Source of the DNA: Frischella perrara
Lineage (GTDB): Bacteria; Pseudomonadota; Gammaproteobacteria; Enterobacterales; Orbaceae
Length of the DNA stretch: 64,000 nt
Reading direction: 5' to 3'
Assembly (NCBI RefSeq): GCF_000807275.1
Contig: NZ_CP009056.1
Location: 1,737,192-1,801,191, forward strand
Below are positions 1-64,000 of this stretch, piece after piece. The translations under genes were made by a program, and so were the position numbers. A model generated the notes under the pieces. It worked only from the letters and a program-made list of their open reading frames with translations. It did no database searches and was not told where the DNA came from. Position 1 is the first letter of the stretch; every line of letters begins with the position of its first letter.

Positions 1-239
<239 letters not shown>

Positions 240-283
240 CTATTTTTTATACTATCTGTTAATTTAATTAATAATGCTTCTAA

Positions 284-1828
284 TTAACCATGTAAACGTT
301 GTTTTTCTTCAGCAACAATTATCGCTCTAAAAATGTTATTTAATGCATTAATCAATGCTTTAGCTGAAGATTCAACGATATCAGTTGCTAATCCGATACC
401 ATGAAAACAGCGCCCATTATATTCAACAACGATATCTACTTGACCAAGCGCATTTTCCCCTTGCCCTTTTGAAGCTAATTGATATTTTACAATTGATACA
501 GGAATTTTAGTAATGCGATTAATCGCTTGATAAACGGCATCTACTGGACCATTACCGGTTGCAGCATCGGAGTATTTAGTATCGCCAACAATAATACTTA
601 CTGAAGCGGTCGAAACAATGGTGCTACCAGATTGAACATTGAAATAATCTAACGTAAAATGTTCTTCGTCATCTTTAATTTTATTCATAAAAATTAAGGC
701 TTCAAGATCATAATCAAACACTTGCCCTTTTTTATCGGCTAATGCTAAAAATGCAGTATAGATTTGATCAATATCATAATCGTCATCTCGATAACCTAAC
801 TGTTGCAAACGGTGTTTGACTGCCGATCGACCTGAACGAGACGTTAGATTTAAAGGAATCTGTTTTAAGCCAATGGATTCTGGCGTCATTATTTCATAGG
901 TTTCACGATTTTTTAAAACTCCATCTTGGTGAATACCTGAGGAATGAGAAAAGGCATTACTACCAATCACAGCTTTATTAGCTGCGATTGGCATATTTGC
1001 AATTTGACTGACAATTTGGCTGGTACGATATATTTCTTGATGATTGATATTAGTGTGAACATTTAAAATATTTTGACGAACTTTAATCGCCATAATAACT
1101 TCTTCTAAGGCTGTATTACCTGCTCGTTCACCTAAACCATTCATCGCGCCTTCAATCTGCCTAGCGCCTTCTTGAACCGCGCTAATCGAGTTAGCCACCG
1201 ACATGCCCAAGTCATCATGACAATGAACAGAGATAATCGCTTTATCAATGTTCGGGACACGTTCAAATAAGGTACGAATAATGCCACCAAATTGATAAGG
1301 GACAGTATAACCGACAGTATCCGGAATATTGATCGTTGTTGCCCCTGCTTGAATTGCTGCTTCAACAATCCGACATAAGTTATCAATTGGGGTACGGCCT
1401 GCATCTTCACAAGAAAACTCCACATCATTTGTATAGTTACGCGCACGTTTTATACAGTGCACAGCTCGTTCAATGACATCTTCAAATGTCATTTTTAATT
1501 TGTCTTTTACATGTAAATTTGATGTTGCCATAAAAGTATGAATACGAAACTGATCGGCTACTTTTAATGCTTCTGCTGCAACATCAATATCTTTGTCCGC
1601 ACATCTTGATAATGCACAAACACGGCTATCTTTAATTGTTTTAGCAATCGTTTGTACGGATTCAAAATCACCCGGAGAAGAAATAGGAAAACCAACTTCC
1701 ATCACATCTACTCGCATTCTTTCTAACGCTAGTGCTATTTGCAATTTTTCTTTAACACTCAAACTCGCTTGTAATGCTTGTTCACCATCACGTAAAGTTG
1801 TATCAAAAATAATGACTCGATCTTTCAT
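284..1828 (-). CDS. leuA: 2-isopropylmalate synthase
   Basis: LeuA condenses acetyl-CoA with 2-ketoisovalerate, the first committed step of leucine synthesis, and is normally feedback-inhibited by leucine. The catalytic TIM barrel starts with [10 protein letters not shown] (residues 8-17) and has the metal-binding HCHDD motif near residues 202-206. The C-terminal third is the regulatory domain. The frame is open to an ATG at 1846, but a strong AAGGAG (1835-1840) lies six bases before the ATG at 1828. That start also matches the usual family N-terminus, so I chose it (514 aa). It is the first structural gene of leuLAB. Confidence 0.96.
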
Positions 1829-1886
1829 TTCCTTCTCCTTACTCATTTAGCACATGATTGCCGATTTATTTTGCGAGTTAGTTATG

Positions 1887-1925
1887 TTTAAAAAAGCAAA
1901 AACCCGCAATTTGACGCGGGTTTTT
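1887..1925 (-). terminator. leu operon attenuator (intrinsic terminator)
   Basis: On the minus strand a perfect stem AAAAACCCGC / GCGGGTTTTT (1898-1925, 8-base loop) is followed by GC and a T run at 1887-1896. It sits between the leader peptide and leuA, where an attenuator belongs. The CCGCG in its 5' arm (1915-1919) is complementary to CGCGG inside the leader gene (1975-1979). This offers a possible antiterminator pairing when ribosomes stall on the Leu codons; the pairing is inferred. Confidence 0.85.
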
Positions 1926-1954
1926 GTTAGTTAAAAGTAAATGTTTAAATCTAT

Positions 1955-2029
1955 TTACTCCGACCACAAGTCTTCCGCGCAATTAACTGCGAGGAGGAGG
2001 TTGAGGAGGATATTTTTAGATTTAATCAT
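1955..2029 (-). CDS. leuL: leu operon leader peptide (LeuL)
   Basis: This is a 24-residue ORF beginning MIKSKNILLNLLLAVN and ending in WSE before TAA. Five of its leucines are encoded by CTC in the string CTC CTC AAC CTC CTC CTC, a codon that looks rare in the AT-rich neighbours, where TTA dominates. GTGAAG precedes the ATG. The ORF lies between the leu promoter and an intrinsic terminator, so its role is almost certainly transcription attenuation: low charged tRNA-Leu stalls the ribosome and allows readthrough into leuA. It shares little sequence with the enterobacterial LeuL, which is normal for leader peptides. Confidence 0.88.
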   Translation of the reverse strand: MIKSKNILLNLLLAVNCAEDLWSE

Positions 2030-2076
2030 ACTTCACTCTTAACTTTTGGATGATTTTTATAAAATAATTGCCGTTA

Positions 2077-2105
2077 TTTCTATCAAATGTTAGATTTTTT
2101 GTCAA
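2077..2105 (-). promoter_or_regulatory. leu operon sigma-70 promoter
   Basis: On the minus strand a perfect TTGACA (2100-2105) is followed after exactly 17 bases by TAGAAA (2077-2082), a 4/6 match to TATAAT. Transcription would start near 2070, about 40 bases ahead of the leader ORF. Confidence 0.7.
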
Positions 2106-2310
2106 GTTTTTAATTAAATTAATTAATTTCACTTAACAATACATCATGATAAACATTATGTTATGCCTAGTGTTTATTTATTATTTGTTTATTTATTATT
2201 AATAGTCAAATTTTTTGATTTTGCTGGTCTAGAAAATGGCAATATTATTATTTATTAATCTATTATAATTATAATTACACTAATCTAATAATTACTTAGA
2301 GGAATTTTAC

Positions 2311-2820
2311 ATGTTCTCAAATAATCTACAAATTATTGGTCGCCAAACATTAAAAAAAATGATAGGCAAATCTATTGAATTATATACTACTCACCATTCT
2401 CTCGATATATCTGAACAGTCAAATAACCAAAAAATATTTAACCTATGGCAACAATTCATGGTTAAGTATTATTCTCAACTAAAACCTTTTCTTATCAATG
2501 AAAATATTATTTCTTTAGAGGGAACGATAGCTGATAATCATATTAGAAAATGGGCTATGGTAGAAATTGATGATGAAAATGATAATTTATCTAAATTTAC
2601 TGAATTAGAAATATTGACTCTAAATAGTAATTATTTTGGTTTTACTCATACAGGTTCTGCCATACAATTTAATTCATCTTTCCAAAAGTCCATAGAATAT
2701 TTAAAAACAAATAAAATTCAAATAGATGAAAGGTATCCTAGACTAGAAATAATGCATAACATTTACCAACCCGATGTTCCATTGAGTAAAGAACAATTCT
2801 GGATTCCCATTATTTGTTGA
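2311..2820 (+). CDS. GyrI-like effector-binding domain protein
   Basis: This 169-aa soluble protein has no signal peptide or membrane segment, and AGAGGA precedes its ATG. The pattern of the second half resembles the GyrI-like small-molecule-binding (AraC effector-binding, SOUL-like) fold: a FGFTHTGSA strand (residues about 110-118), a helix, ERYPRLEIMHNIY (about 140-152) and a terminal EQFWIPI strand. There is no helix-turn-helix, so it resembles stand-alone proteins such as SbmC/GyrI rather than a full regulator. The ligand is unknown. It is convergent with ggt and has no operon partner. The domain call is from pattern only. Confidence 0.6.
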   Translation: MFSNNLQIIGRQTLKKMIGKSIELYTTHHSLDISEQSNNQKIFNLWQQFMVKYYSQLKPFLINENIISLEGTIADNHIRKWAMVEIDDENDNLSKFTELEILTLNSNYFGFTHTGSAIQFNSSFQKSIEYLKTNKIQIDERYPRLEIMHNIYQPDVPLSKEQFWIPIIC

Positions 2821-3035
2821 TCATTATATTGATTCCACTTTGATTCAGCTAACGTTTTGGATGTGAAATATCACAAGAGTGAGCTTGCATATGAACAATA
2901 AAAATGGAAATTCAGTCAACCAGTATCTAGATTGACTGATATTTGATAATGTTTAGTCTTTAAATCAACTCACTTGTTCAATAAGAATATATTCACTATT
3001 GAGCTTAAAAATGCATTTTAACCAATCTAGTTGTT
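2821..3035. other. convergent intergenic region with inverted repeat
   Basis: The 215-base gap lies between the GyrI-like gene and ggt. It holds an inverted repeat TCAGTCAA (2912-2919) / TTGACTGA (2932-2939) that could act as a bidirectional terminator, although neither side has a good T run. No small ORF with a convincing ribosome site is visible. Confidence 0.4.
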
Positions 3036-4739
3036 TTAATTAGTAAGCATTGATCGACCACGTCCCCGAATATCAGAAACAGCATTAGGTTGATTATCAA
3101 GAATTTGAATTGCTTGAATGTCACCACTAAAATCTTGCTGATAAAAATTATACCCCATATCTTCAAGAGTTTGTTTAAACTGTTTTGAAACTCTATTTTG
3201 GAAACGTTCTATAAAAATCTGATCCTTTGGTAATAATTGGTGATGATAACGTGGTGCAAACACCGCTTCACTTAGTGACATTTGGTTATCAAAAACGTTT
3301 GTAATAACCTGAAATATTGAAGTGAAAATTCGAGATCCGCCAGGTGTACCAATTACTAATAATACTTGATTATCCTTAGTTATAATTGTCGGTGTCATGG
3401 AAGATAAAGGTCGTTTGTTTGCTTCAATCGCATTTGCATCATTTCCTACCACTCCAAATTGATTGGCAATACCGGGTTTACTGCTAAAATCGTCCATCTC
3501 ATTATTTAGAATGATGCCTGTCCCTTTAATTACAATAGCTGAACCAAACCAACCATTTAACGTGTAAGTGTTTGATACAGCATTACCCCATTTATCCACC
3601 ACTGAAAAATGCGTCGTCTGTAATTTTTCTTTATTATCACTTAAACCGGGTTGGATCTCATCAGTATTTGAGATAGCAGTTGGATTAACCTGATTCGCTC
3701 TTTCCAATAAGTAGGCATGATCAATCAATTTTGTAACAGGAACCGAAATAAAATCAGGATCACCCATATAATTTGCACGGTCTGCAAATACGCGTTTTTC
3801 AATTTCTGCCAATAAATGAATGTATTTAGGTGAGTTAACTTCAATATTTTTGAATTCGTCTGCTAAAATGTTCTTCATTGTTAATAATTGAATTAAACCT
3901 ACACCGCCAGAACTTGGTGGAGGAGCAGTAATAATTTGCATCCCTTGCCAGTTAGCAATTAATGGTTTGCGCCATTTAGCTTGATAATTAGCTAAATCAG
4001 CTTCAGTAATTAATCCACCATTTTCAGCCATTTGTGAAGCAATAAGTTTTGCTGTTTCACCTTTATAAAACCCATCCATTCCCTGTTTAGCAATAAGTGT
4101 TAATATATTTGCCAATTCAGGCTGTTTAAACAGTTTGCCCGTTTGTAAACCAGAGAAATATTTTTCAAAATAACTATTATTGGGCGCTTTTCCTAAAACT
4201 TCCTGATAACGCTGTGCTAGTTGAGATTCGACATAAAAACCATCATTTGCAAACTCAATTGCTGGTTGTAACACTTGTTGCCAAGGTAAACGTCCAAAGC
4301 GTTGATGAACCGACCACATCCCGGCTACTGTACCCGGTACACCTGGCGCTTTATATGAATATAAACTTAAGTTATCGATAACTTCTTTATTCGTATCTAA
4401 ATACATATCTCTAGAAGCTAAGGCCGGCGCCACTTCTCGATAATCAATAAAATATGGTTTACCATCCATTAGTAAGGTCATGAAACCACCCCCACCAATA
4501 TTACCGGCTTCAGGATAAGTTACAGCTAGTGCAAAAGCCGTTGCAACTGCTGCATCAACGGCATTACCACCTTTTTGTAATATTTGTTGTGCAGCTAATG
4601 CCCCATAATAATCAGGTGAAGCTATCGCACCGGCATCTAAGGTAGTATTGTTTTTTTGTAAAGCAATAACATTTTGGCTGAAAATTAACAATAAAATGAA
4701 ACTACAGCATTTAACTATTGTTCTCCTAAGATAAAACAT
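3036..4739 (-). CDS. ggt: gamma-glutamyltransferase, secreted
   Basis: This Ntn hydrolase cleaves or transfers the gamma-glutamyl group of glutathione and similar peptides in the periplasm. Residues 1-26 form a signal peptide (FILLLIFSQNVIA core). The precursor self-cleaves before the nucleophile Thr of TTHFSVVDKWGN (Thr about 375), giving large and small subunits. PPPSSGG (about 273-279) and the later SSMTPT and GTPGGSRI segments are family motifs. Length (567 aa) is normal. It is monocistronic, with AGGAGGT directly upstream of the start. It probably serves cysteine or glutamate scavenging. Confidence 0.95.
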   Translation of the reverse strand: MFYLRRTIVKCCSFILLLIFSQNVIALQKNNTTLDAGAIASPDYYGALAAQQILQKGGNAVDAAVATAFALAVTYPEAGNIGGGGFMTLLMDGKPYFIDYREVAPALASRDMYLDTNKEVIDNLSLYSYKAPGVPGTVAGMWSVHQRFGRLPWQQVLQPAIEFANDGFYVESQLAQRYQEVLGKAPNNSYFEKYFSGLQTGKLFKQPELANILTLIAKQGMDGFYKGETAKLIASQMAENGGLITEADLANYQAKWRKPLIANWQGMQIITAPPPSSGGVGLIQLLTMKNILADEFKNIEVNSPKYIHLLAEIEKRVFADRANYMGDPDFISVPVTKLIDHAYLLERANQVNPTAISNTDEIQPGLSDNKEKLQTTHFSVVDKWGNAVSNTYTLNGWFGSAIVIKGTGIILNNEMDDFSSKPGIANQFGVVGNDANAIEANKRPLSSMTPTIITKDNQVLLVIGTPGGSRIFTSIFQVITNVFDNQMSLSEAVFAPRYHHQLLPKDQIFIERFQNRVSKQFKQTLEDMGYNFYQQDFSGDIQAIQILDNQPNAVSDIRGRGRSMLTN

Positions 4740-5062
4740 ATTTACCTCCTATTAGATAGTTAATTATAGTTATTTAATAGTAATGACTATTTTTAGTAGT
4801 CAAATATTGAAAAAATCAAGCTAATTGCCAATATATCACACAAAAAACAGAAGATTTAATAATAACTACTTATATAAGAGCCTTATAAACTGATTAATTG
4901 TATTATGTATCAGTAAGTACACGGATTAGTAAGACATTGCTGCTTAAATAATTCCGCAAATGCTCTCATTAAATTCATCTTTTAAGATTGAGACATTTTA
5001 TTGTTTGATTAAAGAGGAATATAGTTATAATAATAAAAGACAATATATACAGGAGCCGTTAT
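4740..5062. other. divergent intergenic region, ggt / nfsB
   Basis: This 323-base AT-rich stretch must hold the ggt and nfsB promoters. TATAAT occurs at about 5025 on the plus strand, upstream of nfsB, but no well-spaced -35 goes with it. I see no small gene or RNA structure here. Confidence 0.4.
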
Positions 5063-5707
5063 ATGAACATTGTTGAAATTTCCCAAAAGCGCTACACAAC
5101 AAAACACTATGATAAAAGTAAAAAAATCCCTAAAGATAAGCTAGACCAACTTCTAACGGTACTGAAAAATAGTCCTTCTTCGGTGAACTCTCAACCTTGG
5201 CATTTTTATATTATTGATAATGATGCAGCAAAAAATAAAATTCTACCTGCAATTACAGATTTCAATCGCCCCCGAGTTACTGACTCATCGCATACTATCG
5301 TCTTTTGTATTAAAACACCTTTAGATGAAAAACATTTAGCTAATCTCCTTGAGCAGGAAGATAAGGATGGACGTTTCCCTAATCCAGGTCTTAGACATTC
5401 TCAGGATCAAGGTCGACATCACTTTGTTAACCTCAATAGCTCAACGATTGAATCTCAACAAGCTTGGGAAGGTCGACAATTATACATTGCATTAGGACAA
5501 TTACTCTTTGCTGCTGCTGCCATCGGAATTGATTCAACTGCTATTGAAGGTTACGATTCAGCAAAAATGGATGAACTTCTCGGATTAAAATCGTTAGGGC
5601 TTAAGAGTGTTGTATTAGCATCGCTAGGCTATCGTGCTGATAGTGATGGAAATGCTCATCGACCAAAATCACGTTTACCAGAAGAACAAATATTCACATT
5701 CTTATAA
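5063..5707 (+). CDS. nfsB: oxygen-insensitive NAD(P)H nitroreductase / dihydropteridine reductase-like
   Basis: This FMN-dependent nitroreductase-family enzyme has 214 aa, close to E. coli NfsB. The N-terminus carries RYTTKHYDKSK and the flavin-binding SPSSVNSQPWHF segment (residues about 38-49). The C-terminal half has GIDSTAIEGYD and a VVLASLGYRA strand, as in NfsB. It would reduce nitro compounds or quinones in the cytosol with NAD(P)H. AGGAGCC precedes the ATG. The gene stands alone. Assignment to NfsB rather than another nitroreductase subgroup rests on overall pattern and length. Confidence 0.85.
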   Translation: MNIVEISQKRYTTKHYDKSKKIPKDKLDQLLTVLKNSPSSVNSQPWHFYIIDNDAAKNKILPAITDFNRPRVTDSSHTIVFCIKTPLDEKHLANLLEQEDKDGRFPNPGLRHSQDQGRHHFVNLNSSTIESQQAWEGRQLYIALGQLLFAAAAIGIDSTAIEGYDSAKMDELLGLKSLGLKSVVLASLGYRADSDGNAHRPKSRLPEEQIFTFL

Positions 5708-5717
5708 GTTTTGGATT

Positions 5718-5742
5718 AAAGTGGGTCAAATCGTCCCACTTT
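5718..5742 (+). terminator. hairpin downstream of nfsB
   Basis: A perfect stem AAAGTGGG / CCCACTTT with a 9-base loop starts 11 bases after the nfsB stop codon. The T run after it is poor, so it may be an mRNA-end stabiliser rather than a classical terminator. nfsB and yejF converge here. Confidence 0.5.
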
Positions 5743-5800
5743 AGCTTGATGTTAATATAGTTTTTTGCATTTAAAATTAAACAATTACAAACATATTTTA

Positions 5801-7489
5801 TTAGACATCCCGTCGCCTAATTAATAGCGCATCATTCCAATTGATTTGATTAGGATCTTTTACATGCTTTTTATCTGAATCATTTTTCAGTTTTTCTTTA
5901 AAAGATTTATCTACAAATGATAGTAATTTTTGAGTATATTCATGTTGTGGTTCATTAAAAATCTGATTACGTTTACCACTTTCAACAATGCGACCATCTT
6001 TCATCACAATCACTTGATGGCAAAATGAATAAACTAAAGATAAATCATGACTAATAAACAGATAACTTAATTGATATTTCTGTTGCAATAATTTTAATAA
6101 CGTAATAATTTGCAATTGCACCGTGCGATCTAATGAAGACGTTGGTTCATCTAAGATTAATAACTGCGGTTGTAAAATGAGTGCTCGGGCAATTGCTATA
6201 CGTTGTCGCTGCCCACCTGAAAACTCCATAGGATATCGATAGCGCCATTTTGGATCTAACCCTACTTCGCGCATTATATCAATGACCCTTTGTTGAGTTT
6301 CTTTCTTACTAAGTTTCTTGTGAGTTCGTAAACCTTCACTGATAATTTGCTCGACATTTAATCGAGGATCCAGTGATGAAAAAGGATCTTGAAAAACAAC
6401 TTGAATTCGACTACGAAATGGTAATAAACGTTTACGACTCAATTTTGATAAATGATGACTATCAAACCAAATATCCCCTTCGGATTTAATTAACCGTAAG
6501 ATAGCTAAGGCTGTTGTACTTTTACCTGAACCTGATTCACCGACTAATCCAACTGTTTCACCCTCATGAATGACTAATGCAACATCATCAACAATTCGGC
6601 GTTTCTCTTTTTTAAACCAACCTAATTTCGTTTTAACTTCTACATTTAAGAAATTAACATTAAGTAAAATACCCGGCATTTTAGGTAATGGTACGGGATC
6701 GCCTTGTGGTTCAGAGTTAATTAATAATTTAGTGTATTGATGTTCAGGACGTAAGAAAATACGATGTCGATTATTAAATTCTACGATCTCGCCTTGCTTC
6801 ATTACGGCAACATTATCAGCAATTTTCTTTACAATCCCCAAATTATGGGAGATGAACAAAATACTCATATTCAATTCTTGTTTTAGTTCTTTTAATAATT
6901 GAATGATTTGTGCTTGTACGGAAACATCTAATGAGGTTGTCGGTTCATCAGCGATTAATAATTGCGGATGAGTTAAAATTGCCATGGCTATCATTACACG
7001 TTGACGTTCTCCCCCTGATAGTTGATGAGGATAACTGTTTAAACGACTTTTAACATTCTTAATTCCAACACGCTCTAAATAATCAATGATTTCACTACGA
7101 GCTTTTTCTCGATTTATACCTAAATGAAGTGATAATACTTCATAAAGCTGTTTTTCTATAGTATGTAAAGGATTGAGTGATACCATTGGATCTTGGAAAA
7201 TCATGCTAATACGATTACCACGAATTTGTTGTAAGGTTTTTTCTTTAACCGCTAACAAATTTTGCTCTTGAAACCAAATTTCCCCACTATTATAGATAAC
7301 CTGCTTGGGATGTAGTAATTTTAAAATTGATAATGCTGTGACCGATTTACCACTACCTGACTCACCCACCAAAGCAACTGTTTCCTGTTCATTAATAGCA
7401 AAACTAACATGTTTAACGACAGGCAGTAATCCTTGCGATTGCTTAAAAGAAATAGACAGATCATTAACATTTAAAATAGGTTGATTCAT
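5801..7489 (-). CDS. yejF: ABC transporter, duplicated ATP-binding subunit YejF
   Basis: This protein fuses two ATPase domains and energises the YejABEF peptide / microcin C-type importer. Each half has Walker A GESGSGKS (first at residues 42-49, second near 320), a signature (LSGGERQR, then FSGGQRQR) and Walker B (LLIADEP, then LLILDEP). At 562 aa it is slightly longer than E. coli YejF because of a lysine-rich C-terminal tail. Its ATG overlaps the yejE stop codon (TAATG), implying translational coupling. It is the last gene of yejABEF. Confidence 0.93.
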   Translation of the reverse strand: MNQPILNVNDLSISFKQSQGLLPVVKHVSFAINEQETVALVGESGSGKSVTALSILKLLHPKQVIYNSGEIWFQEQNLLAVKEKTLQQIRGNRISMIFQDPMVSLNPLHTIEKQLYEVLSLHLGINREKARSEIIDYLERVGIKNVKSRLNSYPHQLSGGERQRVMIAMAILTHPQLLIADEPTTSLDVSVQAQIIQLLKELKQELNMSILFISHNLGIVKKIADNVAVMKQGEIVEFNNRHRIFLRPEHQYTKLLINSEPQGDPVPLPKMPGILLNVNFLNVEVKTKLGWFKKEKRRIVDDVALVIHEGETVGLVGESGSGKSTTALAILRLIKSEGDIWFDSHHLSKLSRKRLLPFRSRIQVVFQDPFSSLDPRLNVEQIISEGLRTHKKLSKKETQQRVIDIMREVGLDPKWRYRYPMEFSGGQRQRIAIARALILQPQLLILDEPTSSLDRTVQLQIITLLKLLQQKYQLSYLFISHDLSLVYSFCHQVIVMKDGRIVESGKRNQIFNEPQHEYTQKLLSFVDKSFKEKLKNDSDKKHVKDPNQINWNDALLIRRRDV

Positions 7490-8544
7490 TAATTCACTCC
7501 CTTGTTTGAATCAAAGGCATCTCGAACCGCTTCACCGATAAAAATTAATAAAGATAGCAAAATAGCAATAATTAAAAAGGAACTTATTCCTAACCAAGGG
7601 GCATGTAAATTGTTTTTACCCTGTAATAGTAATCGCCCTAATGATGGTGAATCAATTGGTAAACCGAAACCAAGAAAATCTAATGACGTTAATGTGGTTA
7701 TAGAACCACATAAAATAAAGGGTAAAAAAGTTAATATTGCAACGGTTGCATTAGGTAAAATATGCCTAAACATAATTTTACAGTCACTTAATCCCATTGC
7801 TTTTGCTGCTAAGATATAATCAAAATTACGAGTACGTAAAAATTCAGCTCGCACTACACCTACCAATGCAGTCCAACCAAATAATACTGTGATGGCTAAT
7901 AACCACCAAAAATTCAGTGGCATAATGCTTGATAGCAATATAATCATGAAAAGAACAGGTAATCCGCTCCAAATCTCTATGAATCGTTGCCCAAGCAAAT
8001 CAATCCATCCTCCATAATAACCTTGCAATGCACCTAAAAAAATGCCGATTACTGATGTTAGCATACCTAAAAACAATGCAAATAACATCGATATTCGGAA
8101 ACCGTATAACAAATTAGCCAATACATCAAATCCAGCATCAGTAGTACCTAACCAATGTTGAGCTGAAGGAGGCGTGGGAAAAGTTGTTGATGTATCATAA
8201 ACTAATGTTGCATAGCTATAGCGAAACGGTGGCCAAATAATCTTTCCATTATGTTGCATAATATTATCAATAATAGCCGGATCAAGATAATTCGTCGGTG
8301 TTGCAAATTCACCACCAAAAACTGTTTCAGAATAGGTCTTAAATATTGGGAAATAATAATTATCCTGATATTCCACTAAAATTGGCTTATCATTCATGAT
8401 GAAATCCGCCATTAAACTTAAGACGAAAAATAACATAAATAGCCATAATGAAATATAACCACGACGATTTTTTTTAAAACGCTGCCAACGTAGTTGATTA
8501 ATGGTATACGGAACAGGCGCTTGTAGTTGTTTATTATTGCTCAT
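7489..8544 (-). CDS. yejE: ABC transporter permease YejE
   Basis: This inner-membrane permease of the oligopeptide (DppC/OppC) class has 351 aa. One membrane helix lies near the N-terminus (about 32-50), a long periplasmic segment follows, and then come five hydrophobic helices. The EAA-type loop that contacts the ATPase is visible as AAKAMGLSDCKIMFRHILPN. It pairs with YejB to form the channel. GAGG lies upstream of its ATG, and it follows yejB by two bases. Confidence 0.93.
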   Translation of the reverse strand: MSNNKQLQAPVPYTINQLRWQRFKKNRRGYISLWLFMLFFVLSLMADFIMNDKPILVEYQDNYYFPIFKTYSETVFGGEFATPTNYLDPAIIDNIMQHNGKIIWPPFRYSYATLVYDTSTTFPTPPSAQHWLGTTDAGFDVLANLLYGFRISMLFALFLGMLTSVIGIFLGALQGYYGGWIDLLGQRFIEIWSGLPVLFMIILLSSIMPLNFWWLLAITVLFGWTALVGVVRAEFLRTRNFDYILAAKAMGLSDCKIMFRHILPNATVAILTFLPFILCGSITTLTSLDFLGFGLPIDSPSLGRLLLQGKNNLHAPWLGISSFLIIAILLSLLIFIGEAVRDAFDSNKGVN

Positions 8545-8546
8545 TA

Positions 8547-9620
8547 TTATCGTGCCTCAAAATCAATACGTGGGTCAATTAGCATATAAGTTAAATCAGT
8601 AATTAATTTAGTAACTAACACGATTAATGTAAAGATATACAATGTTCCAAAAATAATAGGATAATCGCGTTGAATTATGGCTTCATAACCCAATAAACCC
8701 AATCCATGGAGCGAAAAAATCACTTCGATTAACAATGATTCCGTAAAAATAATACCAATAAAAGCAGCCGGAAAACCAGATATAATGAGTAATGTAGCAT
8801 TACGAAATACATGGCGATAAAGTGTTTGCCGTTCACTCAATCCTTTAGAGCGGGCGGTTATAACATATTGTTTATTGATTTCATCTAAAAATGCATTTTT
8901 AGTTAGCATTGTCAAACTTGCAAAGCCACCTATCACCATGGCCAAAGTTGGCAAACAAATATGCCAAAAATAGTCTTTTATTTTCCCCCAAATATCAAAT
9001 TGCTCAAATTCTGACGAAACTAGACCTCGTAGAGGAAAAATATCCCAATAATTGCCACCGGCAAACAAGACAATTAATAAAATAGCTAATAAGAATGCTG
9101 GGACAGCATAACCGACAATGATAATGACACTTGACCAAAAATCAAAAGATGAGCCGTCTTTGACTGCTTTACGAATACCAAGAGGAATTGAAATTAGATA
9201 AACTAATAATGTTGTCCATAATCCCAATGAGATAGAAACAGGTAAACATTTAGCAATTAAATTGATAACAGAATCACTTTTAAAAAAACTATTACCAAAA
9301 TCGAAAAATATATAATTTTTAACGGTATCGATATAACGCTGCCAAATTGGCTTATCAAAGCCATATTGCTTCTCAATAGCAGCTATAATTTGCGGATCTA
9401 AGCCACGTGAGCCGCGATAAAGTTGATTTTCATTACTTATTACGACTCTTTCACTATTGGGTAATATATTTTGACTGCTATCAATCCCCATTTCAATCAT
9501 CGCTATTGCTTGATCAACTGGTCCACCAGGAGCAATTTGTACAACGAAAAAATTAAGTGTCAGAATTGCTAATAAAGTAGGAATAATAAGTAATAACCGT
9601 CGTATAATATAACCTAGCAT
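8547..9620 (-). CDS. yejB: ABC transporter permease YejB
   Basis: This is the partner permease of YejE. Residues 1-25 form the first helix ([17 protein letters not shown]), followed by [13 protein letters not shown], which is characteristic of YejB and DppB proteins. The EAA loop is visible as [20 protein letters not shown]. The frame is open to a TTG at 9638, but AAAGGA precedes the ATG at 9620, and that start matches the E. coli YejB N-terminus, giving 357 aa. It begins 21 bases after yejA. Confidence 0.93.
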
Positions 9621-9641
9621 GATTAATTGTCCTTTCAACCA

Positions 9642-11549
9642 TTATTTTTTAGTTAGTTTCCCTGCTTTATTTGCATCATACCACCATGTATTTAGCCCAC
9701 TACTATAAGTAGGTTTTATTGGCGGTTTAGCAAATTTGTTCCAGTAAGCGTAGTTAATATAACGCGGTGACCACATTGGAATCATAGGATAAAAATGTGT
9801 TAAAACGCGATCTAATGCTCTACCTAAATAGATTAATTGTTCTTCATCATCAATATAATCAGGGATAAGTCCAATCAATTCATCGATCGCTTGATGATGT
9901 AATCCTGATGTATTCCAGCTTGAATTCAAATAATCACTGCCCCACAATATTGATAACAAGGAAGTTGGATAATCAATATTACTATAAGTAGTTGGTATCA
10001 TATCGAAATCACGATGCCGTAAGCGACGAGTCATTTGAGCATAATCAACAGAATTGATATGTAAAGTAATTCCTAATTTTGCTAAATTTTGCTTAAATGG
10101 AATAACAAACTTCAAATCAGAACCCATATAGGTTAATAGTTCAAATTCAAACGGTTGGTTGGTTTTTTTATTAACCAATTGATTGTCTTTAACAATCCAT
10201 CCAGCTTGTTCAAGTAATTGACTAGCAGCTAACAAATTTTCGCGATTAAATCCGTCACCATTACTTTGCTTAATTTGGTAAGCTTCACCATAGACAGATT
10301 GTGGTAAAATTGCAGCATAGGGTAACAATAAATCTCGTTCACGTTTACTAGGTTTTCCTTGAGCCGCATAGGGTGTAAAAGCAAAAAAACTGGTAGGTTG
10401 AATATAATTATCATAATAATAAGCATGATTTAACCAATTAAAATCAAATGCAAGAGTCAATGCTTGTCTTACACGAATATCCGCAAACAATGGTTTTTCC
10501 AAATTAAACGCTAGCCAATGCGTTACGACAGACTTAGTTACTTCATCTTGTTGTTTGATAATATAACCTTTATTAAAATACTGACCTTGATATTGACTGA
10601 ACCATTTTTTTGGTTGTGTTTCGTTGCGAAAATCATATTCACCAGCTTTAAAGGCTTCTAACGCCACATCATCATCAACAAAATAATCGAAGCGTCTATA
10701 TTCAAAATTATTGATTCCTTGATTAACGGGTAAATCTTTCCCCCAATAATTTGGATTTAACTGATAAACCGCATAATGACCTAATTTATAATCACTGATG
10801 ATGTATGGTGCACTACCAATTGGAGGCTCAGATAATGGTTCAGCTAAATCCTTATCGTGCCAAAAATGTTCTGGTAATACTCTAAAATTACCAATAAAGT
10901 TCAATAATCTTTCTCGATTTGGTTCAGGTAATTCAAAGCGTACGCGATAAAGGTCTAACGCTTTTACTGTAACACCTTGATAATAAAGACGATATTGGGG
11001 TACCCCTTGTGTCATCATTTTATTAAAACTAAATTCAACATCTTTGGCTGTTATAGGTAGACCATCACTAAAACGTGCTTTAGGGTTAATAGAAACTTCT
11101 GCCCATTGATATCGATCTGAGTAGGTTATAGCGGTTGCAACGAGAGGATAGTAGCTATTAAGTTCATCATCTGATGAGGTAAAAAGTGTTTCATATAGTT
11201 CATCTGATGATCGTTCTGCAATACCACGACTTGCAAGGCGATTAAAATTATCAAAATTGCCAATCACGGCTAATCTAAGTGTACCACCTTTTGGTGCATT
11301 CGGATTAACATAATCAAAATGTCTAAAATTATCGGTATATTTAGGCGTACCGATTAAAGAAAAACGGCTTGCCGTATAAACATGTTCTGCAGGAAGTAAA
11401 GATGTTTGGTATAAATCAGATAATGGCACCGATTCAACTAATTCTTGACTGTATGCCGGCATTGAAATCGTACCAATAGCACATAGAACTATTAATAATC
11501 TCGATAACCTTTCCCTATTCAGTCTATTATTAATTTTATTTTTATACAT
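9642..11549 (-). CDS. yejA: periplasmic peptide-binding protein YejA
   Basis: This is the solute-binding component of the YejABEF importer (SBP family 5), 635 aa. The N-terminus has a positively charged stretch and a hydrophobic core (LLIVLCAIGTISMPAYS), giving a signal peptide of about 34 residues. FDYVNPNAPKGGTLRL (about 78-93) is the standard start of the mature domain in YejA-like proteins. In other enterobacteria the system takes up microcin C and some peptides; the natural cargo here is unknown. It is the first gene of the operon. Confidence 0.93.
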   Translation of the reverse strand: MYKNKINNRLNRERLSRLLIVLCAIGTISMPAYSQELVESVPLSDLYQTSLLPAEHVYTASRFSLIGTPKYTDNFRHFDYVNPNAPKGGTLRLAVIGNFDNFNRLASRGIAERSSDELYETLFTSSDDELNSYYPLVATAITYSDRYQWAEVSINPKARFSDGLPITAKDVEFSFNKMMTQGVPQYRLYYQGVTVKALDLYRVRFELPEPNRERLLNFIGNFRVLPEHFWHDKDLAEPLSEPPIGSAPYIISDYKLGHYAVYQLNPNYWGKDLPVNQGINNFEYRRFDYFVDDDVALEAFKAGEYDFRNETQPKKWFSQYQGQYFNKGYIIKQQDEVTKSVVTHWLAFNLEKPLFADIRVRQALTLAFDFNWLNHAYYYDNYIQPTSFFAFTPYAAQGKPSKRERDLLLPYAAILPQSVYGEAYQIKQSNGDGFNRENLLAASQLLEQAGWIVKDNQLVNKKTNQPFEFELLTYMGSDLKFVIPFKQNLAKLGITLHINSVDYAQMTRRLRHRDFDMIPTTYSNIDYPTSLLSILWGSDYLNSSWNTSGLHHQAIDELIGLIPDYIDDEEQLIYLGRALDRVLTHFYPMIPMWSPRYINYAYWNKFAKPPIKPTYSSGLNTWWYDANKAGKLTKK

Positions 11550-11597
11550 TTTATTCTCGCTATCTCACAATGCGACTATTTGATCTAAATTCTACGT

Positions 11598-12299
11598 TTA
11601 ACAGAAAGAATGATAACGTAAATATTGTTTCTGATAACAGTGTGGTTTTAAAATTATTGTTTGCAATTGTTTAAGATACCGTAAATAATCCTTTCTTGGA
11701 ATATTGAAAGCACCTAACTGTGCTGTATGTTCATTAAGAACCTGACAATCAATTAGCAACCCACCACAATCAGCAAAATGATGACTAAAGGCGTAGAGTG
11801 CAATTTTCGAGGCATTTGATTTAAGGCTGAACATCGACTCACCACAAAAAATACCTCCCTGTGAAACACCATATAAGCCACCTATTAAATAATCATTTTG
11901 CCAAACTTCTACAGAATGAGCAAAACCTAATTGATGAAGTTTGCTATAGGCGTTAATCATTTCATCAGTAATCCACGTGTCACCATGATTTTTGGCACAT
12001 CCATGAATAACGGACAGAAAATCATGGTTAATAGTTACTTGATAGTCGCATTTCTTCAAAAATTTACTAAAAGTTCGATTAACATAGAATTGGAGAGGAT
12101 CAAATACTGCTCTTGGATCAGGTGACCACCATAAAATAGGTTCATCCTCACTAAACCACGGAAAAATACCTTGATGATAGGCAGCTAACAACCTTTCCAC
12201 AGATAAATCCCCTCCCTGAGCTATAAGTCCATTGTAATAACTCAATGCATTATTGGGATCGGGAAATGTTAAGCAATCGTCTAAATTGGTTAGCAACAC
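11598..12299 (-). CDS. aat: leucyl/phenylalanyl-tRNA--protein transferase
   Basis: Aat adds Leu or Phe from aminoacyl-tRNA to proteins with N-terminal Arg or Lys, marking them for ClpS/ClpAP (N-end rule). The 233-aa protein has the family motifs GIFPWF (residues about 45-50), WWSPDPRAVF (about 58-67) and CGESMFS (about 148-154), plus LIDCQVLNEHTAQLGA. In E. coli aat lies near clpA, infA and cydDC; none of them is adjacent here. It lies 48 bases downstream of yejA on the same strand, which suggests separate promoters. Confidence 0.95.
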   Translation of the reverse strand: MLLTNLDDCLTFPDPNNALSYYNGLIAQGGDLSVERLLAAYHQGIFPWFSEDEPILWWSPDPRAVFDPLQFYVNRTFSKFLKKCDYQVTINHDFLSVIHGCAKNHGDTWITDEMINAYSKLHQLGFAHSVEVWQNDYLIGGLYGVSQGGIFCGESMFSLKSNASKIALYAFSHHFADCGGLLIDCQVLNEHTAQLGAFNIPRKDYLRYLKQLQTIILKPHCYQKQYLRYHSFC

Positions 12300-12642
12300 A
12301 CAAAAATCCTAGTAACAAGAAGAAGTTTAAATTATAACGCAAAAATAACTTAATATGTGTTTTTATCATCTTTTATCTAATGAGAGCTTAATAGTTATTT
12401 ATCAATTAGAAAATAAGTCATTGATTTATTATCATTCCTACAATTCTTATGATGCAAAAGTAATAAAAAAGCATCGGATATTATTATTAAGCTATAATTT
12501 AATTGAATGTATAGTCAAAATACCATTCTGATAATGGTAGGAGATAGACATAAGCGGTTTCATTTATTATTCAAACAAATAGATTTTTTTACTCAATTGA
12601 GGGGCAAATTATTGCCCCATAATAAATTATTGCTAAAATTAT
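12300..12642. other. intergenic region between aat and amtB
   Basis: This 343-base AT-rich gap lies downstream of amtB and upstream of aat (both minus). It contains the amtB end hairpin at 12601-12618 and a second inverted repeat TACCATT (12521-12527) / AATGGTA (12533-12539), which may be part of aat control. No ORF or RNA gene is evident. Confidence 0.4.
12601..12618 (-). terminator. hairpin downstream of amtB
   Basis: A perfect GGGGCAA / TTGCCCC stem with the loop ATTA lies 25 bases past the amtB stop codon. No T run follows on the minus strand, so termination efficiency is uncertain. Confidence 0.55.
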
Positions 12643-13947
12643 TTAATCATTAAAGGCACTTTCGCCATGACTATTAATATCCAAACCTTCACGTTCATGA
12701 TCGATACTAACACGTAAGCCTACAAGTTTATCTGCCACTTTAAAAGCAATCAAGGCTACAACTGCTGTCCATATAACGCAGGTTATAATACTCATTACTT
12801 GGATAAATAATTGTTCAATCATAGAAATATTATTTTCAAAACCAACTCCACCTAAGGATTCAGCAGTGAAAATACCTGTCAAAATACAACCTACAATACC
12901 ACATACGCCATGTACACCGAACACATCACAGGTATCATCAACTTTTAATAATCGTTTTAAACCTGATACGCCCCAAACACCAGCAACACCACATATTAAA
13001 CCAATAATTAAAGCTCCCCCTACTCCGACAAATCCGGCTGCTGGAGTAATACCAACTAAACCAGCAATTACCCCTGAACAGGCGCCTAAGCACGATGGCT
13101 TACCACGATGAATCCATTCTACAGCTGACCAAGCTAATACACCGGCTGCTGTCGCCACAACGGTATTGATAAATGCTAATCCAGCAATTTCGTCGGCATG
13201 AGTTGATGAACCAGCATTAAAACCAAACCAACCGATATATAAAATTGCGGCACCGATGTAAACATATGGTAAATTAAATGGTTTGAGCGGTTCTTTATTA
13301 AAACCTATTCGTTGCCGAACTAAATAAGCACCAATTAACCCGGCTACTGCTGCATTAATATGTACAACCGTACCTCCTGCGAAATCTAAAGCACCTTCAT
13401 TACCTAAAATGCCACCACCCCAAACCATATGAGCCATCGGTACATAAGAAAAGGTAAACCAAATCACCATAAAAATCATAACCGCGGCAAATTTAATTCG
13501 TTCAGCAAATGCACCAAGAATTAAACAACAGGTTATACAGGCAAAAGAACCTTGAAATGCTACCCAGATTAATTGATAAATAGATCCTTCTACATCGGTA
13601 ATAGCAATACCTTTTAATAATACCCACTCAAAATTACCAAAAAACCAATTCCCATCACCAAATGCCAATGAGTAACCATAAATTACCCACAATACAGCTA
13701 TCAATGAAAAGCTGATTAAAACTTGTGATAGCATTGATAAGATATTTTTCGAGCGCAATAAACCACCATAAAATAAAGCGATACCGGGTACAGACATAAA
13801 TAATACTAAAACAGTGCAGATCATCATAAATGCATTATCAGCTTTATCTGCAACCGTTTTGACGATCACTTCTTCAACAATGATATTTTCAGCCCAAGCA
13901 TTACTGGATAATAATAATCCGAGCAATAATAAGATACGTTTTATCAT
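12643..13947 (-). CDS. amtB: ammonium transporter
   Basis: AmtB is a trimeric inner-membrane channel for ammonium/ammonia. The 434-aa protein has a cleavable signal peptide (LLLLGLLLSSNAWA, residues about 5-18) and about eleven helices. The family signature near FAGGTVVHINAAVAGLIGA (about 189-207) contains the first conserved pore His (HINAA). The second lies in VFGVHGVCGIVG. It is 76 bases downstream of glnK, the standard pair in which GlnK plugs AmtB when nitrogen is sufficient. Expression is probably driven from the sigma-54 promoter ahead of glnK. Confidence 0.96.
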   Translation of the reverse strand: MIKRILLLLGLLLSSNAWAENIIVEEVIVKTVADKADNAFMMICTVLVLFMSVPGIALFYGGLLRSKNILSMLSQVLISFSLIAVLWVIYGYSLAFGDGNWFFGNFEWVLLKGIAITDVEGSIYQLIWVAFQGSFACITCCLILGAFAERIKFAAVMIFMVIWFTFSYVPMAHMVWGGGILGNEGALDFAGGTVVHINAAVAGLIGAYLVRQRIGFNKEPLKPFNLPYVYIGAAILYIGWFGFNAGSSTHADEIAGLAFINTVVATAAGVLAWSAVEWIHRGKPSCLGACSGVIAGLVGITPAAGFVGVGGALIIGLICGVAGVWGVSGLKRLLKVDDTCDVFGVHGVCGIVGCILTGIFTAESLGGVGFENNISMIEQLFIQVMSIITCVIWTAVVALIAFKVADKLVGLRVSIDHEREGLDINSHGESAFND

Positions 13948-14023
13948 CTTGCATATTCCTTAACTCATTTCATTATAGGATTAAACCCTAATTAATGGTT
14001 TGTATATAAAAATTCATTTTTTA

Positions 14024-14362
14024 TTAAAGAGCAGCTTCATCTGTTTCGCCTGTACGGATGCGAATGACACTTTGTAACTCCGTAACAAAAATCTTTCCAT
14101 CACCAATTTTTCCTGTGTGTGCGGATTGTGTGATCGTATTGATTACTTCATCAAACTGTTCATCAAGAATTGCAATTTCAATTTTGACTTTGGGCAAAAA
14201 GTTTACGGTATATTCAGCACCCCGATACAATTCAGCATGCCCTTTCTGGCGACCAAACCCTTTCACCTCTGTAACAGTTAATCCCGTCACATTAATGTTC
14301 GATAATGCTTCGCGAACTTCTTCTAATTTGAAAGGTTTAATAATGACCGTTACTAATTTCAT
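14024..14362 (-). CDS. glnK: PII nitrogen regulatory protein GlnK
   Basis: This 112-aa trimeric PII signal protein binds ATP/ADP and 2-oxoglutarate and controls AmtB and, in relatives, NtrB and adenylyltransferase. Tyr51 in the T-loop ([12 protein letters not shown]) is the uridylylation site, and [11 protein letters not shown] is the second PII signature. It is called GlnK rather than GlnB because amtB follows directly. GGAGA lies seven bases before the ATG. A sigma-54 promoter is visible just upstream. Confidence 0.94.
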
Positions 14363-14398
14363 AGACTATCTCCGATTAATTTCAGATATTTAAGTCAT

Positions 14399-14415
14399 TG
14401 CAAATAACATGCCAA
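14399..14415 (-). promoter_or_regulatory. sigma-54 promoter of glnK-amtB
   Basis: The minus strand reads TTGGCATGTTATTTGCA. The -24 GG and -12 GC elements are exactly ten bases apart, and it matches YTGGCACGRNNNTTGCW at all but two positions. Transcription would start near 14389, about 26 bases before the glnK ATG. This implies RpoN and an enhancer-binding activator, presumably NtrC. Confidence 0.85.
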
Positions 14416-14628
14416 ACTTTAATTGAAATATTCTATAAAGATGAGAGATTAAATGACTATTAATAAAAGTCAGTGGGTATTGAGAAATAACGTTTTACTT
14501 TCTCTTGATATTTTATTTTTTAAACCGTTATGAGATGGAAAAAATGGCTAAATAGGTGCACAACAAAGTTTATGCACCGATTCTTGTTTGATAGGGTTGC
14601 CCATTTTAAGATCACGGGAGCAATGTAA

Positions 14629-14645
14629 TGCACTACGATAGTGCT
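14629..14645. promoter_or_regulatory. NtrC-like enhancer site upstream of glnK
   Basis: TGCACTACGATAGTGCT is a dyad with GCAC-N7-GTGC spacing, as in the NtrC consensus. It overlaps the dgt stop codon and lies about 250 bases upstream of the predicted glnK start point, a workable enhancer distance. A further dyad GGTGCA-N12-TGCACC at 14555-14578 lies between it and the promoter, but the half-site arrangement is not the NtrC one. Confidence 0.6.
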
Positions 14646-16128
14646 AATCACAGACCATCAGTTTACGATATTCATCATATGCGAAATGGTCAGTCATACC
14701 ACTAATATAATCTTGAATTAAACGGGCTCGATAATAGAATTCCCAAATATCAAATTCTAAATCATAAATATTTAATTCATCAATTGCATTTAAGTAAGCT
14801 TGGCGGTGTTTTTCGGGTAATTTGTGGAATAATCGGGTTTCAATCATATAGTCAGAATGACTATCTTTTTTTATTAACTTCAAAAAGTCTCTAGATGGCA
14901 TCTGTAATAAAGGGCTATAGATATCTAATAAACCACTTATAATGCGATAACCTTGTAACTCAATAATTTCAATAGAGTCATGATTAAAAATATATTTAAT
15001 CGCGACTCTTTTAAAGATTTCCAATAATCTACATTCAGCGTCTCGATCTTCTAATAACGCTTGATTAAACGAACCAGCATAGACTGACTCGATATTCTCA
15101 ATAAAGCGTTCTGCTGCATGAGGAACTAAGCTGTTAATTGTATTAACACGTAAATACATAAAGAACTGATCGACAACCATACCGCGATTTTCATTATTCA
15201 TTGCACTTTGATAAGCTGCTTTAATGACAGAGTCAAATAGATCACCTTTCTTAACTTGCCCCCACTCTTGCCATAAATATTGATATAGCTGATCAACCGT
15301 AAAAATACGTTTTTCGACAGCATCTTCTAAATCTGCAATGCAATAGGAGATATCATCCGCGGCCTCAACAATATAGGTTAATGGATAACGGTGAAAAGGA
15401 ACCATATCCAATGTCGTCATTAGGGTTTTAACAAATGGTTCTTCTGATAAATAATAACCTGGTTTTTTCATCAAATAACGATACTTATCTGCAATCGGTT
15501 CAAACCAGTAAGCTGGTTTGGTGTATTTTAAAATACAGGCTATTTGTGAATAGGTAAGATTGAGTTTTAGTATTGATTGCACTAATCTGATTGCTTGTGC
15601 ATTACCATCGAAATTACATAAATCTTGCCGAATCTTGCGACGTAACGCATTTAACTGTAACTGTTCAGGTTGATAACTTAAAGCGGTATATTGTGTTGAA
15701 CCTTCAACGCCTAATTTATTATTAAACCAATTATTAATAGCTATTTCACCAAAATGCCCAAACGGCGGGTTACCAATATCATGCATTAAACATGCCATTT
15801 CAACTAAACTTTCGACAATAACAGCCAAATCTTCAAGACCATAAGCGATTAATTGATGATTATTACTTAACCGTTGATAAATCTCTTTAACAATATAGCG
15901 ACCAACTTGTTGTACTTCTAAGGAATGGGTTAAACGGGATCTTACAACAGCATTTCGTTCCAAAGGAAAGACTTGTGTTTTTTGCTGTAAACGACGAATT
16001 GCAGCAGAGTTCAAAATTCTTCCACGATCACTCTCAAAATAACGAATGAGTGAATAACTATCATTAGGTAAATCCTTGGTAGGCTTGGTTTGACGTTGAT
16101 AACTTATTTTTTTATGAAAATCAACCAT
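14644..16128 (-). CDS. dgt: dGTP triphosphohydrolase (dGTPase)
   Basis: Dgt hydrolyses dGTP to deoxyguanosine and triphosphate, helping to set dNTP pools. The HD-domain metal-binding residues are visible: [10 protein letters not shown] with its His (residues about 66-75), [16 protein letters not shown] (about 113-128) and the later EAADDISYC. At 494 aa it is close to E. coli Dgt. A GTG at 16137 extends the frame, but AAGGAG overlaps the bases just before it and is correctly spaced for the ATG at 16128, so I chose that start. It may form an operon with purK 28 bases upstream. Confidence 0.93.
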
Positions 16129-16156
16129 AACACACACTCCTTGGAGTCGTTTTATT

Positions 16157-17236
16157 TTATTGTTTGTTAGCTTGTAAAACTTCTTTTGCCCATTGAATTG
16201 CTAAGGAATAATCGTCCGGCAAAATGTCCTTTAAATCAGATAAACATGCATTTATCTTTTGCGAATCTAAATGAGTTAGGTTTAAATGCCCTACCTTACG
16301 AGCTGGTCTAACTTCTTTATTATACCAATGAAGATGTACTAAAGATTGATTTAACCAAGCTGCATTATAAGGTGTACCAATCAGATTAACCATAACAGAG
16401 GGCGCAAAAACAGCTGGGGTAGGCAAAGCTAAATCTAGAATTGCACGTAAATGTAATTCAAATTGACTTATTGAGGCACCATTTTGAGTCCAATGTCCAC
16501 TATTATGCACACGTGGTGCCAATTCATTAATTAATAATTGATCACCAACTAAAAAACACTCCATTGCCATAACACCAATGTAATCTAACTTAGCCATAAT
16601 CATCGATAACATTGATTCAGCTTTTGATTGTAGCACCGTATTACTTTGAGAAAATGCCACACTCATTTTTAAAATACCATCTTGTTGCAGATTATGTGTG
16701 AGTGGATAAAAAACCATTTCACCATGGCGATTACGGGCACCAATCAAGGATAATTCACCATCGAAATTGATCGCCTGTTCAACGATTGCAGATTGATAGG
16801 CATCACTGGGAACTTGTGTAATCGTATCAGAATTTACACGCCATTGACCTCTCCCATCATACCCGCCCACTCGACGCTTAATAATTAACCGCTCACCTAA
16901 TTTAACAAATAACCGTGACCAGTCTGATTGATGATTTAAAGGTTCCCAATTTGCAGTAGGTAATTTAAGATCAGAAAGCAATTGCTTTTGCGTTAAGCGA
17001 TCTGCAATGATAGGGAAAATGGCTCGGTTAATAAAAGCGTCATGATTTGCTAACGTGCGAGTGAATGGTGTGTCTGGCCAGCGTTCAATTTCAGCTGTAA
17101 TCACTGCATCTTTATAATCTAAACTATTAGGCTCAATGTCTGAACCTACTGGATAAACATCAATCCCTAAAGGTTCACCCGCTTGTTTTAGCATTCGGCC
17201 TAATTGTCCATTACCCAATACACATACTTTTTTCAT
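16157..17236 (-). CDS. purK: N5-carboxyaminoimidazole ribonucleotide synthase
   Basis: This ATP-grasp enzyme converts AIR plus bicarbonate to N5-CAIR in purine synthesis. The N-terminus [17 protein letters not shown] is the PurK dinucleotide-like motif. [12 protein letters not shown] (about residues 138-149) and [14 protein letters not shown] (about 250-263) are active-site segments. The frame is open upstream to 17287, inside purE, but AGGG lies seven bases before the ATG at 17236, whose product begins MKKVCVLGN as in the family (359 aa). It follows purE by 22 bases. Confidence 0.95.
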
Positions 17237-17258
17237 GACAAACCCTATTGATAAGTAA

Positions 17259-17807
17259 TTAAATAATCCGCGGATCTGGATTGGCAAGCACTTCCTTTGT
17301 CTGTGCTTCTCTAAATAGTACTAATTTATTAAAAATAATCGGATCATTAATTGCTAAAATTTGTGTTGCTAGTAATGCGGCATTTGCTGCACCAGCTTTA
17401 CCAATAGCTAATGTACCTACTGGAATTCCTTTAGGCATTTGAACGATAGAATACAAACTATCTACACCACTTAAGGCAGCACTTTGGACGGGGACACCTA
17501 ATACAGGCACCAAGGTTTTTGCTGCTAGCATTCCTGGTAAATGGGCTGCCCCTCCTGCTCCAGCAATAATCACTGCGAACCCATTACTTTTAGCTTTTTC
17601 AGCAAAATCAAATAACTTATCGGGTGTTCTATGTGCTGAAACAATCTCAACATGAAAAGAAATATCCAGTTGAGTCAGTATCTCTGCAGCGTGTTGCATG
17701 GTTTCCCAATCACTTTTCGACCCCATCACAATAGCAATTTTAGATTGGACTTTTGAATCAGACGAATTCGTTAATGACGTTTTAGGCATAATCATTCTTT
17801 TTATCAT
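17259..17807 (-). CDS. purE: N5-CAIR mutase
   Basis: PurE isomerises N5-CAIR to CAIR, the step after PurK. The core [14 protein letters not shown] (about residues 28-41), SAHRTPDK and [11 protein letters not shown] motifs carry the phosphate- and carboxyl-binding residues. The ORF is 182 aa, somewhat longer than the E. coli protein. The start could be the first ATG (AAGG nine bases upstream) or the ATG at 17789 (176 aa). It is the first gene of purEK. I could not see a PurR operator. Confidence 0.95.
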
Positions 17808-18155
17808 TTCAAAGAGCCTTATTATAAATAAAATACTTTTCCAGTATAGAGATTATTCAATATATTTTCTTAATATCGAATGTTTTAAAACAATAATTTT
17901 GTTTAAAGGAATATTCATTTAACTCATAGATATATTCGGTTAATGATTTCAATATCATGAACGTATTATGCATATTTGCTATATCAAGCACAAATTTAAA
18001 ATAATCATTTGGTTAATCAATTTAAATTTATAGTGAATATCACAAAAAGTAGGCAGTAATCACAAATACTATTAGCAATAACAATCGCACATGTTACAAT
18101 AATGAACAATATTAAAAAATGTTATAATATTTTAAAAACGTTTAGGAGTTTATCA
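17808..18155. other. divergent intergenic region, purE / ssb
   Basis: This 348-base AT-rich region must hold promoters for purEK and ssb. In E. coli ssb is divergent from uvrA; here its neighbour is purE. I looked for a LexA-type CTGT-N8-ACAG box and saw none. No small ORF is supported. Confidence 0.4.
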
Positions 18156-18653
18156 ATGGCAAGTCGAGGTATTAATAAAGTCATTTTAGTAGGTAATTTG
18201 GGACAAGATCCTGAAGTTCGTTATTTACCTAATGGTGGCGCTGTAACTAATATTAGCGTTGCAACATCCGAAACGTGGAAAGATAAACAAACTGGCGAAC
18301 AAAAAGATCGTACTGAATGGCATAGAGTTGTAATTTTTGGCAGATTAGCCGAAATTGCAGGCGAATATCTCAAAAAAGGCTCACAAGTTTATATTGAAGG
18401 TCAATTGCAAACTCGCAAATGGCAAGATCAATCTGGTATAGATCGCTATACGACTGAAATCGTAGTTAATATTGGTGGTACTTTACAAATTTTAGGTAGT
18501 CGTAACACTAACTTTGATGATAGCCCTCAACAAAATTGGGGACAAAGTGCAAACAATATGCCATCAGCCCCTGTTGCTCGTCAACCCGTTCCACAGCAAC
18601 CGATTCCTTCGAATGAACCACCTATTGATTTTGATGACGATATACCGTTTTAA
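18156..18653 (+). CDS. ssb: single-stranded DNA-binding protein
   Basis: SSB is a tetrameric OB-fold protein that coats ssDNA and recruits repair and replication proteins. The OB domain (1-110) opens with [20 protein letters not shown]. The middle is a Gln/Pro/Asn-rich linker. The tip is the canonical acidic DFDDDIPF that docks partner proteins. The frame is open upstream to 18102, but AGGAG seven bases before the ATG at 18156 and the family start fix this one (165 aa). A strong terminator follows. Confidence 0.97.
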
Positions 18654-18995
18654 AAAAATTTCAACCGTGGTTTTAAACAAACTTGAACGCTATTTTAGCG
18701 TTCATTTTTTTGTCATTAAATAACCAGTCATTATAGAAAAGCATGATTTTGTGAATGGACAATAGATATTATCATGATGAAAACTTGTGAAAGTTAAGTT
18801 AAAGTTATGATATTGCTATCAAAATATTATCTTTTTTAATACAGAATAAGCTCATTTCTATAACTACAAATTCCATTACCTATTTTTCTATATACTCAAT
18901 ATATTATATCAAGATCGCAAACCACACCCAGTATAGGTATGGTATGCTCTTATAATAACACTAAGAACATATTTCATTTTTATAGTTTAAACAAT
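18654..18995. other. intergenic region between ssb and ubiB
   Basis: This is a 342-base gap between convergent genes. The first 60 bases hold the ssb terminator. The rest is AT-rich sequence without a supported ORF, tRNA or strong hairpin. Confidence 0.4.
18684..18711 (+). terminator. ssb rho-independent terminator
   Basis: A perfect nine-base stem TGAACGCTA / TAGCGTTCA with a TTT loop is followed directly by seven T residues, 30 bases past the ssb stop codon. Confidence 0.9.
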
Positions 18996-20540
18996 TTAAA
19001 AACTAAAATAGTTAAGACCTAAAGCTACAATAATAATAACAGCTATTATGTAATTTAATCGCCTTTGCCTGATTTGATTTTGCCGCAGCTGTTGATTAAT
19101 TTCTAACAATTGTTGATTAAGCTGTTTAGTGGTTAGCTCATAATTTTTAATTTTATTTGGCAAATCAGGTAATAAACTGTGCCACTGTGGTAGTGAATGC
19201 ACAACATTTTTGGCTAGATGTAAAGGGCTAATTTGTTCTTGATACCAAGCCTCTAAAAATGGTTTTGCTGTTGACCATAAGTCTAATTGAGGATAAAGCC
19301 TACGTCCCAACCCTTCAATATAAAACAGCGTTTTTTCTAATAATACAAGTTGTGGTTGGATTACCATATCAAATTGACGTGCAACTTTAAATAAATTAAA
19401 TAAAATTTGCGCAAATGAAATTTCACCCAGCGATTTTTCAAAAATTGGATCACAAACTTCACGCATAGCCAATTCTAATGAAAATATATCTGTATGTTCA
19501 GGAACCCAACCCGATTCAATATATAATTCGGCAATTTTGTAATAATCACGATTAAAAAAAGCAATGAAATTTTTAGCCAGAAAGTGTTGATCTTCTTTAC
19601 TTAGTTCACCCATGATCGCACAATCAATTCCTATATAACGAGGATTTATCGGATCTGTGGCATCAATGAAGATGTTACCGGGATGCATATCAGCATGGAA
19701 TAAATTATCGCGAAACACTTGAGTAAAAAAAGTATTTACCCCTCGCTCGGCTAATAATTTCATATTAACACCACGTTCTATTAGGGCTGACATATCATTA
19801 ATCGGAATGCCAGATATACGTTCTTCAACCATTACATTAGTCCGACACAATTCGCGATAAACATAAGGTATATAAAGCATATCGCTATTAAGAAAATTAT
19901 GCCGTAAACGCTTGGTATATTCAGCTTCACGCAAAAGGTTTAATTCATTTAAAATCGTTCTTTCATAATCCCTTACCACTTCCTGTAATCGTAATCGTTT
20001 AGCATCTGGATTAGCATTTTCAATTCGATTAGCAAACCAGTACATCAACGATGTGTCGGCTAAAATAAGCGGTTGGATATTAGGACGAATAACTTTAATA
20101 ATAACATCTGCACCACTAGATTTAAGTTTAGCTGTGTGAATTTGAGCGATGGATGCTGAAGCTAAAGGTGTTAAGCAAAAATCCGTAAATAAACTCTCAA
20201 TTGGCACGGATAAAGACTGTTCAATAATTTGTTGAGCTAAGTGACCATCAAATGGTGCAACATTATCTTGTAGCTGTGAAAGTGAATGTAATAGATCGTC
20301 CGACAATAAGTCCTGACGGGTAGAGAGCATTTGACCAAACTTAATCCAAATCGGTCCTAATTCTTGTAATGCTAATTTTAAACGCTCACCACCAGTGCTA
20401 TTCTTCGCTTTTTTTCTTACCCAAAATAGTGAAGCTAACACTATTTTAAATCGTTTAGGTAATAATGATTTTGGTAATAATTCAACTAATTGATAAGCAC
20501 GAAATACTGCCAAAATTTGGTATAGCCGCCAATACTTCAT
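18996..20540 (-). CDS. ubiB: UbiB, ubiquinone-biosynthesis atypical kinase/ATPase
   Basis: UbiB is a membrane-associated protein-kinase-like ATPase needed for ubiquinone synthesis. The KxGQ motif (WIKFGQMLSTRQD, residues about 66-78), the Ala-rich nucleotide loop (LASASIAQIHTAK) and the catalytic HADMHPGNIF (about 273-282) are present. The C-terminus has a Gln/Asn-rich helix and one hydrophobic segment (YIIAVIIIVALGL), whereas E. coli UbiB has two. A TTG at 20552 extends the frame, but GAGG before the ATG at 20540 favours this start (514 aa). It starts 12 bases after ubiE; ubiJ, normally between them, is absent. Confidence 0.93.
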   Translation of the reverse strand: MKYWRLYQILAVFRAYQLVELLPKSLLPKRFKIVLASLFWVRKKAKNSTGGERLKLALQELGPIWIKFGQMLSTRQDLLSDDLLHSLSQLQDNVAPFDGHLAQQIIEQSLSVPIESLFTDFCLTPLASASIAQIHTAKLKSSGADVIIKVIRPNIQPLILADTSLMYWFANRIENANPDAKRLRLQEVVRDYERTILNELNLLREAEYTKRLRHNFLNSDMLYIPYVYRELCRTNVMVEERISGIPINDMSALIERGVNMKLLAERGVNTFFTQVFRDNLFHADMHPGNIFIDATDPINPRYIGIDCAIMGELSKEDQHFLAKNFIAFFNRDYYKIAELYIESGWVPEHTDIFSLELAMREVCDPIFEKSLGEISFAQILFNLFKVARQFDMVIQPQLVLLEKTLFYIEGLGRRLYPQLDLWSTAKPFLEAWYQEQISPLHLAKNVVHSLPQWHSLLPDLPNKIKNYELTTKQLNQQLLEINQQLRQNQIRQRRLNYIIAVIIIVALGLNYFSF

Positions 20541-20552
20541 CCGTATCCTCAA

Positions 20553-21335
20553 TTAAAATTTAAAACCAATATGCAAAGCAACAATTCCACCCGTCATATT
20601 ATGATATTGCACATCTCTGAATCCGGCTTCTTCCATCATTTTTTTTAATTTCAATTGATCGGGATGCATACGAATGGATTCGGCTAAATACCGATAACTA
20701 TCGGCGTCATTGGCTACAATTTTTCCCATTAGTGGTAACATGGAAAAGGAGTACAGATCATAAGCTTTATTCAATAATTTATAATCAGGCTTAGAAAATT
20801 CCAAAATTAACAATCGCCCACCTGGTTTTAAAACTCGCCACATAGATTTGAGCGCTTTATCTTTATTGGTAACATTACGTAAACCAAATGAAATCGTTAT
20901 GCAGTTAAAACTATTATCAGCAAATGGCAAGGCTTCAGCATTCGCTTGAACATATTCGATATTCTTGAATAGCCCTTTATCGCGTAATTTTTCACGCCCC
21001 ACTTTTAGCATTGATTCATTGATATCAGCTAACACCACGAGCCCGTCATCACCAACTAATTGTGAGAATTTAGCTGTTAAATCACCTGTTCCACCTGCTA
21101 AATCTAATACTTTTTGCCCGCGTCTTACACTACTGTATTCAATCGTAGTTTTCTTCCAAAGGCGATGAATACCAAATGACATTAAATCATTCATGACATC
21201 ATATTTATCAGCAACCGAATGAAACACTTCGGCTACACGTTTTTCTTTCTCTTGTTTTGGGATTTGTGTATATCCAAAATCAATAGTTTCTTGATTATGT
21301 TGGTCATTTGACTGTGGATTAGAAGTATTTGGCAT
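20553..21335 (-). CDS. ubiE: ubiquinone/menaquinone C-methyltransferase
   Basis: This SAM-dependent methyltransferase C-methylates the benzoquinol (and demethylmenaquinol) ring. Motif [16 protein letters not shown] binds SAM (residues about 76-90). UbiE signatures include [17 protein letters not shown] (about 45-61) and the later [11 protein letters not shown] and LILEFSKP. Length (260 aa) is normal, with a short polar N-terminal extension. It is the first gene of a ubiE-ubiB pair. Confidence 0.96.
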
Positions 21336-21522
21336 AGTAAATTATCGTAAAATAGTTTTGCGTTATTTTAACATAATGACGAAAACTGTACTACATCATT
21401 TAAAATAATCAAAATCACAATATCTTTGGCTATATCTATCTTTTTTATAATCATGATTCACATAAAAAGTGTCAAATCATGTATTTACTAACTCATGATA
21501 TATACACAATAGAAACTAAATT

Positions 21523-22458
21523 CTAATTTAATTGATTTCTCACTTGTTCAAGAACTGCTTCAAAAATCGATAATTGGCTATGTTTCGAATTAAAATCATG
21601 ATAATTAATGACTAAGTCAAAAGGGTATTTATTAATTAATTCATTTAGCGTTTGATCTTCTTTATGAAACATGTTCTGAAAAGACTGCTGTAACGTAACA
21701 AAATCAAGCGCAGTAAATAATACCCTATTTGCATTTAGTGCAGCTTCATCAATACGTTGAGCTTGTAATTTAGCTATTCGAATATAATCATCAGCGGTTA
21801 CTGATATAGGTATCTTTCCATAGTGATCATAGTGAAAATAATTACTATATCCATTATTAACATAAACGGTATTAAAAATATTAGCCAATTGTTGAGCAAT
21901 CTCATCAAATTGATTTTGTTTACTCACTAGAGCAATTTTGGTAACAAAAAAAGGTCTGGCAGCCTTGGCAAGATATTGCCAGTTTTTGTAAGGGTTATCC
22001 CGAATCTGAGTAGCGCTAATATTAATAAAATCTCGATTTACATCTATTAGTTTTACTGTGCAATGAAAAAAACGCTCATATTCAACAACATCTTGCTGTT
22101 CACTGGTAAAAATGACCGTTGGTTTCACTTGATGCTTGGCTAAAATTGCTTTTACACGATCACTCCAATCTCTCCAACCATTTGGATAATACGCAATTCC
22201 CTCTTCATTTAATACATGGATGTAGATATTTTGATGATTTTGGAAGGTTCTTTTTAACCAATAAAATCTATCACTTACTTGCGGTTGTCTTGGCATATGA
22301 CTTGCTTCAAACAACTTCAAATCGCGAAGTTGCTCACAACCTAAAAAAACATGTAACACTTCCACTTGTGTTATTGCTTTCTCAATTAGGTAGATATGAC
22401 CACAATGTAATGGATAAAATTTCCCAAAAATAACACCTATTTTGCATTTAGTTTTCAT
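21523..22458 (-). CDS. nadR: NadR-like NMN adenylyltransferase with degenerate kinase domain
   Basis: NadR proteins make NAD from NMN and phosphorylate nicotinamide riboside. The nucleotidyltransferase domain looks intact: GVIFGKFYPLHCGHI (residues about 8-22), YPNGWRDWSDRVKA and ISATQIRDNPYKNW. The helix-turn-helix of E. coli NadR is absent. The C-terminal kinase domain is recognisable after ARPFF, but the Walker A GGESSGKS of its relatives is replaced by SKQNQFDE, and the FIDTDF Walker B-like strand reads FTALDF. The protein is also cut short (311 aa). Kinase activity is therefore doubtful. An ATG at 22473 is an alternative start; neither has a clear ribosome site. Confidence 0.85.
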   Translation of the reverse strand: MKTKCKIGVIFGKFYPLHCGHIYLIEKAITQVEVLHVFLGCEQLRDLKLFEASHMPRQPQVSDRFYWLKRTFQNHQNIYIHVLNEEGIAYYPNGWRDWSDRVKAILAKHQVKPTVIFTSEQQDVVEYERFFHCTVKLIDVNRDFINISATQIRDNPYKNWQYLAKAARPFFVTKIALVSKQNQFDEIAQQLANIFNTVYVNNGYSNYFHYDHYGKIPISVTADDYIRIAKLQAQRIDEAALNANRVLFTALDFVTLQQSFQNMFHKEDQTLNELINKYPFDLVINYHDFNSKHSQLSIFEAVLEQVRNQLN

Positions 22459-22473
22459 AATATTGTGATACAT

Positions 22474-22699
22474 TTTATAATTTAGAAGCGCTCTTTATTC
22501 TTTATATAATACAATGTATCTAAAATAGATTCTATTTTAAAGTTAAAAGATATGTTTGAATTAATTGTTTAAAACATTTTTTTTTAAATTAAAAGTCGTT
22601 ATACGGTGTCAGTAAATTAATATTGAAATGGAAAAGGGCATCATATTAGACACCCTTTTTAATACTTTGATTGTTACCTAATGACTAGTAAACTAATTG
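22474..22699. other. intergenic region between nadR and yfiF, with hairpin
   Basis: This 226-base gap contains a stem AAAAGGG (22632-22638) / CCCTTTT (22653-22659), about 40 bases past the yfiF stop codon on the minus strand, likely its terminator. The remainder is featureless AT-rich DNA. Confidence 0.45.
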
Positions 22700-23809
22700 C
22701 TATTTAGCATTTGTGCTGGTCAGTTTAGTTAATAAAATGCCAGTTAAAACTGAGATGTTTAATGCAGGCATAATATCACTACCGGGTAAATAGACAATCT
22801 TATCAGCAAAATTGGCCAGTTTAGTGTTAATCTGTTGAAAAATGACAAACACAGTCTTAGCCGACACAGATAATTTAGCCAAATTTTCCGCTTTTAGTGA
22901 ATTGATTTTACACGGTAACAAGGCAATGATTTGATAGCCTTGTTGTTTAAATTGATCAAGTGAAGCAATAAAATCATCCGCATGTATAGGCTCAAGATAC
23001 TCAGAACCCCCCTCGGAAACCCGAAGACAAGCACCATTATCTAATAGGTCAGGCTGTCTTAGTAATAATCCATTCACATTAAAAAATGCTGCTGTTCGAG
23101 CTATAGCACCTAAATTATGCGGATTATTGATATCATCAATTGCTAGGACATAATTCTTCTTATCATCGATATGTTGTGATAGATAATTACCAGTCGATAA
23201 TGTTGCACGTTTTTTCACAATTAAACAAACCCCACCATGATGCGGTGTTTGGGCTATTTTGTTCATTCGTTCTTCATCAATAATGTCATAGCCGAGGCGA
23301 TGTTCAACTAACCATGCAATTAAGGCTTTAAATTCATAGGTTTTTTCTTCTAAAAAAAACGCTTTAATTATTGATTCTGGACGCTTTGCAAAAACTGCTT
23401 TACAACTATTTTCGCTATACACTAGAGTTTCTTGCTTGCGTTGTCGTCGTACCTGTTGCTCAAATGATGCGGGATGATCATTCTCAAAGGTATTCAATTG
23501 CTCAGATTTTTGTACCCGACTTTTCCATGGCGAATCAGTTGATGTAGCAAGATGACGTGTACGAGGTTTAAATGTCTCAATACGATTATCATTTTCTCGA
23601 TGATTATGGGAACGATCGGCTCGTCCAGTACCTTGATACGGTTTTCTGGATTCATTTCGTTTAGCAAATGAAGATTGAGACTGTTTATCACGCTCTGTTT
23701 TAGAACGTTTATTAGGTTTATTTACATTTGATTTAGTGGCGTAAAAAACAGTTGGTTTTGCTTTATCTTCGGTTAATGGATTGCCATTTGATGACGATTG
23801 GTCATTCAT
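22700..23809 (-). CDS. yfiF: YfiF-like SPOUT (TrmH-family) RNA methyltransferase
   Basis: The 369-aa protein has a long basic, disordered N-terminal tail (1-120, rich in Lys/Arg/Ser/Asn), a small substrate-binding domain (about 130-200) and a C-terminal SPOUT fold. Motif 1 is clear (DINNPHNLGAIARTAAFF), and motif 3 retains PALNISVLTGIL. The motif 2 region, normally LGxE, reads VFVIFQQINTKL, so the SAM-pocket Gly and Glu are gone. It resembles E. coli YfiF, whose own target is not well defined. It lies 14 bases downstream of nusB. Confidence 0.85.
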   Translation of the reverse strand: MNDQSSSNGNPLTEDKAKPTVFYATKSNVNKPNKRSKTERDKQSQSSFAKRNESRKPYQGTGRADRSHNHRENDNRIETFKPRTRHLATSTDSPWKSRVQKSEQLNTFENDHPASFEQQVRRQRKQETLVYSENSCKAVFAKRPESIIKAFFLEEKTYEFKALIAWLVEHRLGYDIIDEERMNKIAQTPHHGGVCLIVKKRATLSTGNYLSQHIDDKKNYVLAIDDINNPHNLGAIARTAAFFNVNGLLLRQPDLLDNGACLRVSEGGSEYLEPIHADDFIASLDQFKQQGYQIIALLPCKINSLKAENLAKLSVSAKTVFVIFQQINTKLANFADKIVYLPGSDIMPALNISVLTGILLTKLTSTNAK

Positions 23810-23823
23810 AATATTCTCACAAT

Positions 23824-24246
23824 TTAACGGGTTCTGATCGTTGGCGCAACTTTGTCAAGCACACCATTAATAAATTTATGACTATCTTCAGCGCCAAAAG
23901 TCTTAGTAAGATCAATTGCCTCATTAATAACAACTTTATAAGGTACATCTTCTCGTTTTAATAATTCATAAACGGCGATTCTTAAGATGGCATGTTCAAC
24001 AAAACCTAATTCATCTAAACTACGCTCGTTAAGAAAGCTTTCCATTTTTGTGTCCAGTTCACTGCTATGAGAAATAACACCATGCAATAATTCGCGAAAA
24101 TATTTTTTATCAACGCCTTTCATATCTTGTTCAGCCATGAAACTAGCTTCGATTTCAGATAAGTCATTTTTTGAAACTTGCCAAGAATAGATAGCTTGAA
24201 CGGCACATTCGCGTGCTCGACGACGAGGATTAACATTAGTCGTCAC
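23824..24246 (-). CDS. nusB: transcription antitermination factor NusB
   Basis: NusB binds boxA RNA together with ribosomal protein S10 and supports rRNA antitermination. The 140-aa all-helical protein starts with [18 protein letters not shown] (residues about 5-22) and has the conserved [11 protein letters not shown] and KFINGVLDK segments near the end. It begins three bases after the ribH stop codon, the usual coupling. Confidence 0.96.
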
Positions 24247-24249
24247 AGT

Positions 24250-24720
24250 TTACCCCTTGATACGTTTTAAAGTGTTATACATCTCAAGTGCTGTTAATGC
24301 AGCTTCAGCACCTTTATTGCCAGCCTTTGTGCCAGCTCTTTCAATTGCTTGTTCAATATTTTCAGTGGTTAAAATCCCAAAACCAACAGGAATAGAATAA
24401 TCCAAACTAGTAGATAATAAACCTGAACTTGATTCACCGGCCACATAATCAAAATGGGCAGTGCTACCACGTATTACCGTACCTAATGCAACAATAGCAT
24501 CATATTGCTTACTTTCGGCAACTGCTTTTGCTGTTAAAGGAATTTCATAAGCACCAGGAACTTTGATTATCACAATATTTTCATCTGCTACCTGACCGAT
24601 ACGTTTTAACGCATCAACAGCCCCTTCAACTAGGCTGTCATTAATAAAATGATTAAATCGAGCAACAATAATCGCGACTTTTGCTTCTGGCGCGGCCACT
24701 TGCCCTTCAATAATTTGCAT
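24250..24720 (-). CDS. ribH: 6,7-dimethyl-8-ribityllumazine synthase
   Basis: Lumazine synthase joins the ribityl-aminopyrimidine to dihydroxybutanone phosphate, the penultimate riboflavin step, in an icosahedral shell. The 156-aa sequence has [18 protein letters not shown] (residues about 21-38), [12 protein letters not shown] (about 54-65) and the catalytic-loop segment [15 protein letters not shown] (about 80-94). It is the first gene of ribH-nusB-yfiF. In E. coli thiL follows nusB; here yfiF does. Confidence 0.96.
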
Positions 24721-24969
24721 GATTATTCCTCAAAATATCTTCAACTAATCTTAACTGATTAGCCTTAATAACCAATAAAATCCATTAAAAGGCAATTTTA
24801 ACATATATTCTATATTTCGCTATGTCGATTTTTGTGCGTCACTATTAAAAGATTAAAAAATAATTTTAATGATCAATTAAAAAAACTAATCTGGAATAAT
24901 TAGGAAGGAAATAGAGTAAAAAATTTTGTGGATTAAGATTTAAAATTACTAACGAATAGCGCAATTAAC

Positions 24970-24998
24970 GAACCACACGGTAATAAACCATGTGGTTC
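24970..24998 (-). terminator. hairpin downstream of trxA
   Basis: The stem GAACCACACGG / CCATGTGGTTC (one mismatch, seven-base loop) lies 19 bases past the trxA stop codon. On the minus strand it is followed by GTTAATT, only mildly T-rich. Confidence 0.6.
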
Positions 24999-25016
24999 TC
25001 ATAAATTATTAACTAA

Positions 25017-25343
25017 TTAAAGATGGTTATCTAAAAAAGTTTTTAATTGAAGTTTAGATAAAGCGCCTACCTGAGTAGCAATAACTTGACCTTCTTTAAA
25101 TAACAGTAAAGTTGGAATACCTCGAATACCGAATTTAGGTGAAATTGACGGATTCTGATCAACATTTAACTTAGCAATTATCACTTTATCAGCATATTCT
25201 TGGGCTACTTCTTCCAATATTGGAGCAATCATTTTACAAGGACCACACCAATCCGCCCAAAAATCGACTAAAACTGGTTTATTTGCTTCTGTTATAGTTT
25301 TCTCAAAATTTGCTTCTGTTACAGAAATAATTGCGTTACTCAT
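25017..25343 (-). CDS. trxA: thioredoxin 1
   Basis: This 108-aa cytosolic disulfide reductase serves ribonucleotide reductase, PAPS reductase and others. The active site [10 protein letters not shown] places the redox cysteines at 33 and 36. The cis-Pro loop [11 protein letters not shown] follows at about 74-84. It is divergent from rhlB, the arrangement known from E. coli. Confidence 0.98.
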
Positions 25344-25511
25344 TTTGTTCTCCGTTGTTATATGCGTTAACTTTAGCTATCACAATTTTAGGTCAACTCT
25401 AAATTTTTCACTATCAATTAATATGATAGGGGGTAATAATTGGTGCGAGTTTAAACGTGTATGTGATATAATATTAAAATTGATCGAAATAAGGATAATT
25501 TAAATATTTCT

Positions 25512-26756
25512 ATGACGCAATCTTATCTCACTAAAACTGAGTTTAGCCAGTTGCCACTGCATCCGCTTGTATTAACAGCATTACAAAAAAATGGTTTCCA
25601 ATATTGTACGCCTATTCAAGAGAAATCTTTACCTTTTACAACAAAAGGATTAGACATTGCTGGACAAGGTCAAACAGGGACGGGCAAAACGATCGCATTT
25701 CTTACTGCGACATTTAATTATTTATTAAATCACCCGCCTGTTGAAAAGCATAAAATTAACCAACCTCGTGCTGTAATCATTGCCCCAACTCGTGAGTTAG
25801 TGGTTCAAATTCATTCTGATGCGCAAATGTTAGCTGAAACAACCGGTTTAAAATTGGGAGTAGCATTTGGTGGTGATGGCTATGAAAAACAATTAAAAAC
25901 ACTGGCAGACGGTGTAGATATTTTAATTGCGACTACCGGCAGATTGATTGATTATGCGAAACAGGATTATGTTAATTTACAAGCTATCCAAGTTGTAGTA
26001 TTAGATGAAGCTGATCGCATGTTTGATTTAGGATTTATTCGTGATATCCGTTGGCTTTTTCGTCATATGACTCCGCCTAAAGAGCGATTAACCATGTTAT
26101 TTTCTGCCACACTCTCCCATAATGTGCGTGAACTTGCTTTCGAACATATGAATGATCCCCAGTATATTGAAGTTGAACCTGAGCAAAAAATTGGACATCG
26201 AATCAAAGAGGAACTCTTTTTCCCATCAGATGAAGATAAACTAGCTTTGTTACAAACATTGTTAGAAGAAGAGTGGCCGGAACGTTGTATTATTTTTGCT
26301 AATACTAAAGTTACCTGTGAAAAAATCTGGCGCCATTTGTGTGCTGACGGATTACGAGTAGGGTTATTAAACGGTGATATTGCTCAGAAAAAACGTTTAG
26401 CGGTATTAGATAAATTTACTCAAGGTGATTTGGATATTCTTGTCGCAACCGATGTTGCTGCTCGTGGACTACATATTCCTCATGTAACTCATGTATTTAA
26501 TTACGATCTCCCTGATGACTGTGATGATTATCGACATCGTATTGGTCGTACGGGGCGAGCGGGTGAAAAAGGATTTTCAATTTCTTTTGCCTGTGAACGT
26601 TATGCTCCCAACCTAACTGCAATAGAAACAGTGATTGGTCACGCTATTCCTGTTAGTCATTATGACCCAAGCGCTTTATTAACTGATTTACCTAAACCAA
26701 AACCACCTAAACCTTATAATGGAAGACGGCATAAACGGTCTACCATTAAACCGTAG
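25512..26756 (+). CDS. rhlB: ATP-dependent RNA helicase RhlB
   Basis: RhlB is the DEAD-box helicase of the RNA degradosome. At 414 aa it has the Q motif ([13 protein letters not shown]), Walker A GQTGTGKT (residues about 52-59), DEAD ([14 protein letters not shown], about 162-175), SAT (LFSATLS) and the helicase C motifs [12 protein letters not shown] and [10 protein letters not shown]. The basic, Pro-rich C-terminal tail ([14 protein letters not shown]) fits an RNA-binding extension. It is divergent from trxA and followed by a strong terminator. Confidence 0.96.
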
Positions 26757-26776
26757 TTATAACGCGAATTTTCATT

Positions 26777-26802
26777 AAAAGAGTCAATATGACTCTTTTT
26801 TA
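26777..26802 (+). terminator. rhlB rho-independent terminator
   Basis: A perfect ten-base stem AAAAGAGTCA / TGACTCTTTT with an ATA loop runs into further T residues, 20 bases past the rhlB stop codon. Confidence 0.9.
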
Positions 26803-26950
26803 TTTCGATAATATAATCAATTTTAATTTTAGCTATCACTAGGATTATTTACCAAACGCTATCGCTCTAGTTATCAGATTATTTATTACTAATGCCCTTA
26901 AATCTCAATATCAATTAAAATCCATTGCAAATATTTAAAGAACCTTATTT

Positions 26951-27265
26951 CTAATGACAGAACCAACGTTGTTGATTAATCTCATGCATATAATCAGTAT
27001 AAATTGTTACTTTTACAATTTGGCATTGCAGATAAGGGATTTGAATTATTTGATAATTCCAATTAGATGGCATCTTAATTGTCGTTGTGTCGGGATAACG
27101 TTCTAAAATTTCAAACGCTATGGTTTGCGCATTATTTTTAGCCTTTGCCTGCCACATCATTGTGGTTAACGTAGTCTGAAATTGAATGAATCCAACCATA
27201 ACAATTGAAAACAATAATATTGCTATTAATAGCTCAAATAAACTAAAACCATCATTATGATTCAC
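26951..27265 (-). CDS. ppdC: prepilin-like protein PpdC
   Basis: This 104-aa minor (pseudo)pilin has a class III signal. The leader ends in DG and the mature part starts FSLFELLIAILLFSIV, with the conserved Glu at +5, so prepilin peptidase and methylation sites are intact. The rest is a short polar domain ending in WFCH. It is the last of four overlapping pilin-like genes (ppdA, ppdB, ygdB, ppdC), which correspond to the minor pilins that prime pilus or pseudopilus assembly. recC, the next gene in E. coli, is not here. Confidence 0.8.
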   Translation of the reverse strand: MNHNDGFSLFELLIAILLFSIVMVGFIQFQTTLTTMMWQAKAKNNAQTIAFEILERYPDTTTIKMPSNWNYQIIQIPYLQCQIVKVTIYTDYMHEINQQRWFCH

Positions 27266-27686
27266 AGTATTGACTCCGATTATTCGGGCAATAATCTAAC
27301 CAATGCCCTAATGTCAGCTTTAATTTGGCATTATTATAGGTAGCTAAATGATAGAGTTTAAACTGAGAAGATTCGCCTTTAATAATAACGTAATTTTCTG
27401 CGACTAAATTGGCAAGTTTAATACATGCTGAAAGTTGATAGGAAGCTAATGTTTGACACTGCCAGAGCTCAGTTGGTGGAGACCAATTTTGTAACGTAGC
27501 CCACTCAATAGAGGATTGCGCTTGATTGAAATGATAATAATACTGTTGATATTGAATGTAATCCTTCTGCCAAGAAGATGATATATAGCTATATGTTTTG
27601 ATAATTACCATCCCTAAAGCCAATATAATCAAAACCATTAATAAAGTACTAAATCCCCTTTCACCTTGATGTAGTTTGAATAACAT
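27255..27686 (-). CDS. ygdB: YgdB-like (DUF2509) pseudopilin component
   Basis: This pilin-cluster protein is about 143 aa from the ATG at 27686. The frame extends to an ATG at 27734 (159 aa), but the shorter product puts the hydrophobic helix (FSTLLMVLIILALGMVII) close to the N-terminus, as in this family. The RG-FST junction resembles a prepilin cleavage site but lacks the +5 Glu, as is usual for this minor component. It overlaps ppdC by 11 bases. Confidence 0.7.
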   Translation of the reverse strand: MLFKLHQGERGFSTLLMVLIILALGMVIIKTYSYISSSWQKDYIQYQQYYYHFNQAQSSIEWATLQNWSPPTELWQCQTLASYQLSACIKLANLVAENYVIIKGESSQFKLYHLATYNNAKLKLTLGHWLDYCPNNRSQYCES

Positions 27687-27711
27687 TTCTTTATTATTTA
27701 GAACTTCAGAT

Positions 27712-28269
27712 TTATATATTTTCTGTTTTAACATAATGAGTCGTTGAATAGGTTATAAAATTGTTGGACTTTAGTCGTACTGATAAATCTATTGCAACAA
27801 AATGCGAGTAAAGTAAAATTTTAAATCTGGTCACTTCTATTTCATTGCTATCAAATAATCTTTCCCAATCTCGTCCTTTACAATTTGGAATACCCAACCG
27901 ATAAACGATATTCTTTTGATAATAACGATACACAAAAATATCGGAATCACTTTTATTATATTTATCTTCGCGCCATTCACCTCTACGATAAAGATCATAA
28001 CGAATCATAATACATTGCTTATCATTTGATATTACTATTGGTGATTTAGTTAAATTTGTTAATTGATTAGCAATAAACCCAGCACGTTTAATATCTTTAA
28101 TTAAACCAGATAATACCTGATTAACACTTTCTTCGAGCCGATATTGTTGATAAAAAATCAGGCTATCCATCTGCATTTTTGGATAAAATGCCATAATAAC
28201 TATCATGAGGATTGATGTTAAAATGATGGCTAATAACATCTCAATTAAACTAAAACCAGCTTTTAACAT
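27712..28269 (-). CDS. ppdB: prepilin-like protein PpdB
   Basis: This minor pseudopilin is 185 aa from the ATG at 28269. The N-terminus MLKAGFSLIEMLLAIIL has a cleavage site after AG and Glu at +5, followed by a single helix. The frame is open to 28305, but the extra residues would push the pilin signal inward. The gene overlaps ppdA by seven bases (ATGTTAA), so translation is likely coupled. The large polar C-terminal domain resembles PulJ-type minor pseudopilins. Confidence 0.78.
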   Translation of the reverse strand: MLKAGFSLIEMLLAIILTSILMIVIMAFYPKMQMDSLIFYQQYRLEESVNQVLSGLIKDIKRAGFIANQLTNLTKSPIVISNDKQCIMIRYDLYRRGEWREDKYNKSDSDIFVYRYYQKNIVYRLGIPNCKGRDWERLFDSNEIEVTRFKILLYSHFVAIDLSVRLKSNNFITYSTTHYVKTENI

Positions 28270-28745
28270 TTCGGAAATCCTGCTAATTGCATCGCATATG
28301 CACAATAACGGATACGTCCACGCGTTGAAATAATTATTCGGCTCTCGCCTATATCATTTTTCAATTTAATCGTCTCTGGCTGTGCCATACACCTTCGCCC
28401 ATGAAATATCGACAATAGATCATTATTCTTATTCAGGATTTCGACTTGGTTGTTAGGATTAATAAACTGGAAAAAAATTTGATCATGATCGTTTTGTTCA
28501 TTATCAATTACAATTAATCGCCAAGGTTGATCTTCTTCTTTAATGATATAAATGGCATTATTTCGATTTTGGAAATTAGCATTACTTTTAACTTGGTTTA
28601 GGAAGGTAACTAATGCTAACGTTGTATTCCTTAATTCACTACGCAATTGAAATTCACGCCAATTAACGATTGCTATAGTAAACATAACCGAACTGATGAC
28701 GACAACAATTAATAATTCAAATAAAGAAAATCCTTTTTGTTGCAT
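28263..28745 (-). CDS. ppdA: prepilin-like protein PpdA
   Basis: This 160-aa minor pilin begins MQQKGFSLFELLIVVVIS, with a prepilin peptidase site after KG, Glu at +5 and an N-terminal helix. The C-terminal domain (about 30-160) resembles GspH/FimT-type pilins (GRRCMAQPETIKL, RGRIRYC, with two Cys). It is the first gene of the ppdA-ppdB-ygdB-ppdC cluster and is divergent from epmA. Confidence 0.82.
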   Translation of the reverse strand: MQQKGFSLFELLIVVVISSVMFTIAIVNWREFQLRSELRNTTLALVTFLNQVKSNANFQNRNNAIYIIKEEDQPWRLIVIDNEQNDHDQIFFQFINPNNQVEILNKNNDLLSIFHGRRCMAQPETIKLKNDIGESRIIISTRGRIRYCAYAMQLAGFPKC

Positions 28746-29146
28746 AACTCACTCACATTAACCTCATTGCTATAACCCTAACTTATAATTGATACTAAAA
28801 ATATGAAAAAAAGGTATTAATGCGAGTTATTTCGAAAAGATGAATCATTTTTTTACGACCAACCTCATTAATGCTATTGTATTTAGCAATTAATTGTAAT
28901 TTATTCGTAATTTGCTATGTTTTTAACCTTATTTCTATGTATGAATGGTAATTTAATTTAAATCCGCTAAAATTAGCTGTTTACAGTTTTGATGTTTGCT
29001 AAATAAAGCCTATATCAGGCATAAAAAGCTAACATATTGATGATAATTGAGATTATAATTCGGATTTTTGCTTATTAGCATTCTTTATTTATACTTATTA
29101 AAAGTGCTTTGAACTACCCTGATTTATTACAAGAGATAATTTATTT
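28746..29146. other. divergent intergenic region, ppdA / epmA
   Basis: This 401-base gap is AT-rich, with no supported ORF, tRNA or strong hairpin. In E. coli epmA faces the frd operon across such a gap; here it faces the pilin cluster. An FrdC/FrdD-like pair occurs elsewhere in the window, at 37604-38369. Confidence 0.4.
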
Positions 29147-30133
29147 ATGTTAAACCCCGAAAATTGGCAACCAACAGCTACCATTGATTTACTATTAAAA
29201 CGTGCCAAAGTTGTTAAACAGATTCGAAACTTTTTTGCAGATCGTTGCATTCTTGAAGTTGAAACCCCAATTTTAAGTCATGCTGCGGTTACTGATGTAC
29301 AACTTAGTTCTTTTCAAACCATTTTTACAAAACCGGGAATTGTAGATTTGGAAAAAGGGGAAAAACTATTTCTTATTACAAGCCCAGAATATCACATGAA
29401 AAGGCTAATTGCAGCAGGCAGTGGCCCCATTTACCAAATCTGTAAGTGTTTCCGTAATGATGAGGAAATAGGTCGTTATCATAATCCAGAATTCACCATG
29501 TTAGAATGGTATCGAACTCAATTTGATATGATGCAAATGATCAATGAGGTTGACGATTTGTTACAACAAATTTTGGATACAGAACCTGCTGAATATGTTA
29601 GTTATCAAAATGTGTTTTTAAAATATTTATCCATTGATCCGCTTGAAGCCAATAAAGAAACGCTAATTAGTGCAGTGCAGAAATTAAATATTGGTTTTAA
29701 TACAGATAATTGCGATCGCGATACTTTGTTACAAGTATTATTTACCTTTGGTATTGAACCAAATATCGGGCGTGAAAAACCAACAGTCGTTTATCATTTC
29801 CCAGCATCACAAGCAGCATTAGCAGAACTAAATAGTGAAGACCAACGTACAGCACGACGTTTTGAGTTTTATTATAAGGGTGTTGAATTGGCTAACGGTT
29901 TTAAGGAATTAACTAATGCAAAAGAACAAAGGGCACGCTTTGAACTGGATAATCAACAACGAATAACTAAAGGGTTACCTACTCAACCTATTGATGAATT
30001 TTTATTATCGGCAATGCAGGCAGGACTCCCTGATTGCGCTGGAGTTGCATTAGGCTTAGATCGATTAATTATGTTAGCATTAGAACAAACTACTATAAGC
30101 CAAGCAATGAGTTTTAACATGGATAATGCTTGA
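29147..30133 (+). CDS. epmA: elongation factor P--(R)-beta-lysine ligase
   Basis: EpmA is a LysRS-like ligase (328 aa) that attaches (R)-beta-lysine to the conserved Lys of EF-P, helping ribosomes through poly-proline. Class II aminoacyl-tRNA synthetase motif 2 is visible as [21 protein letters not shown] (residues about 99-119), and motif 3 as [14 protein letters not shown] near the C-terminus. It lacks the anticodon-binding domain of LysRS, the hallmark of EpmA. rmuC overlaps its last codons. Confidence 0.95.
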
Positions 30134-31469
30134 TATGATGACATCTCTAACTATGCTTGAAATTATTTTGGCAGGATTACTATTCCTTGCTTTACTAGTT
30201 TCAACCATTTTAATCATCAAATTGCGATTTAATTATCAAAATTACCATCAACTTTTTGAACTGCAATTAGATCAGAAGAATCATGAAAATCAGACACTTT
30301 TATCTGAAGTATCATTTTTACAACAAGAACTCAATCAACTTCGACAACAATATTTATTATTAAGTAATGAAGCGACAGAGCTTAAAACTCGATTAGAACA
30401 GAGTAATATCTTAGCGTTTGAAAAACAAAAAATTCTCGTGGAAAGCGAGCATCGATTAAATGAACAATTTGAAAATTTGGCTAATCGAATTTTCGATAAT
30501 AGTGGCAAAAAAATCGACCAACAGAATAAACAAAGTTTAGATTATTTACTCTCTCCACTAAAAGAACAGTTAGAAGGATTCAAAAAGCAAGTCCAAGATA
30601 GTTTCAATATAGAAGCAAAAGAACGTCATACTCTGACATATGAAATCCGTAACTTACAAAAGTTAAATGAACAGATGTCAAAAGAGGCCGTTAACTTAAC
30701 CAATGCCTTAAAAGGCAACAACAAAACTCAAGGTAATTGGGGTGAAGTTGTCTTAAATCGAATTCTAGAAAATTCCGGTTTACGTGAAAATCATGAATTT
30801 GAATTACAAGTTAGTTTAAACAATGAAAATAACCAACGTTTGCAACCTGATGTTATTGTTCATTTACCTCAAGGTAACGATGTTATTATTGATTCAAAGG
30901 TAGCATTAGTGGCTTATGAACGGTATTTTAATAGTGATGATGAACTTGAAAAAAATAAAGCCATATCTGAACATCTCGTTGCTATCCGTACTCATATTAA
31001 GCACCTTAGTCAGAAAGACTATCATAAACTTTGCGGAATTAACTCTCTAGATTATGTGCTTATGTTTATTCCTATTGAACCGGCGTTTTTAACGGCTGTA
31101 GATCGCGATCCGAATTTGATTAACGATGCCTTAAAAAGCAATATTATATTAGTAAGCCCGACTACTTTGCTAGTAGCCTTACGAACCATAAATAATTTAT
31201 GGCGTTATGAATATCAAAATCGCCATGCTGAGCAAATTGCTGACAAAGCTAGCAAATTATATGACAAAGTTCGTGGATTTGTTGAAGATATGGAAGTATT
31301 AGGCAATAGCCTTAACAAAGCTCAACAGACTTACTCAAATTCTATGAATAAACTTACCAGTGGGCGTGGTAATATCATAGGTCAAATAGAGCAGTTCCGA
31401 GAAATGGGTATTGAAGTTAAAAAACCAATAAAGAGTGAAATTAGTGATAAGGCGATTACAGAATGTTAA
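30126..31469 (+). CDS. rmuC: RmuC-family DNA recombination protein
   Basis: The 447-aa protein has an N-terminal membrane helix ([19 protein letters not shown], residues about 13-31), a coiled coil (about 45-205) and the RmuC nuclease-like core with [30 protein letters not shown] and [13 protein letters not shown]. RmuC limits inversions and may cut DNA structures in recombination. The start is uncertain: the ATG used overlaps epmA by eight bases, and ATGs at 30135 and 30138 are alternatives. None has a clear ribosome site, which fits coupling to epmA. Confidence 0.9.
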
Positions 31470-31916
31470 AAAACTGATCTAAGCTCTATATGTTGTCATT
31501 ACAAAATCCTTAATTATTATTACTAGTGTTTTGATTATATTATCTTTTTTGATTGAGAAGAAAATGTATATATGATTGTAAGTTATAGATACTAGACGCT
31601 TTAAACTGATAATTAATATTAAAGGAATCATACATCTGTATTTAAGGTTTTGCATCAGATAGATATTGAATTAAAAAGTGATTTAGAAGATTGATACAAA
31701 ATGATAACTCATAACTGAGTGTATATAAGGAAAGATGCTTCAAAGATAATGAATTCAAGTACCGGTTATCGCTTAAATCGATTGATTTAAGAAACAAATC
31801 ATTTAACCTATTTAATATGACTTAGATTAATAAAAGTATATTGCTAATCAATCCGCTATATTTGAATTGTTCACTAATCATTTGTACATCAATTTCTTAT
31901 ACACTCCTTATTCTAC
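31470..31916. other. intergenic region between rmuC and HAD phosphatase
   Basis: This 447-base AT-rich gap lies between convergent genes. It contains an inverted repeat CTTAAATC (31772-31779) / GATTTAAG (31784-31791) but no terminator-like T tract. No ORF over about 30 codons with a ribosome site is visible. It may be decayed sequence, though I recognise no parent gene. Confidence 0.4.
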
Positions 31917-32738
31917 TTAATTAAGAACATACTGCTCGATTACTTGTGCAATGGCTGACTGATTATTCGTATATTCTGACACAACTTTTGCAGCTTCTTT
32001 AGCATCAGTAGTCGCATTAGCAACAGCTATACCTAATCCCGCTACTTCTAACATTGAAATATCATTATTATTATCGCCAATCGAAATCATTTCATCTTGA
32101 TTGATACCTAACTCTTTAGCCAACTGTAATAAAGCGTTACCTTTGCTGACACCTTGACTATTAAATTCAATATAACGGTTACCTGAATAACTGATCGAAA
32201 ATTGCGACAATGTCTCTTTAGTCATTTCTCGCTCTATGGTTTCAAGATATTGACGATCATTATTTTGGAATAGAATTTTTATAATTGTTTCATCTTTTAA
32301 GAAGTCAATATTGGGTTCAGGCAAAACAATGCAATTATCTAACCGTCCGGTCATATAATCTAGCTCTTCTTGAGTTGCGCGATAAATATATACCTTATCC
32401 AAAGTATAAATATGAAAACCAACATCATATCCTAGACCAATTTTAAATAATGTATTAGTTTGCTCAAAGGTAATACCTTGTTTAAATAATATTTTATTAT
32501 CCTTATTTTCAGTAATTACCCCGCCGTTAAACGAAATAGTGTATTCTCCATGCTTATCAGCAAGATTTAACGTTCTAGCAACATTTTGAATATCTGTGTA
32601 ACCACGCCCACTAGCTAAAACAAATTTAACCCCTAATTCACACACTTTTTTAATAGCATTATGATTTTCTGGTGAAACATGTTTTTCGTCGTTCAATAAT
32701 GTTTCATCCATATCACAGGCAATTAATTTATACTTCAT
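31917..32738 (-). CDS. Cof-type HAD-IIB sugar phosphatase
   Basis: This 273-aa haloacid-dehalogenase family protein has motif 1 CDMDETLLNDEK (residues about 8-19, nucleophile Asp9), motif 2 ASGRGYTD and motif 4 GDNNNDISMLEVAGLG (about 223-238). Motif 3 Lys lies in SKGNALLQLA. The cap is type IIB, as in YidA/Cof proteins, which dephosphorylate sugar phosphates. It is divergent from the mannose PTS operon across a shared 254-base control region, so it may relieve sugar-phosphate stress or act on a mannose-derived phosphate. The substrate is not known from sequence. Confidence 0.88.
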   Translation of the reverse strand: MKYKLIACDMDETLLNDEKHVSPENHNAIKKVCELGVKFVLASGRGYTDIQNVARTLNLADKHGEYTISFNGGVITENKDNKILFKQGITFEQTNTLFKIGLGYDVGFHIYTLDKVYIYRATQEELDYMTGRLDNCIVLPEPNIDFLKDETIIKILFQNNDRQYLETIEREMTKETLSQFSISYSGNRYIEFNSQGVSKGNALLQLAKELGINQDEMISIGDNNNDISMLEVAGLGIAVANATTDAKEAAKVVSEYTNNQSAIAQVIEQYVLN

Positions 32739-32992
32739 AGTTAAGCTTCCTTATTAATGTTATATACAAAACGCTAAATTACCGATTTTTAATAGGAAAA
32801 AGCTAATTTAGCTTTGTATAAATTTAATGGAAAATAGTAAAACTCTACTATTTTGACAAAAAATATAAAATTTTTAAGCAAAATTGTTTTAAAACCTGAT
32901 CTAGAACACATAAAAACATCGCTAAATTGCTTAAACTCTAAGGTGATAGATTTTTATTTTAGTAGAAAGTCTCGTCGAAGAGGAGAAACAAA
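32739..32992. promoter_or_regulatory. divergent control region of HAD gene and mannose PTS
   Basis: The 254-base spacer contains a perfect nine-base inverted repeat AAAATAGTA (32831-32839) / TACTATTTT (32846-32854). Its right arm overlaps a TTGACA hexamer (32853-32858) pointing toward the PTS genes, and the -10 is unclear. It also holds the 14-mer AATTTAGCTTTGTA (32805-32818), repeated ahead of manA. AGAGGAG precedes the first PTS gene. The repeat is a candidate operator for a mannose-responsive regulator. I see no CRP-type TGTGA-N6-TCACA. Confidence 0.45.
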
Positions 32993-33973
32993 ATGGTTGG
33001 AATTATCCTAGCAAGTCATGGTGATTTTGCACAAGGAATTTTACAATCAGGTACGATGATCTTTGGAGAACAAGAAAACGTTAAAGCCGTTACATTGCAT
33101 CCTAGTGATAGTCCTGAAAGTCTGAAACAGCATATGGAAGATGCTATAGCAAGTTTTGACAATACTGAACAAATATTATTCCTTGTGGATTTGTGGGGTG
33201 GCACACCGTTTAATCAAGCTAATGGTTTATGCGCAATGCATCAAGATAAATGGGTGATAGTTTCAGGATTAAACTTACCCATGTTAATAGAAGCTTATTC
33301 AGCACGATTATCAGGAGAGAGTGCACAAGAAATAGCGGCTTCAATTATACAACCAGCACAAGAAGGAATTAAAACCACTTCAAATCAAATTACCACACAA
33401 AAAACAACAACAGTACCAAAATCTAATCATATTCCACCAGGTACTGTAGTTGGGAACGGTAAAATTAAAATTGTTCTCGCAAGAATTGACTCACGATTAT
33501 TGCATGGTCAAGTTGCTACATCTTGGACACAATCAACCAAACCAAACCGAATTATTGTTGTTTCCGATTCCGTAGCTAAAGATGAATTACGTAAAAAACT
33601 CATACAAGAAGCAGCCCCACCGGGCGTAAAAGCTAATGTAATACCAATTAATAAAATGATCGAGATTGCCAAAGATCCTCGTTTTGGTAACACAAAGGCA
33701 CTCTTATTATTCGAAAACCCTCAAGACGTTTTACGAACAATTGAGGGGGGCGTTGATATCAATACAGTTAATGTTGGATCAATGGCTCATTCAGTGGGTA
33801 AGGTGATGGTAAATAAAGTCCTATCATTGAATGCTGACGATGTTGCAACGTTTGATAAGCTTAAACAAATGAACATTAAATTTGATGTCCGCAAAGTGCC
33901 TAATGACTCGGCTAGTAATATGGATGAGTTACTGCAAAAAGCCAAAGACGGGCTAGCTGAACAAAATTTGTAA
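32993..33973 (+). CDS. manX: mannose-family PTS EIIAB component
   Basis: This cytosolic protein relays phosphate from HPr to mannose-type hexoses. The EIIA domain (1-125) has the phosphorylated His9 in LASHGDFAQG. After a Thr/Gln-rich linker (about 126-150), the EIIB domain has His171 in RIDSRLLHGQVATSW. At 326 aa it matches ManX/ManL. The EIIB part (TVVGNGKIKI, VNVGSMAHSVGK, FDVRKVPNDS) reads more like ManL of lactobacilli and streptococci than like E. coli ManX. It opens the four-gene PTS operon. Confidence 0.93.
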   Translation: MVGIILASHGDFAQGILQSGTMIFGEQENVKAVTLHPSDSPESLKQHMEDAIASFDNTEQILFLVDLWGGTPFNQANGLCAMHQDKWVIVSGLNLPMLIEAYSARLSGESAQEIAASIIQPAQEGIKTTSNQITTQKTTTVPKSNHIPPGTVVGNGKIKIVLARIDSRLLHGQVATSWTQSTKPNRIIVVSDSVAKDELRKKLIQEAAPPGVKANVIPINKMIEIAKDPRFGNTKALLLFENPQDVLRTIEGGVDINTVNVGSMAHSVGKVMVNKVLSLNADDVATFDKLKQMNIKFDVRKVPNDSASNMDELLQKAKDGLAEQNL

Positions 33974-33996
33974 TACTGAACTTAAGAGGTTTTATT

Positions 33997-34800
33997 ATGA
34001 CATTATCAATTTTCGCTATTGTATTAGTAATAATTATAGCGTTCCTTGCCGGTATGGAAGGTATTTTAGATCAGTTTCAATTTCATCAACCTTTAGTTGC
34101 CTGTTCATTAATTGGTTTAGTCACCGGTAATCTTGAACTTGGTGTTATGTTGGGTGGTTTTTTACAAATGATGGCTATGGGTTGGGCAAATATTGGCGCA
34201 GCAGTTGCACCCGATGCAGCTCTAGCCTCCGTTGCTTCTGCAATTATTTTGATATTAGGTGGTCAGGGCAAAGAAGGAATTGGAACAGCTATTGCTATTG
34301 CTACACCGTTAGCAGCTGCTGGACTTTTTCTAACCATGATCGTTCGCACGCTAGCTGTACCACTTGTTCACATGATGGATGCGGCAGCAGCAAAAGGAAA
34401 TATTCGCAAAATTGAATTTTTGCAGGTTATTGGTATTTGTATGCAAGGACTACGTATTGCTATACCAGCGGCTGCATTGCTTTTTATTCCAGCACAAACT
34501 GTGAGAGACGCATTGGAATCAATGCCAACTTGGCTAACAAGAGGTATGGAAATTGGTGGAGGTATGGTTGTTGCCGTCGGCTATGCCATGGTAATTAATA
34601 TGATGGCAAACAAAGAAGTTTGGCCATTTTTTATCATCGGCTTTGTGGTTGCGGCTATTTCTCAACTCACGCTAATCGCACTTGGTGCTTTAGGTATAGC
34701 TTTAGCGATTATTTATCTAAATCTTACAGAACGCGGCGGTTCTTCTAACGGCAGTAATAATACTGGCGACCCGCTTGATGATATTTTAAACGATTACTAA
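33997..34800 (+). CDS. manY: mannose-family PTS EIIC permease
   Basis: This inner-membrane EIIC of the mannose (Man) PTS family has 267 aa and several hydrophobic helices. It forms the sugar path with EIID. The EIIC-Man signature is present near DAALASVASAIILILGGQG (residues about 69-87), and GILDQFQFHQPLVACSLIGL near the N-terminus is family-typical. AAGAGG precedes the ATG. It lies 23 bases after the EIIAB gene and 17 bases before EIID. Confidence 0.94.
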   Translation: MTLSIFAIVLVIIIAFLAGMEGILDQFQFHQPLVACSLIGLVTGNLELGVMLGGFLQMMAMGWANIGAAVAPDAALASVASAIILILGGQGKEGIGTAIAIATPLAAAGLFLTMIVRTLAVPLVHMMDAAAAKGNIRKIEFLQVIGICMQGLRIAIPAAALLFIPAQTVRDALESMPTWLTRGMEIGGGMVVAVGYAMVINMMANKEVWPFFIIGFVVAAISQLTLIALGALGIALAIIYLNLTERGGSSNGSNNTGDPLDDILNDY

Positions 34801-34817
34801 GAGTTAGGAGAATCAAC

Positions 34818-35729
34818 ATGGATCATAAAATTCAATTAACTAAAAAAGATCGTCTATCTGTAGCATGGCGCTCTACTTTTTTACAAGGTTCTTGGAACTA
34901 TGAACGTATGCAAAATGGCGGTTGGGCATATTCCATGATACCTGCCATTAAGAAGCTATATACCACGCAAGCAGATCGGGCATCAGCTCTAAAACGTCAT
35001 TTAGAATTTTTCAACACCCACCCTTATTTAGCTTCACCTATTTTAGGTGTGACTTTAGCACTAGAAGAAGAGCGCGCCAATGGTGCACCAGTCGATGATG
35101 TAACGGTGCAAGGGGTTAAAGTTGGTATGATGGGACCTTTAGCCGGTGTTGGCGATCCTGTATTTTGGTTTACAGTTCGTCCAATACTTGGTGCATTAGG
35201 TGCTTCACTAGCCATTGGAGGGAATGTCCTAGGCCCTATCCTATTTTTCCTTTTATGGAACATGATTCGTATTGGCTTTATGTGGTATACCCAAGAATTA
35301 GGTTATCGTACGGGAACTAAAATTACAGATAATTTATCTGGCGGATTGTTGCAAAAAATCACCAAAGGCGCTTCAATTTTAGGGATGTTTATCCTTGCGG
35401 CACTAGTTGAACGTTGGGTATCAATCAAGTTTAAACCCATAGTTTCAACCGCAGATTTATCTGAAGGTGCTTATATTGATTGGAGCAAAATTCCCTTTAA
35501 CTCTAAAGGGTTACAAGAAGTACTGATTCAATTTAGAGATGGTCTATCATTAACTTCACACAAAATAACAACGCTACAAGATAATTTGGATCAACTCATT
35601 CCTGGCCTAGTTCCATTGCTTTTAACTTTCTTCTGTATGTGGTTATTGCGTTGCAAAGTACCGGCAATCGTTATCATATTAGGTTTGTTTATAGTTGGTA
35701 TTTTGGGGCATGTTATTGGGTTATTGTAA
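34818..35729 (+). CDS. manZ: mannose-family PTS EIID component
   Basis: This 303-aa EIID subunit pairs with EIIC in the mannose PTS transporter. The N-terminus holds WRSTFLQGSWNYERMQNGGWAY in pieces recognisable as the EIID start (residues about 13-34), then GVKVGMMGPLAGVGDPVFW (about 104-122) and C-terminal helices. Its length is nearer to lactobacillal ManN than to the shorter E. coli ManZ. TAGGAG lies upstream of the ATG. A strong hairpin separates it from manO. Confidence 0.93.
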   Translation: MDHKIQLTKKDRLSVAWRSTFLQGSWNYERMQNGGWAYSMIPAIKKLYTTQADRASALKRHLEFFNTHPYLASPILGVTLALEEERANGAPVDDVTVQGVKVGMMGPLAGVGDPVFWFTVRPILGALGASLAIGGNVLGPILFFLLWNMIRIGFMWYTQELGYRTGTKITDNLSGGLLQKITKGASILGMFILAALVERWVSIKFKPIVSTADLSEGAYIDWSKIPFNSKGLQEVLIQFRDGLSLTSHKITTLQDNLDQLIPGLVPLLLTFFCMWLLRCKVPAIVIILGLFIVGILGHVIGLL

Positions 35730-35737
35730 GTTAATTT

Positions 35738-35756
35738 GCGGAGCATTATGCTCCGC
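35738..35756 (+). repeat. perfect hairpin between manZ and manO
   Basis: GCGGAGCATTATGCTCCGC is a perfect palindrome with nine-base arms, starting eight bases after the manZ stop codon. No T run follows. It could stabilise the manXYZ message or reduce manO expression. Confidence 0.6.
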
Positions 35757-35826
35757 TCTAATCTCAAAATAAACTATCTACATTCATATGAGTTAATTCA
35801 ATAAGATTGTTAGGAAAATTCACAAT

Positions 35827-36216
35827 ATGGTTCAATCATTAAATACGAAAGTTGATCTTGTCACTTCTGGCACGTCCTTTATAGGCATGACCGATTATGG
35901 AGATATTATGATCGGCGATAAAGCCTTTGAGTTTTATCATCTTCATAATTCACGTAAATATATTCAAATTCCTTGGGAAGAAGTTGATTATGTTGTCGCT
36001 TCTGTATTATTTAAGGGTAAGTGGATTCCACGATATGCCATTCAAACTAAAAAAAATGGTCGATTTATTTTTGCTTCTAAAGAACCTAAAAAAGTGTTAC
36101 GTGCAATGCGTCAATATATTGATGGACAAAAAATGGTGAGATCACTGAGTTTTATTGATGTGCTAAAAAATAGCTTATTTCGCAAGAAAAAATCTGCTGA
36201 AACCAATAATTCATGA
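35827..36216 (+). CDS. manO: ManO-like protein (DUF956)
   Basis: This 129-aa soluble protein matches the DUF956/ManO pattern: an N-terminal GTSFIGMTDYGDIMIGDKAFEF in segments (residues about 16-37), IPWEEVDYVVASVLFKGKWIPRY split across about 52-74, then FIFASKEPKKVLRAMR (about 84-99). ManO proteins are typically the last gene of mannose PTS operons in Firmicutes; their role is unclear and may be regulatory. AGGA precedes the ATG. Its presence behind EIIABCD supports a transferred operon. Confidence 0.85.
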   Translation: MVQSLNTKVDLVTSGTSFIGMTDYGDIMIGDKAFEFYHLHNSRKYIQIPWEEVDYVVASVLFKGKWIPRYAIQTKKNGRFIFASKEPKKVLRAMRQYIDGQKMVRSLSFIDVLKNSLFRKKKSAETNNS

Positions 36217-36291
36217 AATCTATTTGATAATACAAATTAAAACATGAGGATAATGCGGTAAATACTATTTTTTGATGTAAAGATGTAAATC

Positions 36292-36324
36292 AGTGCTTAT
36301 TTATCTGTTGATGAAATAAACACT
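36292..36324. repeat. inverted repeat upstream of manA
   Basis: AGTGCTTATTT (36292-36302) and AAATAAACACT (36314-36324) are complementary at 10 of 11 positions with an 11-base loop. The pair lies about 60-90 bases ahead of manA, next to the 14-mer shared with the PTS control region (36328-36341). It could be an operator or a weak terminator of manO. Confidence 0.35.
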
Positions 36325-36381
36325 ATAAATTTAGCTTTGTAACTTGTCTTTTTCTGTAAGATTAATCCATGACGAGGCTAT

Positions 36382-37572
36382 ATGAAAACAACACTCTGGA
36401 AGTTAAAAAACGTTATCAAAAATTATGACTGGGGTAGTATTGATGGTATTGCAAAACGATTTCACATTGATAACCCTGAACATAAACCAATGGCTGAATT
36501 ATGGATGGGGGTTCACCCAGCAGGAACATCAATAGCCATAAATGCCTTAGGGGAAAGCTGCCCACTCAATCAAATTATCCAAAAATCACCTATTAAAATA
36601 CTCGGTCAAAAGACCTATCAGAAATTTAATAATCTACCTTATTTATTTAAGATTCTTTCAGCGCAACAACCTCTTTCAATACAAGTTCATCCAGAACTGA
36701 GTAAAGCAATAGAAGGATTTAAACGAGAGAATCAACTTGGTATACCGATTAATTCACCCGAGCGTAATTATAGAGATGCAAACCACAAGCCGGAATTGAT
36801 TTATGCTATCACGCCATTTTTAGCCATGAATGGCTTTCAACCCGTTACGGATATTATTGAACACTTTGAACAATTGAATATTTCAGTATTAAAAAAATGC
36901 ATTAACGAACTTCGCCATAATGCAACATCAGATGGCTTAAAAGTGTTTTTCTATCGCTTATTGACCTTAGAAAAATCATTAAAACAGCAAGCGATAGCTG
37001 AACTTGTTGCATACGCCAATACTCACAATCAATGTCCCTATAACATTATCAAAATGATTGCCAAAATATATCCTGATGATAGTGGTATCTTTGCGCCATT
37101 GATTCTTAATGTAATAAAACTCAATCCTGGCCAAGCGATGTATATTAAAGCTCAAACACCGCATGCTTACATATCTGGCACTGGACTTGAGATTATGGCT
37201 AGTTCCGATAATGTATTACGGGCGGGATTGACGTCAAAACATATTGATATAACCGAATTATTTAAAAATACCTGTTTTGATACAAGCTATCATGACCATT
37301 TATTGACTCAACCGATTAAACATAAAAATAAGATCACTTTTCCTGTACCGGTTGAGGACTTCGCTTTTGAAATTATTACAGGTCAATTAAAACCGATAAA
37401 ACAACTTATTAATAGTGCTGAGATTTTACTTTGTATCGATGGTAACATTACGATTAAAACTGAGACAGATAATATCACCTTGACGGCAGGAGAATCTGTA
37501 TTTATTGCCTGCTGTGCAAAAGCATTCGAATATCAAGGTGAAGGAACATTTGCTCGCGCTTTTAATCATTAG
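36382..37572 (+). CDS. manA: mannose-6-phosphate isomerase, class I
   Basis: ManA interconverts mannose-6-P and fructose-6-P, the step that lets PTS-imported mannose enter glycolysis. The 396-aa type I PMI has the zinc-site motifs IQVHPELSKA (residues about 97-106, Gln/His ligands), NHKPELIYAITPFLAMNGF (about 138-156, Glu ligand) and the signature region KAQTPHAYISGTGLEIMASSDNVLRAG (split across about 253-279). GAGG precedes the ATG. It follows manO by 165 bases on the same strand, forming a complete mannose module. Confidence 0.96.
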   Translation: MKTTLWKLKNVIKNYDWGSIDGIAKRFHIDNPEHKPMAELWMGVHPAGTSIAINALGESCPLNQIIQKSPIKILGQKTYQKFNNLPYLFKILSAQQPLSIQVHPELSKAIEGFKRENQLGIPINSPERNYRDANHKPELIYAITPFLAMNGFQPVTDIIEHFEQLNISVLKKCINELRHNATSDGLKVFFYRLLTLEKSLKQQAIAELVAYANTHNQCPYNIIKMIAKIYPDDSGIFAPLILNVIKLNPGQAMYIKAQTPHAYISGTGLEIMASSDNVLRAGLTSKHIDITELFKNTCFDTSYHDHLLTQPIKHKNKITFPVPVEDFAFEIITGQLKPIKQLINSAEILLCIDGNITIKTETDNITLTAGESVFIACCAKAFEYQGEGTFARAFNH

Positions 37573-37603
37573 ATTAGTCAATACCCATTTTTATTCTTAT
37601 CAA

Positions 37604-37957
37604 TTAGCGCATAAAAAGTATGTAAAAGGCATGGAGTGTCCAAATTGATGCAATGAATACCGATATCAATTTTCCACGCTTAAGATAGATTTGAAACCGT
37701 TGAAAGATAAGTAAGATTCGATCAAATGCATACCAACTTGGTAAACTCATCATGAAGAATAAAAATATCTTACCCAACATGGTATCTGTTATTTTTAAAA
37801 TATGACTTAATGTTCGCACATCACCATTAGGAATAACAAAAATGATAATAAACAAAACAACAGGAGCGAAAATAGCAAACCATAAACTGGCAAGTTTAAT
37901 TAATCCTATTGTAGGTGAAATATGAGATTGTTTCGTTGTAACTGTTTGCTTAGTCAT
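37604..37957 (-). CDS. frdD: FrdD-like membrane anchor protein (orphan)
   Basis: This is a 117-aa membrane protein with three helices. It aligns by eye with fumarate reductase subunit D: WFAIFAPVVLFIIIFVIPNG (residues about 26-45) corresponds to the WSAIIAPV...LLPLG helix, and GKIFLFFMMSLPSWYAFDR (about 62-80) to GRVFLFLMIVLPLWCGLHR. Length equals the family's. The quinone-site His of FrdD is Asp here, and the following His-rich turn is hydrophobic. AAGG precedes the ATG. The FrdC-like gene is 13 bases upstream, but no frdA or frdB adjoins. Function is uncertain. Confidence 0.7.
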   Translation of the reverse strand: MTKQTVTTKQSHISPTIGLIKLASLWFAIFAPVVLFIIIFVIPNGDVRTLSHILKITDTMLGKIFLFFMMSLPSWYAFDRILLIFQRFQIYLKRGKLISVFIASIWTLHAFYILFMR

Positions 37958-37970
37958 AATTTAATTAACC

Positions 37971-38369
37971 TTACCCCAAATAACCTAAAGCTGTAATAAC
38001 TAGCTGTCTTGAAATCATGCCAATAGCCAACATTAAAATAATAAATATCCCTATTTGCAGACGCTTAAAATTCGGATATCTATTAATAATCGCTTTACTT
38101 AATGAGATGCAGCTCATGATTGAAAATAAAATTGCTACTATCAATGAAAGACTATTTAATATTATGACAACGGGGTGTCGCAAGAAAAACAAAAAACGAT
38201 AAAATTCATCCTGTCCCAATTCGTTGGTATGCGCGCAAATGACCCCATATACTAAAACAATATTTAGCCATAACATGGCAAACACAACCAAATTCTGAAT
38301 CCAATTCATTAACGACAGTTTATCTTTATTTTGGTGACAAGTTAAATTTAATTTACTATTAGACATCAT
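37971..38369 (-). CDS. frdC: FrdC-like membrane anchor protein (orphan)
   Basis: This 132-aa, three-helix membrane protein has its best match to FrdC in FLRHPVVIILNSLSLIVAILF (residues about 61-81), which parallels [20 protein letters not shown] of E. coli FrdC. Total length and the C-then-D gene order also agree. The Arg-Glu pair of the FrdC quinone pocket is not visible where expected (LMNWIQNL). AAGAG sits before the double ATG. The next gene upstream is hslV on the other strand, so frdAB are missing from this locus. It could be a diverged complex II anchor or a repurposed pair. Confidence 0.65.
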   Translation of the reverse strand: MMSNSKLNLTCHQNKDKLSLMNWIQNLVVFAMLWLNIVLVYGVICAHTNELGQDEFYRFLFFLRHPVVIILNSLSLIVAILFSIMSCISLSKAIINRYPNFKRLQIGIFIILMLAIGMISRQLVITALGYLG

Positions 38370-38640
38370 TAACTACTCTTAATAAATGTATTGCCATACG
38401 ACTACGCTTAACTATAACCTATTTTCAATGAAACATGATAACTAAATTACTGTTAGCATTGAATAACGTCTTAAAAAAGCTGAACATAATAATGACTAGA
38501 GTACTAAGTTATGTGGCATAAAATGCGCTATTCTAACAATTTACAATTCTGTATTAATTACAAAATATTAAATTATGCCTATTTTTAAGTGCAACGTACT
38601 ATGTACGTGCTCATTTTTACATTTTCTATACATTATTACA

Positions 38641-38668
38641 GTTGAAAATGGAATGTTTAACCCAATAT
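38641..38668 (+). promoter_or_regulatory. sigma-32 heat-shock promoter of hslVU
   Basis: GTTGAAA (38641-38647) and CCCAATAT (38661-38668) match the sigma-32 elements CTTGAAA and CCCCATNT at 6/7 and 7/8 positions, with a 13-base spacer. The start point would be near 38675, about 50 bases before hslV. Confidence 0.7.
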
Positions 38669-38687
38669 AAAATCTATCTATACCAAA

Positions 38688-38709
38688 TTGGTCATTACGT
38701 TATGACCAA
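38688..38709 (+). promoter_or_regulatory. stem-loop in the hslVU 5' leader
   Basis: A perfect eight-base stem TTGGTCAT / ATGACCAA with a TACGTT loop ends 18 bases before the hslV ATG. It may extend by a few AT pairs with a bulge. A 5' leader stem-loop affecting hslVU mRNA is known from E. coli relatives; equivalence here is inferred. Confidence 0.6.
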
Positions 38710-38727
38710 AATTTAAAGGAGTAATAC

Positions 38728-39255
38728 ATGACTACAATTGTTAGTGTTCGTCGTAACGGGCAAGTTGTCATTGGTGGTGACGGTCAAGTCACTTTAGGTG
38801 AACGAATTATTATGAAAGGCAATGCTAAAAAAGTACGTCGCCTTTACAATAATAAAGTGATTGCAGGATTTGCTGGTGGTACCGCTGACGCTTTCACTTT
38901 ATTTGAGCTTTTTGAACGAAAACTTGAAATGCATCAAGGTCATTTAACTAAAGCTGCGGTTGAACTTGCTAAAGATTGGCGAACTGATCGCATGCTTCGT
39001 AAGTTAGAAGCTCTACTTGCAGTAGCGGATGAAACAGCCTCTTTAATTATTACAGGCACGGGGGACGTCATTCAACCTGAAGATGATTTAATAGCGATTG
39101 GTTCAGGTGGTCCTTACGCACAAGCGGCAGCTAGAGCATTACTCGATTGCTCTGATTTATCAGCTAAAGATATTGTAAAGAAATCCCTTGCCATTGCGGG
39201 TGACATCTGCGTTTACACAAACAGTTTCCAAACTATTGAAGAATTAAATTACTAA
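38728..39255 (+). CDS. hslV: ATP-dependent protease subunit HslV (ClpQ)
   Basis: HslV is the proteasome-like peptidase of the HslVU heat-shock protease. After Met removal, Thr2 is the nucleophile ([20 protein letters not shown]). Lys34 lies in the segment [12 protein letters not shown]. The 175-aa length is normal. AAAGGAG precedes the ATG. It is the first gene of hslVU, 25 bases before hslU, with a heat-shock promoter upstream. Confidence 0.98.
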
Positions 39256-39280
39256 TTAACCGAATTTAAGAGAAAATATT

Positions 39281-40609
39281 ATGTCTGAAATGACTCCTCG
39301 TGAAATAGTCAGCGAATTAAACCAACATATCATTGGTCAAGATAAAGCAAAACGTGCGGTAGCCATTGCACTTCGTAATCGTTGGCGACGTATGCAACTT
39401 GACGAAGCATTACGTCAAGAAGTAACACCAAAGAACATTTTAATGATCGGTCCTACTGGGGTCGGTAAAACAGAAATCGCGCGTCGTTTAGCTAAATTAG
39501 CGAATGCACCTTTTATTAAAGTTGAAGCAACCAAATTTACTGAAGTCGGCTATGTTGGTAAGGAAGTCGATTCCATTATTCGCGATCTTACTGATTCAGC
39601 TGTAAAAATGATCCGTAGCCAAGTTATGGAAAAAAACCGTAACCGTGCCGAAGAGCTTGCTGAAGAACGTATCTTAGATGTATTAATTCCACCTGCTAAA
39701 GATAGCTGGGGAAACAATGAAAATACGTCAGATTCCACTGCTAGACAAGCGTTTCGTAAAAAACTACGTGAAGGTAGTTTAGATGACAAAGAAATCGAAA
39801 TTGAAGTATCTAGTTTAAACATTGGTGTTGAAATTATGGCTCCTCCCGGTATGGAGGAAATGACTAGTCAATTACAATCAATGTTCCAAAATTTGGGTGG
39901 TCAAAAAGCCAAACCACGTAAAATGAAAATTAAAGATGCTTTTAAACTATTGATTGAAGAAGAAGCAGCTAAACTAGTCAATCCTGATGATCTTAAACAT
40001 GAAGCGATTGAAGCTGTTGAACAAAATGGTATCGTCTTTATTGATGAAATCGACAAGGTCTGTAAACGAGGTAACTCATCAGGTCCAGATGTGTCACGCG
40101 AGGGTGTACAACGCGATTTATTACCTCTTGTCGAAGGTTGCACTGTCTCAACAAAACATGGCTCGGTGAAAACGGATCACATTTTATTCATCGCATCAGG
40201 AGCATTCCAAACCGCCAATCCTTCTGATCTTATCCCTGAATTACAAGGGCGCTTACCAATTCGTGTAGAATTGCAAGCATTAACTACTGATGACTTTGAA
40301 CGTATCTTAACCGAACCTAATGCATCGTTAACTGTACAATATAAGTCCCTAATGGCAACTGAAGGGGTGAATATTGAATTTACTCAGGATGGTATTCGTA
40401 AAATTGCTCAATCTGCTTGGCAAGTTAATGAGCAAAATGAAAATATTGGTGCGCGACGTTTACATACTGTATTAGAAAGATTAATGGAAGAAGTTTCTTT
40501 TGATGCAAGTGAAATAAGTGGTCAAACAGTTGTTATTGATGCCGAATATGTGAGTTCGCATCTTGATAAACTAGTTGCTGATGAAGACCTCAGTAAATTT
40601 ATACTATAA
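39281..40609 (+). CDS. hslU: HslU (ClpY) AAA+ unfoldase
   Basis: HslU unfolds substrates and feeds them to HslV. The 442-aa AAA+ protein has Walker [15 protein letters not shown] (residues about 56-69), the pore-loop GYVGKEVDS (about 90-98), the inserted I domain (about 110-240), Walker [12 protein letters not shown] (about 250-260) and sensor 2 [14 protein letters not shown]. The C-terminal LSKFIL tail inserts into HslV. Confidence 0.98.
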
Positions 40610-40631
40610 TCCTTTATTAATTGTAAAAAAT

Positions 40632-40650
40632 GACCCAGCTAAGCTGGGTC
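40632..40650. terminator. hairpin downstream of hslU
   Basis: GACCCAGCTAAGCTGGGTC is a perfect palindrome with nine-base arms, 22 bases past the hslU stop codon. The T run lies on the minus-strand side (ATTTTTT), so it would work better for leftward transcripts. On the plus strand it is followed by TATTGC. Confidence 0.6.
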
Positions 40651-41122
40651 TATTGCTATAAGCAAAAAGTTAATAATAATTTTACAACATTTATATAATA
40701 CACACACAAAGGATACAAATAACACGACCAGTCCACTATATTTGATCGCTTCTAATATATCCAATAGATAATTACTATAGATAATCTGTTAACAAATGTC
40801 GCACTCTATCCAGATTCTATAAACCGATAATCTATTTAAATATTTTTTTTATTTTTAGCTTACTTTTTAGCATTTATAACAAGCAGAAATGACTATAAAT
40901 TTGTAAAGATGAATATAAACAGGATATTCTATCAATATATTTGTAAGATAATGATTATGAAATTAATTTATTCACTGTGGTTTATTTATTATCTTGAAGA
41001 GTATTTTGACTTAATTAATGCGAGATAGTTTTAACATCGAGCACAATAAATCGTATGATTTCTTTAGAATAGTTATTTTGTTATTGATCAGTATATTATA
41101 GTCTATAAATTTTTAGACTAAT

Positions 41123-41158
41123 TACAATATAAAGGCTATGACTAGCCTATATATTGTA
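41123..41158. repeat. long hairpin downstream of crr
   Basis: ACAATATAAAGGCTA (41124-41138) and TAGCCTATATATTGT (41143-41157) pair at 14 of 15 positions around the loop TGAC, plus one flanking T-A pair. It is the longest near-perfect stem in the gap. A second repeat, TAGTCTA (41099-41105) / TAGACTA (41114-41120), lies next to it. Confidence 0.6.
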
Positions 41159-41173
41159 TAAAAATCCTCAATG

Positions 41174-41193
41174 CTATAATCTTTAGATTATAG
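41174..41193 (-). terminator. possible crr terminator
   Basis: CTATAATCT / AGATTATAG forms a nine-base stem with a very tight loop, just past the crr stop codon. On the minus strand TTTTT follows about a dozen bases later. It is weak but well placed. Confidence 0.4.
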
Positions 41194-41201
41194 AGCACCG
41201 A

Positions 41202-41690
41202 TTATAATTCGATATTACCAATTGATTGCGCTTTATTTACAGCACCAGAATGGTTTATGGCTACTTTCTGATTCTCTTCTAAATTAGTAAATACCATAAT
41301 AATATCACGATCTTTACCTTGTTCAGTAATAAAATCAACATCCATATCCGCTAATAAGGTATTTTGATCAACTGTTTGACCTTCTTGTACATGCACATTG
41401 AACCCGTCACCTTTTAAGGCAACTGTATCAATTCCCATGTGAATTAAACCTTCAATCCCTTCATCTGTGACAAATGTAATCGCATGTTTAGTTGGAAAAA
41501 TACTCATTACTTTACCTTTAACTGGTGAGTAAACTTGCACTTTTCCATCTACTGGAGTGATAGCATAACCATCGCCCATAACTTTACCAGAAAAAACTGG
41601 ATCATTAACTTGCTCAATACTCTTAAATGTCCCTTCACATACAGAAAATAGCTCTACTTGCTTTTTCTTCTTTTTAAATAAACCAAACAT
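41202..41690 (-). CDS. crr: glucose-specific PTS EIIA component (EIIA-Glc)
   Basis: EIIA-Glc is phosphorylated by HPr and passes phosphate to EIIBC-Glc. Its phospho-form stimulates adenylate cyclase and its dephospho-form blocks non-PTS permeases. The 162-aa protein has the active His84 in IEGLIHMGIDTVALKG and the neighbouring His69 in FPTKHAITFV. GGAGAG precedes the ATG. In E. coli it follows ptsHI; here ptsH and ptsI are not adjacent, and the lpdA terminator lies just upstream. cyaA, its usual partner, is in this window. Confidence 0.95.
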   Translation of the reverse strand: MFGLFKKKKKQVELFSVCEGTFKSIEQVNDPVFSGKVMGDGYAITPVDGKVQVYSPVKGKVMSIFPTKHAITFVTDEGIEGLIHMGIDTVALKGDGFNVHVQEGQTVDQNTLLADMDVDFITEQGKDRDIIMVFTNLEENQKVAINHSGAVNKAQSIGNIEL

Positions 41691-41730
41691 CCCAACTCTC
41701 CAATATATTAAAACGCTATATAATACTATT

Positions 41731-41756
41731 AAAAAAACCGACGTGAAAGTCGGTTT
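41731..41756 (-). terminator. lpdA rho-independent terminator
   Basis: On the minus strand the stem AAACCGAC / GTCGGTTT with a six-base loop is followed by more T residues, 29 bases past the lpdA stop codon. It separates the pyruvate dehydrogenase operon from crr. Confidence 0.9.
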
Positions 41757-41784
41757 ATATTATATTCAGTCAGATTTTAATCAA

Positions 41785-43209
41785 TCACTTTTTTTTAGCT
41801 TTCGCATTTGGTAAATCGGTGATTGAACCCTCAAAGACTTCTGCTGCCAGACCAATAGATTCATAGAGAGTCGGGTGAGCATGAATGGTTAATGCCATAT
41901 CTTCAGCATCACAACCCATTTCAACCGCTAAACCAATTTCACCTAATAACTCACCACCATTTACCCCAACAACTGCTCCACCTAATATTCGGTTAGTAGC
42001 CTTGTCAAAAATAAGTTTGGTCATACCTTCAGAACAGTCAGATGCAATTGCACGACCAGAAGCTGCCCAAGGGAAAGTCGCAACCTCATAATTGATACCT
42101 TTTGCTTTTGCCTCTTTTTCTGTTAATCCAACCCAAGCTACTTCCGGTTCAGTATAAGCAATTGAAGGAATAGTTTTAGGATCAAAGAAATGATTCTTAC
42201 CAGCAATAACTTCTGCCGCTACATGACCTTCATGAACCCCTTTATGAGCTAACATTGGTTGTCCAACAATATCTCCGATTGCATAAATATGAGGCACATT
42301 AGTACGCATTTGTTTATCAACTTCAATGAAGCCTCGATCGGTCACATTAATTCCCGCTTTTTCAGCATCAATTAATTTGCCATTTGGCGTACGACCAATT
42401 GCGACTAATACTGCATCATAAGCATGCGTTTCAACTGAGCCATCTTTTTTCTCCATGGAAACATAGATAGCATCTTCTTTTGCTTCAACCTTAGTTACTT
42501 TAGTTTCAAGCATTAGAGTGAATTTTTTCTCAATTTGCTTGGTAAACAGCTTAATAATATCTTTGTCTGCAGCCGGTATAACTTGATCGAGCATTTCAAC
42601 AACATGTACTTCTGAGCCTAAAGTATGATAAACAGTACCCATTTCAAGGCCGATTATACCTCCGCCCATAAGTAATAGACGCTTAGGAATAGACGTCAAT
42701 GCAAGTGCATCCGTTGAATCCCAGATGCGTGGATCATCATGTGGTATAAAAGGAAGTTGAATAGGTCTTGAACCTGCAGCAACAATTGCATTATCAAAGG
42801 TAATGACCGTTTCACCTTCTGCTGTTTGTACCGTCATTGAGTGACTACCAGTAAATTTAGCTTCACCTTGCACCACATTGACTTTACGCATTTTAGCCAT
42901 ACCAGCTAAACCACCCGTTAACTGACTAATGACTTTTTCTTTCCAACCACGAACTTTGTCTAAATCTAATTTTGGAGTTTCAAATACAATGCCATGTGCA
43001 GAGAGTGATTTCGCTTCATCTATAACTTTAGCAACATGTAATAATGCTTTAGAGGGAATACATCCAACATTAAGACATACGCCACCAAGTGTTGAATAAC
43101 GTTCAACTAAAGTGACTTCTAGTCCCAAATCTGCTGCTCTAAAGGCTGCCGAATAACCGGCAGGCCCCGCACCCAATACTAAAACTTGCGTTTTAATTTC
43201 TTTACTCAT
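41785..43209 (-). CDS. lpdA: dihydrolipoyl dehydrogenase (E3)
   Basis: E3 reoxidises the dihydrolipoyl arm of pyruvate dehydrogenase (and other 2-oxoacid complexes) with FAD and NAD. The FAD site VLVLGAGPAGYSAAFRAAD (residues about 9-27), the redox disulfide GGVCLNVGCIPSKALLH (Cys about 45 and 50), the NAD site MGGGIIGLEMG and the C-terminal HAHPTLYES catalytic His are present. At 474 aa it is standard. It is the last gene of aceEF-lpdA, 13 bases after aceF. Confidence 0.97.
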   Translation of the reverse strand: MSKEIKTQVLVLGAGPAGYSAAFRAADLGLEVTLVERYSTLGGVCLNVGCIPSKALLHVAKVIDEAKSLSAHGIVFETPKLDLDKVRGWKEKVISQLTGGLAGMAKMRKVNVVQGEAKFTGSHSMTVQTAEGETVITFDNAIVAAGSRPIQLPFIPHDDPRIWDSTDALALTSIPKRLLLMGGGIIGLEMGTVYHTLGSEVHVVEMLDQVIPAADKDIIKLFTKQIEKKFTLMLETKVTKVEAKEDAIYVSMEKKDGSVETHAYDAVLVAIGRTPNGKLIDAEKAGINVTDRGFIEVDKQMRTNVPHIYAIGDIVGQPMLAHKGVHEGHVAAEVIAGKNHFFDPKTIPSIAYTEPEVAWVGLTEKEAKAKGINYEVATFPWAASGRAIASDCSEGMTKLIFDKATNRILGGAVVGVNGGELLGEIGLAVEMGCDAEDMALTIHAHPTLYESIGLAAEVFEGSITDLPNAKAKKK

Positions 43210-43222
43210 TGATTTCTCCCTA

Positions 43223-44818
43223 TTACATCACTAAACGACGTAAATCGGATAACACTTTAACAATATGACTTAAAAATCTTGCACCATCTGCACCATCAAT
43301 CACTCGGTGATCAAAAGATAATGATAGTGGTAACATTAAGCGAGGTGTAAATTCCTTACCATTCCAAATTGGTTTCATGCTAGAACGTGATACGCCTAAA
43401 ATACCGACTTCAGGGGCATTAACAATTGGCGTGAATGATGTTGTACCGATTCCACCTAAACTTGAAATTGTAAAACAACCCCCTTGCATATCGCCGCCGG
43501 TCAATTTACCGTCACGTGCTTTCTTGGAAATTTCCGCTAATTCACGCGATAATTCAACAACACCTTTCTTATCAACGTTTTTGAATACCGGCACGACCAA
43601 ACCATTTGGTGTATCCACTGCAACACCAATATTAATGTATTTCTTAATAATCAGAGTTTGCGCATCCTCTGATAAAGAGCTATTAAAGCGAGGGAAAGTG
43701 GCTAACGCATTCGCTACAGCTTTCATGATAAATACTAATGGTGTAATTTTCAGATCTTGCTTACGTTTTTCTGCTTCAACATTTTGTTGTTTGCGGAATG
43801 CTTCTAATTCCGTAATATCGGCTTCATCAAATTCAGTTACATGTGGAATCATAACCCAGTTACGATGTAAGTTAGCGCCAGATACTTTTTGAATTTTGGT
43901 CAACGGTAATTCTTCAATTTCACCAAACTTAGCAAAATCAACTTTTGGCCAAGGTAATAAACCAGGTAATGCGCCACCAGATGTTCCACTTTCAATCTGT
44001 TTTACAGCATTTTTAACATATGCCTGAACATCTTCACGTAAAACGCGGTGTTTTGGTCCTGTTGCTGTAACTTTAGCTAAATTTATGCCAAATTCACGTG
44101 CTAAGCGTCTTACTGACGGGGTAGCATGTGCATAAGCCTCATTTTCAACAAAATCGTTGCCAGTGGTTGATGCTTTTGCCGGCGTTGGTACAGTAGATGA
44201 CGTCGCACTAGTTTTCTCTGCTACAGGTGCTGGTACTGATTCAGGCGCCTCTTTTTGAATTGAAGGTGATGCTGCGGTACCAGCTGTTGCCGTTTCAAAT
44301 TCCATAATTTTGGAACCTGTTTTAACCTTATCGCCCACTTTGACTACAATATTTTTAACCACACCTGCAATTGAGGAAGGAACTTCCATTGAAGCTTTAT
44401 CGCCTTCAACAGTAATTAAAGAATCATCAACCGCTACTGTATCGCCAACTTTTACTAAGATTTCAGTGACTTCTACTTCATCACCGCCTATATCCGGCAC
44501 GTTGACATCTACAGTTTGATTCATTGCTGCAGCCGTCGGTTTGACTTCAACTTTTGGCTCTTCTGCAACAGGGGCTACTGCCCCATCTGCTGCATCAAAT
44601 ACCATAATATCAACACCCGTTTTTACTTTATCACCTACTTTTACCGATATTGATTTAACAACACCAGCTTGAGGTGCAGGAATTTCCATTGAGGCTTTAT
44701 CGCCTTCAACTGTCAGAAGCGACTGATCTGCTTCAACTTTATCGCCAACATTGACTAAAATCTCTGTTACTTCGACTTCATCACCACCAATGTCAGGTAA
44801 TTTTATTTGAATACTCAT
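43223..44818 (-). CDS. aceF: pyruvate dehydrogenase E2, dihydrolipoyl acetyltransferase
   Basis: The E2 core transfers acetyl groups to CoA. There are two lipoyl domains (residues about 2-75 and 108-180), each with [11 protein letters not shown] or [11 protein letters not shown] carrying the lipoyl Lys; E. coli has three. An Ala/Pro/Ser linker follows, then the peripheral subunit-binding domain ([18 protein letters not shown], about 235-252) and the catalytic domain ending in [16 protein letters not shown] (active His). Length is 531 aa. The lipoylation genes lipB and lipA lie divergently beyond aceE. Confidence 0.97.
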
Positions 44819-44830
44819 TATTACAACCTC

Positions 44831-47497
44831 TTACGCAATACGTGGATTAGCTTTTTCAGCATTAATGTCGAATTTCTTGATAGCCTCTTCTACTACAGAA
44901 GCATCAATATCACCGCGTTTCGCTAATTCACTTAGAGCTGCAACCACTACATAGGTAGCGTCAATTTCAAAATGATGACGTAAGTTTGCTCGGCTATCAC
45001 TACGCCCAAATCCATCAGTACCCAATACTTTATAGGATTCTGCTGGAACATAAGCACGAACTTGTTCAGCAAATAGTTTCATATAATCAGTTGAAACCAC
45101 AGCCGGATTTTTATTCATCACTTGAGTAATATATGGTACACGTGCATCTTGAGTTGGGTGTAACATATTCCAACGTTCACAGTCTTGACCTTCACGCGCA
45201 ACTTCAGTGAATGAAGTCACACTATAGACATCACTACCGATACCATAATCATTTGCAAGAATTGTCGCAGCTTCGCGAACGTGACGTAAAATAGCTCCCG
45301 AACCGAGTAATTGAACACTTGGTTTACCTTCTTTCGCTGGAAGTGTATCAAGTTTATAAATACCTTTACGTATTCCTTCTTCAGCACCTTCTGGCATAGC
45401 CGGTTGTTCATAGTTTTCATTTAATGTAGTGATGTAGTAGTAAACGTTTTCTTGATCACCATACATTCGACGTAAACCATCTTGCATAATGACTGCGACT
45501 TCATAAGCATAAGACGGATCGTATGAAATACAATTAGGGATAACAAGTGATTGAATATGGCTGTGACCATCTTCATGTTGCAATCCTTCCCCATTTAAGG
45601 TGGTTCTACCAGACGTTCCGCCAATTAAGAAACCACGTGCTTGCTGATCACCTGCTGCCCACATTAAATCGCCAATACGTTGGAAGCCAAACATTGAATA
45701 GTAGATGTAAAATGGAATCATCGGATAATCGTTGGTGCTATATGAAGTAGCTGCAGCTAACCATGATGCACCCGCACCCATTTCGTTAATCCCTTCTTGT
45801 AGAATTTGGCCTTTTTCATCTTCACGATAATAAGCCACTTGATCTCTATCTTGAGGAATATATTGTTGACCGTGTGGATTATAAATACCAATTTGACGGA
45901 ATAGACCTTCCATACCAAAGGTACGTGCTTCATCAGCAAGAATCGGAACGAGGCGAGGCGCTAACTCTTTATCCTTTAACATGATGTTAAGGGCACGCAC
46001 AAAAGCAATTGTAGTTGAAATTTCTTTGGTTTGTGCTTCTAATAAGGACTGGAATTCGCTTAATGGTGGAATAGAAACGGTACCAGTAAAATGTTCTAGA
46101 CGTGATGGAACATAACCTTTTAATGCTTGACGTCGTTCATGAATATATTTGTATTCTGGCGTATGATCTTCAAATTTAATATACGGTAATTTCTCTAAAG
46201 CATCATCAGTAACAGGAATATTGAAGAAATCACGTACATGACGTACGCCATCCATGTTCATTTTCTTAACTTGATGCGCTATATTTTTCGCTTCAGCCGC
46301 ATCCCCCATACCATAACCTTTAATAGTATGAGCAAGAATAACGGTTGGGCGATCTTTAGTTTCTTTTGCTCTTTGGAACGCAGCAAACATTTTTGCTGGA
46401 TCTTGTCCACCGCGATTTAAACGGAAAATTTCTTCGTCAGACATGTCTTTGACTAATTCAGCCGTTTCTGGGTATTTACCAAAGAAATGTTCACGAACGT
46501 AAGCACCATCTTTGGATTTGAATGTTTGATAATCCCCATCTAGGGTTTCATTCATTAGACGAATCAATTTACCTGATTTATCTTTTTGGAGTAATCTATC
46601 CCAACGATCGCCCCAAAGTACTTTAATGACTTGCCAACCTGCACCGGCAAAAACACCTTCTAATTCGTTAACAATCTTACCATTACCCGTTACTGGACCA
46701 TCTAGACGCTGTAAATTACAGTTGATAACGAATACTAGATTATCTAACTTCTCACGTGTTGCAACAGTAATTGCCCCTTTAGATTCTGGTTCATCCATCT
46801 CACCATCACCTAAGAAAGCATAAACAGTTTGTTCTGTTGTATCTTTAAGACCCCTATGGTTTAAATATTTCAAGAAACGAGCTTGATAAATTGCACTGAT
46901 CGGACCTAATCCCATAGAAACGGTTGGGAATTGCCAGAAATCAGGTAATAATTTTGGATGAGGATAAGATGGTAAACCATGACCATGCACTTCTTGACGG
47001 AAATTATCGAGCTGTTCTTCAGTAAGACGACCCTCAATAAAAGCACGAGAATAAATACCTGGAGAAATATGACCTTGGAAATAAACTAAGTCACCTCCAT
47101 CTTTCTCGTTACGTGCACGGAAAAAATGGTTAAAGCAGACTTCATAGAATGTTGCTGCAGATTGGAAAGATGCCATATGTCCACCTAAGTCTAGATCTTT
47201 CTTAGATGCACGTAAAACCATCATCATTGCATTCCAACGAACGATAGAGCGAATACGCCTTTCAAGCTCCCAATCACCGGGATACTCTGGTTGTTCATCA
47301 ACTGGAATAGTATTGATGTAATTACTAGTAGAAGAACCGAATAATAACGGAACGCCACCTTGACGGGCTTGGTTGACAATTTGCTCAATAATATATTGCG
47401 CACGTTCGGTACCTTCTTCGCGAATAACTGATTCAATACTCTTCAGCCAATCCTGCGTTTCTAAGGGATCGATATCATTCATTTGCATGTCTGACAT
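44831..47497 (-). CDS. aceE: pyruvate dehydrogenase E1 component, homodimeric
   Basis: The thiamin-diphosphate-dependent E1 decarboxylates pyruvate and acetylates lipoyl-E2. At 888 aa it has the size of AceE. GDGEMDEPESKGAITVA with NLVFVINCNLQRLDGPV nearby forms the ThDP-binding region (residues about 230-270), and HTIKGYGMG and GRTTLNGEGLQHEDGHSH are AceE motifs. It is the first gene of the operon. pdhR, which precedes aceE in E. coli, is absent, and an inverted repeat lies about 100 bases upstream. Confidence 0.97.
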   Translation of the reverse strand: MSDMQMNDIDPLETQDWLKSIESVIREEGTERAQYIIEQIVNQARQGGVPLLFGSSTSNYINTIPVDEQPEYPGDWELERRIRSIVRWNAMMMVLRASKKDLDLGGHMASFQSAATFYEVCFNHFFRARNEKDGGDLVYFQGHISPGIYSRAFIEGRLTEEQLDNFRQEVHGHGLPSYPHPKLLPDFWQFPTVSMGLGPISAIYQARFLKYLNHRGLKDTTEQTVYAFLGDGEMDEPESKGAITVATREKLDNLVFVINCNLQRLDGPVTGNGKIVNELEGVFAGAGWQVIKVLWGDRWDRLLQKDKSGKLIRLMNETLDGDYQTFKSKDGAYVREHFFGKYPETAELVKDMSDEEIFRLNRGGQDPAKMFAAFQRAKETKDRPTVILAHTIKGYGMGDAAEAKNIAHQVKKMNMDGVRHVRDFFNIPVTDDALEKLPYIKFEDHTPEYKYIHERRQALKGYVPSRLEHFTGTVSIPPLSEFQSLLEAQTKEISTTIAFVRALNIMLKDKELAPRLVPILADEARTFGMEGLFRQIGIYNPHGQQYIPQDRDQVAYYREDEKGQILQEGINEMGAGASWLAAATSYSTNDYPMIPFYIYYSMFGFQRIGDLMWAAGDQQARGFLIGGTSGRTTLNGEGLQHEDGHSHIQSLVIPNCISYDPSYAYEVAVIMQDGLRRMYGDQENVYYYITTLNENYEQPAMPEGAEEGIRKGIYKLDTLPAKEGKPSVQLLGSGAILRHVREAATILANDYGIGSDVYSVTSFTEVAREGQDCERWNMLHPTQDARVPYITQVMNKNPAVVSTDYMKLFAEQVRAYVPAESYKVLGTDGFGRSDSRANLRHHFEIDATYVVVAALSELAKRGDIDASVVEEAIKKFDINAEKANPRIA

Positions 47498-47859
47498 ATT
47501 TAAACCTCATTTTTTGTTATAAAGATCGCAGATATTAAATATCTGCATTACGTTTGCCTAAAACATAAATTTTGATATAAGTCTGCCATTTACCTAACCA
47601 AAGGTAAAGAAAACGACACGACAGAAAGGAACGTTAATTCCTATCAAATTAATCAACTATTTCAATCTATAGGCATTAACTTTCAATACTATTATGATAG
47701 TATTAAAGTTTTTAAGAATTTAAATATTAAATCAGCATTAATTACCTTATATCCTTTTTTGTCGTCTATTGTCAACACCTATCTATTTTTGTTATATTCG
47801 ATCAAATTACTGTTTTTTAATTTAAATAATATAAACACTTATTAAAAACAGCATAAAAA
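47498..47859. promoter_or_regulatory. divergent control region of aceE and lipBA
   Basis: The spacer holds a perfect inverted repeat TTTACCT (47589-47595) / AGGTAAA (47602-47608), 92-111 bases before aceE, which may be an operator. On the plus strand TTGTCA (47769-47774) and TATATT (47793-47798), 18 bases apart, resemble a promoter aimed at lipB. No pdhR gene is present. Confidence 0.45.
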
Positions 47860-47946
47860 ATGAAAAAACTTGACAAGTTATTAAAAATCAATGATTTTAG
47901 ATTTGATGTTTGTCAACCAATATGGACGGTGTTTAATTGTTTCTAA
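47860..47946 (+). pseudogene. 28-codon ORF, possible remnant of ybeD upstream of lipB
   Basis: The ORF reads MKKLDKLLKINDFRFDVCQP and a few more residues, then stops. The spacing of KL..LL, the aromatic residue and V echoes the start of YbeD (MKTKLNELLEFPTPFTYKV), which sits directly ahead of lipB in E. coli. Reading continues straight into lipB 21 bases later, so the rest of ybeD would be gone. It has no clear ribosome site. It could also be a chance ORF or leader peptide. Confidence 0.35.
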
Positions 47947-47967
47947 TGGGAAAAAGGTCATCTAAAG

Positions 47968-48585
47968 ATGAAGAAACCTCTTGTTAAAAATCTTGGCTTA
48001 CAACCTTACTCAATAATCTACAATGCAATGCATCAATTTACACAACAACGTGACGCTGATACGCAAGATGAAATTTGGTTGGTAGAACACCCCGCGATAT
48101 TCACGCAAGGTAAAGTAGGGAAAGCTGAACACTTACTTCATCAAACAAACATTCCCGTTATTCAAACTGACCGTGGTGGGCAAATAACTTACCATGCACC
48201 AGGTCAGCAAATTATGTATATCTTAATTGACTTAAAACGATTAAAAATGGGTATTCGAGATACGGTGAGTGCATTAGAAAATAGCGTCATAAATACATTA
48301 AATGATTATCATATTAGTGCTGTAGCTAAACCTGATGCCCCAGGTGTATATGTCAATGAGCAGAAAATATGCTCGCTTGGACTTCATATTCAGCATGGTT
48401 GTACCCTACATGGTTTAGCATTGAATGTTGATATGGATTTATCACCGTTTAACAACATTAATCCATGCGGTTATGCTGGTTTAAAGATGACGCAAGTCAA
48501 AGCATTTTTATCCGATATTAATCCTGAAGAAATTCGTTCTAAATTAGTTAATTATTTTATTGATCAGCTATATCACGTAGCTTAA
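47968..48585 (+). CDS. lipB: octanoyl-[ACP]:protein N-octanoyltransferase
   Basis: LipB moves octanoyl from ACP to the lipoyl domains of E2 and GcvH proteins. At 205 aa it has [18 protein letters not shown] (residues about 70-87, including the Lys/His pocket region), KICSLGLHI and the catalytic Cys in NPCGYAG (about 169-175). AAGG lies upstream of the ATG. It starts lipBA, divergent from the pyruvate dehydrogenase operon whose E2 it modifies. Confidence 0.96.
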
Positions 48586-48638
48586 CGATTTCAAGATTAA
48601 TATTATTTGCATTTAACAAAAGTAGATAAGTAACAAAT

Positions 48639-49598
48639 ATGGCTAATACCACAACGTCTGTCAGAAGTTCAAAATATCGCGATGCGGATAAGACGCGTTT
48701 AATTCCATCTGTCACGATTGAAACAACTGATTTATTAAAAAAACCGGCATGGATGAAAATTAAATTACCGACTCATTCGGATAATATCGCTCATATCAAA
48801 AACACTATGCGTAAACATGGTTTACATTCAGTATGTGAAGAAGCCTCCTGTCCAAATCTGGCAGAATGTTTTAATCATGGTACTGCTACATTTATGATAT
48901 TAGGTGATATTTGTACGCGCCGTTGTCCATTTTGCGATGTAGCTCATGGTCGCCCACTCCCACCGGATTCACAAGAACCTATCAAATTAGCAACAACTAT
49001 TCAAGAAATGCGCCTTCGTTACGTTGTTATTACATCCGTTGATCGTGATGATTTAAAAGATGGAGGAGCAAGTCATTTTGCTGATTGTACACGAGAAATC
49101 CGTGCATTAAGTCCTAATATTAAAATTGAAACATTGACCCCTGATTTTCGTGGTTGCATTGATGAAGCGATTGATATACTACGTGAAAATCCACCTGATG
49201 TTTTCAATCATAACTTGGAGAACATACCAAGATTGTATAAAAAAATCCGTCCTGGCGCTAACTATGAAGGTTCACTTGAATTATTAGCTAAATTTAAACA
49301 ATTACACCCTGATGTTCCAACTAAATCTGGATTAATGGTTGGTTTAGGTGAAACTAATGACGAGCTCATTCAAGTCCTTAAGGATTTACGCTCAAGTGGT
49401 GTCACAATGCTCACATTAGGGCAATACTTACAACCAAGCAAATTTCATTTACCTGTTGAGCGATATGTTTCACCAAAAGAATTTGAAGAACTTAAACAAA
49501 TTGCTTTAGGTATGGGCTTTACTCATGCTGCTTGTGGACCTTTTGTAAGATCATCTTATCATGCTGATTTACAAGCCCAAGGAAAAGAAGTTAAGTAA
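48639..49598 (+). CDS. lipA: lipoyl synthase
   Basis: This radical-SAM enzyme inserts two sulfurs into octanoyl groups to complete the lipoyl cofactor. The auxiliary cluster motif [13 protein letters not shown] (residues about 66-78) and the radical-SAM motif [13 protein letters not shown] (about 92-104) are intact, and the C-terminal [10 protein letters not shown] carries the conserved Arg-Ser-Ser. At 319 aa it is normal. It follows lipB by 53 bases. Confidence 0.97.
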
Positions 49599-49611
49599 CA
49601 GGAATATAAAT

Positions 49612-49634
49612 TAAGTGGGTATTAAACCCACTTA
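49612..49634 (+). terminator. lipA terminator hairpin
   Basis: A perfect nine-base stem TAAGTGGGT / ACCCACTTA with an ATTAA loop lies 13 bases past the lipA stop codon. The T run is missing, so it may act with Rho or protect the 3' end. Confidence 0.6.
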
Positions 49635-49770
49635 GAACTATTAAATTAAACAACCGTAATCAAACGCCATTAATTTTTATATTTTGCCCATGATATGCTG
49701 ATTATCATTCAATCTATTAACATAAAACATGATTCATCTACTGGTATCAATTAATATTTAGCACGGTGTA

Positions 49771-51195
49771 TTAGCTGTTTTTAATACTGTTGATAATATT
49801 GGTCGTCGAACAGCCATCTTCAAAATTGAGTACTCTAACTTCCCCACCAGCAGCTATGACTTCTTTACTCCCAGCAATTTGATCGGGCTTATAGTCACCA
49901 CCCTTAACTAGAACGTCAGGCAAAATACGAGCAATTAAGCGTTGTGGTGTTTGTTCTTCAAATGGTACGACCCAATCAACTGAATCTAACGCTCCTAGTA
50001 CTATCATACGTTGCATCAATGGATTAATTGGTCGTGATTCGCCTTTGAGCTGTTTCACGGATTGATCACTGTTTACCGCGACAATTAAACGATCACCTAA
50101 TTTTCTGGCATTAGCTAAATAGGAAACATGGCCTGCGTGCAAAATATCAAAACAACCATTAGTCATTACAATTTTTTCACCACGTTGGCGAGCGTTAGCA
50201 ACTTGCTTGAGCAAATCCTCTTCACTCATTACACCAAAACCGTTATCAGTTCGCGCACGAATGGCATCTTCTAGTTCAACTTGCGTAACCGTTGAAGTAC
50301 CCAGTTTACCTACTACTACGCCTGCTGAAGCATTTGCTAGGAAACAACTATCTTCTAAAGTGTACCCTGCTGCTAATGATGCAGCTAATGTAGCTATAAC
50401 CGTATCACCAGCACCAGTGACATCAAATACTTCTTTAGCTTGAGTTGGTAAATGATAAGTTGGTTGACCAATTTGTAATAATGTCATCCCTTTTTCACTA
50501 CGTGTGACTAAGAGCGCCTTAATATCATAATCACGAATCAATTGATGACCTTTTACCTCAATATCTTCTTCACTATGACAAGGACCCACCACAGCTTCAA
50601 ATTCCGACATATTAGGTGTAAGAAGTGTTGCACCTCGATAACGTGTAAAATCGGTGCCTTTAGGATCTATGAGCACGGGTACATTAGCTTGTTGTGCCAT
50701 TTTGATTATTGCTTCAACGGATGACAATACACCCTTAGCATAATCTGAAAGAACCATAACTTTAGCTTGTGGTAATGCATTTTCAATACGTTGCAACAAT
50801 GGTAGCGAATCAACATCACAAAACGGTTCTTCAAAATCGAGTCGTATTAATTGCTGATTACGTGATAAAACTCTTAATTTTGTAATGGTCGGATGGGAAT
50901 TAAGTGCTACAAAATCACATACCACATGCTGTTGCTGCAATTGTTCTGTCAAAATTTTAGCCGGTTCATCAATACCTGTTAAACCTATTAATTTAGCTTC
51001 ACCGCCTAATGAGGTAACATTCATTGCAACATTGGCAGCACCGCCAGGTCTTTCTTCTAGTGCGTTAATTTTTACTACAGGTACCGGTGCTTCGGGTGAG
51101 ATGCGATTAGTCGCACCATACCAATACCGATCAAGCATAATATCACCCACAACTAATACATTAGCCTTACTAAAATCAGGTAAATTATTCTTCAT
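49771..51195 (-). CDS. hldE: bifunctional heptose kinase / heptose-1-P adenylyltransferase
   Basis: HldE makes ADP-D,D-heptose for the LPS inner core. The kinase half (1-318, ribokinase/PfkB fold) has [17 protein letters not shown] (residues about 51-67) and [15 protein letters not shown] (about 259-273). The cytidylyltransferase-like half (about 340-474) has [17 protein letters not shown] with the HxGH motif and [12 protein letters not shown]. The fused 474-aa form is as in E. coli. It implies a heptose-containing LPS core. Confidence 0.97.
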
Positions 51196-51263
51196 TACAA
51201 CTTCCTAAACATAAAATACACTACTACTTTATTTAATTATGACAATCGAATAAAACAGTATTC

Positions 51264-52013
51264 TTAATCAAGAGACTGCGATTCTTCTTCAGTTTGTCTT
51301 GGCTGATAGAATCGAGCAAAAAAGACACCAATTTCAAACAGTAAACACATTGGGATTGCTAAAAGTGTTTGCGAAAATACATCCGGTGGTGTTAAAAACA
51401 TGGCAATAGCAAACACGCCAACAATAATATAAGGGCGTTTCTTTTTAAGACTTTGTGGAGAAGTCACGCCAGCCCAACACAGTAAAATGATAGCAACAGG
51501 TACCTCAAAGGAAAAACCAAATACAACAAACAAGGTCATAACAAAATCAAGATATTTAGTAATATCTGTATTGATTGCTATGTCAGCAGGCGCGCTATTA
51601 ATAAAAAAGTAAAATGCCAACGGAAACACAACAAAATAGGCAAAAGCAATGCCTAAATAAAACAGTGTAGTACTTGAAATCACTAACGGAAGAACTAATC
51701 GCTTTTCTTTGCGGTATAAAGCAGGAGCAACAAATCCCCATATTTGATATAAAATATAAGGAATAGACACGAATAAAGACACGATTAAGGTCAATTTAAT
51801 TGGGGTAAAGAAAGGTGCAGCAATATCAGTAGCAATCATGACACTACCTGTAGGTAATTGTCGAACTAGTGGATTAGCTACAATACTATAGATATCGTTC
51901 GAAAAATAGATTAACCCTAAGAAAACGATAATTATACAGAGAATACAACGCAATAACCGTGCGCGAAGTTCTAACAAATGGCTCATTAATGGTAATGCAT
52001 TATCCTCTGTCAT
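51264..52013 (-). CDS. tatC: Sec-independent translocase TatC
   Basis: TatC is the six-helix receptor that binds twin-arginine signal peptides. At 249 aa the N-terminus has the conserved [15 protein letters not shown] (residues about 8-22), and the later [14 protein letters not shown] (about 168-181) carries the essential Phe and Glu. It overlaps tatB by four bases (ATGA), so translation is coupled. It is the last gene of tatABC. Confidence 0.96.
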
Positions 52014-52459
52014 GATTGATGTTTCCCTGCATCTTTATCCACTAAATTGTTAACCTCGGTTTGATTATTCTCATTTTGCTGTTTTAAATCAGATTTAGTA
52101 TCATCTTTATTATCAGTCAAATCAGTAATGGGAGAATTAACCACAGAATTTACTTTTTGGACTGTTTGATTATACTCTTTTTGTAATGACTGTGTTATGC
52201 GTTTCAACTCATCAATTGATGCTTGTATTTCGGGCGAAATATTATTGATACCACTTTGTTCAGCTTGCTTCAAACTATCTTGTAACTCTTGTAATTTTAA
52301 TTCTTTATTCAATTCCAACTGCACAGAAGCGGATAATCGGCGCAATGCATTGATCCAACCAACCACCGTTTTCACAGCAGTCGGTAGACGAGCGGGTCCA
52401 AGAACAATTAGGCCTATGATAAAAACTAATAATAATTCCCCAAAGCTAACGTCGAACAC
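52010..52459 (-). CDS. tatB: Tat translocase subunit TatB
   Basis: This 149-aa protein has one N-terminal helix ([21 protein letters not shown], conserved Glu8 and Gly-Pro hinge), then an amphipathic helix ([10 protein letters not shown]) and a charged, Gln/Asn-rich coiled tail. Together with TatC it forms the signal-peptide receptor. It starts three bases after tatA. Confidence 0.94.
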
Positions 52460-52462
52460 AAA

Positions 52463-52681
52463 TTACTCTTTTTTATCAGTTTGATTTTCAACATTATGAG
52501 CAGATGAACCAGCATTACTGGTTTGATTATCAGATGTTTTATCATCACCATCGCTCATCGCTTTTTTAAAGCCCTTAATAGAAGCCCCTAGATCTGATCC
52601 CAAAGTGCGCAATTTTTTAGTACCAAAAATCAAGACGATAATTGCAATCAGTATTAATAAGTTAGGCCAACTCGGCATCAT
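52463..52681 (-). CDS. tatA: Tat translocase pore subunit TatA
   Basis: TatA is the oligomerising pore subunit. From the ATG at 52681 it is 72 aa: a short helix ([20 protein letters not shown]), the FG hinge, then the amphipathic [17 protein letters not shown] motif and an acidic/polar tail. The frame extends to 52762, but that would bury the helix behind 27 residues. GGGG lies eight bases before 52681. The ATG at 52678 is an equally possible start. Confidence 0.93.
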
Positions 52682-53065
52682 GATAAACACCCCACTTTTC
52701 ATATAGAAGGAATTATTATAAACATAATTTATTTTAAAATGCACGCAATAAACGCTATGCAATTAAATGATTTAATTAAGATACAATATAGTTCGCCAAT
52801 CATAATTTCATAGATTATTATTAGCATTTGTTATTTAAATTTAAAGACAATAATTTAATGAAATCAACTAAATATACTAAAAATATAGCAAGAAATAATA
52901 ACAGATTTTATGAGAAAACAAATTGGTGTAAATTAGAAAAATCTATTGAGGGGGTAATAAACATAATTATAAGAAATCTAAAATAGCATTACTCAATTAG
53001 ATAATAAATAATCATAATCGTCATTGAGTAATGGTTTTTATCTAACAAATAACTTTATTAGTGCT
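52682..53065. other. intergenic region between tatA and era, with inverted repeat
   Basis: In this 384-base AT-rich region CATTACTCAAT (52987-52997) and ATTGAGTAATG (53023-53033) are perfect 11-base complements around a 25-base loop, 32 bases past the era stop codon, and may end the era transcript. The tatA promoter should lie nearer 52700. No gene is seen. Confidence 0.4.
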
Positions 53066-53998
53066 TTATAAGTCATCCATATAGCCAAGACTTCTAAGAG
53101 CACGTTCATCGTCAGCCCAGCCTGCTTTTACTTTGACCCATAATTCTAAATGAACTTTATTTTGGAAAAAATCTTGCATATCTTTACGCGCTTCAATACC
53201 GATTTGCTTAATTTTTTCTCCTTTATTGCCGATTACCATTTTTTTCTGACCATCACGTTCGACCAAAATTAAACCATTGATGCGATACATACCATTTTTT
53301 TCATCAACTTTAAATTGCTCTATTTCAACAGTCACAGAATAAGGCAATTCTTCACCTAAGAAACGCATTAACTTTTCACGGATAATTTCAGATGCCATAA
53401 AACGCTGTGAACGATCAGTTATATAATCTTCGGGAAAATGATGTTCTCCTTCAGGTAAATGCTGCTTTACAATTTGTTTAATAATATCTATACCTTCACC
53501 TTTTTCAGCACTAATTGGAATCACATCCATAAAATGGAATTTTTGGCTGATTTCTTGAATATGAGGTAATAATTTAGTTTTATCACTTACATTATCAATT
53601 TTGTTAATCACTAACAATACAGGGCATTTAACACTTTTAAGCTTATTGAGTACCATTTCATCATCTTCATTCCAATGCGTACCCTCTACAACAAATAGTA
53701 TTAATTCCACATCTCCAATAGAACTGCTTGCTGCTCGGTTCATAAGGCGGTTAATCGCGCGCTTTTCTTCAATGTGTAAACCCGGCGTATCAATGTAGAT
53801 TGCCTGATAATCACCTTCCGTATCAATCCCCATGATCCGATGACGTGTCGTTTGAGCTTTACGCGATGTAATAGATATTTTCTGACCTAAAATCTGATTT
53901 AATAATGTCGATTTTCCTACATTAGGACGCCCAACAATGGCAATAAAGCCACAATGTTGAACCCCATTATTATCTTGTATATTTTGCTGTTGTATCAT
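53066..53998 (-). CDS. era: GTPase Era
   Basis: Era is an essential GTPase that binds 16S rRNA during 30S maturation. The 310-aa protein has G1 [12 protein letters not shown] (residues about 24-35), G3 DTPGLH, G4 NKID and a C-terminal KH domain ([17 protein letters not shown], about 258-274). Its start overlaps the rnc stop codon by four bases. recO, the next gene in E. coli, is not next to it; tatA follows instead. Confidence 0.97.
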
Positions 53999-54681
53999 TT
54001 AATTCCCAACTTATCGATTGCCATTTGTGCAGCGGCTTGTTCTGCTTTACGGCGATTAACACCACGACCTAAATACTGATTGTCATCGTTCTCTAATTTA
54101 CATTGAACAACAAATTCCTGATCATGATCATCACCAATTACTTCTACAATTAAATAAACAGGTCGATTCTGGCGTTGACCTTGCAAATATTCTTGCAAAC
54201 GAGTCTTTGAATCTTTTTGTTTAATGCCGGGCTGTATTTGAACTAAACGAGTTTGATACCAAGCCAAAATTAATTGTTTAATGGTTTGGATATCACTGTC
54301 CAAATAAATGGCACCAATAATTGCTTCTACCGCGTCAGAGATGATCGATTCACGACGATGACCACCACTTTTTAGTTCACCCGGCCCTAGTATCATACTA
54401 TCGCCAATATTGAAGTTTTGCCCCATTTTCGCCAATGTCTCGCCACAGACTAAAGAAGAACGCATTTGACTTAAGTCGCCTTCGTCTACTTTTGGGAAAC
54501 GCTCAAAAAGTGCTTCAGCAATCACATAACTTAATATTGAATCACCTAAATATTCTAAACGTTCATTATGAATTTTATTTGCACTGCGATGAGTCAGTGC
54601 ATGAATTAACAAATCAATATTCTTAAATGAATAATTAATTTGCTTTTGTAACGCGACTAATTTATTTTTGTCATGTTTCAT
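53995..54681 (-). CDS. rnc: ribonuclease III
   Basis: RNase III cuts double-stranded RNA, including the rRNA precursor. The 228-aa protein has the nuclease signature [17 protein letters not shown] (residues about 40-56), the metal-site [13 protein letters not shown] (about 115-127) and a C-terminal dsRNA-binding domain ending in [14 protein letters not shown]. Two stem-loops lie between lepB and its start, a possible autoregulatory leader. Confidence 0.97.
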
Positions 54682-54758
54682 CTATGTTAATACTCAATAC
54701 CTTTAATATGATTTACCACCCAAATATCAAAAAATGAGTGTGAGTAAACCTTAAAACT

Positions 54759-54820
54759 AAAGCATATTATTGCTTTTAATAAGCCTAAATTTAACCAGCG
54801 TAAACCCTGCTTAAATTTAG
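54759..54820 (-). promoter_or_regulatory. paired stem-loops in the rnc leader
   Basis: CTAAATTTAA (54785-54794) pairs perfectly with TTAAATTTAG (54811-54820); CAG/CTG pairs continue inside after one C-C mismatch, giving a 13-pair stem with an eight-base loop. Downstream on the minus strand a second hairpin AAAGCA (54759-54764) / TGCTTT (54771-54776) follows. The position recalls the RNase III-cleaved leader of the E. coli rnc operon, or it may simply end lepB transcripts. Confidence 0.5.
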
Positions 54821-54835
54821 CATTTTATTCATGAT

Positions 54836-55825
54836 TTAATTTACTTTACCTATTCGGCTAAATCTTATACTTGTTGGCCACTCATCAGGTTGTTTCTCTA
54901 AGCTAAGCCAAATAGCCGATACACGACCAACAAAATTACGTTCGGGAACAAATCCCCAAAAACGACTGTCATCGCTGTTATTACGGTTATCACCCATCAT
55001 GAAGTAATAACCTTCTGGAACCACCCATTCACCCAATTTTTGATTAGGCTGTTTAAAAAAGTGTTCAGATTGATATAGTTGATTAGGTATTAATAAGATA
55101 TCATGAGTATGACCCCCTATCGTTTCCTGACGGGAATTTAAATTGATCGTAAAATTTTTACCGGCCAATTTTAATTCATTAAATTGTTCATTAGTATAAA
55201 AATTAATACCAGAGTCAGAGAATACTTGCTGCCATTCGCTTGGTTTTTCTGATGTATAATGTAAATCTAATGGAATGACCTGTTGCTGTGAACATTGCTG
55301 ATCTTCAGCTTGGCAAGCAGGATAAATTCGTAATTCCTTCTTATCTTCATCATAAACAATTTTATCGCCAGGAATACCAACAACTCGCTTAACAAAATCA
55401 ATACTGGTATTGTTAGGGTTTTTAAACACAGCAACATCACCACGTTGTGGTTTACCGGTAGGAATCAGCGTGGTATTGGTTATAGGATCTTTGATCCCAT
55501 AAGAATATTTCTCAACAATTATAAAATCACCAACTAACAAAGTCGGCATCATAGAACCTGATGGAATTTGAAAAGGTTCAATGATAAATGAACGAAGTAC
55601 GAATACGAAACATAAAATAGGGAATAATGATGACAATAAATCCACTAAACCAGAAGATTGACCAACTTTAGCCAAAACCTGACCATCAATTTTGCCTTCT
55701 GTTTGTTGTCTTACGGCTTCCACTTTACGCTGTCTAGCGGGTTTCCAGCGATAACGTTCCAAACACCAGAAAATTCCTGTAATAAATGTTGCCAATGTTA
55801 GGAAAATTGCAAACATACCTGCCAT
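54836..55825 (-). CDS. lepB: signal peptidase I
   Basis: LepB cleaves Sec and Tat signal peptides at the periplasmic face. The 329-aa protein has an N-terminal helix (IFLTLATFITGIFWCL), a second helix near 65-85, the catalytic Ser in IPSGSMMPTLLVGD (residues about 91-104), the catalytic Lys in DFVKRVVGIPGD (about 148-159) and GDNRNNSDDSRFWG near the C-terminus. It lies 23 bases downstream of lepA. Confidence 0.97.
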   Translation of the reverse strand: MAGMFAIFLTLATFITGIFWCLERYRWKPARQRKVEAVRQQTEGKIDGQVLAKVGQSSGLVDLLSSLFPILCFVFVLRSFIIEPFQIPSGSMMPTLLVGDFIIVEKYSYGIKDPITNTTLIPTGKPQRGDVAVFKNPNNTSIDFVKRVVGIPGDKIVYDEDKKELRIYPACQAEDQQCSQQQVIPLDLHYTSEKPSEWQQVFSDSGINFYTNEQFNELKLAGKNFTINLNSRQETIGGHTHDILLIPNQLYQSEHFFKQPNQKLGEWVVPEGYYFMMGDNRNNSDDSRFWGFVPERNFVGRVSAIWLSLEKQPDEWPTSIRFSRIGKVN

Positions 55826-55848
55826 TGATTATCCTCACTTAATAAAAT

Positions 55849-57645
55849 TTATTCTTTACCGACATGTAAAATCGCTAAAAACGCTTCTTGCGGTAATTCG
55901 ACATTACCCACTTGCTTCATGCGTTTTTTACCTTCTTTTTGTTTTTGTAAGAGTTTCTTCTTACGACTTACATCGCCGCCATAACATTTTGCCAATACGT
56001 TCTTACGTAATTGTTTAACCGTTGAACGAGCAATAATGTGATTCCCAATAGCCGCTTGAATAGCAATATCAAACTGTTGCCGTGGAATCAGATCTTTCAT
56101 TTTTTCAACTAATTCTCGTCCACGATAAGGTGCATTATCGCGATGGGTAATTAGTGCTAACGCATCGACACGTTCACCATTAATTAAAACATCTAGTCGA
56201 ACCATATCAGCGGTTTGGAAGCGTTTGAATGCATAATCCAATGAAGCATAACCGCGGGACGTGGATTTTAATTTATCAAAGAAATCCAATACAACTTCAG
56301 CCATTGGAATATCATAGGTTAGTGCAACTTGGTTTCCATGGTAAACCATGTTTGTTTGTACGCCCCGTTTTTCCACACAAAGTGTAATAACATTACCTAA
56401 ATAAGTTTGTGGAACGAGAATATTACATTCTGCTATTGGCTCACGTAACTCATTAATATTATTCACCGCAGGTAATTTTGCCGGACTATCAACGTAAATA
56501 GTTTCATTACCAGTAGTAATCACTTCATAAACTACAGTTGGCGCAGTAGTGATTAAATCAAGATTATATTCACGCTCTAGACGTTCTTGAATAATCTCCA
56601 TATGTAGTAATCCAAGAAAACCACAGCGGAAACCAAAACCAAGCGCGCTTGATGTTTCAGGCTCATAAAAAAGTGATGCATCATTTAGACTCAATTTTCC
56701 TAATGCATCACGAAAAGCTTCATAATCATCAGAACTCGTTGTAAATAAGCCCGCATATACTTGTGGTTTGACTTTTTTAAATCCAGGTAGCGGTTTGTCG
56801 GCAGGATCACGAGCCAAAGTTAACGTATCACCTACTGGAGCGCCATGAATATCTTTAATAGCACACACTAACCAACCCACTTCACCACACGCTAACACCT
56901 CTTTATCTACTTGTTTTGGTGTGAATATACCTAAGCGATCAACATTATAAGTCATACCTGTACTCATGACTTTTACTTTATCACCTTTTCGTAATTCACC
57001 ATTTTTAACGCGAATTAAAGAAACAACACCTAAATAGTTATCAAACCAAGAATCAATAATTAGCGCTTGTAGAGGTGCTTGGCTGTCACCTTCTGGTGGT
57101 GGAATTTCTTGAACTAAACGTTCAAGTACATCTTGCACACCCACCCCCGTTTTTGCTGAACAGCGTACGGCATCGGTTGCATCAATTCCAACAATATCCT
57201 CAATTTCTTGGGCAACACGTTCAGGCTCTGCTGCTGGTAGGTCAATCTTATTAAGTACAGGAACGACTTCGAGATTCATATCTATAGCCGTATAGCAGTT
57301 AGCTAGCGTTTGAGCTTCAACACCTTGCCCTGCATCCACGACTAATAAAGCCCCTTCGCAAGCTGCTAATGAACGTGATACTTCATAAGAAAAATCAACA
57401 TGTCCTGGGGTATCAATAAAATTTAATTGGTAAGTTTGACCGTCTTTTGCATGATAATCAAGAGTCACACTTTGAGCTTTAATCGTAATGCCTCGTTCAC
57501 GTTCTAAATCCATTGAATCTAAAACTTGTGCTTCCATTTCACGATCTGATAATCCCCCACATATTTGAATAATCCGATCTGATAAGGTGGATTTACCATG
57601 ATCAATATGGGCAATAATTGAAAAATTTCGGATATTTTTATTCAT
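55849..57645 (-). CDS. lepA: elongation factor 4 (LepA)
   Basis: This translational GTPase (598 aa) acts on stalled or initiating ribosomes. It has G1 [13 protein letters not shown] (residues about 12-24), the RGITIKAQ switch, G3 DTPGHVDF and G4 [10 protein letters not shown]. The LepA-specific C-terminal domain ends in [19 protein letters not shown] and [14 protein letters not shown]. It is the first gene of lepA-lepB-rnc-era. Confidence 0.98.
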
Positions 57646-57967
57646 ATCTACTATTCAGTTAATCTATTTATTAATGTTAAAAATCGAGTTATCTTATTTG
57701 CTTTAAATCTACAAAGGATTGATAGGTCATTAATTAAAATCGCCATAAATTATGGCATTATGTTAACCCTATAAAATCAATATCTAATAAATCATTCAAA
57801 TAAAGTAATCATAAATTAGTTAGTTAAAGCTAAACCAAGCATTCTACACATTAATTAAACTAAAACATAGTATCTAGCTTGGTTTTTATCTGTAATTAGT
57901 TAAATATCATCGGGTAGTTACTGATTTATCAGCAACATCAATCTAAGTCATTAAACTATTGCTGTTT
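57646..57967. other. intergenic region between rseB and lepA
   Basis: This 322-base AT-rich gap is where rseC stands in E. coli (rpoE-rseABC-lepA). I find no rseC-like ORF or remnant on the minus strand and no strong terminator. A lepA promoter is expected here. Confidence 0.45.
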
Positions 57968-59008
57968 CTATTTTAATTTTAGATTATGTGCAATTTGTTT
58001 AATTGTCTCGGCTGGCAAATTACCTATGACAATAACATTTTGTTTTCCATAATTAGTCGAGTAAATAGTTCGATCTCCTTGGACGGATAAATAAGTAACA
58101 TCAGAAAGTGATCGTGGTGAAATATTAATTGTAAACGAGAAGATCCCATCGGAAAAGCGACGAGTATCAATATTTACATTATGAAAATCAATGCTGTAAG
58201 CATTAATTTCCTTGAAACCCTTAGGTATCCATGAAGCTTGCCAATCATAATTATGACTGACTTGTTTATCAATCGGAAATAAAATAGGATAATCACGATC
58301 TGCTATGTAATTAGCAAATTGTTGTTTATCAAAATTGAAATCAACTAAGATGACTTTGGTTTGACTAATGATTTTGGCATCCAAATCCAATAAATCAATT
58401 CTTAATGGAAGGTAATTTTGATCATCAATCCAAATTACATAATTGTAGCGGTCTTTATCTTTAGGAACGATTCTGATTAGTTGACTACTGCGATTCGCCA
58501 TTCGTGCCTTACCTAAATTGATAAAATCATAATAAGGAGTAAGTAAATCAAAGTTATTATAAATAACGTCTGGAAAAGCTTCTACAATATGATTAGCGCC
58601 AATAGAAAACGACGCACTATCGGTTAGAAAATGGCTAACAATATTATCATGTAAAATTATTTCTTTTGAGGAACCTTCTAAATATAAAAGATCACCTTTT
58701 TTATTCGACTGCGATCCGATATAGGTATATTCGTAGGATTTGGGATTTTCGTTTTCATTCTGAATTACAAAATAGAGTTTATAATCACTATTTTGAACCG
58801 CTTCTCTCATTTTATTTAACATATCAACTGTATCTGAACCATCTGAATCAGAATCGATAGAGGTGATTAAATCAGAGGATATATCATTAGATAGCGGGTA
58901 AACTACCTTTTGAGCGTAACTCGAAAATGAAATAGAACAAATTAAGCTACAAAGAAAAAAGCACCACTTAGCCTGTTTAAAACTAACTAATGCCATTAAC
59001 GGTTTCAT
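57968..59008 (-). CDS. rseB: sigma-E regulator RseB
   Basis: Periplasmic RseB binds RseA and shields it from DegS until displaced by mislocalised lipopolysaccharide. From the ATG at 59008 it is 346 aa, with a signal peptide whose core is WCFFLCSLICSISFSSYA (residues about 15-32). The MucB/RseB lipoprotein-carrier-like domain follows, with SYEYTYIGSQ and a C-terminal domain near ASWIPKGFKEI. AAGG precedes 59008; the upstream ATG at 59041 lacks a ribosome site. It is the third gene of rpoE-rseA-rseB. Confidence 0.9.
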   Translation of the reverse strand: MKPLMALVSFKQAKWCFFLCSLICSISFSSYAQKVVYPLSNDISSDLITSIDSDSDGSDTVDMLNKMREAVQNSDYKLYFVIQNENENPKSYEYTYIGSQSNKKGDLLYLEGSSKEIILHDNIVSHFLTDSASFSIGANHIVEAFPDVIYNNFDLLTPYYDFINLGKARMANRSSQLIRIVPKDKDRYNYVIWIDDQNYLPLRIDLLDLDAKIISQTKVILVDFNFDKQQFANYIADRDYPILFPIDKQVSHNYDWQASWIPKGFKEINAYSIDFHNVNIDTRRFSDGIFSFTINISPRSLSDVTYLSVQGDRTIYSTNYGKQNVIVIGNLPAETIKQIAHNLKLK

Positions 59009-59071
59009 AATTAATACCTTATTAGAAACAAGCAATTTCATTATTAATTAATGACCAATAAAGGATATATT

Positions 59072-59629
59072 TTATTGAAAATTCAAACGTCTTTGCAACT
59101 CATAATCTTGAACAAGCAAGCGTATTTTATCATATTGTTGGTTTGATATGGTGTCATGTTGTGGTTCGTAATTATTTGTAGGATTTGTTCCACCAACTGG
59201 AGCTAAATTAACACCGACAGGCATAGTATTAAGTACTGGAATATCATTATTATTAGAAGAATTAGAATTATATTGTACTACACCGATAATACCTAAAGTA
59301 ACGCATGCAGCTAAACCAACTTGACCAAGTTTGGCAAAAACATCTTTCGTTTTTAGCCAAATTAATCGTGATAAAGCCGGAACAGCGACATTCTCCGTTA
59401 AAGGTTGATCAAGAATATCTTCTGTTTTGATAAGCTGAGCAACTTTATCAGAAATATCTAAATTTAAACAATTAACTTCTGACCGCCCCTGCATTACATC
59501 ACGGGCAACATGATAACGGCGCCAGCATTGCTGTAATTCAGGTTGACTTAAAACAGCATCAATAAACGCCGTTTCACATTTTTCGTCATCCATTAATGAA
59601 GAAAGTTGTTCTTTCTGCTTTTTTAGCAT
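59072..59629 (-). CDS. rseA: anti-sigma-E factor RseA
   Basis: RseA holds sigma-E at the inner membrane. The 185-aa protein has the N-terminal anti-sigma domain (KEQLSSLMDDEK, residues about 6-17, then WRRYHVARDVMQG), one transmembrane helix (VGLAACVTLGIIGVVQY, about 104-120) and a periplasmic tail ending in DYELQRRL, as in E. coli RseA. It lies 29 bases after rpoE and 63 bases before rseB. Confidence 0.93.
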   Translation of the reverse strand: MLKKQKEQLSSLMDDEKCETAFIDAVLSQPELQQCWRRYHVARDVMQGRSEVNCLNLDISDKVAQLIKTEDILDQPLTENVAVPALSRLIWLKTKDVFAKLGQVGLAACVTLGIIGVVQYNSNSSNNNDIPVLNTMPVGVNLAPVGGTNPTNNYEPQHDTISNQQYDKIRLLVQDYELQRRLNFQ

Positions 59630-59658
59630 ATCTCTACCTTTAGAATATTAGGTTTAAA

Positions 59659-60231
59659 TTAACCTAATAATGGTTTTAACTTCTCATCTATTGCTTCACG
59701 TGCCCTAAAAATACGGGAACGCACGGTACCTACTGGTGTTGCCATAATTTCGGCAATTTCTTCATAACTTAAACCATCAAACTCTCGCAAAGTAATGGCG
59801 GTTTTTAAATCTTCCGGTAACGACTCAATGGTTTGAAAAACTACACGTTTTATTTCATTAGATAATACAATACTTTCTGGATTATCTATATCATGTAATA
59901 AATCAGCACCATCATAGCTCTCTGCCTCCACAGCATCAATATCTGATGTTGGTGGTCGTCTACCTTGAGCGATTAAATAATTCTTGGCTGTATTGACTGC
60001 TATTCGATAAAGCCAAGTATAAAAAATACTCTCACCTTTAAAAGAACCCAAAGACCGATAAGCTTTGATAAATGTTTCTTGTACAACATCAGCTACTTCA
60101 GATGGTAATACAAAACGAGACACTAAATGAGCTAATCGATTTTGATAACGTAACACTAATAAATTAAAGGCATTTTTATTACCACCAAGTACACGTTCAA
60201 CTAAGATTTGATCGGTTACTTGCTCTCCCAT
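59659..60231 (-). CDS. rpoE: RNA polymerase sigma-E factor
   Basis: This ECF sigma factor controls the envelope stress regulon. The 190-aa protein has region 2 (NAFNLLVLRYQNRLAHLVSR, then DVVQETFIKAYRSL, residues about 46-59) and region 4 (LPEDLKTAITLREFDGLSYEEIAEIM split across about 136-161, then TPVGTVRSRIFRARE). A near-perfect sigma-E promoter lies upstream, consistent with autoregulation. Confidence 0.97.
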   Translation of the reverse strand: MGEQVTDQILVERVLGGNKNAFNLLVLRYQNRLAHLVSRFVLPSEVADVVQETFIKAYRSLGSFKGESIFYTWLYRIAVNTAKNYLIAQGRRPPTSDIDAVEAESYDGADLLHDIDNPESIVLSNEIKRVVFQTIESLPEDLKTAITLREFDGLSYEEIAEIMATPVGTVRSRIFRAREAIDEKLKPLLG

Positions 60232-60294
60232 TTAAGGCCATTCCTCATTAACGTTGCTTTTAATACCTATGGCCAAAAATGCTCATATGGTAAT

Positions 60295-60322
60295 TTAGAT
60301 TATTAAAGACTCAAAAAGTTCC
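60295..60322 (-). promoter_or_regulatory. sigma-E promoter of rpoE-rseAB
   Basis: On the minus strand GGAACTT (60316-60322) is followed after 16 bases by TCTAA (60295-60299), a textbook sigma-E promoter. The start point would be near 60288, about 57 bases ahead of rpoE. Confidence 0.88.
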
Positions 60323-60438
60323 AGCTTATTTTAATTAAATTTGCTTCTTTATACTACCATTATAGACCAATCAATTGTTTTAACATATGTTTATATGTAA
60401 ATGAAGAGTAAATAAAAATTGTTTTAATTGTCTAGAAA

Positions 60439-62931
60439 TTATTCAATTCCATTAAATAAAACAATTTTCTTTGAACCATCACTATCGTGTAGTATTTGAT
60501 AAAATTGTGGTAAATTAAAATTAACGGAAGAACTTGCCACAAACGTAAATCTATCATCTGACAAAGCGTAGAAACTATTTACATCCCTGACCATATTCTG
60601 TTTATTGCCGTTACAATTTCGATAAATTTCAACTTGATTATTTTCATTAAGAATATATAAATCAAATCCTTCTTGCGTATCTTCAAAAAAGAACTGAATA
60701 ATGCCTTCACACGCAACGCTATCTATTTCATTAGGCAATTCATTTGATTCATCTTGAATATTTAATGCTCGACCTTGTACTTTATTATTTGATACCGCAC
60801 CATAAAAATCAATCGAATTATCAAACTGATGTACTGATACACCAAAACGTTCAAAAAATAGATACCATGATGAACCATTTATCCGTAAAGGTAAAAATTG
60901 TTCAGAGTTATTTTTGGTGGTTGATAGACGCAGATCGATACAACGCTCAATAAGCTGTTCAATTTGCTCTTTGATTTCTTTGGCTAAATACTGGCTATAA
61001 CAAAAGATCTTAATTGCATTAGGTAGATCAGCATCTTTATGCATTCTATTTAACAAGGTTTTAATCGCATCTAGGACACATAATGATCCCGAAAAATGGA
61101 GTACTCGAATTTCATTCCAAGAATTCCGATAAAGTAAATTTATCGATTGAATTAAACTGAGTTCTTTCTCTCCGAAATTCAATACATTGCCATGAGATAA
61201 ATCATCTTCAAAACTCACTTGTTGCTCATCAAGGGTAAGATCTTCTTTTAGATTGATCATGATAGCTAAATGACGAATTTCACAAGGTCCATAAAGTGCT
61301 TCTTCACTCGCACTCGGTACATCAATTGTGAAATAAGATTGCAAATCAGCGACTAATTGATTTAATTTTGTCGGATTATGATTATCACCGTCTCGATAAA
61401 AAAACTGCGTTTTGTCAGAGATAAGACGATTAAAATAACACCAAGCAACCAATTTCACTAATGAATGACTATATTCTAAATATTGATGACTAATAATCGA
61501 TTCAAAAGTTGGTTTTTGCTTATAAACATACCAACCAGGACGATTAACACGATCATTTTTTACATGAATAAATGTTAAATAAGGTTCGGAAAGATCATTG
61601 GAAATATTAGAGTTGATAATCGTAACTTTGCCCGGTAAAACTTCATAAACTGCATAAAGTTTACGAGTTAATATTGCGAGATCTTTGGGACTTATTAACG
61701 ATTCCACATTATTTCTTCGCCCAAAACTAAGTAGATGACGATAGCCAGTCATCATAGTTTGCAATAATACTTCATGAATTTGGCGAGCTTGCTCTATTTT
61801 CCAACCATCACATCCATCTAAGTTTGCAATTTCTTCATGATGCCATCCCCAATCATTCACTAATTTTCTTAATAACAATTGGCGCCAAGAAGTATTCGTG
61901 TCTTGAAACGACAGTTTCTCATTAACTTTTAAATAAAAGCAACTTCGAACTAAATTTAACCGTTGCTGATCATTAACAGCATGCAAATAATCCGTAACTC
62001 TTTTTAACATCATATAGTAAGAATCAAGACAGAAGTATTGCATATTATTTTGTTGAATAGCCTGCTTAACTTCACAAGCAATTAACTTATTTTCAGGATA
62101 TTGCCATGAATAGGCTTCCAATAAAAGGGTTTTTAGTACAGCTTTAAAGGGGGAATCAATACTTTTATAAAGCTGCCATAAACTAGCCCCAAAATACTCT
62201 TCGGCGGATAAATCAACTAAAGAACCAAAATCAATCCAGTCTTCTCGATTAATGGCATTTGAAACGATTAATGCAAGAATACATTCGTCATAAGAATCAT
62301 ATTGCTGACCATTGATCACAAAGTTATCGGGAATGACATACCACAATAATAGTTTACCAGCTAAAAGATTAGCGCTTCGATAAAACTCTTCTAATAGCAG
62401 CATATGTTGCGCCGATCCGCAATTTTCACCCATTAAGCATTCATGATGCTTATCACGAAAACGATCAACATTTACGACAAATAACGTTAATTGAACGCCT
62501 AATGAGCTTGCCCACTGTTCAATTAAAGTGCATTTTTGTTGTAATGCTGCTCTTTCATCTGCATGCAAATTTTGCTCAATACAAACCCAAACATCCAAAT
62601 CAGAATCAATAGATTGACCCAAAGAACAGGTACTCCCCATTGAATAAAGTGCTGAGATTTTAGTTGTTGGCTGTGTTAATGCCGAATCTTCGAATGCAAA
62701 TTGGCTATAGAGTTTATCTATAATTACCTTATCTGGTTGATAAAAGCTAATACCATTAGGAACAGGTTCTGGCATATATCCCGGTAAATTCGGATGATGA
62801 TAATGCAAAAGCGCGGGCAACAGCAAAAAAACCTGATGAAACGAATCTGGCATAGCATCAAGAGCTCGCTCTCTTTTTATTAAAGCAAGTTCAACTAAGG
62901 TCTGTTTGACTTGAGCAACATATTCCTGCAT
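60439..62931 (-). CDS. cyaA: class I adenylate cyclase
   Basis: CyaA makes cAMP for CRP signalling and is normally stimulated by phospho-EIIA-Glc. The class I signature YSMGSTCSLGQSIDSDLDVW (residues about 100-120) contains the catalytic GSxxS and DxD residues. The C-terminal half is the regulatory domain. The frame extends upstream to 63009, but MQEYVAQVKQTL at 62931 matches the family start and gives 830 aa. No strong ribosome site is seen, in keeping with weak cyaA translation elsewhere. A CRP site lies just upstream. Confidence 0.95.
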   Translation of the reverse strand: MQEYVAQVKQTLVELALIKRERALDAMPDSFHQVFLLLPALLHYHHPNLPGYMPEPVPNGISFYQPDKVIIDKLYSQFAFEDSALTQPTTKISALYSMGSTCSLGQSIDSDLDVWVCIEQNLHADERAALQQKCTLIEQWASSLGVQLTLFVVNVDRFRDKHHECLMGENCGSAQHMLLLEEFYRSANLLAGKLLLWYVIPDNFVINGQQYDSYDECILALIVSNAINREDWIDFGSLVDLSAEEYFGASLWQLYKSIDSPFKAVLKTLLLEAYSWQYPENKLIACEVKQAIQQNNMQYFCLDSYYMMLKRVTDYLHAVNDQQRLNLVRSCFYLKVNEKLSFQDTNTSWRQLLLRKLVNDWGWHHEEIANLDGCDGWKIEQARQIHEVLLQTMMTGYRHLLSFGRRNNVESLISPKDLAILTRKLYAVYEVLPGKVTIINSNISNDLSEPYLTFIHVKNDRVNRPGWYVYKQKPTFESIISHQYLEYSHSLVKLVAWCYFNRLISDKTQFFYRDGDNHNPTKLNQLVADLQSYFTIDVPSASEEALYGPCEIRHLAIMINLKEDLTLDEQQVSFEDDLSHGNVLNFGEKELSLIQSINLLYRNSWNEIRVLHFSGSLCVLDAIKTLLNRMHKDADLPNAIKIFCYSQYLAKEIKEQIEQLIERCIDLRLSTTKNNSEQFLPLRINGSSWYLFFERFGVSVHQFDNSIDFYGAVSNNKVQGRALNIQDESNELPNEIDSVACEGIIQFFFEDTQEGFDLYILNENNQVEIYRNCNGNKQNMVRDVNSFYALSDDRFTFVASSSVNFNLPQFYQILHDSDGSKKIVLFNGIE

Positions 62932-62949
62932 AGTTATTTTGAAAATCAA

Positions 62950-62971
62950 AAAAATGACATAGATCACATTT
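62950..62971 (-). promoter_or_regulatory. CRP-binding site over the cyaA start region
   Basis: The minus strand reads AAATGTGATCTATGTCATTT plus two T residues, matching the 22-base CRP consensus at about 18 positions (left half TGTGA perfect, right half TCATT). TATAAA lies directly upstream, so the site would cover the transcription start and repress. CRP repression of cyaA is known in E. coli. Confidence 0.7.
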
Positions 62972-63085
62972 TTATAATGATATTGCAATCTAACATGATA
63001 TTCTGACAACGTAAAGGGACGAAATTTAACAAAAATCGATTTTGACTTGAAAAATAGAAAACCAAATACATATAACAGAAAAACA

Positions 63086-63694
63086 ATGATATCAATAAAT
63101 TATATAGAAAATAAGTTGTCCAATCAAATAAAAACACCCAATGTCGCGGAAAAGGCAGGGGTACTTATTCCTATTATTCAGAACACTCAAGGTGAGTTAC
63201 ATTTACTATTTCAAATCCGATCAGCGCAATTAAAATGGCAACCCAATGATATTTGTTTTCCGGGTGGACGAATGGAAGAACAAGATAAAACGCCAATTGA
63301 CACAGCTTTAAGAGAAACACAAGAAGAGCTCGGTGTTGATGCTAAAACCATTAAAGTTTGTGGTCAACTTCCTCCTTTTATTTCGCCATTAGGTTTAAAA
63401 ATTTACCCTATTATTGGGCATTTAACTTGTTTAGAGTTCAATTTAAATCAAGATGAAGTTGCTGATGTATTTACCGTGCCTATTGAATGGTTTATGGCTA
63501 ATCCCCCTACAAAGTCAACAATGCAGACCGCATTTAAACCCGCTGATGATTTTCCATTTCACTTAGTAAAAAATCGCTCCAGAAATTGGCAAAAACATGC
63601 TCAGCATGAAGTACACTTTTATCATTATCAACAATATACCATTTGGGGATTAACCGCAAAAATAGTACAATCATTCATAACTATGATCCGCTAA
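63086..63694 (+). CDS. nudL: Nudix hydrolase, CoA pyrophosphatase-like
   Basis: NudL-type Nudix enzymes cleave CoA and its derivatives to 3',5'-ADP and phosphopantetheine. The Nudix box is complete: GGRMEEQDKTPIDTALRETQ followed by EELG (residues about 66-89). The preceding LLFQIRSAQLKWQPNDICFPG is the NudL/UPF0035 signature, split here. From the ATG at 63086 it is 202 aa. The frame extends to 63047 without a ribosome site. It is divergent from cyaA. Confidence 0.88.
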   Translation: MISINYIENKLSNQIKTPNVAEKAGVLIPIIQNTQGELHLLFQIRSAQLKWQPNDICFPGGRMEEQDKTPIDTALRETQEELGVDAKTIKVCGQLPPFISPLGLKIYPIIGHLTCLEFNLNQDEVADVFTVPIEWFMANPPTKSTMQTAFKPADDFPFHLVKNRSRNWQKHAQHEVHFYHYQQYTIWGLTAKIVQSFITMIR

Positions 63695-63757
63695 ATAACA
63701 TTGAAAAAATCATCATGCATCTCAGTGAGTGCAAAAAATAATTGGGTTAATTAAGCT

Positions 63758-64000
63758 ATGCCACAGAATATCGACTTAAATGAAATTAATAAATTTGCCA
63801 AAATGGCTCAAGAGTGGTGGGATCCTAACGGAACATGTAAACCGCTCCACATTATCAACCCCTTACGCGTTCAGTATATTCAATTACAATGTGGGGATTT
63901 AACCGACAAACATGTATTAGATGTCGGTTGTGGTGGTGGAATCTTATCCGAAAGCTTGGCAAAACTAGGCGCTCACGTTACTGGTTTAGATATGGCTCAG
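63758..64000 (+). CDS. ubiG: UbiG O-methyltransferase, N-terminal part
   Basis: UbiG performs both O-methylations in ubiquinone synthesis. The first 81 residues are visible before the window ends. They include [19 protein letters not shown] (residues about 12-30), typical of UbiG, and SAM motif [20 protein letters not shown]. It lies 63 bases after nudL on the same strand. The window's third ubi gene. Confidence 0.94.

Follow-up and report, generated by a model that had tools for sequence, protein, structure and literature searches.

A family-wide short NadR paralogue with retained NMN adenylyltransferase motifs and a kinase remnant under purifying selection

The window analyzed here, a 64,000-nucleotide stretch of the Frischella perrara genome, carries on its minus strand a short paralogue of NadR (21523..22458; 311 aa) that lacks a helix-turn-helix (HTH) domain and was delimited by protein homology and a comparison of start columns. 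On the plus strand the same interval contains 19 stops in frame 1, and the reading frame is real only on the minus strand. Translation more probably starts at the ATG at 22458: a methionine occupies this column in 27 of the 35 intact short copies compared, and the column of the ATG further upstream, at 22473, has one in five of the 35. Five neighboring genes lie on the minus strand as well: ubiB (18996..20552), ubiE (20553..21335), a tRNA/rRNA methyltransferase-like gene (22700..23809; 254.1 bits with PRK10864, under the cut-off of 267), nusB (23824..24246) and ribH, encoding lumazine synthase (24250..24720). The order ribH-nusB-methyltransferase-short NadR was found at all 12 loci compared, drawn from 12 of the 36 genomes of the family Orbaceae, and ubiE-ubiB come next after the short gene at ten of them. 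The kept gene order speaks for vertical descent of the short NadR within the family.

The protein is homologous to the NadR of PDB entry 8x7f (E = 5.5e-70) and to that of H. influenzae (1lw7, E = 5.7e-63), the Haemophilus protein with which the original prediction had proposed to align it. It passes the NCBIfam model for trifunctional NadR, PRK08099 (261.3 bits, cut-off 201), and falls below the cut-off of the domain model TIGR01526 (231.7 vs 341.15). A Pfam scan of the protein placed the nucleotidyltransferase domain alone above cut-off (21.5 bits, cut-off 21) and found neither an HTH nor a kinase domain. The absence of the DNA-binding domain, as originally predicted, is borne out by the start of the reading frame at the NMN adenylyltransferase (NMNAT) domain, whereas Pfam HTH_3 is found in the full-length NadR L042. 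Because the PRK08099 score exceeds its cut-off, the automatic label "trifunctional NadR" is expected although two of the three functions appear to be missing, and the gene is likely to be misnamed by automatic annotation.

The NMNAT domain spans approximately residues 6-170 (21949..22443, minus strand), with limits judged from the alignments with 1lw7 and 8x7f and from an AF2 model. Its nucleotidyltransferase motif GKFYPLHCGH (22396..22425, minus strand) and its ISATQIR motif (22000..22020, minus strand) follow the patterns GKFYPLHxGH and ISATx[IV]R, both of which are matched by every one of the 35 short copies, in agreement with the prediction that the nucleotidyltransferase motifs are intact. 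The motifs that mark the NMNAT part of the NadR family (GKFxPxHxGH and ISxTxxR-type) are thus present in every intact copy, the window gene included, and the YPxGWxxWS segment of NadR is also retained in all 35. The threonine of ISATxIR is kept in 11 of 11 f9 NadRs examined, whereas the 12 rows of the f19/f27 group (one row being an f27 protein and one broken) all lack it; full-length NadRs of the family have Thr or Ser at this position (33/33). From the motif likeness to 1lw7 and 8x7f, we take f9 to be probably the Pasteurellaceae and f19 probably the Enterobacteriaceae. Enterobacterial NadR is a weak NMNAT. In the short NadR, K13, H21 and R153 are invariant (35/35) and align, with an offset of one, with Salmonella NadR K72, H80 and R212, for which ATP and NAD contacts are reported from docking and, in part, from mutation (PMC12421817). 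The kept motifs predict NMNAT activity for the short NadR.

The remainder of the protein, approximately residues 171-311 (21526..21948, minus strand), is a remnant of the ribosylnicotinamide kinase domain, without the LID and the C-terminal end. It matches the kinase domain with an hhalign probability of 99.4 over remnant positions 1-117 of 140, compared with 2.1 for a column-shuffled control and 1.0 for the NMNAT domain. Motif counts refer to the 35 intact short copies, including the window gene and leaving out the broken copy of genome G013. Where full-length NadR reads LGGESSGKST, the window protein reads VSKQNQFDE (21901..21927, minus strand), which confirms the predicted replacement of GGESSGKS by SKQNQFDE. 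The P-loop GxxxxGK[ST] is present in none of the 35 short copies versus 33 of 33 full-length NadRs of the family. The former P-loop stretch is shortened, with 24 different sequences among the 35, and two copies still have a lysine in the P-loop Lys column without the motif. The kinase segment WE[YF]GR[DEN]Y, which we take to be the nicotinamide riboside (NR) pocket, aligns with NNGYSNY (21838..21858, minus strand); xNGYxNY occurs in 34 of 35 copies, the Trp, Glu and Arg are kept in none, and Glu is replaced by Asn in 34.

The Walker-B-like strand FTALDFVTL (21691..21717, minus strand) had been predicted to have lost Asp residues. This holds for the first Asp of DTD, which is Ala in the window protein and Ser, Ala or Thr in 32 of 35 copies (Asp in three), and does not hold for the second, which is kept in the window protein and in 34 of 35. 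Beyond what had been predicted, the C-terminal end of the kinase and the WVADGLR-like LID are likewise deleted, the latter in 35 of 35 short copies while it is present in 33 of 33 full-length family NadRs. A model and docking of H. influenzae NadR point to Lys241 and Asp306 as key catalytic residues, with Asp306 proposed as the catalytic base (PMC13256911); in our own reading of the motif, these would be the P-loop Lys and the first Asp of DTD. With neither P-loop nor LID, the C-terminal domain should not phosphorylate NR. A sequencing error, raised originally as a possible cause, is excluded because the P-loop loss is common to all 35 intact copies from as many genomes.

As had been predicted, the kinase region is in frame and folded-looking, the fold itself being a model. 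AF2 with eight sequences gave a pLDDT of 80.8 and a pTM of 0.76, and with the single sequence a pLDDT of 30.3. Model residues 5-311 superimpose on NadR 8x7f with Z 31.4 and 2.1 Å over 305 residues, and the comparison with 1lw7 yields Z 30.9. In ten-residue blocks, remnant residues 171-200 and 221-280 have pLDDT values of 72 to 87; the two blocks of 201-220, which include the new NGYxNY motif, have values of 53 and 43, and those of 281-311 range from 50 to 68. It should be mentioned that the other seven sequences in the alignment were those of viral NadR-like proteins with 22-31% identity to the window protein. Their consensus contains a P-loop, which may bias the model toward an ordinary, kinase-competent fold. 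Homology to the kinase together with a predicted kinase-like fold without the catalytic residues characterizes the remnant as a pseudokinase.

Among 60 genomes searched, the own genome included, the short NadR was found in all 36 of the family, as an intact reading frame in 35 of them, spanning five genera, and in broken form in G013. Four of the other 24 genomes have a NadR match, with longer frames (369 to 764 aa). A class-wide sample (369 genomes, E <= 1e-20) yielded no further short copy, the matches outside the window having frames of 336 to 412 aa. An order-wide sample (394 genomes) yielded none outside the family, the frames of its matches having at least 328 aa except for G096; short-copy calls in both samples were made mostly by length and identity only. 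The exceptions in the order-wide sample are a 257-aa frame with stops in G096, a further frame with a stop in G307, and fusions of 764 to 785 aa in f20. G096 is a reduced genome of 1.0 Mb, and its NadR (L119) is disrupted by stops. The P-loop GxxxxGK[ST] is present in 25 of 26 NadR rows read outside the family, the remaining one being the broken L119. One weak, partial match from the contig scan (L032) was not used. The plasmid collection gave 18 records with a match and the phage collection 407, below 60% identity among the matches listed (10 of 18 and 20 of 407, respectively). NadR homologues were noted on phage and viral contigs (L132 583-1623, L133 595-1722, and L134-L140); those of Vibrio phage ICP1 and Enterococcus phage EfV12-phi1 (L132 and L133) both have a P-loop, and the ICP1 gene is annotated as hypothetical. 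The paralogue is not described in the titles or abstract openings, among the matches listed, of open-licence literature on NadR, NMN adenylyltransferase, and NAD in Orbaceae, Gilliamella and Frischella.

The kinase remnant is under purifying selection. Over close pairs of short copies (99 of 595), the median dN/dS is 0.086 for the NMNAT part and 0.144 for the remnant. Across all 595 pairs, identity averages 0.75 for the NMNAT part and 0.60 for the remnant, and the pattern is reversed in full-length NadRs, with 0.76 for NMNAT and 0.87 for the kinase (11 sequences, nine of the family). The short and full-length copies therefore look specialized in opposite directions. For column conservation in the remnant, sequences were weighted to an effective number of 16.5. 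The weighted mean majority frequency is 0.63 for the whole remnant, and the majority residue reaches at least 0.9 in 30 of 140 columns. The former P-loop, at 0.49, has drifted to an unexceptional degree, 25 of 133 windows being equally low; loop 213-226 and the C-terminus (316-aa numbering) have majority frequencies of 0.50 and 0.49.

A second, complete NadR is encoded in the same 2.69 Mb one-contig genome (matched part C1:386218-387060), with HTH, GGESSGKS and LID, and with HTH_3, CTP_transf_like and AAA_28 above the Pfam cut-offs. The PnuC gene (PF04973) comes after it. Across the family, trifunctional NadR was found in 33 of 36 genomes, in all 33 with GGESSGKS; 32 of these genomes also carry the short copy intact. 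In the other three (G002, G004 and G007), trifunctional NadR was not found, and the short copy is intact in each. Each of these three genomes has a divergent protein resembling NadR (L039, L040 and L041), which reads GKFAPLTRGH and GQESTGKS. Since full-length NadR has NMNAT motifs of its own and these three genomes have another NadR-like protein, a second NMNAT would not be strictly needed.

The NAD pathway of the family was examined for the genes named in the original prediction: PnuC is present, and NadD over cut-off, in 36 of 36 genomes, and the single NadM model searched, the NadM-Nudix model NF003786, is over cut-off in none of the 60 genomes and in one of 14 controls. Each of the 36 genomes also has one NAPRTase-family gene of PncB-like length (frames of 397 to 431 aa). 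In genus g5, 25 of 27 genomes were noted to carry a pncB-like gene at a distance of about 10-11 kb from the short nadR; G016 has the two genes on separate contigs, and in G011 they lie far apart. NadA was found in none of the 24 family genomes examined, and LigA is over cut-off in 22 of 22. The NMN deamidase PncC, searched with one model, was found in none of the 36 family genomes versus 20 of the other 24. Most bacteria are described as recycling NMN through PncC, and NMN as potently inhibiting NAD-dependent DNA ligase (PMC3680494). Cells without an NMN deamidase have to adenylylate or degrade the NMN that arises from DNA ligase and NAD turnover, and NMN recycling in the family thus probably leans on an NMNAT. 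A consensus-based scan for NadR operators was dropped: the window has 16 matches where 12.9 were expected, a count reached by 20 of 100 shuffles, and the genome has 40 per strand, compared with 35 in the control.

Considering these observations together, we propose that the short NadR is probably a family-wide NadR paralogue specialized as a plain, non-regulatory NMNAT, with its pseudokinase domain kept for structure or allostery. NMN and ATP would bind at the N-terminal site, where the kept residues suggest conversion to NAD and pyrophosphate. The fold core of the pseudokinase, retained under selection, may be a structural and possibly allosteric part that serves the enzyme as a scaffold or detects a ligand bound in a rebuilt pocket. 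The job of the protein would be the steady conversion back to NAD of the NMN set free by NAD-dependent DNA ligase and by other turnover of NAD, leaving trifunctional NadR, where present, with NR phosphorylation and regulation. A dedicated NMNAT free of a repressor domain would fit the gap in NMN recycling suggested by gene absence, a matter of gene content and not of flux.

A new role for the dead kinase domain, raised originally as an alternative to simple loss, would be in keeping with the selection on the remnant and with its pocket motif. In its most specific form, the domain has been rebuilt as a ligand sensor, in which the NGYxNY pocket binds a pyridine nucleotide or another metabolite and controls the adjacent NMNAT; the short NadR would then be an NMNAT under allosteric control by a pseudokinase domain that serves as its sensor. 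The former NR-pocket segment has a weighted mean majority frequency of 0.87, and only six of 134 seven-residue windows, the segment itself included, are as conserved. A pocket role is countered by the short copy of G007, where NGYxNY is absent (DSCAHDY), and by the loss of the remnant in G013. We regard the sensor as a tentative and rather unlikely version.

The co-occurrence of the two proteins in 32 genomes might instead indicate that the short NadR is a regulatory partner in mixed oligomers with trifunctional NadR, tuning its DNA binding or kinase. Crystal packing and ultracentrifugation led to the proposal that H. influenzae NadR is a tetramer, but the same source gives L. lactis NadR as monomeric in solution (PMC7221760). 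The short copy also stays intact in all three genomes without trifunctional NadR and retains the NMNAT motifs in 35 of 35 cases, and in the window genome the identity between the two proteins is only 48% over the NMNAT domain and 30% over the kinase part. We give such a partnership little chance. A shift of the NMNAT domain to another mononucleotide, for example NaMN, making it a nucleotidyltransferase of another pathway, has a slim chance as well: position-specific changes are seen in this domain, with LGCE in short copies versus mostly LCSD in full-length NadR, but NaMN is already served by NadD in every family genome, and YPxGWxxWS is invariably retained.

The broken copy of G013 (L038) could be taken as a sign that the short gene is decaying and its remnant the debris of ongoing loss. 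The NMNAT part remains open there (185-aa frame), and the kinase remnant is broken by stops and frameshifts. A Trp at a column invariant in the other 35 copies is changed to Gly, and the NMNAT dN/dS to the nearest relative is 0.124, versus 0.053 to 0.117 for pairs without G013. The broken remnant and the Trp to Gly change indicate that the short gene or its remnant was dispensable at least once. The remnant also evolves faster than the NMNAT part, as the mean identities show. However, the reading frame is intact in 35 of 36 genomes of five genera, and both the low dN/dS of the remnant and its 30 highly conserved columns argue against decay, which we consider very improbable. The main idea of the original prediction, that the organism has lost NR salvage, has next to no chance of being correct, since the dead kinase site of the short copy is accompanied in the same genome by the complete NadR with GGESSGKS, LID and HTH, followed by the PnuC gene, so that by gene content NR salvage is not lost.

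The origin of the short NadR was addressed with trees of both domains. In the NMNAT tree, the short clade adjoins the f9 NadRs with a UFBoot of 100, and in a second NMNAT tree the short clade and f9 NadRs group at 98, with the divergent L080 also in the group. In the kinase tree, the short clade stands beside L063, itself an abnormal kinase, with a support of 100. In an AU test run with fewer replicates than the program advises, neither duplication within the family (p = 0.08) nor the f9 grouping (p = 0.45) is rejected. Two full-length NadRs were noted to have abnormal kinase sites: L063 (G061) reads GAEQTGKS and WQYYKEY and has lost the LID, and L077 (G165) reads GAERSGKS and WNYGREF with an altered LID. 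Kinase decay in NadRs may be recurrent.

NadR is a textbook example of a multifunctional protein in NAD metabolism. One of its activities apparently split into a dedicated paralogue, with a dead domain under selection, would offer a natural test of the non-catalytic role of the kinase domain. For cells without a detectable NMN deamidase, in which NMN would inhibit DNA ligase, the short NadR suggests a simple answer to NMN disposal. The automatic name "trifunctional NadR" can mislead metabolic models of bacteria of this family.

We have compared the short NadR to known systems. With trifunctional NadR (HTH, NMNAT and ribosylnicotinamide kinase; e.g. 8x7f), it shares the NMNAT domain and the kinase-fold core, being 43% identical to its full-length counterpart in the same genome and 38-39% to 8x7f, and it differs in lacking the HTH, the P-loop, the LID and the first Walker-B-like Asp. 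The H. influenzae NadR (1lw7) has an NMNAT with SATxIR like that of the short NadR, a motif also found in 11 of 11 f9 NadRs; in H. influenzae the protein functions as an NR kinase, which the short NadR, judged by its residues, should be unable to do. NMN adenylyltransferases that stand alone or are fused to Nudix (NadM and the archaeal NMNAT) have the same nucleotidyltransferase fold and the same single activity as predicted for the short NadR. Its descent from NadR and its domain of kinase origin set the short NadR apart from these enzymes. A further system is that of the f20 fusions, at L081 593-2884 (-), L091 1143-3464 (+), L117 and L118 (genomes G054, G078, G097 and G114). All four have a NadR-type NMNAT and, like the short NadR, miss the P-loop at the aligned place; they differ in a C-terminal part of about 500 aa, which in L081, the one scanned, is without a Pfam match above cut-off. 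The f20 fusions possibly represent a separate way of replacing the NadR kinase.
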